Shown here in pieces: positions 1 through 31,454 of a stretch of 31,454 nt of DNA; the stretch's first letter is position 1, and every line of letters starts with the position of its first letter. Where the stretch lies: the IMG/VR virus record IMGVR_UViG_3300044533_000741, positions 1 to 31,454 of that record; one strand, given 5' to 3'. Both the position numbers and the translations under genes were made by a program. The notes under the pieces are model-generated. The model was not told where the DNA came from, made no database searches, and saw only the letters and a program-made list of their open reading frames with translations. This DNA comes from a virus.

Positions 1-157
1 TTTCCCGGGCAACCTCGGAAGTGCCATATTTTCCGCCTGAGTTTTCTTGTTTTGCTTGCAAACCATTCCCGGCGGCGATAATCTCACTGCGGGGATAATC
101 TCAACATTTGCAACGGAGTACACATGCCGAACGAAATCCAGAACGCAGCTGAGCGCG
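1..157. repeat. Terminal direct repeat, left copy
   Basis: This stretch matches 31298-31454 over 157 bases with one mismatch (T at 31, G at 31328). The last 126 bases are identical. It covers the upstream region and first codons of the first gene. It probably reflects joining of a circular or permuted genome during assembly, although a true short terminal redundancy is possible. Confidence 0.95.
56..103 (+). promoter_or_regulatory. Candidate promoter with doubled GATAATCTCA
   Basis: GATAATCTCA occurs twice, at 77-86 and 94-103, seventeen bases apart. GATAAT differs from the TATAAT -10 consensus by one base. TTGCAA at 56-61 lies 15 bases before the first copy and could act as a -35 element. 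The same TTGC..GATAATCT layout recurs at 21681-21707. The position fits a promoter for the packaging and structural genes, but the spacer is shorter than the usual 17. Confidence 0.4.
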
Positions 158-507
158 TGGCTCAGCAGATGCCGACAGCCGATGGGCCCTACGGATTCGC
201 ATGGGTGACGCTGCTGGTGCCGATCATTACCGAGGCGCTCAAGTGCCTGTTCGACAACGACGATGTGACCCCCGAGCAGGTGCAGTCACGGGTGCGAACG
301 ATGCAGCTGCGCAACCCGGCTCGGCTCAAGCGACGCATGACCAGCGCGGCCACAAAGGCGGCCAGACGCCAGGGTCATCGCATCAGCCGGCTCGAGGCAG
401 AACAGATCGCAGACGCAACCATCGCGGACTGCCTGGCACAGCCGGCCAGCGTGGTCGAGTCTGCCGGGTTCAGCGCTCAGCGAGTCGACACAGGTGACGA
501 CACATGA
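124..507 (+). CDS. Unknown protein with one hydrophobic stretch
   Basis: This 127-residue protein opens the long + strand operon. A good ribosome binding site (GGAG at 115-118) precedes ATG 124. Residues 24-43 are hydrophobic (FAWVTLLVPIITEALKCLF) and could span or touch a membrane. The remainder is basic and helical, rich in Arg, Ala and Gln. The gene overlaps the next one by ATGA. Its place just before an exported protein and a papain-like protease would suit a membrane partner or holin-like role, but a single weak segment is poor evidence. I do not recognise the family. Confidence 0.8.
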   Translation: MPNEIQNAAERVAQQMPTADGPYGFAWVTLLVPIITEALKCLFDNDDVTPEQVQSRVRTMQLRNPARLKRRMTSAATKAARRQGHRISRLEAEQIADATIADCLAQPASVVESAGFSAQRVDTGDDT

Positions 508-1304
508 CAGCGCTGCTCACCCTCTGTCTGCTGCTGCTGCTCGATGACCCGGCGCTGGTCTTTCCAACGCCAGCGCCAGCGGTCACTCCACAGCCACAGG
601 ACGTGGCGCCGGGCCCCATACGGATCAGGCCCGAGGAGTGGCTGCTGGTGTCCGGCAAGCGCCAGTGTCTGCTGATCGCAATCCCGGAGGGTGTGATCAG
701 CATCACAGAGCAGCAGTTGCAGCAGGGAGAGACCGCAGTCTATCGCGGCAGATTTGCCGGCAGCAACGGGCAGATTGTGACACGTCGGATCTCTGATCCG
801 TGGATCTACTCAATCGAGGCTCACGCCCCCGGCAATGTCACTCTGGTGGTGGTGCCGTATGGATTCGCTGACCCAGCAGAGCGGCAGATTGTACAGCTGG
901 TGGTCGATGGCTCTGCGCCCAATCCTCCCCCTGGGCCGGGGCCATCGCCACAGCCACCACAGCCGGCAGACGCGGATCTGCGGGTGTTGCTGCTGGTGGA
1001 TCAGGACGCGCCGCCGGCGGCATTGCAGGCCGTCAACTCACAGGCGGTGAGGCAGTGGCTGGATGCCAACTGTGTGCAGGATGCGGGCAGGGCAGAGTGG
1101 AGGCTCTGGGATCGGTCGGCCATTGAGTCGGACGGGCTCGACTCAGCGCCGGCCATCTGGCAGAAGCTCTGGCAGGACGTCAGGGCGGATTTGAGTGACG
1201 GACCACAAGCGGTGATTGTCCGTGGCACGGATGCCACGGTCGTCCCGATCGAGTCGCAGCCCCAGCTGCTGCAGGCTCTTAAGGCAGCGAGGGGACAACA
1301 GTGA
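504..1304 (+). CDS. Exported two-domain protein with Pro-rich linker
   Basis: This 266-residue protein has a Leu-rich N terminus (residues 2-13) that looks like a signal or anchor segment, although it lacks the usual basic start. A first domain (about 35-135) looks beta-rich. A Pro/Gly linker follows at 137-156. The C-terminal domain (157-266) starts with a hydrophobic strand (VLLLVDQ), has alternating helices and strands, and ends in a VVPIESQPQLLQAL stretch. This could be a thioredoxin-like fold without the CxxC pair, but that is inference. The gene is coupled to both neighbours and probably acts with the following protease and thioredoxin. Confidence 0.8.
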   Translation: MTALLTLCLLLLLDDPALVFPTPAPAVTPQPQDVAPGPIRIRPEEWLLVSGKRQCLLIAIPEGVISITEQQLQQGETAVYRGRFAGSNGQIVTRRISDPWIYSIEAHAPGNVTLVVVPYGFADPAERQIVQLVVDGSAPNPPPGPGPSPQPPQPADADLRVLLLVDQDAPPAALQAVNSQAVRQWLDANCVQDAGRAEWRLWDRSAIESDGLDSAPAIWQKLWQDVRADLSDGPQAVIVRGTDATVVPIESQPQLLQALKAARGQQ

Positions 1305-2095
1305 GCAGCAGCAGCATCCCGTCAGGAGCGATCATCATCGACGACTCGACGCCCGAGTCAGTCTGGGCCGGAGGCTCCCGAGGCCTCGACATGGCGGACC
1401 GACCCAACGCCGGCGGCTTCGGTTACGGCAGCTCGGCCATGCCATACCCGACCAGCATGCGCACAATGACGATGGCCGAAATCAAGGCCTCGATCCGCGA
1501 CGCTGAGAAATACAAGAGCCGGATCTCCGACATGATCCGGCAGCACGACTGGGGCTGTAAAGATCAGGGCAGCACGAACTACTGCTGGGCCTTCGCCACG
1601 GTCTACTGCCTCGAGCTTGCCATCCTCAGGGCCAACCAGACGCCGGTGAGGCTCAGCCCCGCATCGGTGGCGGCCCCGATCAAAGGCTATCGCAACGTCG
1701 GCGGCTGGGGCGGCGACGCCCTCAAGTGGCTCAAAGAGCACGGTGCAGTCCCCCAGCAATACTGGCCAGAGCGAGCGATCGAGCGACGCTATGCCACGCA
1801 GGGCAACCAGCTGGCGGCCCGCAAGTACAGAGCGACGGACTGGATCGAGGTGCAGCCACGGAACATGATGCAGGCGGCGACCATGGTACTGTCGGGCTAC
1901 CCGATCTCAGCCGGCTTCAACTGGTGGGGCCATCAGATCACAATCGTCGATGCCCTGATCCTCGACGGCGAGCTCTGCTGGGGAGTGGTCAACAGCTGGG
2001 GCCCGACATGGGGCGACAAGGGCTACGGAGTTTTGCGTGGACGGAAAGCGGTGTTTGATGATGCCGTGTGTCCGATTGCAGGGGTAGCACAATGA
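1301..2095 (+). CDS. Papain-family (C1) cysteine protease
   Basis: This 264-residue protein is a recognisable papain-type protease. The oxyanion-hole Gln (Q89) and nucleophile Cys (C95) lie in KDQGSTNYCWAF. The catalytic His is H211 in WWGHQITIVD, and Asn N231 lies in VNSWGPTWGDKGYG, the family's standard Asn-Ser-Trp-Gly signature. Residues 1-80 precede the catalytic core and could act as a short pro-region. No signal peptide is visible, so export would need a holin or a neighbour. Start is GTG 1301, overlapping the previous stop (GTGA) with GAGGGG upstream. No other lytic enzyme is visible in the genome, so a role in host envelope breakdown is possible. Virion maturation or attack on host proteins are alternatives. 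Confidence 0.92.
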   Translation: MSSSSIPSGAIIIDDSTPESVWAGGSRGLDMADRPNAGGFGYGSSAMPYPTSMRTMTMAEIKASIRDAEKYKSRISDMIRQHDWGCKDQGSTNYCWAFATVYCLELAILRANQTPVRLSPASVAAPIKGYRNVGGWGGDALKWLKEHGAVPQQYWPERAIERRYATQGNQLAARKYRATDWIEVQPRNMMQAATMVLSGYPISAGFNWWGHQITIVDALILDGELCWGVVNSWGPTWGDKGYGVLRGRKAVFDDAVCPIAGVAQ

Positions 2096-2502
2096 TCGCA
2101 GCACTGGCGGCAATGGCCCTTCTGATCGCGGACGAATGGCGATTCCGTGTGTCGGTCGCACAGCCACAGCCGGCACCCTTCGAGGAGCAGGCCGAGGAGG
2201 AGTACTACGCTGTCCTCTTCACTGCCAGTTGGTGCGGTCCTTGCCAGCGGTACAAGGCCAGCACACTCCCGCAGGTCGAGCAGCTGCTGCCGGTCACACA
2301 GACTGACATGGACAAGAGCCCCGAGTATTGGCGGGCCCGTGTGGTACAATCCGGAGGCAAGCCGGTCACGGTGCCGGCGGTGACGTCGATTCCGACGGTG
2401 TGGCTCGTGCGAAAATCTGACAGGATGCCGGTGGCACGATGGCGAGGCGGCGCAACACCAGCACAGATCGCGGCGGAGCTCGAGAGGCTCCGGAGCCAGT
2501 GA
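2092..2502 (+). CDS. Exported thioredoxin-like protein
   Basis: This 136-residue protein carries a hydrophobic N terminus (residues 1-12) consistent with a signal peptide or anchor, then a thioredoxin fold. The redox motif WCGPC is at 47-51 and the conserved cis-Pro is P101 in SIPTVWLV. It would reduce or form disulfides outside the cytoplasm, possibly for the adjacent papain-type protease, which contains several Cys. ATG 2092 overlaps the previous stop (ATGA) with AGGGG upstream. A start at GTG 2068 is possible but would bury the signal-like segment. Confidence 0.9.
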   Translation: MIAALAAMALLIADEWRFRVSVAQPQPAPFEEQAEEEYYAVLFTASWCGPCQRYKASTLPQVEQLLPVTQTDMDKSPEYWRARVVQSGGKPVTVPAVTSIPTVWLVRKSDRMPVARWRGGATPAQIAAELERLRSQ

Positions 2503-4625
2503 GCACGGCCACAGCCCCACGCAAGCGGCGAGCGGCGGCCCCGCGATCAGCGGACGAGGTGCGCGACCGGGCCACGGCAGCCTACGAGAGGCTCAAGGCC
2601 AAGGCGGCCGAGCGGTCCAAGCAGGTCAGCAACTCAGCCCGAGACATCGGGGACATCCCACCAGTCGGCGATCCGGTGCTGCGCGAGGCGTGCGAGGCGG
2701 ATCTGCGGACGTTTCTGGAGCGGTGCTTCCCGCAGGCCTTCCGGCTCGGCTGGTGTGACGACCATCTGGTGCTGATCGAGGAGCTGCAGCGAGTCATCGA
2801 GCGGGGCGGATTCCGCGCTGTTGGTATGCCACGCGGCACGGGCAAGTCGACGATCATCATGCGGGCCATGATCTGGGCGATTGTCCGCCGGCTGCACCCA
2901 TTCTCGATGATCGCGGCGGCCAACGCCGGCAAGGCTGAAAAGCTGCTCAGAGACATCGTCACAGAGTGGTCGCACAATCCCATGCTCTACGATCTCTGGC
3001 CGGAAGTGGCATATCCCATCCGCAAGCTCGAGGGGATCAGCAACCGAGCCAAGGGCCAGCTCTATCGCGGGCAAAACACTAACATTCAGATCTCGACCAA
3101 GACGGCAGTATTCGCCACGCTGGACGGATTCGCGGGGACGGGCGCGATCGTCACAGCCAGCGGCCTGATGGAGGCGGTGCGCGGTGCGCTGCACACACTA
3201 CCAGACGGTCGAGTCATCCGGCCCAGTATGTTATTGTGCGACGACTTCCAGACCCGCGAGTCGGCCTTGTCTGCGATCCAATGCCACGGCAGAACGGAGG
3301 TCATCCAGAATGATCTCGTGGGGATGCGAGGCCCGGACACGCCATTCTGCGCGCTGGTAACGTGCACTGTGATCCGCAGCGACGACGCAGCCGACAGACT
3401 GCTCAATCGCGAAATCAATCCGGACTGGTGCGGGATACGGCGGGCATTCATCCGCCAGATGCCGGACGACGCGGCCATGCAGCTGTGGTCACAATACGGC
3501 GACATCAGAGCGGCATCGCTACGCGAGCACGGCGACATCCGCGACGCGACCCGGTTCTATCGCGACCACAAGGCGGCCATGGACTCCGGCAGCGAGGTGG
3601 CATGGCCGGCACGGTACAGTGCGAGCAGCGGCGAGATCTCGGCTCTTCAGCATGGGATGGAGTGGTACTATCGCAGCCGGAGCGGATTCTTCTCGGAGCT
3701 GCAGAACGAGCCACAGAAGGACGAGAACGAAAGCCGGACATGGCTCACAGCCCAGGACATCGCCGACAGCCGGCGCGTGAAGCTGCCTCGAGGCGTGGCA
3801 CCGAAGGGGTTTCACAAGTTGGTGGCCATGGTGGACGTCCAGCAAACGCTGCTGTACTACACGGTGGCGGCGGCCCGTGAGGACGGCTCTCTGCACGTCA
3901 TGCGATACGGCACATTTCCAGAGCAGGACGATCCGTATTTCACGCTCAAGGAAGCGCGTAAGAGGCTCAGCCACAAGTACCCGCAGGCCGGAGACATGGC
4001 GGCTCTCAGCCAAGGCATAACGGAGTTCTGCGAATGGTTATTCGCTCAGGACTGGCGGAGCGAGGACGGCGGCCACATGACGCCCGAGCTGGTGGCATTC
4101 GACGCCCGATGGAAAACGGATTTGGTGAAGTCGGCACTCAGTCGCAGCAACCACAGGCAGCAACTGCTGGCGTACATGGGCCAGAGCTATCGAGCGGCAG
4201 ACAAGCCCATCAGTGAACGCAAGTACGACCCCGGCTCACGAGTCGGCCTCGGCTGGGTGGTCGTGAAGCGCAAGGCAGCCGGCGACATTCGCAACTGCCT
4301 CTCAGACGTGAACTACTGGAAAACGGCATGGCATGACCAGATGGCTGTGAGGATCGGCCATGCCGGAGCCATCACGCTCTACGACGGGATGCATCGGCTC
4401 TACTCCGAGCACCTCACGAGCGAGTATGCGACCCAGACCGAGGGCCGAGGCCGGACGGTGATGGAGTGGCGGCTGAGAGTCGGGGCAGAGAATCACTGGC
4501 TGGACAGCTCAGTCGGCTGTCTGGTGCTGGCCTCTGTGCTGGGCTGCAATGTGCCAGAGGTGAGTGAGGCCACGGAGCAGAAGCGACGGCGGCGAATCAA
4601 ACGACGAACGGAGGTGAGGACATGA
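2499..4625 (+). CDS. Terminase large subunit
   Basis: This is the DNA packaging motor with ATPase and nuclease domains, about 708 residues. A Walker A-type loop (GMPRGTGKST, about 109-118) and a Walker B-type stretch (MLLCDDF, about 244-250, ending in Asp-Asp) mark the ATPase. Asp-containing segments downstream (KLVAMVDVQ, LVAFDARWKTD) suit the RNase H-like nuclease. The N terminus is basic and rich in Ala and Arg. Start GTG 2499 overlaps the previous stop as GTGA, the pattern used throughout this genome. ATG 2439 is in frame but would overlap the thioredoxin gene by 64 bases. No separate small terminase is visible nearby. Confidence 0.92.
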   Translation: MSTATAPRKRRAAAPRSADEVRDRATAAYERLKAKAAERSKQVSNSARDIGDIPPVGDPVLREACEADLRTFLERCFPQAFRLGWCDDHLVLIEELQRVIERGGFRAVGMPRGTGKSTIIMRAMIWAIVRRLHPFSMIAAANAGKAEKLLRDIVTEWSHNPMLYDLWPEVAYPIRKLEGISNRAKGQLYRGQNTNIQISTKTAVFATLDGFAGTGAIVTASGLMEAVRGALHTLPDGRVIRPSMLLCDDFQTRESALSAIQCHGRTEVIQNDLVGMRGPDTPFCALVTCTVIRSDDAADRLLNREINPDWCGIRRAFIRQMPDDAAMQLWSQYGDIRAASLREHGDIRDATRFYRDHKAAMDSGSEVAWPARYSASSGEISALQHGMEWYYRSRSGFFSELQNEPQKDENESRTWLTAQDIADSRRVKLPRGVAPKGFHKLVAMVDVQQTLLYYTVAAAREDGSLHVMRYGTFPEQDDPYFTLKEARKRLSHKYPQAGDMAALSQGITEFCEWLFAQDWRSEDGGHMTPELVAFDARWKTDLVKSALSRSNHRQQLLAYMGQSYRAADKPISERKYDPGSRVGLGWVVVKRKAAGDIRNCLSDVNYWKTAWHDQMAVRIGHAGAITLYDGMHRLYSEHLTSEYATQTEGRGRTVMEWRLRVGAENHWLDSSVGCLVLASVLGCNVPEVSEATEQKRRRRIKRRTEVRT

Positions 4626-4906
4626 GCGAGGGAAAAACGGGCAGACCCAAGGGCAGCAAAACCAGGGACCGCGTAGTCGTGGACGTGAGGGTCTCACACT
4701 GCCCCACATGCCAGAGCACAGAGCGGGCAGAGTACAGCGATGCTCCGCAGCGGATCGACGGCGATGGCATCAGCCCCGAGGGCAGGCCCTACACGGCGGT
4801 ACTGCTGCGGCGGACCAGCTGCCTCAACTGCGGCCAGTACCGAGTGGATCGGTCGTATATCTGCGAGCTGAAATCGGGCGATCCTGTTTCGCCCGTTGAC
4901 GACTGA
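4622..4906 (+). CDS. Small zinc-ribbon protein
   Basis: This 94-residue protein has two CxxC pairs, CPTC (C27, C30) and CLNC (C67, C70), as expected of a zinc ribbon. The N terminus has GRPKGSK, which resembles an AT-hook and could touch the DNA minor groove. It is coupled to the terminase by ATGA with a strong GGAGG upstream. The position between terminase and gpW-like connector makes a packaging or DNA-recognition role possible, perhaps in place of a small terminase. That function is inferred from place and motifs only. Confidence 0.85.
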   Translation: MSEGKTGRPKGSKTRDRVVVDVRVSHCPTCQSTERAEYSDAPQRIDGDGISPEGRPYTAVLLRRTSCLNCGQYRVDRSYICELKSGDPVSPVDD

Positions 4907-4913
4907 GCAGGCG

Positions 4914-4930
4914 GCCCGCAGACTGCGGGC
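4914..4930 (+). promoter_or_regulatory. Hairpin abutting the gpW-like start codon
   Basis: GCCCGCA, loop GAC, and TGCGGGC form a perfect 7-bp stem that ends at 4930, one base before ATG 4931. No Shine-Dalgarno sequence is visible in this 24-base gap. The hairpin probably affects translation of the connector gene or mRNA stability. No T-run follows, so it is not a typical terminator. Confidence 0.6.
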
Positions 4931-5128
4931 ATGAGTGAAACCACAGCACAGATTATCGCCAGACTGAGACAGACGCTGCAGAGCGGCGTGACGTCGGACA
5001 GTCGCGACGGCGCATCGACGACGATTGATCTGCAGGTGATCAAAGAGCAGCTGCGGGAGCTCGAAGAGCAGACCGGCACAAGGCGGCGGCGGTCGCCAAT
5101 TATCAACGTCGTAATGAGCCGGAGGTGA
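4931..5128 (+). CDS. gpW-like head-tail connector
   Basis: This 65-residue protein matches the gpW pattern: an N-terminal helix, a short beta hairpin (SGVTSDSRDGASTTIDLQ), a second helix (VIKEQLRELEEQTG), then a basic RRRR stretch. gpW closes the head after DNA filling. In lambda the order is terminase, gpW, portal, as here. ATG 4931 has no clear ribosome binding site and is preceded directly by a hairpin. The end overlaps the GGAGGTGA that serves the portal gene. Confidence 0.85.
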   Translation: MSETTAQIIARLRQTLQSGVTSDSRDGASTTIDLQVIKEQLRELEEQTGTRRRRSPIINVVMSRR

Positions 5129-5132
5129 TGCG

Positions 5133-6527
5133 GTGAGCACTACCAGTCCCGGCACGACGGACACCACCTATCAGGCACTCAACCCCGGCAATCGCCGGCG
5201 GTCGGCCACAGCCAAGGTGCGGCTGGAGGATAGTCTTCTCAACGATCGGCGACGCGAGGCCCTCGCAGCCAACGCCCTGGACGTGTGGCGCAATATGGGG
5301 CTGCTGGCGTGGGCCATCCGGCGGACGCTGGACTACTGCTGTTTGTGGGATTTCCAGCCACGGACTGGCGATCGCGGTCTCGATGTGGCGCTCAAGCAAC
5401 TCATGGCCAGAGACACCGAGCCCGAAGCTATCGACACCTACGGGCGCATGGATTGGGACGACATCCGCAGGGTGGCTGAGGCCCAGAAGCTGCTGGCCGG
5501 CGACTGCTTTCTGGTCAAGCAGAGCGACTGGACTTTACAGCTGGTCGAGGGCGCATTCTGTCGGTCGCCAGCCTACGGACGCAACGACCAGAAGCAATGG
5601 ATCAACGGGGCCAAGCTCCGGAACGGTCGGGTGGTTGCGTGGAATTTTGCCGAGGAAGATCCGCTCACAGGGACACGCGGCGACCGCATCATCCGCCAGA
5701 GCAACGTCTGGCAGCACTGCCAGTTTGAGGGCAGGCCAAACCAGATCCGGCCACAGTCTCCAATCGTCGCAGCGCTCAATGAGTTCCGCGACGTCGATGA
5801 GACATTTGATCACATGAGGGCGAAGATCAAGCTGGATCAGCTATTCGGGATTGCATTCAGTCGCAAGCCCGAGGCCGAGGCCTTCGACTCAGACAACGAT
5901 CAGGATGGCTCGCAGGACGCATCGGCGAGGGTGCTTGATTTCGGGCAAGGCCCGGCGGTGTTTGATCTCGACGAAGGCGAGGACGTCAAGGCGATCGAAA
6001 GCGGCAACCCAGCCAGCCAAACGCAAGACTTTTTGAAGCTGTGTCTTCAGATCGCATTGAAGTCGCTGGATCTGCCCTATTCATTCTTCGACGAAAGCTG
6101 GACCAACTACAGCGGCAGCAGAGGCGCGTGGAATCTATTCGAGCGCGCTTGCCACGCCAGACGCAAGACACAGGAACGACTCCACAAGCGGCTGACCCAG
6201 TGGCTGCTGCTGAAATGGGCCTTGCCTGTCGACTTCGGTGGCACGGGCGAGATCAGCCTACCGGGCGGCCAGCTGGTCTCTGATCTGCAGTGGCGATGGG
6301 TGCCGAGGGGCATAGCCTTTTGGAAGCCACAGGAAGAGCTCGACGTGGCACTGCGGTCGGTCGCTGCAGGGCTTCAGTCGATGCAGGACGTGTGCGACAC
6401 ATGGGGATTTGGCGACTATCTGGACAACTGCCGAGAGATCGCCAAGGAGCGCGAGGAGCTCGCATCCCTCGGCTATCTGCAGGCATGGAGCAATGCGGCA
6501 ATGGTGCGACTGGAGGCGGTGCAATGA
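5133..6527 (+). CDS. Portal protein (lambda gpB-like)
   Basis: This 464-residue protein has the length and place of a lambda-type portal, the dodecameric ring through which DNA enters the head and to which connectors bind. Features include the N-terminal RRRSATAKVR, the early LLAWAIRRTLDYCC helix, the AGDCFLVKQ stretch and the SLDLPYSFFDESWTNYSGSRGAWNLFERACHARRK region, typical of the portal core and stem. Start is GTG 5133 behind a near-perfect GGAGGTGAT. The end overlaps the protease start by ATGA. Confidence 0.92.
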   Translation: MSTTSPGTTDTTYQALNPGNRRRSATAKVRLEDSLLNDRRREALAANALDVWRNMGLLAWAIRRTLDYCCLWDFQPRTGDRGLDVALKQLMARDTEPEAIDTYGRMDWDDIRRVAEAQKLLAGDCFLVKQSDWTLQLVEGAFCRSPAYGRNDQKQWINGAKLRNGRVVAWNFAEEDPLTGTRGDRIIRQSNVWQHCQFEGRPNQIRPQSPIVAALNEFRDVDETFDHMRAKIKLDQLFGIAFSRKPEAEAFDSDNDQDGSQDASARVLDFGQGPAVFDLDEGEDVKAIESGNPASQTQDFLKLCLQIALKSLDLPYSFFDESWTNYSGSRGAWNLFERACHARRKTQERLHKRLTQWLLLKWALPVDFGGTGEISLPGGQLVSDLQWRWVPRGIAFWKPQEELDVALRSVAAGLQSMQDVCDTWGFGDYLDNCREIAKEREELASLGYLQAWSNAAMVRLEAVQ

Positions 6528-7714
6528 ATCGCGGATGGCAGATCGACATGCGGTGGCTGCAGGCCTATGAGCACAGGATGGCGGCCAAGGCCGGCAGGCC
6601 TCGAGGCGACATGGACCCGGAGCGGATCGACGACCGCATCTACGATATGTGGGCCGAGATGCTCGGCTTTCAAGATTCGACGCCAGTCAGCTACACCGAG
6701 GACGGGATAGCGATCGTCTCGGTTGTGGGCCCGTTGTTCAAAACCAAAAGCAGCCCATTCCGCTCGAACTACGCCAGCATCCTCGAGGGCCTCAAGGAGC
6801 TGCTGGAGATACCGCCCCGCGCTGTGGTTCTGCGGATCGACAGCCCCGGCGGCGTGGTCGATGGCGGCACTGCTGTCGTCGATGCCGTGAACGAGCTGGC
6901 CCAGCGGACACTGGTTGTGGCCAGTGTGAACGGCTGCGGCTGCTCGATGGCCTATCGCATCGCATCACAGGCCGGGAGCATTTGGGCCAGCAAGGACTCC
7001 GAGGTCGGCTCAATCGGCACATACTGGCAGGTGATCGACTATAGCAGGGCCTACGCAGATGCGGGCCTCAAGTCGGTGCTGCTGACCAGCGGAGCCTACA
7101 AGGGCATCGCAGCGCCAGGCGAAGAGATCACGCCGGACCAGCAGGCATTCCTGCAGGGCAAGGTGGACGAGATGAATGCCCGATTTCTGGCCGATGTGGG
7201 CAGCGGTCGGAGCATGACGAGTGAGCAGGTGGCGGCCGTCTCCGACGGTCGGTGGTGGTCGGCAGCCGAAGCTGCTGGCCTCGGTTTGGTGGATCAGATC
7301 GGATCGCTCGACGATGTGCTCGCAGCCATCCGGTCACAGCAAGGACAGGACACGATGAACAAGCAGACGCTGCAGCCAGCGGCGGCAGGGGAGCAGCCAG
7401 CAGCTGCAGCGGCAGAGGTGCCGGTGACAGTGCAGGAGGCACCCACGCAGCCGGATCTGGCGGCTTACATGACAGCCTTCGGTGATGCCGAGGGTGCCCG
7501 GATGTTCCGCGACGGGATGGACTTCAGCGCGGCTCAGGCATCGCATCTGCAGACACTGCAGGGCACGATCCAGGATCTGCGAGCCGAGCTGACCCAGCTC
7601 AAGCAGCAGGCGGCCAGCATGGCCGAGGCGGTCAAGGGTGAGACGACGCCGGTGGCGATTGGTGGCACGGTGCCACGCAGTCTGGCCGAGGCATTCCGAG
7701 CACGCAAGAATTGA
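6524..7714 (+). CDS. S49 (SppA-like) prohead protease with C-terminal scaffold
   Basis: This 396-residue protein joins a head maturation protease to a scaffold region. The protease part (about 55-275) belongs to the S49/ClpP-fold family. RIDSPGG lies at 104-110, the expected nucleophile is S141 in GCGCSMAYRIAS, and the expected general-base Lys is K193 in SGAYKG. The part from about 278 to 396 is Ala/Gln-rich with a coiled coil (QTLQGTIQDLRAELTQL), like a scaffold. This matches lambda gpC with Nu3. ATG 6524 overlaps the portal stop (ATGA). An in-frame ATG further upstream lies inside the portal gene and is rejected. Confidence 0.92.
   Translation: MNRGWQIDMRWLQAYEHRMAAKAGRPRGDMDPERIDDRIYDMWAEMLGFQDSTPVSYTEDGIAIVSVVGPLFKTKSSPFRSNYASILEGLKELLEIPPRAVVLRIDSPGGVVDGGTAVVDAVNELAQRTLVVASVNGCGCSMAYRIASQAGSIWASKDSEVGSIGTYWQVIDYSRAYADAGLKSVLLTSGAYKGIAAPGEEITPDQQAFLQGKVDEMNARFLADVGSGRSMTSEQVAAVSDGRWWSAAEAAGLGLVDQIGSLDDVLAAIRSQQGQDTMNKQTLQPAAAGEQPAAAAAEVPVTVQEAPTQPDLAAYMTAFGDAEGARMFRDGMDFSAAQASHLQTLQGTIQDLRAELTQLKQQAASMAEAVKGETTPVAIGGTVPRSLAEAFRARKN
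7355..7714 (+). CDS. Putative nested scaffold protein (internal start)
   Basis: An in-frame ATG at 7355, preceded by AAGGACAGGA, would give a 119-residue product identical to the C terminus of the protease. It begins MNKQTLQPAAAG and contains the Ala/Gln-rich and coiled-coil parts but not the protease. Lambda makes Nu3 from inside gene C in this way. Use of this start is inferred from position and upstream sequence. Confidence 0.55.
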   Translation: MNKQTLQPAAAGEQPAAAAAEVPVTVQEAPTQPDLAAYMTAFGDAEGARMFRDGMDFSAAQASHLQTLQGTIQDLRAELTQLKQQAASMAEAVKGETTPVAIGGTVPRSLAEAFRARKN

Positions 7715-7727
7715 GGAGTAGACGACC

Positions 7728-8693
7728 ATGGCGGACACACTGAGCACTCTGAACGAGCTGATTCGCTTCAACTCGCTGGACGTGAACCCGGCTGAAATCA
7801 CGGACATCTTGAACAAGGCCCCGGTGTTGCGAGCGCTGCACGCGATGCAGTCGAGCAACGGCACGGTGCACAAGTTCAACGTCGAAACGACGGCCCCGGT
7901 AATCGGCTTCCGGGCTGTCAACGCGGGTGCTGATTACACGGCCAGCATCTCGACACAGACCAGCATCGACCTGAAATACATCGACAGCAAGGTGATCGAG
8001 GACGCGGCGGCTTGCCGAGCCTATCGATTTGGCGCCGAAGCCTGGATGAATCAGCGGACGGCCCGACAGATCCGTGAAGCCCTGTTCACATTGGAGAAGC
8101 AATTTTTCAACGGGACCGTGGGCGGCAGTGCGGACGGATTCCTCGGTCTCGCTGACAGCGCCAACTACAACGGAGCCAGCGACGCGCTGGTCATCAACGC
8201 AGCCGGCTCGACTGCAGCCACAGGCAGCTCGGTGTGGTTCCTGCGATCGACGCCGGACGACGCATCCGTGGCTCTGGTGGGTGCCGGCGACCAGTCGCTG
8301 AGCAGCCCAAACATCAACTTCACGGTTGGCGAAATCTTCGAGTCTGTCGTGCTCGGCAGCAACAGCAAGTCGATGGTGGCCATGGTGCGAGATGCCGGCG
8401 GCCATCTCGGTGTGCAGATCGGCAGCAAGTACGCTGTGGCCCGCATCGCGAACCTCACGGAGGACAGCGGCAAGGGTCTCACGGACACCCTGCTGGCACG
8501 GGCTCTGGCCCTGTTTCCGGCGAGTGATCAGCCCACCCATATCTGCCTGAATCGCCGATCATTGCGGCAGCTGCAGGTGAGCCGGACAACCTACAGCCCG
8601 ACCGGGATGCCAGCGCCTCGCCCGACCGAGTACGAAGGAATTCCGATCGTCGTCACCGATGCCATCAGCAGCACAGAAGCGCTGCTGTCCTGA
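7728..8693 (+). CDS. Major capsid protein
   Basis: This 321-residue protein directly follows the protease/scaffold and precedes the connectors, the usual place of the major capsid protein. A GAGGAG ribosome binding site precedes ATG 7728. The sequence has an N-terminal helix (LSTLNELIRFN), a long mixed core and the segment ending YEGIPIVVTDAIS, common in HK97-fold capsid proteins (IPIVVTD near the C terminus). No separate decoration protein gene is visible between scaffold and capsid. The family is inferred from order, length and fold pattern. Confidence 0.88.
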   Translation: MADTLSTLNELIRFNSLDVNPAEITDILNKAPVLRALHAMQSSNGTVHKFNVETTAPVIGFRAVNAGADYTASISTQTSIDLKYIDSKVIEDAAACRAYRFGAEAWMNQRTARQIREALFTLEKQFFNGTVGGSADGFLGLADSANYNGASDALVINAAGSTAATGSSVWFLRSTPDDASVALVGAGDQSLSSPNINFTVGEIFESVVLGSNSKSMVAMVRDAGGHLGVQIGSKYAVARIANLTEDSGKGLTDTLLARALALFPASDQPTHICLNRRSLRQLQVSRTTYSPTGMPAPRPTEYEGIPIVVTDAISSTEALLS

Positions 8694-8710
8694 TCGTCAT
8701 GCCCCGCTCG

Positions 8711-8741
8711 CTGGTCGGCCTTTCCTCCGGGGGCCGGCCAG
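8711..8741 (+). terminator. Hairpin after the major capsid gene
   Basis: CTGGTCGGCC and GGCCGGCCAG pair over 10 bp with one G-U pair, around the loop TTTCCTCCGGG. It lies in the 74-base gap after the capsid gene. The following bases (TGGGCTCTCTACTCTG) lack a T-run, so it is more likely a weak terminator, an attenuator or a 3' end stabiliser of capsid mRNA. Confidence 0.6.
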
Positions 8742-8767
8742 TGGGCTCTCTACTCTGAGGTCTCCCC

Positions 8768-9133
8768 GTGGTCACAGCAATTCAAGCAGCACAGCGAGCA
8801 GCGCAAGCGGCATCATTCCGAGTGCGGGGTGAGGCGGCGACGTTCGCGCGTGGTGCCAACAGTTGCGAGCTGACAGCGGTGCGAGGCCAGTCGACATGGG
8901 AGCGGTCCGAAACGTACCAGGCGGTGCGGGTCGGGGATCGCTCGACGGACTGGATCGTCCTCGCTGCGGATCTGATCATCAGCGGCACCATGGTCACTCC
9001 GCAGCGGGGCGACACCATCACAGTCGACGACATCACATACAGGGTCATGCCATTCGGCCCGAGCTCGCAGCTCTGGCAGTATCACGACCCAGAGCGGCGA
9101 TATCTCCGCATCCACACGAAGGAGCGCGACTGA
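8768..9133 (+). CDS. Head-tail connector / head closure protein
   Basis: This 121-residue protein has the layout of small head-tail joining proteins: an N-terminal helix, then a beta-rich body including DWIVLAADLIISG, PQRGDTITVDDITYRV and a final YLRIHTKE. The RGD.I......Y.V pattern is common in head closure proteins. GTG 8768 follows GAGG at 8757-8760. It lies directly after the capsid gene and before two further connector or tail completion genes. Confidence 0.78.
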   Translation: MVTAIQAAQRAAQAASFRVRGEAATFARGANSCELTAVRGQSTWERSETYQAVRVGDRSTDWIVLAADLIISGTMVTPQRGDTITVDDITYRVMPFGPSSQLWQYHDPERRYLRIHTKERD

Positions 9134-9600
9134 TGGCAGCGCGTATCCAGACACTGGCGGCAGCACTGGTCACACAACTGCAGGCCTACCCGTCACTGCC
9201 GGCTGGCATCACAGTCAGCAGGCGGCGGAGCTACACAGCCATCATTGACGAGGTGAGCGACACACAGGGATTCCTGACGGTGATATGCCCACGAGTCGAG
9301 GATACCAGCAACCGTGGCGACGTCAGCGAGGACATCACGATCGCGATCGTCTTGACGGTGCGCTGCACAGCCGAGGCAGTCGCAGCATCGGACACCTACG
9401 AGGATTTGCTCGAGGGCCTCTGTGATCATCTGCGGACGTCGGCAACGTATCGGCAGGTGACACTGTCCGGCAATGTCGCAGCACGGCGGCGGTCGGTCTC
9501 GATCGCGACGACATGCGACGGCGAGATCCTCGACCAGATGGAAGTCTTTGTAGGCGTGATCGAGAGTGTCTGGGCTGTATCCGTGGGGAATCGATCATGA
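9133..9600 (+). CDS. Neck or minor tail completion protein
   Basis: This 155-residue protein starts at ATG 9133 with a TGATG overlap. It has an N-terminal helix (ARIQTLAAALVTQLQAY), then beta strands and the helix SDTYEDLLEGLCDHL. The pattern resembles the tail terminator or completion proteins found between head closure protein and tail tube. It would cap the tail or join it to the head. Identification rests on order and general pattern. Confidence 0.7.
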   Translation: MAARIQTLAAALVTQLQAYPSLPAGITVSRRRSYTAIIDEVSDTQGFLTVICPRVEDTSNRGDVSEDITIAIVLTVRCTAEAVAASDTYEDLLEGLCDHLRTSATYRQVTLSGNVAARRRSVSIATTCDGEILDQMEVFVGVIESVWAVSVGNRS

Positions 9601-10136
9601 GCCAGAGCATTCGGTTCCGCATGAACATGAAGATGCGATTTACGCGGCGGCCAGACGGCACGGTCCGCAGCGAGCTCGGCATCACGGAGCGGCAGGCGAA
9701 GTTTTTCGACGTGGTCGGCGGCTCGATTCGCAAGGTGGCTCGGCGCTCACTCAAGAGGGCAGCGCAAAAGAAACTCAGCGAGCTCACGCCCGAGGAGCTC
9801 GAGCGATTCCGCCAGCGGCAGGAGTGGTATCGATTGGCATCGCAGCAGGGCTACACGGCCCGCAAACCGCGGCGGCCCGACAAGATCTCACAGCCCGGCA
9901 AGGTGCCGTTATTGCACATGCAGCCAAGCCCGCTAAAAGAGCGGCTATTCTATGCGATCAGCGACGACAAGCAGTACGTCGTGGTCGGCCCGGAGCTGTA
10001 CAAGAAAACGGTCCGCACAGCTGCGGGCGGACTGGCAACGATCGAGCAGCTGGAGGAGCGCCGGCCATTCATGCGGCCGGCTTACAACATCATCGAACCC
10101 AAGATTCCGTACTACCTTGAAAGGGCCTTTCAATAA
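9597..10136 (+). CDS. Probable tail completion protein
   Basis: This 179-residue protein is basic in its first half (RKVARRSLKRAAQKK) and ends with the phrase RPFMRPAYNIIEPKIPYYLERAF. A terminal MRPA..... helix resembles HK97 gp10-type or gpZ-type tail completion proteins. ATG 9597 overlaps the previous stop (ATGA), and the end overlaps the tail tube gene (TAATG). A role in head-tail joining is likely from order. Confidence 0.68.
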   Translation: MSQSIRFRMNMKMRFTRRPDGTVRSELGITERQAKFFDVVGGSIRKVARRSLKRAAQKKLSELTPEELERFRQRQEWYRLASQQGYTARKPRRPDKISQPGKVPLLHMQPSPLKERLFYAISDDKQYVVVGPELYKKTVRTAAGGLATIEQLEERRPFMRPAYNIIEPKIPYYLERAFQ

Positions 10137-10600
10137 TGCCAAACGCAGCAGACGGTTCAGTGCTGGGCGACGATTGCAAACTTTTCTACTCCGCCACCCT
10201 AGGCGGTGCCGGAGCACTGACAGAGATTCCCGTGGTGATCGACGACGCCATCAGCAGCGAGCGGCGAGCGGTGGAATCCAACTGCCGGGGCGATGCCGAG
10301 ATCACCGAGCATACAGGCAAGCCGAAGTACACCATCAGCGCAAACATGCTGTTTAAACGCGGGACTCCGGGCACGACATACGCGGCCATGCGGTCGGCCT
10401 ATGTCAACGGCACGGTGCACCACTACGCACTGGCCAGCGGTGCGATTGCGGACGTCGGCCAAGTGGTGTTCCGCATCGAGGGTCGCATTAAGTCGTGGAA
10501 CGAAACCCGGCCCGACAATGACACAGTGAAGGTGGCGATCGAAATCGCAAAGGCTGCGGACAATTCCTACGCCAGCAATTACAGCACAGTCTCAAGCTGA
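10136..10600 (+). CDS. Major tail tube protein
   Basis: This 154-residue protein lies between the completion protein and the chaperones, as tail tube proteins do. The sequence is beta-rich with a central helix (GTTYAAMRSAYVNG). It also has ALASGAIADVGQ and a late KVAIEIAKA strand, typical of siphovirus tube proteins. Many copies would stack around the tape measure protein. AAGGG lies upstream of ATG 10136. Confidence 0.82.
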   Translation: MPNAADGSVLGDDCKLFYSATLGGAGALTEIPVVIDDAISSERRAVESNCRGDAEITEHTGKPKYTISANMLFKRGTPGTTYAAMRSAYVNGTVHHYALASGAIADVGQVVFRIEGRIKSWNETRPDNDTVKVAIEIAKAADNSYASNYSTVSS

Positions 10601-10610
10601 GGAGGACATC

Positions 10611-10772
10611 ATGGCAGTGGTACTCGGACAAGTCGACGAGGTGGTGGTGACGAACGCAGACGGCACCACCAGCACGGTGAAGCTCAAGGTGATTGCAGTG
10701 GTCGGGGGCGGCCAGCAGCAGTCAGAACCAGCAACCACAACCGGAGGAACGGGAGATGGCTCAGTATCGTGA
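10611..10772 (+). CDS. Small unknown protein between tube and chaperones
   Basis: This 53-residue ORF starts at ATG 10611 behind GAGGAGG and a 5-base spacer, one of the best ribosome binding sites in the window. The product is MAVVLGQVDEVVVTNADG, then a short strand and a Gln/Gly/Thr tail. It overlaps the next gene by 17 bases. The family is unknown. The strong start signal and tight packing make it credible. Confidence 0.65.
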   Translation: MAVVLGQVDEVVVTNADGTTSTVKLKVIAVVGGGQQQSEPATTTGGTGDGSVS

Positions 10773-11205
10773 CACAGCCGGCAAGGTGCACCCGGTCCGG
10801 ATCAGCATCGCAGCACGCCAGCGCATCCTCGACTCGACGGAGTGGGATGTGCTGGAGATGGCCCACAACCCGCAGCGACTCAGTGAGTTTCTCGCAGCAA
10901 TCCAGCTGGATGACTCGCTAATCTACGAAATCCTCGGAGCGATCGAGCAAGTTCCGTCGGCCACACTGATGGAGGCGGCGGACGGCTCGACGCACGAGGA
11001 GGCATCGACTGCGCTGCTGGAGGCCCTCGCCGATTTTTTCCCCAAGGGCAGCCCGATGAAAGCCGGGCTGCAGGATCTGCTGGCAAAGGTCGAGGCAGCT
11101 CAGGCGGAGGCACGCAGGGCGATCAGCGAGCAGATCGAGGCGGCGGTGGAGGCCCTCGATATCAACTCGATGGCATCGACTGCAGCGGCCCCGATGAATG
11201 GCTAA
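10756..11205 (+). CDS. Tail assembly chaperone, gpG-like
   Basis: This 149-residue protein follows the tail tube and precedes the tape measure, the place of lambda G. It is mostly helical and acidic, with VRISIAARQRILDSTEW early and long helices later. ATG 10756 has GGAGGAACGGGAG upstream. At 11034-11040 it carries T_TTT_TTC in the right register for a -1 shift into the T frame. The unshifted product ends at 11205. Such chaperones bind the tape measure protein during tail assembly. Confidence 0.85.
   Translation: MAQYRDTAGKVHPVRISIAARQRILDSTEWDVLEMAHNPQRLSEFLAAIQLDDSLIYEILGAIEQVPSATLMEAADGSTHEEASTALLEALADFFPKGSPMKAGLQDLLAKVEAAQAEARRAISEQIEAAVEALDINSMASTAAAPMNG
11034..11040 (+). promoter_or_regulatory. 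Probable -1 frameshift site T_TTT_TTC
   Basis: The gpG-like frame reads GAT TTT TTC, so the heptamer T_TTT_TTC lies in the exact X_XXY_YYZ register. After a -1 slip the reading frame is open with no stop from 11040 to 11507. The fused product would be about 250 residues. The frame between 11040 and about 11180 is Gly-rich, so a slip nearer the end of G (for example at GGCCCCG, 11187-11193) cannot be excluded. Confidence 0.65.
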
Positions 11206-11219
11206 CACGGCTGCAGTGC

Positions 11220-11507
11220 ATGACGCATCTGGATCTCGGCCCGCTGACACTGAGGCAAGCTCTGTGGGCTGTGCATCAGTCTCAGCGGCTGGAGTCTCAG
11301 CGGCTCGGGTCACTGACGGCGGCGATGTACAATGTGCAGCGGACGAAGCGGTCTGATCGAGTGTGGACGTGGCAGGACTTTTTCGGCGACAGCGAGCGGC
11401 GCAAGCCCTCGGGTCGCGAGGTGCTGCTGGCTCAGATGGCGCAACACGCGCCGGGTGAAATCCAGTGGCTGGCAGGATACGGACCGGAGGTGCTGAGTGG
11501 CGAGTAG
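11220..11507 (+). CDS. Tail assembly chaperone, gpT-like (frameshift extension)
   Basis: The first ATG of this frame is at 11220, giving 95 residues, but no ribosome binding site precedes it. The frame is open back past 11040 and reads DEWLTRLQC just before MTHLDLGPLTLRQALW. It is -1 relative to the gpG-like gene. The likely product is therefore a G-T fusion, as in lambda. The C terminus overlaps the tape measure start by 11 bases. It would bind the tape measure together with G. Confidence 0.8.
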   Translation: MTHLDLGPLTLRQALWAVHQSQRLESQRLGSLTAAMYNVQRTKRSDRVWTWQDFFGDSERRKPSGREVLLAQMAQHAPGEIQWLAGYGPEVLSGE

Positions 11508-13134
11508 TAGAGCGATCGAGGCGGCCAGAGCCTTCGTCAAGATTTTCGTCGACGATACCCCGCTCAAGCGGGGGCTGGCCACACTCACGACTCGACTCGC
11601 AGGTGCAGCCAAAGGCGTGGCGGGCATCGCCGCATCACTCGGCACGGCTGCGGTCGCAGGCGGCATCGGGCTGATCGTCTCCGGCATGAGTGCGGCGGCG
11701 GCCTCGGTGTGGCGATTCTCTGAGGCTGCTGCGGGGATCGACGACATCGCACAGCGGACTGGTGCGAGCGCTGAGGCGCTCAGCCAGCTGCGGTATGCTG
11801 CAGAGCAATCCGGGGCGAATCTCGAGGCTGTCGAGAAGGGCATGCGCAAGCTGGGCGACATCACGACGCAGGCAGCGGGCGGCAGTAAGTCGGCGGCAGC
11901 TGCTCTCGCCTCGGTCGGGCTATCTGCTGAGCAGCTGCTGGCCATGCCGGTCGAGGATCGATTCCTCGCAGTGGCTCAGGGCATCAGCCAGATTCAGGAC
12001 CCGGCGGCGCAGGCCTCGGTGGCGATGGATCTGCTGGGCAAATCCGGAGCGGATCTGGTGCCGATGATGGCTGACGGTGCCGGCGGCATCCGGGCCCTGA
12101 TGGCCGAGGCCGACAAGCTCGGCATGACGATCAGCGGCGAGCAGGCGGCAGCGGCGGCGGCCTTCGACGACAAATGGCAGGGGTTGGTCGCGACGTTGCG
12201 AAACGCGAGCAACATCATCGCGGTGGCGGTTCTGCCGTATCTCTCGCAGATGATCGACATGGTGATGGCGACATGGCCGGCAATACAGACGCTGGCCACG
12301 CTGGTGGGCGAGACACTGGTGGCCAGTTTCGGCCGCGCCTACGACGCCATCGGGCTGATGCTGCAGCCCTTCGCTGGGCTGGGCTCAGCAGTCTCCGATA
12401 CGCTGTCCAGCATCATGGGAGCACTCACGGCAGGCGACGTGGCGGCGGCGGCTGGCGTGTTCTGGGCGAGTCTCGATGTGGCATGGGCTCAGGGTATTGC
12501 AGCCATCTCCGATCAGTGGTACGCATGGCGGAATGGATTTTTGGACGTGTTCGGGCAGGCTGTCGCAGGGGTGCGGCGGATGTGGGCCGAGACACAGGCG
12601 TGGCTGTCGAGCGGCATCGTCGACATTATGGCCTATCTCGACAGCTCGCTCGATGCGGACGCAATCAGGGCCGAGATCGATCTAATGGCCACGCAGCAGG
12701 TGCAGCAGATCGACCAGCAGGCAGCGGCGGACCAGCAGGCGCGGGCGGACGCCTACGCGGCACGACTCGACAAGGCCAGCGCGGAGCTGGCAGCGGCTCG
12801 GCAGGAGTGGTCTGCAGCAGTCGCCACAGCGGCGACGGCGGCCAGCACGGCGGCCAACCAGCCCGACGCGGCGACGACTGCCAGCAGGAAGTTTGATGAG
12901 CTGATCGGCGAGCTCAAATCGGCAGACATCGCCACGCGTGTCGACAAGGCGGTGCAGCAGGCCGGCCCGGCTCAGGATCTGCGGACGGCGGGCGGTGCCG
13001 CGGCTCTCGGTCGCATCATCAATCAGGCCGGAGCGCTGACAGCCCAGCAGCAGAAGGTGCTGATCGAGCAAAGGGAGATCCAGAAGCGATTATTGGCAGT
13101 GACCGAACGCGGGTATTTAGCATTCCAGGTGTGA
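11497..13134 (+). CDS. Tape measure protein
   Basis: This 545-residue protein follows the chaperones. It is Ala-rich and helical, with hydrophobic segments near 40-68 and 246-280, and a long coiled region (about 385-450). It sets tail length and helps DNA entry. At about 1.5 angstrom per residue the tail would be roughly 80 nm, short for a siphovirus. Start GTG 11497 has GGAGG at 11485-11489. No lytic domain is visible. Confidence 0.9.
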   Translation: MASSRAIEAARAFVKIFVDDTPLKRGLATLTTRLAGAAKGVAGIAASLGTAAVAGGIGLIVSGMSAAAASVWRFSEAAAGIDDIAQRTGASAEALSQLRYAAEQSGANLEAVEKGMRKLGDITTQAAGGSKSAAAALASVGLSAEQLLAMPVEDRFLAVAQGISQIQDPAAQASVAMDLLGKSGADLVPMMADGAGGIRALMAEADKLGMTISGEQAAAAAAFDDKWQGLVATLRNASNIIAVAVLPYLSQMIDMVMATWPAIQTLATLVGETLVASFGRAYDAIGLMLQPFAGLGSAVSDTLSSIMGALTAGDVAAAAGVFWASLDVAWAQGIAAISDQWYAWRNGFLDVFGQAVAGVRRMWAETQAWLSSGIVDIMAYLDSSLDADAIRAEIDLMATQQVQQIDQQAAADQQARADAYAARLDKASAELAAARQEWSAAVATAATAASTAANQPDAATTASRKFDELIGELKSADIATRVDKAVQQAGPAQDLRTAGGAAALGRIINQAGALTAQQQKVLIEQREIQKRLLAVTERGYLAFQV

Positions 13135-13137
13135 CCA

Positions 13138-14313
13138 ATGGCAGCGACAGCACGACTCTACAGGCGGGGCAAGTGGCAGCAGAGCGAGGACGGTTCAGAG
13201 ACCGTCGTCGATGTGTGGGAGGTGCGGACGGATTCCGAGACGGAGACGATCACGGCTGTCGTCACGGCCACAGGCATCCCAGCCAAAGGTGCCAGCCACC
13301 CGGAGCGGACATCGGCCATTGTCGTCGAGCGGTCGGCAGATCACGATGACGGTGTGCTTACGCTGTGGTATGTGGAGGTCCGCTATAGCACAGCCATCAC
13401 CACCCGCGAGGATGCGGCGTATAACAGCCAGCGCGTGAGAGGTGGCATGAGGTCGTCATCGATCGAGGTGCCGGCATTCTACGACACGCGGGGCTACCCG
13501 CTGGTCAACTCGGCAGGCGATCTCTACGAAGGCCTCACTCGCAAGGTCCGGACCCGCACGGTGAACGTCACCTACAACGCGGCGACGTTCCCCGATTGGG
13601 TGTTCGAGCTGTCCGACACCATCAACGCGGCGGCGGTCACAATCCACGGGCGGAGTTACGAGGCCGGCACGTGCGCCCTTCGCGATGTCGAGCTGCCAGA
13701 CGAGCCGGAGCGCGATAAGAACGGCGCGCTGTACTGGCCGGTCAGCTACACGATCGAGATCAATCCTCTCGGCTATTATGTCCTGTTGCCCAACAAGGGA
13801 CCGAATGAGCTGGTGTACCAGACGCGCACGGGCAGCACAGCCCCGTGGGTGGACGGGACAAAGGCGACATACGACAGCACGACGGCCAGCAATCGACGCA
13901 TCATCAAGCGGCCAATTCAGACGGAGGAGCAGCAGCAGACCGGCGGCGAGATCTGGCTGAATGCCGTGGGGCAGGCCACAAAGGTGCCGACATTGTCGGC
14001 CACGCAGCTCGGCACGGGATACATTTCAGCCGGTTCGAAAACCCTCACGCTGTCCACAGGAGCCTTCGACTCGGCCACGCATGTCGGGGCGCTGGTGCGG
14101 GTATTTGGTGCAGGCCCGAAGGGTCGGCCATTGGAGGCCCGCATCAAGAGCGTCACGTCGTCATCGGTGGCTGAGCTTGAGGGGGCGGCCTATACCACAG
14201 TCACTGTGCTGAGCCCGAAAGCCATCTGGCTCAGCGGTGTCATAGTCAACCAGTTCGTTCTCGAGGATTCGGCGGATTGGTCATCGCTTCCGCTGCCGAA
14301 CAACCAGCCATGA
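13138..14313 (+). CDS. Tail tip / minor tail protein
   Basis: This 391-residue protein is the first gene after the tape measure, where distal tail and hub proteins usually lie. It is beta-rich throughout and has TRGYPLVNSAGDLYEG near residues 120-135 and a NKGPNELVYQT segment near 220. The C-terminal third (about 265-390) is separated by a Gln-rich stretch and may be a carbohydrate- or fibre-binding domain. I cannot name a family. ATG 13138 lies three bases past the previous stop. Confidence 0.75.
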   Translation: MAATARLYRRGKWQQSEDGSETVVDVWEVRTDSETETITAVVTATGIPAKGASHPERTSAIVVERSADHDDGVLTLWYVEVRYSTAITTREDAAYNSQRVRGGMRSSSIEVPAFYDTRGYPLVNSAGDLYEGLTRKVRTRTVNVTYNAATFPDWVFELSDTINAAAVTIHGRSYEAGTCALRDVELPDEPERDKNGALYWPVSYTIEINPLGYYVLLPNKGPNELVYQTRTGSTAPWVDGTKATYDSTTASNRRIIKRPIQTEEQQQTGGEIWLNAVGQATKVPTLSATQLGTGYISAGSKTLTLSTGAFDSATHVGALVRVFGAGPKGRPLEARIKSVTSSSVAELEGAAYTTVTVLSPKAIWLSGVIVNQFVLEDSADWSSLPLPNNQP

Positions 14314-14639
14314 CAGACACGCGCCCGATATTGGTGACACGAGACCAAGCGGCGGCGGTCGGCCAGCTGATCCGCTCGACCGGCGACGCATCCCTCGGGG
14401 CGGTGCAGCCCGGCGTCATCCGCAGCGGTGATGCGCTGGTGGTGCAGCTGGAGACGGCCATCGCAGCCGGCTCAGTGGCTCAGGTGTGGGCACGAATCTA
14501 CACGCTCGACGGCTCGACGTGGACGGACACGCGGCAGCGCGTGCAGGTGCGGTCAGCCACAGGCACGGCAGTCAGCACGACAGGGCGACGCATCGCTCGC
14601 AGGGTCAGCACATTCGGCTGGTGCGTGGTGGAGACATGA
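14310..14639 (+). CDS. Small tail protein, copy of the next protein's N-terminal domain
   Basis: This 109-residue protein resembles the first ~115 residues of the next gene. Both begin MT/SD.R followed by MTRD or VTRD, then xAAAxxxLI/LL. Both later share a hydrophobic strand, T.TDT, and a GWCVV or GYCVS end. This suggests a tandem duplication. The protein probably belongs to the virion tail tip. ATG 14310 overlaps the previous stop (ATGA), and the end overlaps the next start the same way. Confidence 0.75.
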   Translation: MTDTRPILVTRDQAAAVGQLIRSTGDASLGAVQPGVIRSGDALVVQLETAIAAGSVAQVWARIYTLDGSTWTDTRQRVQVRSATGTAVSTTGRRIARRVSTFGWCVVET

Positions 14640-16312
14640 GCGACCGGCGACGACTGAGCATGACGCGGGACAAGGCGGCGGCCCTCAGTCGGCTGCTCGG
14701 CTCAGTCGCGCAGCAAGCCGGCAGCATGGCCACGCAGCCCCGAGGACTGGGCCGGCTGCTGGTCGAGGCTACGGCCCAGATGCCGGCGGCGGCGACTGTG
14801 CCAGTGCAGTGCAAGATCCTCACTATCAACGGCACGACGATCACAGACACGGGCTGCAGAATCGGGGTGCTGAATGTCGGCCCGAGGGCAATCGCAAGCG
14901 GTACCAAGTGCTACGCTGAGCCATGCGGCAAGCTGGGGTATTGTGTCAGCAGGCCAGCGCAAGGCAACCCGGCAACACGGGGCGAGCTTTGGCGGGATCT
15001 GGCATTCGTCCAGATGCTGGAGGCGGAGCGCGAGAACGAGAATGCGACGTGGGCATGGGGCACGTGGCGCACGCAGGGCAGCACGGGCGGCATTCGCACA
15101 AGCCACGGGGCCCAGGGCTACTATCTGCCATTCGATGATTCCGTGAATACCGGGCAGTCGGTGCGGACATTCTACCCGAACGCGGTGCGCCTGAAGATCG
15201 ACGGGTGGGGCTCGGGCTATCAAGGCGTCTATGGTCGGCAGGATCTCCCGCGCCAGGCTCCGCTGTATCAGGCGCCGACACCATACGATGCGGCCCGAGG
15301 TGCGAGGATCGGCGGCAACCAGTTTGACCCGCCATTGTACCAGCTCAACGCGCCACGCGGGACACAGGCCCCGATAGCCTCGGCGAGGTCCGACAAACTC
15401 CCGCCGGCATTCCATCTGCCGGACTATCGCAGCGAGGGGCTGAGCTTCGGCAGGGCCTTCGCGAGCAATGAGACAGTGTGTCCATTCTGCTACGGTCCGG
15501 GCGATTACAATATCATCGTCAAGGGCTGGCCCCAGCGGCTGTTTGCAGGTGCTGTGCAGTACGTCGTTACGCATGGCCGGCTGTGGCTCGACGGCACGGA
15601 CGAGACCGGCATCGTACCAGTTACGGGGCGGCTGTTTGAGGGCACGTCACCCACAACCTATGGCATCATCGCATGGGACACGGACATCACCGACAACGCC
15701 AAGACGGTCGAGGTAGATCTCTGGTTTAAGATCCGCATCACGGTCGACAACGCAACAACGCCGGGACCTATCGACCAGATCGCATGGCTGGATCTCAGGC
15801 CCGGCAACCCAGCGGCCATCATCGGCAGTCATGCGAGCTACGGCCCGACGGGCCCGCTCGAGTTTACATTCGATGCCGACGGCCCAGCTGGTGCGACATC
15901 TCTCAACACCGTCGGCCAGTCGGGATGGGACGTATACGAGGCGGGCTATCTGAGATTCACCGACAACGCCAACACGCCAACCAATGGTCAGATGTGGTTT
16001 CACTGGAACCAAGAGACGCCCTTCATCGTCATCTACAAGCGCAGCACAGCAACGGCTCCGGGCACTGGGTTTGCCTGGTATCTCCCCGAGGACACGAGCG
16101 ACTATCAGCCACTGATTCTGCCCAGTGGTGCAGGCATGGCGGCGGGCAAGTGGGACCCATCTGTGGCGACCGTATTCCGCCGGGTGGCCGGCAACGTCGG
16201 CACGAGCTCAGGCGGATGGACCGACATACACGGAGCGGGCAGCCCCACAGCATGGGATGGCCTCTATGACGATTTCCCGAGCACGGTGACAGTGGAGCCA
16301 TACACGCCATGA
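14636..16312 (+). CDS. Large tail tip / baseplate protein
   Basis: This 558-residue protein is beta-rich, aromatic and Gly-rich, as expected of a virion surface protein. The first ~115 residues match the preceding small protein. Cys pairs (CYAEPCGKLGYC and CPFCYG) could bind metal or form bonds. The C-terminal half has jelly-roll-like strands (VEVDLWFKIRITVD). No catalytic motif is evident. It probably forms part of the adsorption apparatus. Both ends use ATGA overlaps. Confidence 0.72.
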   Translation: MSDRRRLSMTRDKAAALSRLLGSVAQQAGSMATQPRGLGRLLVEATAQMPAAATVPVQCKILTINGTTITDTGCRIGVLNVGPRAIASGTKCYAEPCGKLGYCVSRPAQGNPATRGELWRDLAFVQMLEAERENENATWAWGTWRTQGSTGGIRTSHGAQGYYLPFDDSVNTGQSVRTFYPNAVRLKIDGWGSGYQGVYGRQDLPRQAPLYQAPTPYDAARGARIGGNQFDPPLYQLNAPRGTQAPIASARSDKLPPAFHLPDYRSEGLSFGRAFASNETVCPFCYGPGDYNIIVKGWPQRLFAGAVQYVVTHGRLWLDGTDETGIVPVTGRLFEGTSPTTYGIIAWDTDITDNAKTVEVDLWFKIRITVDNATTPGPIDQIAWLDLRPGNPAAIIGSHASYGPTGPLEFTFDADGPAGATSLNTVGQSGWDVYEAGYLRFTDNANTPTNGQMWFHWNQETPFIVIYKRSTATAPGTGFAWYLPEDTSDYQPLILPSGAGMAAGKWDPSVATVFRRVAGNVGTSSGGWTDIHGAGSPTAWDGLYDDFPSTVTVEPYTP

Positions 16313-17139
16313 TAGAGCACGCATTGGACAGCGACTGGTGGACGGCGACGGACTGGAGCAGCGACGAGGTTAAGTCATTCACCGTCGACGGCACGGGTGC
16401 GGTGGAATTCACCTGGGCGGCGGCGGAGCCAGCGGCGGCTGCGGCAGGCACTCCCATCGACGCAGGGCTCTACCAGATCGCGAGGCCACTGGCCGGGCTG
16501 CAGCTGTACCTGCGAGTCACGAGCGGGACAGCAGACATCTACTATGCCAGCAAGGACGGGCCCCGGCTGAGTGAGACAGTGAGCGGCCATGCATTCAGCG
16601 GCGATGCTGGAGCCGATGAGGACTTTCTTCAGACGGCCCTGCCATCAATCGGCTTCGACGATTTGACGACGCGGACCGGCGCCAACCCCTACGAGTTCCG
16701 GGCCTACCTGACGACGCCGGCAGCGGATCTCGCCAGCACTGCCGATCTGCAGTATGCCATGCTGGTGCTCCGGCTGGTGCAGTGGATACCCGGCAGGACG
16801 ATCAGAGTCTACGGCATCAAGTACAGCGGCGACCAGAGCGGCAACATCACCGATTGGGATACGCTCGACAACCGGACCAAGACGACGGCCTACAAGGACG
16901 CCACGACCGGCACGGGGTCATTCTTGTCGTTCGATGTGCTGGCCATTGTTGATGAACTGCTGGCGGTCAGCGGCTGGGGCACGACCAGCCCGATTCAGTT
17001 TTTCGTCGAGGACACTGGCTCAGCCCTGACGGACGCAGACGCAAGGGCCATTGTCGATCTCGGATCTGCTGACACGCGGTTGACGATGATGCTGACGAGC
17101 GGTGAGCCAGTGCCAGATCCGGGCATTGGTGGCCCATGA
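16309..17139 (+). CDS. Tail tip-associated structural protein
   Basis: This 276-residue protein is rich in Asp, Thr and aromatic residues. It has strands such as LQLYLRVTSGTADIYYAS and TIRVYGIKYSGDQ and resembles a beta-sandwich. It follows the large tail tip protein by ATGA and likely forms part of the fibre or baseplate. I do not recognise a family. The end overlaps a 33-codon ORF. Confidence 0.7.
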   Translation: MIEHALDSDWWTATDWSSDEVKSFTVDGTGAVEFTWAAAEPAAAAAGTPIDAGLYQIARPLAGLQLYLRVTSGTADIYYASKDGPRLSETVSGHAFSGDAGADEDFLQTALPSIGFDDLTTRTGANPYEFRAYLTTPAADLASTADLQYAMLVLRLVQWIPGRTIRVYGIKYSGDQSGNITDWDTLDNRTKTTAYKDATTGTGSFLSFDVLAIVDELLAVSGWGTTSPIQFFVEDTGSALTDADARAIVDLGSADTRLTMMLTSGEPVPDPGIGGP

Positions 17140-17237
17140 TATTGGGCGATCCTGTTTCCGTGGTTGGGGTTTACTACAGCGCGGTGTACTATCTGCGGCG
17201 TGCATATTGGCAGACACCGATGAGGTCGCAAGAATGA
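17136..17237 (+). CDS. Tiny aromatic protein, 33 residues
   Basis: ATG 17136 overlaps the previous stop as ATGA and its own stop (17235-17237) overlaps the next ATG as ATGA. The product runs MILGDPVSVVGVYYSAVYYL, then a basic RRAYWQTPMRSQE end. Coupling on both sides supports it, but there is no independent evidence that the peptide is made. It may serve to carry ribosomes to the membrane protein gene. Confidence 0.5.
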   Translation: MILGDPVSVVGVYYSAVYYLRRAYWQTPMRSQE

Positions 17238-17458
17238 GCGATGATGAGCAGCAGCCAGACAAGCCGGCCAAACGACAGACGACTCGCAACAGGCGAGCCA
17301 TCCAGATCGACGCGCCTGGCCTTGAGGCTGACATCTCCGAGGAGACTGCTCAGACGTTTCTCGATTACACTGGCAGCGCGTGGGTGTGGGTGGTCCTTGC
17401 CATCGCGCTGTCAATCGTCGTCCTCGCAGTATGTCTGGGGTTATCATGGCTGATTTGA
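17234..17458 (+). CDS. Small C-tail-anchored membrane protein
   Basis: This 74-residue protein has a polar, basic N-terminal part (1-46) and one strong membrane segment at 48-73 (WVWVVLAIALSIVVLAVCLG). A GAGG lies upstream of ATG 17234. It is followed by another membrane protein and a nested gene. Such clusters often act in lysis as holins, antiholins or spanins, but none of those families is recognised here. Confidence 0.75.
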   Translation: MSDDEQQPDKPAKRQTTRNRRAIQIDAPGLEADISEETAQTFLDYTGSAWVWVVLAIALSIVVLAVCLGLSWLI

Positions 17459-17916
17459 CCGGCGAATTCTGGCAGGCAATGTCCGTGGGCTGGGCCTGTT
17501 TTGGGCTGGGCGTGGCGGTGTTCAGGATCACTCCACAGAGCATTGTTACGGTGGCTCTCAGTCGAGCGCTGCTGGTGCTGGCTCCCGGTGTGTTGAGCTG
17601 CTGGGGCGTCCATGCGGTGCGCGTGAATGAGCAGCTGCGGGTCATGGTCGAGGCGAAGCAATCAACGGAGGTGCAGGAGTATGACAGAGTCTACGTCACC
17701 AGAGCAGACACAATCACAACAGCCGGAGGCCGAGTCATCGAGTTTACCCGGTTCTCAGACGGTCGATCCGTGTCACTTATACGCGGATGTACTGGAGGAG
17801 AAGGGCAACCAGCTGGACAAGCTGATTCAGGAGATTGGGGATCTGCTGCAGCAGCTGGAGCTGTGCCGGAGGAATGGACCGGGCGGGGCCAACTGGCTCG
17901 GAGCCAGCGGCTCTGA
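17446..17916 (+). CDS. Two-helix membrane protein with overlapped C terminus
   Basis: This 156-residue protein overlaps the previous gene by 13 bases. It has two hydrophobic segments, near 8-26 and 33-58, then a soluble part with EYDRVYVTRADTITT. From about residue 110 the sequence looks like low-quality out-of-frame coding (Gly-, Ala- and Gln-rich). There it shares DNA with a second gene at 17681-18022. Holin-like topology is possible. The C-terminal extension is the uncertain part. Confidence 0.65.
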   Translation: MADLTGEFWQAMSVGWACFGLGVAVFRITPQSIVTVALSRALLVLAPGVLSCWGVHAVRVNEQLRVMVEAKQSTEVQEYDRVYVTRADTITTAGGRVIEFTRFSDGRSVSLIRGCTGGEGQPAGQADSGDWGSAAAAGAVPEEWTGRGQLARSQRL

Positions 17917-18022
17917 TGCGGTGCACAATGCGCGGCGGCAACTGACGCTGGCGGCCACGAATGCCAGGGCGGTTTACATGACAATGCGACGACCACAGCA
18001 ACAGGCAACAGCCAATGAATGA
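17681..18022 (+). CDS. Soluble helical protein nested into the preceding gene
   Basis: This 113-residue protein starts at ATG 17681 with GGAGGTGCAGGAG upstream, a strong signal. The first ~30 residues are a Ser/Gln/Pro-rich string that shares DNA with the previous gene in another frame. The remainder is a convincing helical domain (YADVLEEKGNQLDKLIQE, then a Cys and Gly stretch). No signal peptide or lipobox is visible, so it is not a classical Rz1-like spanin. It overlaps the next gene at ATGAATGA. Confidence 0.7.
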   Translation: MTESTSPEQTQSQQPEAESSSLPGSQTVDPCHLYADVLEEKGNQLDKLIQEIGDLLQQLELCRRNGPGGANWLGASGSDAVHNARRQLTLAATNARAVYMTMRRPQQQATANE

Positions 18023-18464
18023 GCAGGCATTGATCGACGAACTGAAGCAGCCGCAATACGCAGGGCTGACGGACCAACAGGCGGCGGACGCGGTGAACGC
18101 CAAGACGGTGCAGCAGTCTGCGCCAGTCCCGGCACAGCAGATCCGGCTGACGTTGGCGAGCCGTGGCAAGTTGGCCGCAATCAAGCGGATTGGTGACAAC
18201 ACCGCAGCACCAGAGCCACCCTATGACGCCTGCGCAACGCTGATGGCACTGCTGGAGGCCGATGACACGATCGACATCCAGAACGCGGCAGTCTCTGCAG
18301 CATCCGCGATCCTGATCCAGCACAACCTGCTGACACAGGCAGACGCAGACGCAATCGCGGCGTTGGCCGTCAAAACGGTCCCGTGGGTTGACACCGTCGA
18401 CATCGGCGAGGTTGGCATCGGTTATGTTAGGAATGCCCGTCGGGCAATTGCAGGGGGTGCGTAA
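18015..18464 (+). CDS. Phage helical protein, tail fibre region
   Basis: This 149-residue protein begins with a short pattern, ELKQPQYAGLTDQQAADAVN, seen in small proteins near tail fibre genes of several phages. Helices follow, with acidic and Ala-rich stretches. The role is unknown. ATG 18015 overlaps the previous gene, and the end overlaps the next start (TAATG). Confidence 0.72.
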   Translation: MNEQALIDELKQPQYAGLTDQQAADAVNAKTVQQSAPVPAQQIRLTLASRGKLAAIKRIGDNTAAPEPPYDACATLMALLEADDTIDIQNAAVSAASAILIQHNLLTQADADAIAALAVKTVPWVDTVDIGEVGIGYVRNARRAIAGGA

Positions 18465-18964
18465 TGCCCAACAATGTGCTGATTAAATACGGCAGCAAGA
18501 CCACGTTAACCTGTGCCGTGGCATCGCTCGCAAGTGACACGAATCTGCTGGCGGGCATCGAGTCAAGCGTTATCGACAACACCACGGACGGCTACACCGA
18601 TTTCATTTTGTCCGGGAAAGTGACAACAGGCACCAGCCCAACGGCATCACGACAAATTGAGGTCTGGGCCGTCGCATGGGACGGGGCAAACTGGCCGGAC
18701 GTTTTCGACGGAACAACGAGCGGCGAAACGATTACCAGTAGCGACATAAAAAACGCGATCTGTAAGCAGGTCGCGATCATGAGCACGAACAACACCAGCG
18801 ACCGCACATATCATTTTTCAGGCGTGAGCCTTCGCGGTGCATTTGGTGGCTGCCTGCCGAGCAAGGTTGTTCTGTTCGCTGTGCACAATACCGGGGTCAA
18901 TCTTAACAGCACGGCAGGCAATCACGAGTTGTCTTATATTGGCGAGTACCCGCAAATCCAATGA
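18464..18964 (+). CDS. Virion surface or fibre-associated protein
   Basis: This 166-residue protein is beta-rich with IEVWAVAWDGANWPDVFDG in the middle, then a segment (GGCLPSKVVLFAVHNTG) and a C-terminal aromatic stretch. This pattern is common among small proteins beside receptor-binding genes in tailed phages. It sits between the helical protein and the LamG-like protein. A fibre or adsorption role is inferred from place. Confidence 0.68.
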   Translation: MPNNVLIKYGSKTTLTCAVASLASDTNLLAGIESSVIDNTTDGYTDFILSGKVTTGTSPTASRQIEVWAVAWDGANWPDVFDGTTSGETITSSDIKNAICKQVAIMSTNNTSDRTYHFSGVSLRGAFGGCLPSKVVLFAVHNTGVNLNSTAGNHELSYIGEYPQIQ

Positions 18965-19740
18965 GTAAGACCATCCTACAAGGTCTGATTGGTGCATGGT
19001 GTCCAACGCTGGGGCCGAGCGGTTACAGGTTGCTCGACCGCAGCGGACGGGGCCAGCATGGAACGCTGACAAATATGGACGCTGGCAGCGACTGGGTTGG
19101 CACGTCGGGCGGGTGGGCACTGGATTTTGACGGCACGAATGACTATGTGACATTCGGCAATCCGCCGGGGCTTAATACGGCGATTAACCTGACGGTTTCG
19201 GCGTGGCTATACACGCGAGTGACAACGTTTTTCGAGTTGGGCAAATACCGCTCAAATCAACCGGGATTCCTGCTGTACGGAGCGACAGCCACGGGCTTTA
19301 GCTTTGATGGTCGCGAGGGGTCCGGAGCATATATTTCATCGGGTGCATCCGGCGCAATCAGCACGAACCAGTGGTATCACGTTGTTGGGCGCAAGGCTGG
19401 TAACGTGTGGTCAATCTCAGTCGATGGGTTGCAGAAAAACAGTGGCACGTCAGGCACGGGCACAGTGGTGCTCAGCAACAGCAATCCGTTTGAGATTGGC
19501 AGACTGCTGGCGGACTCTACGCCAGAGGGCTACCAAAACGGATTGATTGGCGAGGTGGCGATCTGGAATCGAGCACTGACGGCACCGGAGGTGTGGCAAT
19601 TGTATCAGGCGGGCCGTGGCGGTCTCGGGCGATTGCTGACACCACAGCGGCGGAGTTATGCGTTTCGGGTTCCGGCGGCAGCAGTCAAATCCTATTTGTT
19701 CGTGAATCGTGGTCAGGTGATCGGAGGCGGAACGCTATGA
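18961..19740 (+). CDS. LamG-like (concanavalin-fold) tail protein
   Basis: This 259-residue protein has the layout of a LamG/concanavalin-like jelly roll. FDGTNDYVTFG at about 55-65, NLTVSAWLYT, NQWYHVVGRK and GLIGEVAIWNRALTAPEV are hallmark segments. Such domains bind glycans and are common on phage tail fibres. Two GRGGLGR and RRSYAFRV stretches follow the fold. It is coupled to the fibre gene by ATGA and probably helps to recognise the host surface. Confidence 0.85.
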   Translation: MSKTILQGLIGAWCPTLGPSGYRLLDRSGRGQHGTLTNMDAGSDWVGTSGGWALDFDGTNDYVTFGNPPGLNTAINLTVSAWLYTRVTTFFELGKYRSNQPGFLLYGATATGFSFDGREGSGAYISSGASGAISTNQWYHVVGRKAGNVWSISVDGLQKNSGTSGTGTVVLSNSNPFEIGRLLADSTPEGYQNGLIGEVAIWNRALTAPEVWQLYQAGRGGLGRLLTPQRRSYAFRVPAAAVKSYLFVNRGQVIGGGTL

Positions 19741-21401
19741 GCTATCCCAGAAATGCAGCCAGTCCGCCACGAATAGAGATTGGTGCAGTCGTACAGATCA
19801 GCGACGGGGCTGTGCAGACATCCGGCGTGTCTGTCGCGGTGCGGGTTGAGGGCGGTGCAGAGACTGCAGGCGGCGGCACTGTGTCGTATGGTTCGCTGAG
19901 CGGCATTGTTTATTACACACCGACGCAGGCCGAAACGGATTACACGGCGTTTGTTGTGGTGGCATACAAAACGGGCTGCATACCGGCATCGAAAAGCATC
20001 GTCACGTCAGCATCAGCGACCGCAGGTTACAGCGGCGTGGACTGGGGTAAGGTTACGGCAGCAACCACGACCGTAAACCTGAGCGGGACGACAATCAGCA
20101 CGACGCAGCAGGTTGCGAGTGTGAGCGGGGCTGTGGGATCTGTTACGGGTGCGGTCGGCAGTGTGACCGGGGCCGTCGGATCAGTGACGGCACGAGTCAC
20201 AGCAAACACGGATCAGTGGGGCGGCGTGACGGTGACGGGTATGCCGTTGCCGACGGCAAGTTACACCACACCGCCAACAGTCGGAGCGATTGCGGATGCG
20301 GTGTGGGATGAGGCGTACAATCAGCACACCACAGCGGGCACATTTGGCAAGCTGATGGACATTCTGAGGAAAAGTAACACCGTTATTGAAGGCACGATTC
20401 TTGCCACGCCAACACCAACCACGACCGTGTTCCGAATCTCAGGTGCGAACTACCCGACAGGAGCACTTGAGCACTCTGTGCTATGGATGAATAGTGGGGC
20501 GAGCCAAGAGCAGAACAGCCCGATTCTGTTAACCGTGAACAACGGCGACGGCACGGTAACGGTGACGCTGGAAGAGGCATTGGTGACGGCACCATCAGCA
20601 GGTGATACGGTGTTGATCGACCCCACCAGCCACGTGCACGCGATCGCGGACATTCAGGCAGGACTGGCCACCAGCTCCGCAGTCGCAGCTGTGCAGTCAG
20701 ACCTGACAACACTGCTCGGGCGCATCACAGCGACGCTGTTTTCCGGCATCACCTATCTCAGCCGATGGCTCGGAGCACTTGCAGGCAAGGCGGCAGACGC
20801 ATCCACGCAGACGGAGATCCGAGCAACGACAGCCGGAGCGACATACACGATCACGACGGATTCCCTCGAGGCCATCCGTGACAACTCAGGCGGCGGCGGT
20901 GGCTCCGGCGACGCATCGCAGACGACGCTGCTGGAGGTGCAGGGGACCGTCGACGGGATCGCGGCCAGCCTATCCGGCACCACTGTCAGCGTCAGCAGCC
21001 GAGTCTCTGCAGCCGGCGAGATCACCCTGTGGGCCGGCGACGACTGCCGGGTGCGGAGCGGCACGCAGATCGACGTGACGATCACAGACGTCGGCGGTGC
21101 GATCTACACGCGGCTCGATGGGATCGGGCTGGCAAATCTGGCATGGGGTGCGGCTCGCATCGTGCAGCCGGCAGGAGCGATCACAGGCACTGTGGCGGCA
21201 CTCACGCAGGCTGGGGCAGGGGCATCACAGACGCTGCGGATCTCGATCGAGATCACCGACGGCGGGAGCGATCTGCGGGCAGCCGACGATTACACCTGGC
21301 AGATCGTCAGCAGTGAGCAGCACGGCACGGAGTACGATCAGCAGGTCGAGCTGGAGGGCTCGCTGGTGTTGCGCCGTCGGGTGGCGGTGCCGGTCTACTG
21401 A
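19737..21401 (+). CDS. Tail fibre protein with GSVTGAV repeats
   Basis: This 554-residue protein is a likely fibre. Residues about 127-154 hold four 7-residue units (ASVSGAV, GSVTGAV, GSVTGAV, GSVTARV) typical of fibre shafts. The following part is Thr/Ser/Ala-rich with ADAVWDEAYNQHTTAGTFGK. A Gly-rich segment separates a C-terminal beta-rich domain. The repeats are divergent in DNA, so they are held at protein level. It ends the late structural region. No chaperone is recognised next to it. Confidence 0.82.
   Translation: MSYPRNAASPPRIEIGAVVQISDGAVQTSGVSVAVRVEGGAETAGGGTVSYGSLSGIVYYTPTQAETDYTAFVVVAYKTGCIPASKSIVTSASATAGYSGVDWGKVTAATTTVNLSGTTISTTQQVASVSGAVGSVTGAVGSVTGAVGSVTARVTANTDQWGGVTVTGMPLPTASYTTPPTVGAIADAVWDEAYNQHTTAGTFGKLMDILRKSNTVIEGTILATPTPTTTVFRISGANYPTGALEHSVLWMNSGASQEQNSPILLTVNNGDGTVTVTLEEALVTAPSAGDTVLIDPTSHVHAIADIQAGLATSSAVAAVQSDLTTLLGRITATLFSGITYLSRWLGALAGKAADASTQTEIRATTAGATYTITTDSLEAIRDNSGGGGGSGDASQTTLLEVQGTVDGIAASLSGTTVSVSSRVSAAGEITLWAGDDCRVRSGTQIDVTITDVGGAIYTRLDGIGLANLAWGAARIVQPAGAITGTVAALTQAGAGASQTLRISIEITDGGSDLRAADDYTWQIVSSEQHGTEYDQQVELEGSLVLRRRVAVPVY
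20115..20198 (+). repeat. Four 21-bp coding repeats in the fibre gene
   Basis: The units encode (A/G)SV(S/T)(G/A)(A/R)V at 21-base spacing. Third-position bases differ among units, so the DNA has drifted while the protein is conserved. It forms a short repetitive shaft of the fibre. Confidence 0.85.
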
Positions 21402-21409
21402 TTTTCTCA

Positions 21410-21435
21410 TTGCAACATCTCACGCAGCCGATAAC
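21410..21435 (+). promoter_or_regulatory. Third TTGCAA..GATAA motif
   Basis: TTGCAA at 21410-21415 and GATAAC at 21430-21435 are separated by 14 bases, directly before ATG 21436. The layout resembles the two other GATAAT sites in this genome but is less close. If it is a promoter, the HTH gene mRNA would be nearly leaderless. Confidence 0.25.
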
Positions 21436-21639
21436 ATGCCACGCATGACAACTACCATCATCACCACCAGACAGGCAGCAGAGCAGCTCGGAGTGTCACA
21501 CTCACGAGTGCGGCAGCTCTGCGGCCAACTGGGTCTGGGTCAGGTGGTGGGCTCGACTAGGCTGCTGACGGATCGCGATCTGCGGTCGCTGCAGCAGACG
21601 GAGCGCAGGGCAACGCGCCCCGACAAATCCGCCACGTGA
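21436..21639 (+). CDS. Excisionase-like / MerR-type HTH protein
   Basis: This 67-residue protein (64 if it begins at ATG 21445) has the compact HTH pattern TTRQAAEQLGVSHSRVRQL followed by a GSTRLLTDRDL wing, as in excisionase/MerR DNA-binding domains. The Arg/Thr-rich tail looks flexible. It is the first gene after the fibre and before the early region, with no strong ribosome binding site. No integrase is present, so it is more likely a transcriptional regulator than a true excisionase. The length suits this family. Confidence 0.82.
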   Translation: MPRMTTTIITTRQAAEQLGVSHSRVRQLCGQLGLGQVVGSTRLLTDRDLRSLQQTERRATRPDKSAT

Positions 21640-21680
21640 GGCGAGTTTGAGAAATCTTTGAAAATCGCCGCGCCCTGCTA

Positions 21681-21707
21681 TTGCGTCAGGTTAACGCCGC
21701 CGATAAT
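21681..21707 (+). promoter_or_regulatory. Candidate early promoter, TTGCGT..GATAAT
   Basis: TTGCGT at 21681-21686 and GATAAT at 21702-21707 have a 15-base spacer, the same as at 56-82. The shared core is CGATAATCT. The site lies in the 135-base gap before the next gene and suits transcription of the replication region. Confidence 0.4.
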
Positions 21708-21774
21708 CTACTCAGACACGCGACGCACAGTGCGACGCAGGACGACGAGACGATCTGACAGAGGACGCGGAACA

Positions 21775-22224
21775 ATGAGCGACTACACCATCCGATTCAC
21801 TTCCGGCAACGAAACCGAACTGCTGGGTAGCTTTCCGAACGATACCGAAGCCGCGATTCATGCCGAAGTGCTGCTGGCTGACCGCGGATACGACGCAGAC
21901 GAGTTGGTGCGTGGTGAGTGGGAACGCGACCGACTGCTGATTTGGGAGAATGAGGCCGACGCAGCAAACGACGCCGGAGCGAAAGCCCTGTGCAGTGTTG
22001 AGCGTGAGCGGACCGAACGCGATTCGCTGCAGGACTGGGCACAGGAGCACATCGGTGAGCAGTTGACCCGCGAGTTGGCGGACACTGCCCCGTGCTGTGA
22101 GGGCTGGTTTTTGCTGGTCGACGAGGACGGAGATTTGACCGGCGATCTGGCCGACGCACAGGATTCGAGGAAATACACAGCGTGCAATGATGCTCTCGGA
22201 TGCGTGCGATTGCGGACGGTCTGA
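21775..22224 (+). CDS. Acidic protein of unknown function
   Basis: This 149-residue protein is strongly acidic (many Asp and Glu), with a CCEGWFLLVDEDGDL stretch near residues 103-117. It begins MSDYTIRFTSGNETELLG. GAGGAC lies upstream of ATG 21775. It is followed at once by a terminator-like hairpin, so it may be its own small transcript and be made early. It could be a host-takeover or DNA-mimic protein, but nothing beyond charge supports that. Confidence 0.75.
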   Translation: MSDYTIRFTSGNETELLGSFPNDTEAAIHAEVLLADRGYDADELVRGEWERDRLLIWENEADAANDAGAKALCSVERERTERDSLQDWAQEHIGEQLTRELADTAPCCEGWFLLVDEDGDLTGDLADAQDSRKYTACNDALGCVRLRTV

Positions 22225-22237
22225 TTCTGACACATCC

Positions 22238-22265
22238 CCCCGCTGCACAGTGCGGCGGGGATTTT
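22238..22265 (+). terminator. Intrinsic terminator after the acidic gene
   Basis: CCCCGCTGCA and TGCGGCGGGG form a 10-bp stem with one G-U pair and loop CAG, followed by ATTTTC. It starts 14 bases after the stop codon. The T-run is short but the stem is strong. Confidence 0.7.
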
Positions 22266-22268
22266 CAT

Positions 22269-22298
22269 GTCAGCGATTTGTCAGCGATTTGTCAGCGA
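22269..22298 (+). repeat. Tandem 11-bp repeat GTCAGCGATTT
   Basis: Two full copies (22269-22279, 22280-22290) and a partial third (GTCAGCGA) lie just before the next gene. An 11-bp period is one helical turn, so it may be a protein-binding site or chance slippage. Confidence 0.6.
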
Positions 22299-22310
22299 GG
22301 GGAACGAACG

Positions 22311-22550
22311 ATGGATAGCCCACACATGCTGCAGGTGATTGCGGACGTTGCCGGCGTGCAGCGCAACGGCGGCGGTTGGTTTTGCACGGCCGGCGGCAAA
22401 TCGGTATGTCAGGGCTGGCGTGCATTTGGTCTGATGGCGCGGCGGCGCGGGTGGCTGGTGGCAGGCGTTGGCACTCAGATTTCCGCCCGGGTTTATGTGC
22501 CAGGCGTGCGAGTCGACTGGCGGGCAGTCCATCGGGATCTGCAGCAGTGA
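22311..22550 (+). CDS. Small unknown protein, basic
   Basis: This 79-residue protein begins MDSPHMLQVIADVAGVQRN and contains GGGWFCTAGGKSVCQGW, with two Cys. The middle is basic and hydrophobic (ARRRGWLVAGVG). GAGGGG lies upstream of ATG 22311. No family is recognised. It lies between two terminator-like hairpins. Confidence 0.7.
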   Translation: MDSPHMLQVIADVAGVQRNGGGWFCTAGGKSVCQGWRAFGLMARRRGWLVAGVGTQISARVYVPGVRVDWRAVHRDLQQ

Positions 22551-22559
22551 CAATCAGGC

Positions 22560-22588
22560 ATCCCCGCCGGACTGGCTGGCGGGGATTT
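22560..22588 (+). terminator. Perfect hairpin ATCCCCGCC / GGCGGGGAT
   Basis: A perfect 9-bp stem (22560-22568 with 22578-22586) surrounds the loop GGACTGGCT, followed by TTCC. The short T-run makes it a weak terminator. Its loop begins GGA, the core bound by CsrA, which may be coincidence. Confidence 0.6.
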
Positions 22589-22615
22589 CCGCGGTTGAGT
22601 GAGTGAGGGGCAACC

Positions 22616-22819
22616 ATGAGTCAGTCAGAGGTCGAGCAAATTGAGGCGGCACTGGGCGCGGCACTGTGCACCGCCCGCAATCCAGCGGGCTGCTGTGTCG
22701 AGCACGTCGAGGGCGGCTATCGCATCTACGACGACTGGACGGATGACATCTTCGAGCGATTGGAGGACGCACTCGAGCATGCTCGCAAGTGTGCGGCTGA
22801 TGCCAGGCAGGCACCATGA
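22616..22819 (+). CDS. Small acidic protein
   Basis: This 67-residue protein has two helical parts and a GCCVEHVEGGYRIYDDW turn in the middle. A ribosome binding site (GAGGGG) precedes ATG 22616. It overlaps the nuclease gene by ATGA. No family is recognised. Confidence 0.75.
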   Translation: MSQSEVEQIEAALGAALCTARNPAGCCVEHVEGGYRIYDDWTDDIFERLEDALEHARKCAADARQAP

Positions 22820-23145
22820 CAGAGGCTGAGTGGCAACGCCAGGTGATCCAATACGCGACCCTGCGAGGCTGGCGGGTGCATCACACTCGGCCAGCCCGGG
22901 TGCGGGTGCGAGGCAAGGAGACGTACAGGACGCCCATCGCAGGCCATGCCGGGTTCCCGGATCTGGTGCTGGCCAGACGCGGGCGGCTGTTGCTGGTCGA
23001 GCTCAAGGCGGACAAGGGACAGCTGAGAGAGGACCAGATGAGTTGGAGGGCGGCCATCACTGGCGACATGCAGCAGCAGCAGTACAGCGGATGGCACTGC
23101 TGGAGACCGAGGGACTGGGCTATTGTAGAGGAGGTGTTGAGATGA
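22816..23145 (+). CDS. VRR-NUC family nuclease
   Basis: This 109-residue protein fits the VRR-NUC endonuclease domain of the PD-(D/E)xK superfamily. It has E..WQ near the start, GFPDLVL with D49, LLVELKAD with E62 and K64, and a downstream Q (Q74). VRR-NUC proteins are often structure-specific and resolve branched DNA, as needed during phage replication and recombination. It stands alone, without the helicase seen in larger relatives. The next genes are CsrA-like and the exonuclease set. Confidence 0.88.
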   Translation: MTEAEWQRQVIQYATLRGWRVHHTRPARVRVRGKETYRTPIAGHAGFPDLVLARRGRLLLVELKADKGQLREDQMSWRAAITGDMQQQQYSGWHCWRPRDWAIVEEVLR

Positions 23146-23348
23146 GATCGGAACAGGTGAGGGATCTCGGGCGGGGTCTGGTGCTCGGGCGCAAGCCGGG
23201 GCAACAGATCTCGATCGGGGATAACGTGGTGGTCACGGTGATCGCTGCGCGTGGGGATTATGTCAGGCTGCATCTGTCGGCACCGCGGGACGTAAGCATT
23301 CTGCGGACTGAGCTGGTGGATGAGAGGCAGAATGGGGGTGTGCAGTGA
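23142..23348 (+). CDS. csrA: CsrA-like RNA-binding regulator
   Basis: This 68-residue protein matches CsrA closely: GLVLGRKPGQQISIG at 12-26, VVVTVIAARGDYVRLHLSAPRDVSILR at 29-55. Leu-13, Leu-15, Arg-17 and Arg-55 fall where CsrA residues L2, L4, R6 and R44 lie. R44 and L4 are important for RNA binding in the bacterial protein. The first 11 residues form an extension not present in typical CsrA. ATG 23142 has GAGGAGG upstream and is coupled to the nuclease gene. It probably alters translation or stability of host or phage mRNAs by binding GGA motifs. Confidence 0.88.
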   Translation: MRSEQVRDLGRGLVLGRKPGQQISIGDNVVVTVIAARGDYVRLHLSAPRDVSILRTELVDERQNGGVQ

Positions 23349-23857
23349 GTGTTCAATTGCGCGAGGGTATTTGGCGGAATCGGTCGGGGCAGCGACTTGT
23401 CATCACGCACGACGGGCAGCAGTGGACGGACGGCGACACGCGTTATCCAGACAACGGAAGTTTTTACGGTCGTTATGGCGGCTGCAGCGAGCAGGATCTG
23501 GTGGAGCACATCGGGCCGTTTCCGGACAGGCCACAGCCGGACCAGCAAGCCAAGATCGAGCTATTGCGAACCACGTTGACACAACAGACATCCGAGATCG
23601 ATCGACTGCGGTCTGAGGTCGAGCGGCTGCAGGCGGAGATCGAGCGACTGCGAGTAGAGCTGCAGCAGTCCGAGATCCGGAACACTGCCGACGCTGACAC
23701 TGCAGAGTACACGGCACGGCTCGAGGGGATGCTCGACAACTCACGCGAGGCCCTGCGGGATCTGCAGGAGGACCACACGGCACTGGACAACCGGGCCGAG
23801 GGTGCTCGGTCGGCGTATTTGGCAGTCATTAAAACCCTGTGGGAGATGCGACGATGA
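23345..23857 (+). CDS. Coiled-coil protein with small N-terminal domain
   Basis: This 170-residue protein has an N-terminal beta-rich part (1-60) with DGQQWTDGDTRYPDNGSFYG and an Asp-Gly-rich turn. A long coiled coil follows (about 70-150, many Glu, Arg and Leu at heptad spacing). The architecture resembles the protein at 29872-30423. GTG 23345 overlaps the CsrA stop (GTGA). Its role is unknown. It may be an oligomeric adaptor in replication or recombination. Confidence 0.78.
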   Translation: MSVQLREGIWRNRSGQRLVITHDGQQWTDGDTRYPDNGSFYGRYGGCSEQDLVEHIGPFPDRPQPDQQAKIELLRTTLTQQTSEIDRLRSEVERLQAEIERLRVELQQSEIRNTADADTAEYTARLEGMLDNSREALRDLQEDHTALDNRAEGARSAYLAVIKTLWEMRR

Positions 23858-24765
23858 GCGAGTTGACGCGCGAGGAATGGCTGGCCCGGCGACGGTCCGG
23901 CATTGGTGGCTCAGACGTGGCGGCGGTCCTTGGGTTGAGTCCGTGGAAGAGCCCGAGGCAGGTCTGGCTGGACAAAACCACGGATTCGACGGAGGACCGG
24001 CAGACGATGCCTATGCTGCTCGGCGCCATACTCGAGCCCGAGGTGCTGCGGCTGTACAGCGAGCAGACCGGGGTGCCGGTGCGGCGGTCGCATCTGCTGT
24101 GGCGGCACGAGGTGCACCAGCATTTGATAGCCAACGTCGATGCCACGGCCAAGCATCGCATCGTCGAAGCCAAGACCGCCCGGAGTCGTGACGGCTGGGG
24201 CGAGCCGGGATCGGATGATGTGCCGGAGCAGTATTGGTTGCAGGTGCAGCATTATCTCTATGTCAGCGGCAGGGACTTCGCCGATTTGGCCGTCATGTTC
24301 CTGTCGGACCCGAAGCCCGAGGTTAGCATCTACACGATGAAGCCGGCCAGCGAGTACCCAGAGCTTGTGGCCGAGCTGAATGAGTGGTGGGCCCGCCATG
24401 TGATCGAGGGAGTGGAGCCGAGCCCGTACAGCACGAGCGAGGCGGCTGAGCGGTGGCGGCAGTCACGGCAAGGCAGTCGTGTCGATGCGACGCCAGCGGT
24501 GCTGGAGTCGGTCAGGCAGCTGGCGGCGGTCCGGGCGCAGCTGAAGGCATTGGAGCAGGAGGAGGAGCATCTCAAGCTCGAGATCCAGCTGCACATGCAG
24601 GACGGCGAGCAGCTGTGCGACGGCGATGCGGTGCTGGCAACGTGGAAGAGCAGCAGCAGCAGCCGGCTGGATCTCGGCCAGCTGCGGCAGAGGTATCCGG
24701 AGCAGGCGGCGGAGTGTACTGTCGCCAGTGTGAGTCGTAGGTTTTTACTCAAGGGGCAGAAGTGA
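23854..24765 (+). CDS. YqaJ-type viral recombinase exonuclease
   Basis: This 303-residue protein matches YqaJ-type (lambda exonuclease-like) recombinases. RRRSGIGGSDVAAVLGLSP at 12-30 is a typical opening, then GAILEPEV with E61, NVDAT with D96 and VEAKTA with E106 and K108, the nuclease residues. Helices and a coiled part (about 215-250) follow. Such enzymes degrade one DNA strand so that the partner annealase can pair ends. The RecT-like gene lies directly downstream. ATG 23854 overlaps the previous stop (ATGA) with GGGAG upstream. Confidence 0.92.
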   Translation: MSELTREEWLARRRSGIGGSDVAAVLGLSPWKSPRQVWLDKTTDSTEDRQTMPMLLGAILEPEVLRLYSEQTGVPVRRSHLLWRHEVHQHLIANVDATAKHRIVEAKTARSRDGWGEPGSDDVPEQYWLQVQHYLYVSGRDFADLAVMFLSDPKPEVSIYTMKPASEYPELVAELNEWWARHVIEGVEPSPYSTSEAAERWRQSRQGSRVDATPAVLESVRQLAAVRAQLKALEQEEEHLKLEIQLHMQDGEQLCDGDAVLATWKSSSSSRLDLGQLRQRYPEQAAECTVASVSRRFLLKGQK

Positions 24766-25718
24766 TGAGTGAGCTGATTAAGGCCGGCAACTGGTTGACG
24801 GCAACAACGATGGAGCAGGCCATCAAGGTGGCTGAGATGCTGGCCAAGTCGACGCTGGTGCCGAAGGCTTACCACGGCCAGCCAGCCAATGTGCTGGTGG
24901 CCATGGCCTACGGCGAGTCGTTCGGGATGCAGCCATTGCAGGCAATGCAGTCGGTCGCAGTGGTGAATGGGATGCCAGGGCTCTACGGCGACGGGCTCCT
25001 CGCAGTCTGTCGCAGCTGCTCCGACTGGGAGTGGATGCAGGAGGCGGTGGACGGTGAGACGGCCATCTGCACAGCCAAGCGGCGGAATGAGCCCGAGGTG
25101 ACAGCGACGTTCAGCGTGGCAGACGCCAAGCGGGCCCAGCTGTGGGGCAAGCAGGGCCCGTGGACGCAGTACCCGATGCGGATGCTGGCCATGCGAGCGA
25201 GGGCCTTCGCGCTCCGCAACCTGTACGCCGATGTGCTCCGCGGCATGGGGTCGGCCGAGGAGCTGCAAGACATTCCGGCGGAGATGCCGGCGGTGCAGGT
25301 GGAGCCGGCCCGGATTGACAATGCTGAGCAGCCCCAGACGAAGGCGGCGGCTATCCTCACCAAGGCGCGAGCCCGGCGGCAGCCGAAGCCGGCGGCCATC
25401 CCCGAGGTGATCGAGACGCAGCCGGAGCCGGTGACTGCCGAGGAATCCTCGGTGGCTCAGGACGACGCCAGACGGGTCGAGAATCTGGCCGACATCCGGA
25501 CCATCGGGCGGACGTGGGCCGAGCGGTACAGCCCGCAGCACAAGCTGGTGGTGGCGCTGCGAGGGATCTATGTCAGCCTGAATGATGGCGACATCGCGGC
25601 GGCACGGACAGCCACAGAGGCAGCCTATGCGGCCATCACGGACATCGACGCCGACGATCAGCCCGACGCTGTGCGGGAGTGGCAGGCGATTGCGGCTTAT
25701 GTGGAGGGGCAGACGTGA
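24765..25718 (+). CDS. RecT-like single-strand annealing protein
   Basis: This 317-residue protein matches RecT-family annealases. It has KVAEMLAKSTLVPKAYHG, then VLVAMAYGESFGMQPLQAMQ and VVNGMPGLYGDGLLAV, near residues 20-85. A later MRMLAMRARAFALRNLY stretch is also typical. The C-terminal 100 residues are acidic and less conserved. Annealases coat and pair single strands and work with the adjacent exonuclease. ATG 24765 overlaps the previous stop (TGATG). GTG 24762 is an alternative that adds one residue. Confidence 0.88.
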   Translation: MSELIKAGNWLTATTMEQAIKVAEMLAKSTLVPKAYHGQPANVLVAMAYGESFGMQPLQAMQSVAVVNGMPGLYGDGLLAVCRSCSDWEWMQEAVDGETAICTAKRRNEPEVTATFSVADAKRAQLWGKQGPWTQYPMRMLAMRARAFALRNLYADVLRGMGSAEELQDIPAEMPAVQVEPARIDNAEQPQTKAAAILTKARARRQPKPAAIPEVIETQPEPVTAEESSVAQDDARRVENLADIRTIGRTWAERYSPQHKLVVALRGIYVSLNDGDIAAARTATEAAYAAITDIDADDQPDAVREWQAIAAYVEGQT

Positions 25719-25915
25719 TCTGGGCAATGGTGACAGACGGCACGCAGACAAAGCGGCTCGGGTTTACAGCCCTGCCGCGGCAGGGCGAAGAGCTGGAGGC
25801 GGCCATCAGCACGCCAGCAGAGCGCAGGCATCGAGTGATTACAGTAGTGCACTCGGCGCAGCTGGACCCGACGATTCTGGTGGCACGAATTGAAGGAGGC
25901 GGCAATGACAACTGA
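25715..25915 (+). CDS. Small unknown protein
   Basis: This 66-residue protein begins MIWAMVTDGTQTKRLGF, with a beta-rich pattern. GTG 25715 lies behind GGAGGGG and overlaps the previous stop (GTGA). The end overlaps the tiny membrane gene by 11 bases. No family is recognised. Confidence 0.75.
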   Translation: MIWAMVTDGTQTKRLGFTALPRQGEELEAAISTPAERRHRVITVVHSAQLDPTILVARIEGGGNDN

Positions 25916-26045
25916 GCTCGCTCTGGCTGGCCTCTGCCTGTGGGTGCTGGGCTATGCCGTGGGCAATGTGGTCGGGTTCGTGCGGTCGATTCTGGCCGAT
26001 CTCGAGGGCTCTTACGTAGTGGATGCCATGTATGACGACCAATGA
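25905..26045 (+). CDS. Tiny membrane protein 1, 46 residues
   Basis: ATG 25905 has GGAGGCGG upstream. The product has one hydrophobic helix (residues about 4-27, ELALAGLCLWVLGYAVGN) and a short polar tail. It overlaps the next tiny membrane protein by 14 bases. A role in lysis, antiholin action or superinfection exclusion is possible, with no direct support. Confidence 0.65.
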   Translation: MTTELALAGLCLWVLGYAVGNVVGFVRSILADLEGSYVVDAMYDDQ

Positions 26046-26145
26046 CGCATTCTGGCTCGGGTTCGCGGCGGGTGTGCCGGCGGCATCGGTGGCCATTGTG
26101 GCCATCATGCTGATTTGTTTGTGGTTTCTTGAAGGGGAGGAATGA
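26032..26145 (+). CDS. Tiny membrane protein 2, 37 residues
   Basis: ATG 26032 lies inside the previous gene in another frame. The product has one hydrophobic helix (residues about 6-33, ending in ICLWF) and an acidic tail. It is coupled to the next gene by ATGA. No clear ribosome binding site precedes it, so it may depend on translation of the upstream gene. Confidence 0.6.
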   Translation: MTTNDAFWLGFAAGVPAASVAIVAIMLICLWFLEGEE

Positions 26146-26849
26146 TGAGCAAAAGCAAGCTGCCCACGCGGGCGAGCGAAATCGAGGAGCTGACACAGCG
26201 GGCGAACCATCTCGCCAGCGAGTGCCAAGAGGCTATCCAGCAGGTGGTCTGGTACGCTGTGGAGTGCGGCGAGGCTCTGCAGGCCGTCAAGGCTGAGCTC
26301 GGCCACGGCAGGTGGCTCCAGTGGCTGGATGAGGACTGGCAGCACAGCGGTCGGACAGCCGAGCGGTATATGCAGCTGGCAGCCAACCGTGGACTTCTCG
26401 AGCAGCGGCAGCCGGAGTCACTGCGGCAGGCGGTCGCACTGATCGTCGAGGCCAAGGGCAGCGGCAAGCCCAAGCCGGAGCCCCGGCCCGAGCCGAAGCC
26501 GGCTGTCACGGTGCGGCACGTGGTGCCGGATCAGGTGCAACAGCTGGAGGAGGACGGCCCCGGCGATGACGTCGACGACGATGACGACTACAGCTACGAC
26601 CACGAGCGGCCAGCGGTCCCTCAGCATGTGGTGCCGACGCCACGGGCCGAGAAGCCAAAGGCAGGCCCGGAGGTGCGGCAGGACGCCAGCGATCTGCTGC
26701 ACAGTCTGCTGCAGCTGAGGCCGATGGATCTGCTGGAGCTGCTGGAGACGGTGCTGATCGAGCATCACCAGCGGCATCCGGAACGGCAGGGGGTGACATT
26801 GGGCAAGCTCACGACGATCAGGCAACGCATTATGCAGGGAGAGTTCTAA
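26142..26849 (+). CDS. DUF3102-like protein
   Basis: This 235-residue protein has a helical N-terminal domain (about 10-95) with CGEALQAVKAELGHGRWLQW and TAERYMQLAA, matching the DUF3102-type pattern of phage and plasmid proteins that pair a helical region with HTH-like helices. A Pro/Lys/Glu-rich linker (about 105-165) contains an Asp run. The C-terminal part is helical again. The function is unknown; DNA binding is possible. ATG 26142 has GGGGAGG upstream. Confidence 0.8.
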   Translation: MMSKSKLPTRASEIEELTQRANHLASECQEAIQQVVWYAVECGEALQAVKAELGHGRWLQWLDEDWQHSGRTAERYMQLAANRGLLEQRQPESLRQAVALIVEAKGSGKPKPEPRPEPKPAVTVRHVVPDQVQQLEEDGPGDDVDDDDDYSYDHERPAVPQHVVPTPRAEKPKAGPEVRQDASDLLHSLLQLRPMDLLELLETVLIEHHQRHPERQGVTLGKLTTIRQRIMQGEF

Positions 26850-27412
26850 TGACGACAAAAAAACAGGCAACCAAGCTCGACAGAAAGACAACCGCACGGG
26901 TTGATGCGATGGTGATCAGGTGTGCGGACGCCAAGGTTAAGGAGTCCTGCCAGTCGCTGATCGGGGTTCTTGCAGAGAAGGGCATCACAGTTACGTTTGA
27001 TCAATTGGAATGGTCTGTACAGAAGCTCGGGCTCAAGTGGCGTGACGTGTTTCTTCCGGCAACAAGGCTGGAAAGAGGGTACGCTGGGCCACCAGGGAGC
27101 AAAACGCAGGAGCCGGCCAGCGGTCCCGACATGCAGGCTGTGCTTGATCGCATCGAGCAGCTGGAACAGACACTGACGACGAGCGGGCTGGCGGAATACA
27201 GGGGGCTGCATCGGCAGGCCCATGAGCAGGCCCAGCTGGCGAAAGACAGGGCACTGGCCATTCAGGCTGACGTGAAAAAAACGCTGGAATGGACGCAGAC
27301 GCTGGCATCTGTTGCAAGCAAGGTGAGCAGAATGGAAAACTGGCTTTTCAAAGTGCTTCTGCATGTTGTTCCGCAGACTGATTTAAGCGAAAAAGAGGAG
27401 GCCCAGCAATGA
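26849..27412 (+). CDS. Helical/coiled-coil protein, unknown
   Basis: This 187-residue protein begins MTTKKQATKLDRKTTAR. Residues 30-70 look like a small helical domain that could contain an HTH (GVLAEKGITVTFDQLEW). Later parts form coiled coil (LDRIEQLEQTL, about 98-108) and another helix. The DNA is somewhat less GC-rich than its neighbours. ATG 26849 overlaps the previous stop (TAATG). The function is not known. Confidence 0.75.
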   Translation: MTTKKQATKLDRKTTARVDAMVIRCADAKVKESCQSLIGVLAEKGITVTFDQLEWSVQKLGLKWRDVFLPATRLERGYAGPPGSKTQEPASGPDMQAVLDRIEQLEQTLTTSGLAEYRGLHRQAHEQAQLAKDRALAIQADVKKTLEWTQTLASVASKVSRMENWLFKVLLHVVPQTDLSEKEEAQQ

Positions 27413-27729
27413 ACACAGACCAAGAACTGGAGCAGATCGGCCAGGCCCTCAGCGGAGTCATGCAGGCAGTCGCCAGCATCGAGGCAGCAAGCAAGCAGAT
27501 CCGGCTGCGGGTGTACCAGCCACCAGCGGAGACCCTGCAGCAGCATCTGCAGGACGCGATCTTGCGGATCTCGACGCTGGAGGGCACTGTCGCGACACTG
27601 CGGGACAGGCTGCACGCGCTGGAGGTCGACGTCGATTCGATGGGGCAGGTGCCGGCTCCGCCGGCCAAGTCACAACCACAGCAGCGCCTCGACGCGGGAT
27701 CTGGCCTGGTTATTGTGGACGTAATCTGA
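27409..27729 (+). CDS. Coiled-coil protein, unknown
   Basis: This 106-residue protein has two heptad-like stretches (about 5-25 and 40-78) and a Pro/Ala-rich tail. It overlaps the previous gene by ATGA. It may pair with the previous coiled-coil protein. It ends the operon before a strong terminator. Confidence 0.75.
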   Translation: MNTDQELEQIGQALSGVMQAVASIEAASKQIRLRVYQPPAETLQQHLQDAILRISTLEGTVATLRDRLHALEVDVDSMGQVPAPPAKSQPQQRLDAGSGLVIVDVI

Positions 27730-27738
27730 TCAGGCGGT

Positions 27739-27855
27739 ATGATGTGGGCGGCGGTGTACGAGACTGCCACGCATGAGATTCCCGGCCCAGTGCCGGACAA
27801 GCCCACCCGGAGCAGCTCGTACCTGTTCCGAGGTGGGCTTTTTTATTGCAGGTGA
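27739..27855 (+). CDS. Possible 38-residue ORF across the terminator
   Basis: ATG 27739 follows AGGCGG and reads MMWAAVYETATHEIPGPVPD to TGA 27853-27855. The frame runs through the terminator hairpin, which makes a translated role doubtful. It is recorded because it has a start signal and could modulate terminator folding as a leader peptide would. Confidence 0.2.
   Translation: MMWAAVYETATHEIPGPVPDKPTRSSSYLFRGGLFYCR
27756..27846 (+). terminator. Strong terminator, pseudoknot-capable
   Basis: AAGCCCACC (27799-27807) and GGTGGGCTT (27832-27840) form a 9-bp stem followed by TTTT ATT, giving a six-T run. Inside, CGGA and TCCG extend the stem by four pairs around an unpaired A. GTACGAG at 27756-27762 is complementary to CTCGTAC at 27816-27822 in the loop, so a pseudoknot or rival fold is possible. 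A small upstream hairpin CCGGC / GCCGG (27782-27796) also occurs. It separates the upstream operon from the replication initiator gene. Confidence 0.8.
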
Positions 27856-27858
27856 GCT

Positions 27859-28842
27859 ATGGCTGGAGACTGGATCAAAATTGAGCACGTGACACCAGAC
27901 AAGCCCGAGGTCTGGCAGATCGCAGAGACTCTCGGGATTGACGCTGACGCGGTGGTCGGCAAGCTGGTGCGGATCTGGGTCTGGGCGGACCAGCAGACCA
28001 CAGACGGTAACGCTCGCAGCGTTACAAAAGCGTTACTGGATCGTATCAGCGGCGTTACAGGTTTTGCTGCGGCCATGGTTGAGGCTGGATGGCTGCAGCA
28101 GGCTGAGGGCGGTGTTCAGTTTGTCAATTTTGAGCGACACAACGGCGAAACCGCAAAACAGCGGGCTTTGACGGCCAAACGAGTGCAGAAGCACAGGGCT
28201 GCTGGGGCTGCTGAAACGAAAGTGAAACGCCAGTGTAACGCTGCTGGCGTTACATCACCGTTACCAGAGAAGAGAAGAGAAGAGAAGAACAATAAAACAG
28301 ATATAGAGACACGCACGCACGCACGCGCGATTGACGACTCTGCGGCAGCAGACCCGCCAGTCACTCCAGTGACCACCACCCCGGCGAGCTCAGTCGTCAC
28401 CGATCTCGATGGCCCCGGCGAGCAAATCATCGTGCCGGAGCGGATGCAGCATCCCGACGTCATGGCAGCAGCTCGCAGGTGGTTCCGGCATCTGCAGCAG
28501 AAGGACCCGACGCGGGTGCCACTGCCGTCGAGCCCCCAGCTGCAGGAATGGTGGGCGAGGGCAGGGCGGCTCGGTCCGCAGAGGTTTCTGGAGGCGGTGT
28601 CTTTTTCGGTGTCTCGAGGTTATCTGAATCTGGTTGAGGAGTCTCAGAGTGAGCAGCACGGTCGCACAGGGCAGCAGCCCACAAAAAACGAGCAGCGAGA
28701 AAGCAACAACCGAAACGCCTTCGCGAAGCTCCTCGGTGAGGATTTCGCGGACGCTCATTTTTCTCTGCCATTCCAAGCGGGTGGAGTTCTCGGAGGCGCA
28801 GGCCATGACGTGGGTGACAGCCCTCAGCTGCTTCCCGGTTGA
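27859..28842 (+). CDS. Replication initiator (lambda O-like)
   Basis: This 327-residue protein has a domain (about 1-120) of the kind seen in phage replication initiators: DWIKIEHVTPDKPEVWQIAE, then GKLVRIWVWADQQ and a VNFERHNG close. A charged, low-complexity linker (about 130-185) follows. The C-terminal part (about 195-270) is helical with VMAAARRWFRHL. The gene contains iterons and simple repeats, as lambda O contains its origin. It would bind the iterons and recruit host or phage helicase. The end overlaps the next gene by 38 bases. Confidence 0.75.
   Translation: MAGDWIKIEHVTPDKPEVWQIAETLGIDADAVVGKLVRIWVWADQQTTDGNARSVTKALLDRISGVTGFAAAMVEAGWLQQAEGGVQFVNFERHNGETAKQRALTAKRVQKHRAAGAAETKVKRQCNAAGVTSPLPEKRREEKNNKTDIETRTHARAIDDSAAADPPVTPVTTTPASSVVTDLDGPGEQIIVPERMQHPDVMAAARRWFRHLQQKDPTRVPLPSSPQLQEWWARAGRLGPQRFLEAVSFSVSRGYLNLVEESQSEQHGRTGQQPTKNEQRESNNRNAFAKLLGEDFADAHFSLPFQAGGVLGGAGHDVGDSPQLLPG
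28007..28264 (+). repeat. Iteron cluster AGCGTTAC, probable replication origin
   Basis: Copies of AGCGTTAC or its close variants lie at 28007 (reverse), 28018, 28029 and 28051 (GGCGTTAC), then 28235 (reverse), 28246 (GGCGTTAC) and 28257 (ACCGTTAC). Starts are 11 bases apart or twice that, one helical turn. Each group opens with an inverted copy, giving palindromes at 28007-28025 and 28235-28253. An A-rich stretch follows at 28285-28306. Confidence 0.8.
28266..28289 (+). repeat. AGAGA microsatellite
   Basis: Four AGAGA units (28266-28285) plus AGAA, in the coding linker of the initiator gene. This purine-rich strand borders the A-rich segment and could help duplex opening. Confidence 0.75.
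28311..28326 (+). repeat. ACGC microsatellite
   Basis: Four ACGC units in a row, encoding RTHARA-type residues in the initiator linker. It lies just after the A-rich stretch. Confidence 0.75.
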
Positions 28843-29032
28843 GCTGGTGGAGTATTGCGGGACGATGCTGGCACTGAGCGGCGACCCGTTTCCGCAGTTG
28901 GGGGATCTGGTGATTCGCATTCAGACCGAGCAGAGCAAGCGGTCGACGCAGGTGACACAGGCAGACCCTTCGCGGCCGACGGCGGCCACGGTGAGGGCAG
29001 TGATGAAGGCCATGAATTTGGGAGAGGTGTAA
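28805..29032 (+). CDS. Small protein overlapping the initiator 3' end
   Basis: This 75-residue protein begins MTWVTALSCFPVELVEYCG and continues with DPFPQLGDLVIRIQTEQ. ATG 28805 has GGAGG at 28792-28796. The frame is open upstream, and GTG 28781 would add VEFSEAQA, which looks like a natural continuation of the same helix. A +1 shift from the initiator gene would also fuse the two. The function is unknown. A helicase-loader or accessory role is possible from position. Confidence 0.65.
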   Translation: MTWVTALSCFPVELVEYCGTMLALSGDPFPQLGDLVIRIQTEQSKRSTQVTQADPSRPTAATVRAVMKAMNLGEV

Positions 29033-29310
29033 TGCAAGTTCAACGCATGAGCCACAGCAAGTGGCGGCAGGTGCTCGACGCCTTCGAGGCCAGCGGTTAC
29101 ACGGCCCCAATGACCGACGAGCTGTTTGAGGCTCTCAGCCACTGCAGCGGCGACTCACCACGGCTGGCCCCGTATCTCCGCGAGGTCGAGCGACGCAAGG
29201 CGGCGGTGATCACAGAGCGCGAGGCCGAGGGCTACGGCTGGGTGCCAGACCCGGTCGAGGTGCAGCTGGTGCATGACCCGAGGATGGCAAGGAGTCGTTA
29301 CGATGAGTAG
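29032..29310 (+). CDS. Small unknown protein
   Basis: This 92-residue protein begins MQVQRMSHSKWRQVLDAFEA and has a helical N terminus, a Cys-containing middle and an acidic tail. ATG 29032 overlaps the previous stop (TAATG) with GGGAGAGG upstream. No family is recognised. Confidence 0.75.
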   Translation: MQVQRMSHSKWRQVLDAFEASGYTAPMTDELFEALSHCSGDSPRLAPYLREVERRKAAVITEREAEGYGWVPDPVEVQLVHDPRMARSRYDE

Positions 29311-29545
29311 GCCAGCGGAGGCATTGCAGCCACTGAGCGCGGAGCAGCTGCAGCAGGTCGCGGTGATTCTGCGGCGGCATCAGGAGTGGCTCAGGATGGG
29401 ATTCGAGCGGCCACGGTGGCGCGACTTCCTCAGCGAGGTCGAGCGGCAGCTGGGCCGGCCAGTGACGGAGCAGGCGATGCGCGTGCATTGCCTGAACACC
29501 CTTCGGTGTATGCCGAGGGAGATTTTTCGGTACGTGGGATTTTGA
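29303..29545 (+). CDS. Small unknown protein, HTH-like pattern
   Basis: This 80-residue protein is helical and basic, with LSEVERQLGRPVTEQAMRVH in the second half, which could fold as an HTH, though weakly. ATG 29303 follows AAGGAG and overlaps the previous stop by 8 bases. The end is MPREIFRYVGF. Confidence 0.7.
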   Translation: MSRPAEALQPLSAEQLQQVAVILRRHQEWLRMGFERPRWRDFLSEVERQLGRPVTEQAMRVHCLNTLRCMPREIFRYVGF

Positions 29546-29560
29546 GGGGAGGGTGTGACG

Positions 29561-29875
29561 ATGACAGAGCGAAGGTGTGGGAATTGCAGGTGGTGGGCCG
29601 CAGGGCCAACAGGCAGCGGATTGTGTCACAGGCAACCGCCAATGGCTGGGATTGATGACGCTTTCCCGGTGACACACAGAATAGACCGCTGCGGTGAGTG
29701 GTCGGACGCTAGCATCACCCCAGAGCAGGAGGAGCGGCAGGAACTGACACGGCGGTTTGCGCTGGCGATCATGAGCACGGAATACGGTGGCAATTTGGAG
29801 CCTGATCGGGTCTGGTCGGCAGCAAAAAGTTTTGCAGCGGCAGAACCGCAGATTCAGAGGGAGAATGAGCAGTGA
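29561..29875 (+). CDS. Small Cys-rich protein (zinc-binding pattern)
   Basis: This 104-residue protein has CGNCRWW at 6-12, then GLCHRQPP and RCGEW, giving four or five Cys arranged as in small phage zinc-binding proteins. The C-terminal half is helical. ATG 29561 follows GGAGGG (29547-29553). It overlaps the next gene by GTGA. The function is not known. Confidence 0.78.
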   Translation: MTERRCGNCRWWAAGPTGSGLCHRQPPMAGIDDAFPVTHRIDRCGEWSDASITPEQEERQELTRRFALAIMSTEYGGNLEPDRVWSAAKSFAAAEPQIQRENEQ

Positions 29876-30423
29876 GCGACGAACAGACACAGCAGGCAGA
29901 CGACCCGAGCGGGCCGGGCTGGCGGGATGTTGAGGTGGGTGAGATTCTGCGGCCGGGTGATGTGTTCCGCGACGGTCACAACGTATGGGCGTACACTGAG
30001 AACACTGGCGTCACGGTACGCGACGGATGGCAGCGCAAATACCGCCGACGCATCGAGCCACAACAGCAGCCGAGCGACAGCGAGCCGGAGACGATGGAGC
30101 AGTTGCGGAAGCGGCTGGCGACGTTGCACAATCTGGCGGAGATGTCTCGGCGACAGGTCGCGGACGAGGCGCAAAAAATCGAGCAGTTGAGGGAGCAGGT
30201 GACGACGTTGACGCGGGAACGCGATCGGTACCGCAACCAGTTGGCCGGAGCGATCGAGCACAGCAGCGCAGCGGCAGCACAGCAGCAGGTGCTGGAGGCC
30301 CTGCAGACGTGGCTGAGGCCAGTGCTAGAGTTGGTGGCAGAACATCCCGAGGAGGCCAGCCCGCTGGCTGTGGCTGTGCTGGGATATCTGCCGGGGATTG
30401 CGTCCCGATTGATCGAGGAGTGA
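29872..30423 (+). CDS. Coiled-coil protein with GWRDVEVGE-type domain
   Basis: This 183-residue protein has an N-terminal domain with GWRDVEVGEILRPGDVF and a later DGWQRKYRRRI, a pattern common in phage proteins. A coiled coil runs from about 75 to 125. A hydrophobic helical C terminus (PLAVAVLGYLPGIASRLI) ends it. GTG 29872 overlaps the previous stop (GTGA). Its layout resembles the protein at 23345-23857. Confidence 0.78.
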   Translation: MSDEQTQQADDPSGPGWRDVEVGEILRPGDVFRDGHNVWAYTENTGVTVRDGWQRKYRRRIEPQQQPSDSEPETMEQLRKRLATLHNLAEMSRRQVADEAQKIEQLREQVTTLTRERDRYRNQLAGAIEHSSAAAAQQQVLEALQTWLRPVLELVAEHPEEASPLAVAVLGYLPGIASRLIEE

Positions 30424-30426
30424 CCA

Positions 30427-30798
30427 ATGGCAGACGATTTCCCGGTGTGTTTAGAGGGTGAGCGGCTGGCATTTGTTGCCGAGTACATCGCGCATGATAT
30501 GCTGCCCGGTGGCGTGCATCTGTCGCGACCCGAGGACGTGGGCAGCAGCTGGGATGGTGCCAGTATTCCCCGTTACATGCGATGGATTATCGGGCACCCA
30601 TTATCACCAGAACTGAGGCAGGCGTCTTACTGGCACGATAGGATCTGCGAGGGCAGCGAGACGCCCGAGGATAGAATGGTGGCTGACGCGGTGTTTCTGC
30701 TGCTGTTGCAAAGGGCTAATGTGAGCAGGTGGCGGCGGTGGGCTATGTGGCTCGCTGTCAGGTTCTATGCGGTTTGCATTTGGAGGGTGAAAGCATGA
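30427..30798 (+). CDS. DUF1353 family protein
   Basis: This 123-residue protein matches DUF1353: SWDGASIPRYMRW (43-49 core), a His-Asp pair at 70-71, then DRMVADAVF and a hydrophobic C terminus with VRFYAVCIW. The family is widespread in phages and of unproven function; the conserved Asp and His pattern suggests an enzyme or metal site. ATG 30427 lies three bases after the previous stop. The end is coupled by ATGA to the next gene. Confidence 0.85.
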   Translation: MADDFPVCLEGERLAFVAEYIAHDMLPGGVHLSRPEDVGSSWDGASIPRYMRWIIGHPLSPELRQASYWHDRICEGSETPEDRMVADAVFLLLLQRANVSRWRRWAMWLAVRFYAVCIWRVKA

Positions 30799-31010
30799 GT
30801 TACAGATTCGAGATCGACGGACAGCCCGGTGCTTACTGGTCGCGCATCGTTGCCGGCAATGGCGAAACGACGCATGTGAGCGAGCAGTACACCACCAAGC
30901 AGGCGGCCGTCAAGACGGCTGAGCGGCTGCTGGCCGACATCCACGAGCAGCAGCAGTCAGGCGGGCAGGTCGAGATCCGCGACGTGACGGGCGAGGAGCC
31001 GGCGCTGTGA
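30795..31010 (+). CDS. DUF1508/YegP-like small protein
   Basis: This 71-residue protein has FEIDGQPGAYWSRIVAGNGE then SEQYTTKQAA, similar to the DUF1508/YegP repeat (F.I....G.Y..R..A.NGE). The family is small and of unclear role. ATG 30795 and GTGA overlap link it to both neighbours. Confidence 0.72.
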   Translation: MSYRFEIDGQPGAYWSRIVAGNGETTHVSEQYTTKQAAVKTAERLLADIHEQQQSGGQVEIRDVTGEEPAL

Positions 31011-31207
31011 GTCTCCAGCGTGCGATTGATCTGATCGTCGCACTGCGGCGACACCCCGAGGGACTGACGACGGCCCAGCTGTCTGAGGCCCTCGGGGTGT
31101 GCTCTCGCACTGTGCGGAGGTATTTGTCGGCATGGCGTATGGCGGGATGGGTGCAGGCGGAGCTGGGTGAGTGTGGCGTTAAGGTTTGGAGGGTGGTGCC
31201 ATTCTGA
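31007..31207 (+). CDS. Winged HTH regulator
   Basis: This 66-residue protein is a compact HTH_11/DeoR-type domain: RAIDLIVALRRHPEGLTTAQ then LSEALGVCSRTVRRYLSAWR with the recognition helix at about 32-43, then a wing (KVWRVV). It is the last gene before the control region and may regulate the promoter at 31353-31400 (equivalent to 56-103). GTG 31007 overlaps the previous stop (GTGA). Confidence 0.82.
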   Translation: MSLQRAIDLIVALRRHPEGLTTAQLSEALGVCSRTVRRYLSAWRMAGWVQAELGECGVKVWRVVPF

Positions 31208-31420
31208 CACGTGAGAAAGCAGCCCCGCACCCTGCCATAATGGCGTGCCAAAGCGCCACTAATTCTAACCTCAGCGGGTCCCTTTTCGCAAAATTCTTTT
31301 CCCGGGCAACCTCGGAAGTGCCATATTGTCCGCCTGAGTTTTCTTGTTTTGCTTGCAAACCATTCCCGGCGGCGATAATCTCACTGCGGGGATAATCTCA
31401 ACATTTGCAACGGAGTACAC
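31208..31420. promoter_or_regulatory. Main noncoding region, end to start of genome
   Basis: About 213 bases separate the last gene from the first gene's ATG (31421, same as 124). I see no ORF here. It holds TGGCG/CGCCA inverted bases (31241-31245, 31254-31258), a CCCGGG site, and the doubled GATAATCTCA. As the largest gap before the terminase region, it is a candidate for the packaging site and late promoter. This is inference. Confidence 0.5.
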
Positions 31421-31454
31421 ATGCCGAACGAAATCCAGAACGCAGCTGAGCGCG
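31298..31454. repeat. Terminal direct repeat, right copy
   Basis: Matches 1-157 apart from one base (G at 31328). It includes the start of the first gene, which makes this end a partial second copy of it. Confidence 0.95.

Follow-up and report, generated by a model that had tools for sequence, protein, structure and literature searches.

The window analysed here is the complete IMG/VR record IMGVR_UViG_3300044533_000741, a contig of 31,454 bases. Its upstream genes represent a tailed phage set (terminase, portal, protease, major head protein, tape measure), and the structural genes are followed by genes for a RecE-like exonuclease and a RecT-like annealing protein. The locus under study is the replication initiator gene P0001, in and around which we located the following features:

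27859-28842, + strand: replication initiator gene P0001, 327 aa, with matches to PHROG 2509 and PHROG 9474
27859-28215, + strand: codons of the N-terminal winged-helix domain and the following long basic helix, residues 1-119, according to the AlphaFold2 model
28007-28025: group 1 inverted pair, 19 bp, GTAACGC-TCGCA-GCGTTAC, with half-sites at 28007-28013 (-) and 28019-28025 (+)
28030-28036, + strand: group 1 direct half-site GCGTTAC, 11 bp further and in another reading frame
28052-28058, + strand: group 1 direct half-site GCGTTAC, 22 bp further
28235-28253: group 2 inverted pair, 19 bp, GTAACGC-TGCTG-GCGTTAC, with half-sites at 28235-28241 (-) and 28247-28253 (+)
28258-28264, + strand: final group 2 half-site CCGTTAC, with one mismatch, directly before the purine tract
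28266-28289, + strand: all-purine tract of 24 nt with AGAGA pentamers, one base 3' of the last half-site
28266-28315, no strand assigned: putative unwinding element, made up of the purine tract and the A-rich segment, with the lowest calculated duplex stability
28649-29032, + strand: downstream ORF of 127 aa overlapping the initiator gene, a candidate helicase loader by position only

Just 5' of the initiator gene, at 27799-27846, lies an inverted repeat (AAGCCCACC / GGTGGGCTT) followed by TTTTATT. It is terminator-like and has a 24-nt loop, and was missed by a terminator scan with a loop limit of 8.

That P0001 is a replication initiator gene, as the original prediction had it, is borne out by a profile match of residues 1-217, the N-terminal two thirds, to PHROG 2509 'replication initiation protein' (E=9.9e-61, rounded 1e-60) and by a second match to PHROG 9474 (E=3e-35). 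Relatives are present in 46 phage records. A Pfam search up to E=10 returned no family, the lambda O family included, and an NCBIfam search returned none either. Several relatives carry the name 'DnaT / primosomal protein I'; the DnaT DNA-binding domain PF17948, which is present in the SPN1S relative, is absent from P0001. The N-terminal domain family also occurs fused to unrelated C-terminal domains, for example to DnaT PF17948 in L023 and to Phg_2220_C in L181. In the AlphaFold2 model of P0001 a winged-helix domain is predicted with confidence at the N-terminus (pLDDT mostly 90-98 across residues 11-90). After it come a long basic helix, a linker modelled as disordered and a helical C-terminal part of lower certainty. 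Comparison of the N-terminal model with the PDB (VIA) gave generic winged helices of the CRP/IclR/MarR type, the top match being of the CRP type (Z 6.4 over 68 residues). A Foldseek search with the model yielded nothing significant (best E 0.2), and no solved structure related to P0001 by sequence was found.

The repeated units had been proposed with starts from 28007 to 28257 and with defined strands, and all of them are present. Their core is the 7-base half-site GCGTTAC; the eighth base of the unit given originally, AGCGTTAC, is not constant. Six exact copies occur in the contig, all at 28007-28253 within the ORF 27859-28842, and a seventh unit, CCGTTAC, follows with one mismatch. An inverted copy opens both groups, as had been described, and is the first arm of a 19-bp dyad, GTAACGC-N5-GCGTTAC, after which a direct half-site follows 4 nt on. 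The 30-nt modules of the two groups are 77% identical. Starts 11 or 22 bases apart, the proposed spacing, hold for the direct copies, whereas the arms of the inverted pairs are offset by 12. Within the gene, group 1 falls into the part that encodes the winged-helix domain, and group 2 together with the purine tract into the part that encodes the linker.

Counting against shuffled sequence, which had been suggested as a check, gave six copies where 1.48 were expected, a number reached by 1 of 100 shuffles, and scattered exact copies outside the initiator gene were not found. No other 7-mer of the window is as strongly clustered locally as GCGTTAC, whose Poisson tail is 1.6e-12 compared with 5.7e-9 for the best of 40 Markov resamples. 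When the gene was shuffled synonymously, with protein and codon usage fixed, none of 20,000 versions reached six copies (mean 1.34).

For a broader view, we assembled 113 non-redundant genes, including that of the window, from phage records, viral contigs and bacterial genomes. Half-sites number 440 in 89.8 kb of gene and 85 in 401.7 kb of flank, a 23-fold difference in density, while a reversed-pattern control (19 in genes, 103 in flanks) shows no comparable excess. Inside the 113 genes there are 127-128 of the 19-bp inverted pairs, and in most relatives that have one the pair GTAACG-N7-CGTTAC begins at gene nt 149-161. The half-sites cluster at gene nt 140-200 and 320-420, about 190-265 bp apart, one in the codons of the DNA-binding domain and the other in those of the linker, and both clusters are present in 80 of the 113 genes. 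Same-strand spacings fall at 11-12, 22-24, 33-36, 45, 56-57 and 67-68 (resultant 0.925 at 11.2 bp), and distances up to 70 bp are almost without exception multiples of about 11.3 bp; between the two clusters helical phasing is weak. Compared with the closest relative, L007, the window has no change at the 14 third codon positions within half-sites, against 49 of 327 gene-wide. Complete phage genomes do contain GCGTTAC outside the initiator gene, mostly as scattered singles. The exception is phage CP2 (AB720064.1), in which two more paired clusters (5976-5994 and 34142-34172) sit well away from the initiator gene, at or close to the ends of small genes without assigned function.

It is important to note that the motif itself is not the same in all relatives. 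GCGCTAC (L043), GCGTCAC (L168) and GCGTGAC (L161, L163, L171) replace it in several copies each, as does GCGGAC in epsilon15, SPN1S, L181 and L182, and L022 has TGTCAC sites. Most of these variant-motif relatives keep the spacing and the purine tract, and in the epsilon15/SPN1S group the first cluster lies earlier in the gene, at nt 54-85. These data bear on the idea that the repeats are nothing but a repeated protein motif (GNAxxVT, EKRREEK) selected at the protein level. GNA..VT does look conserved, at residues 50-56 of most relatives. However, residues 51, 52 and 55 (N, A and V of GNAxxVT), which hardly vary among genes of the GCGTTAC class, are different in most relatives that use another DNA motif. 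The copies also lie on both strands and in several reading frames, and the synonymous shuffles never reproduced their number. Since all copies change together between relatives while the layout stays constant, repetition at the protein level is contradicted, and we regard this explanation as practically negligible. It is the protein motif that follows the DNA site. Selection thus acts on the GCGTTAC repeats at the DNA level. In the long basic helix, V109 (window 28183-28185) hardly varies among genes of the GCGTTAC class, and almost every relative with a variant motif has another residue there, which makes it a candidate specificity residue of P0001.

The AGAGA repeats and the A-rich stretch that had been noted after the units are located at 28266-28310. 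The purine tract, AGAGAAGAGAAGAGAAGAGAAGAA, begins one base past the last half-site, is the contig's only purine or pyrimidine run of at least 14 nt and is followed by the A-rich stretch. By nearest-neighbour energies the least stable 40-bp, 60-bp and 80-bp stretches of the contig begin at 28268, 28250 and 28232, respectively. The junction is a family trait as well: the longest purine run begins 1-2 nt past a half-site in 63 genes, and a 22-mer of at least 85% purine does so in 78 of 104 genes, compared with 4.2% of random positions. The purine/A-rich tract of the window shows seven changes relative to L007, and in six of them one purine stands in place of another. A GC-skew minimum, the other expected mark of an origin, is absent from the iteron region, the skew being positive along nearly the whole window; yet skew is uninformative here because the main genes are on the + strand and the contig is one-directional, linear and possibly incomplete.

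The inverted pairs could also act in the transcript, as hairpins controlling translation or mRNA stability. GUAACGC-N5-GCGUUAC could form a 7-bp hairpin, and the group 2 region folds better than shuffled sequence (z -3.9), but in the predicted folds the 19-bp pairs do not form hairpins, and many copies are repeated in the same orientation, 11-12 and 22-23 bp apart, and so are unable to pair with one another. We therefore consider hairpins very improbable.

A weightier alternative, though still improbable, is that the sites serve as operators through which the initiator gene regulates itself, a repressor acts or handcuffing control works, with the origin elsewhere. In 15 of 112 relatives, mostly enterobacterial prophages (among them L020, L048, L102, L127, L130, L138, L142, L144, L162 and L164), an extra GTAACG-N7-CGTTAC pair lies 31-104 nt 5' of the start codon, which suggests autoregulation in these relatives. 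The two distant clusters of CP2 and the distance of about 230 bp between group 1 and the putative unwinding element point the same way, and the group 1 cluster might serve regulation instead of belonging to the origin. On the other hand, the window has no GCGTTAC copy upstream of the initiator gene, and group 2 borders directly on the purine-asymmetric segment whose stability is the lowest in the contig. Most relatives likewise have the tract, which an operator does not need.

An origin embedded in its own initiator gene has a well-known counterpart in lambda. There, the O protein binds iterons that are 19-bp imperfect inverted repeats within its own gene (PMC7466680), and an A+T-rich segment beside them, with purines on one strand, is opened by O (PMC5043065). 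Both hallmarks are found in the window, the dyad-symmetric iterons as two 19-bp inverted pairs inside the initiator gene and the weak segment as the adjacent A+T-rich, purine-asymmetric tract. As in the origins of lambda and Stx phages, the putative origin is placed inside the initiator gene, between the codons of the N- and C-terminal domains. The systems differ in that the initiator of the window has no Pfam match to O, its site is GCGTTAC, and a purine pentamer or hexamer repeat forms the putative unwinding element of the family. Lambda has one iteron cluster, whereas the window has two, one of them in the codons of the DNA-binding domain, plus extra direct half-sites; in the literature examined such a bipartite layout is not described for lambda. 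Helically phased initiator sites beside a weak segment are also shared with the iteron plasmid origins of P1, RK2 and R6K.

Closer counterparts are the PHROG 2509-type initiators of TL-2011b, CP2, VW-6S, PAN70 and BUCT554 and YdaU of the Rac prophage in E. coli 442/2. They have in common with the window the N-terminal domain, the half-site, mostly both clusters and the purine-tract junction, but differ in the C-terminal part and probably in host group; close relatives of the window gene occur in planctomycete genomes. Rac of E. coli K-12 carries a known active prophage origin, oriJ (PMC3945230), and K-12, too, has a gene named ydaU at the same place. The K-12 YdaU, however, is a DUF1376 protein whose gene, unlike the window, lacks GCGTTAC. 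As it differs from the matching 442/2 YdaU, oriJ is weakened as a direct precedent. The C-terminal part encoded by K-12 ydaU (L185, 5120-5977) resembles that of 442/2 Rac YdaU, and the gene has TGTTCAAACA-like repeats before an A-rich stretch. The pair suggests that the N-terminal domain and the iterons were swapped as one cassette.

Taken together, the repeats behave as iterons across the 113 relatives, and no other part of the contig is as unstable as the adjoining segment, in support of the original reading, in which the 19-bp inverted pairs, the bipartite layout, the purine-tract junction and the concerted motif change did not yet figure. Going by sequence and structure prediction, the locus is in all likelihood a lambda-type phage replication origin embedded in its own initiator gene, where the initiator would bind the iterons and open the purine/A-rich segment. 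Binding by P0001, melting, helicase loading and the start of replication at this place are inferences. The N-terminal winged-helix domain would bind the GCGTTAC half-sites, probably with a dimer on each 19-bp inverted pair and with cooperative binding to the direct copies in helical phase. The resulting complex would distort the DNA and open the segment at 28266-28310. The initiator may then capture one of the two strands of this segment, and the C-terminal domain together with a downstream protein would recruit a host DnaB-type helicase. A recognisable helicase loader gene was not found in the window. The ORF at 28649-29032 has no PHROG, Pfam or NCBIfam match and a predicted structure of low confidence (pLDDT 52); an equivalent downstream gene is annotated as DnaC- or P-like in several relatives, and by its position the ORF possibly encodes a putative helicase loader or partner.

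More speculatively, the locus could represent a distinct origin class, in which the two iteron clusters would be bridged by a looped initiator complex, the cluster in the DNA-binding-domain codons would dictate GNAxxVT, and the AGAGA-type repeat would be a sequence-specific single-strand loading element resembling the DnaA-trio. We consider this extension rather unlikely. In the open-access literature we found no published description of an origin in this PHROG 2509-type initiator family. The analysis provides a testable origin map for a large group of phages and prophages, most of them lacking annotation, whose hosts are proteobacteria, planctomycetes and verrucomicrobia. The map comprises the half-site, its 19-bp dyad, the phasing, the pair of clusters and the constant junction with the melting element. 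In these replication proteins, the stretches GNAxxVT and EKRREEK would be explicable as the origin translated, and initiator specificity could be mapped with the natural variants in which all sites have changed at once.
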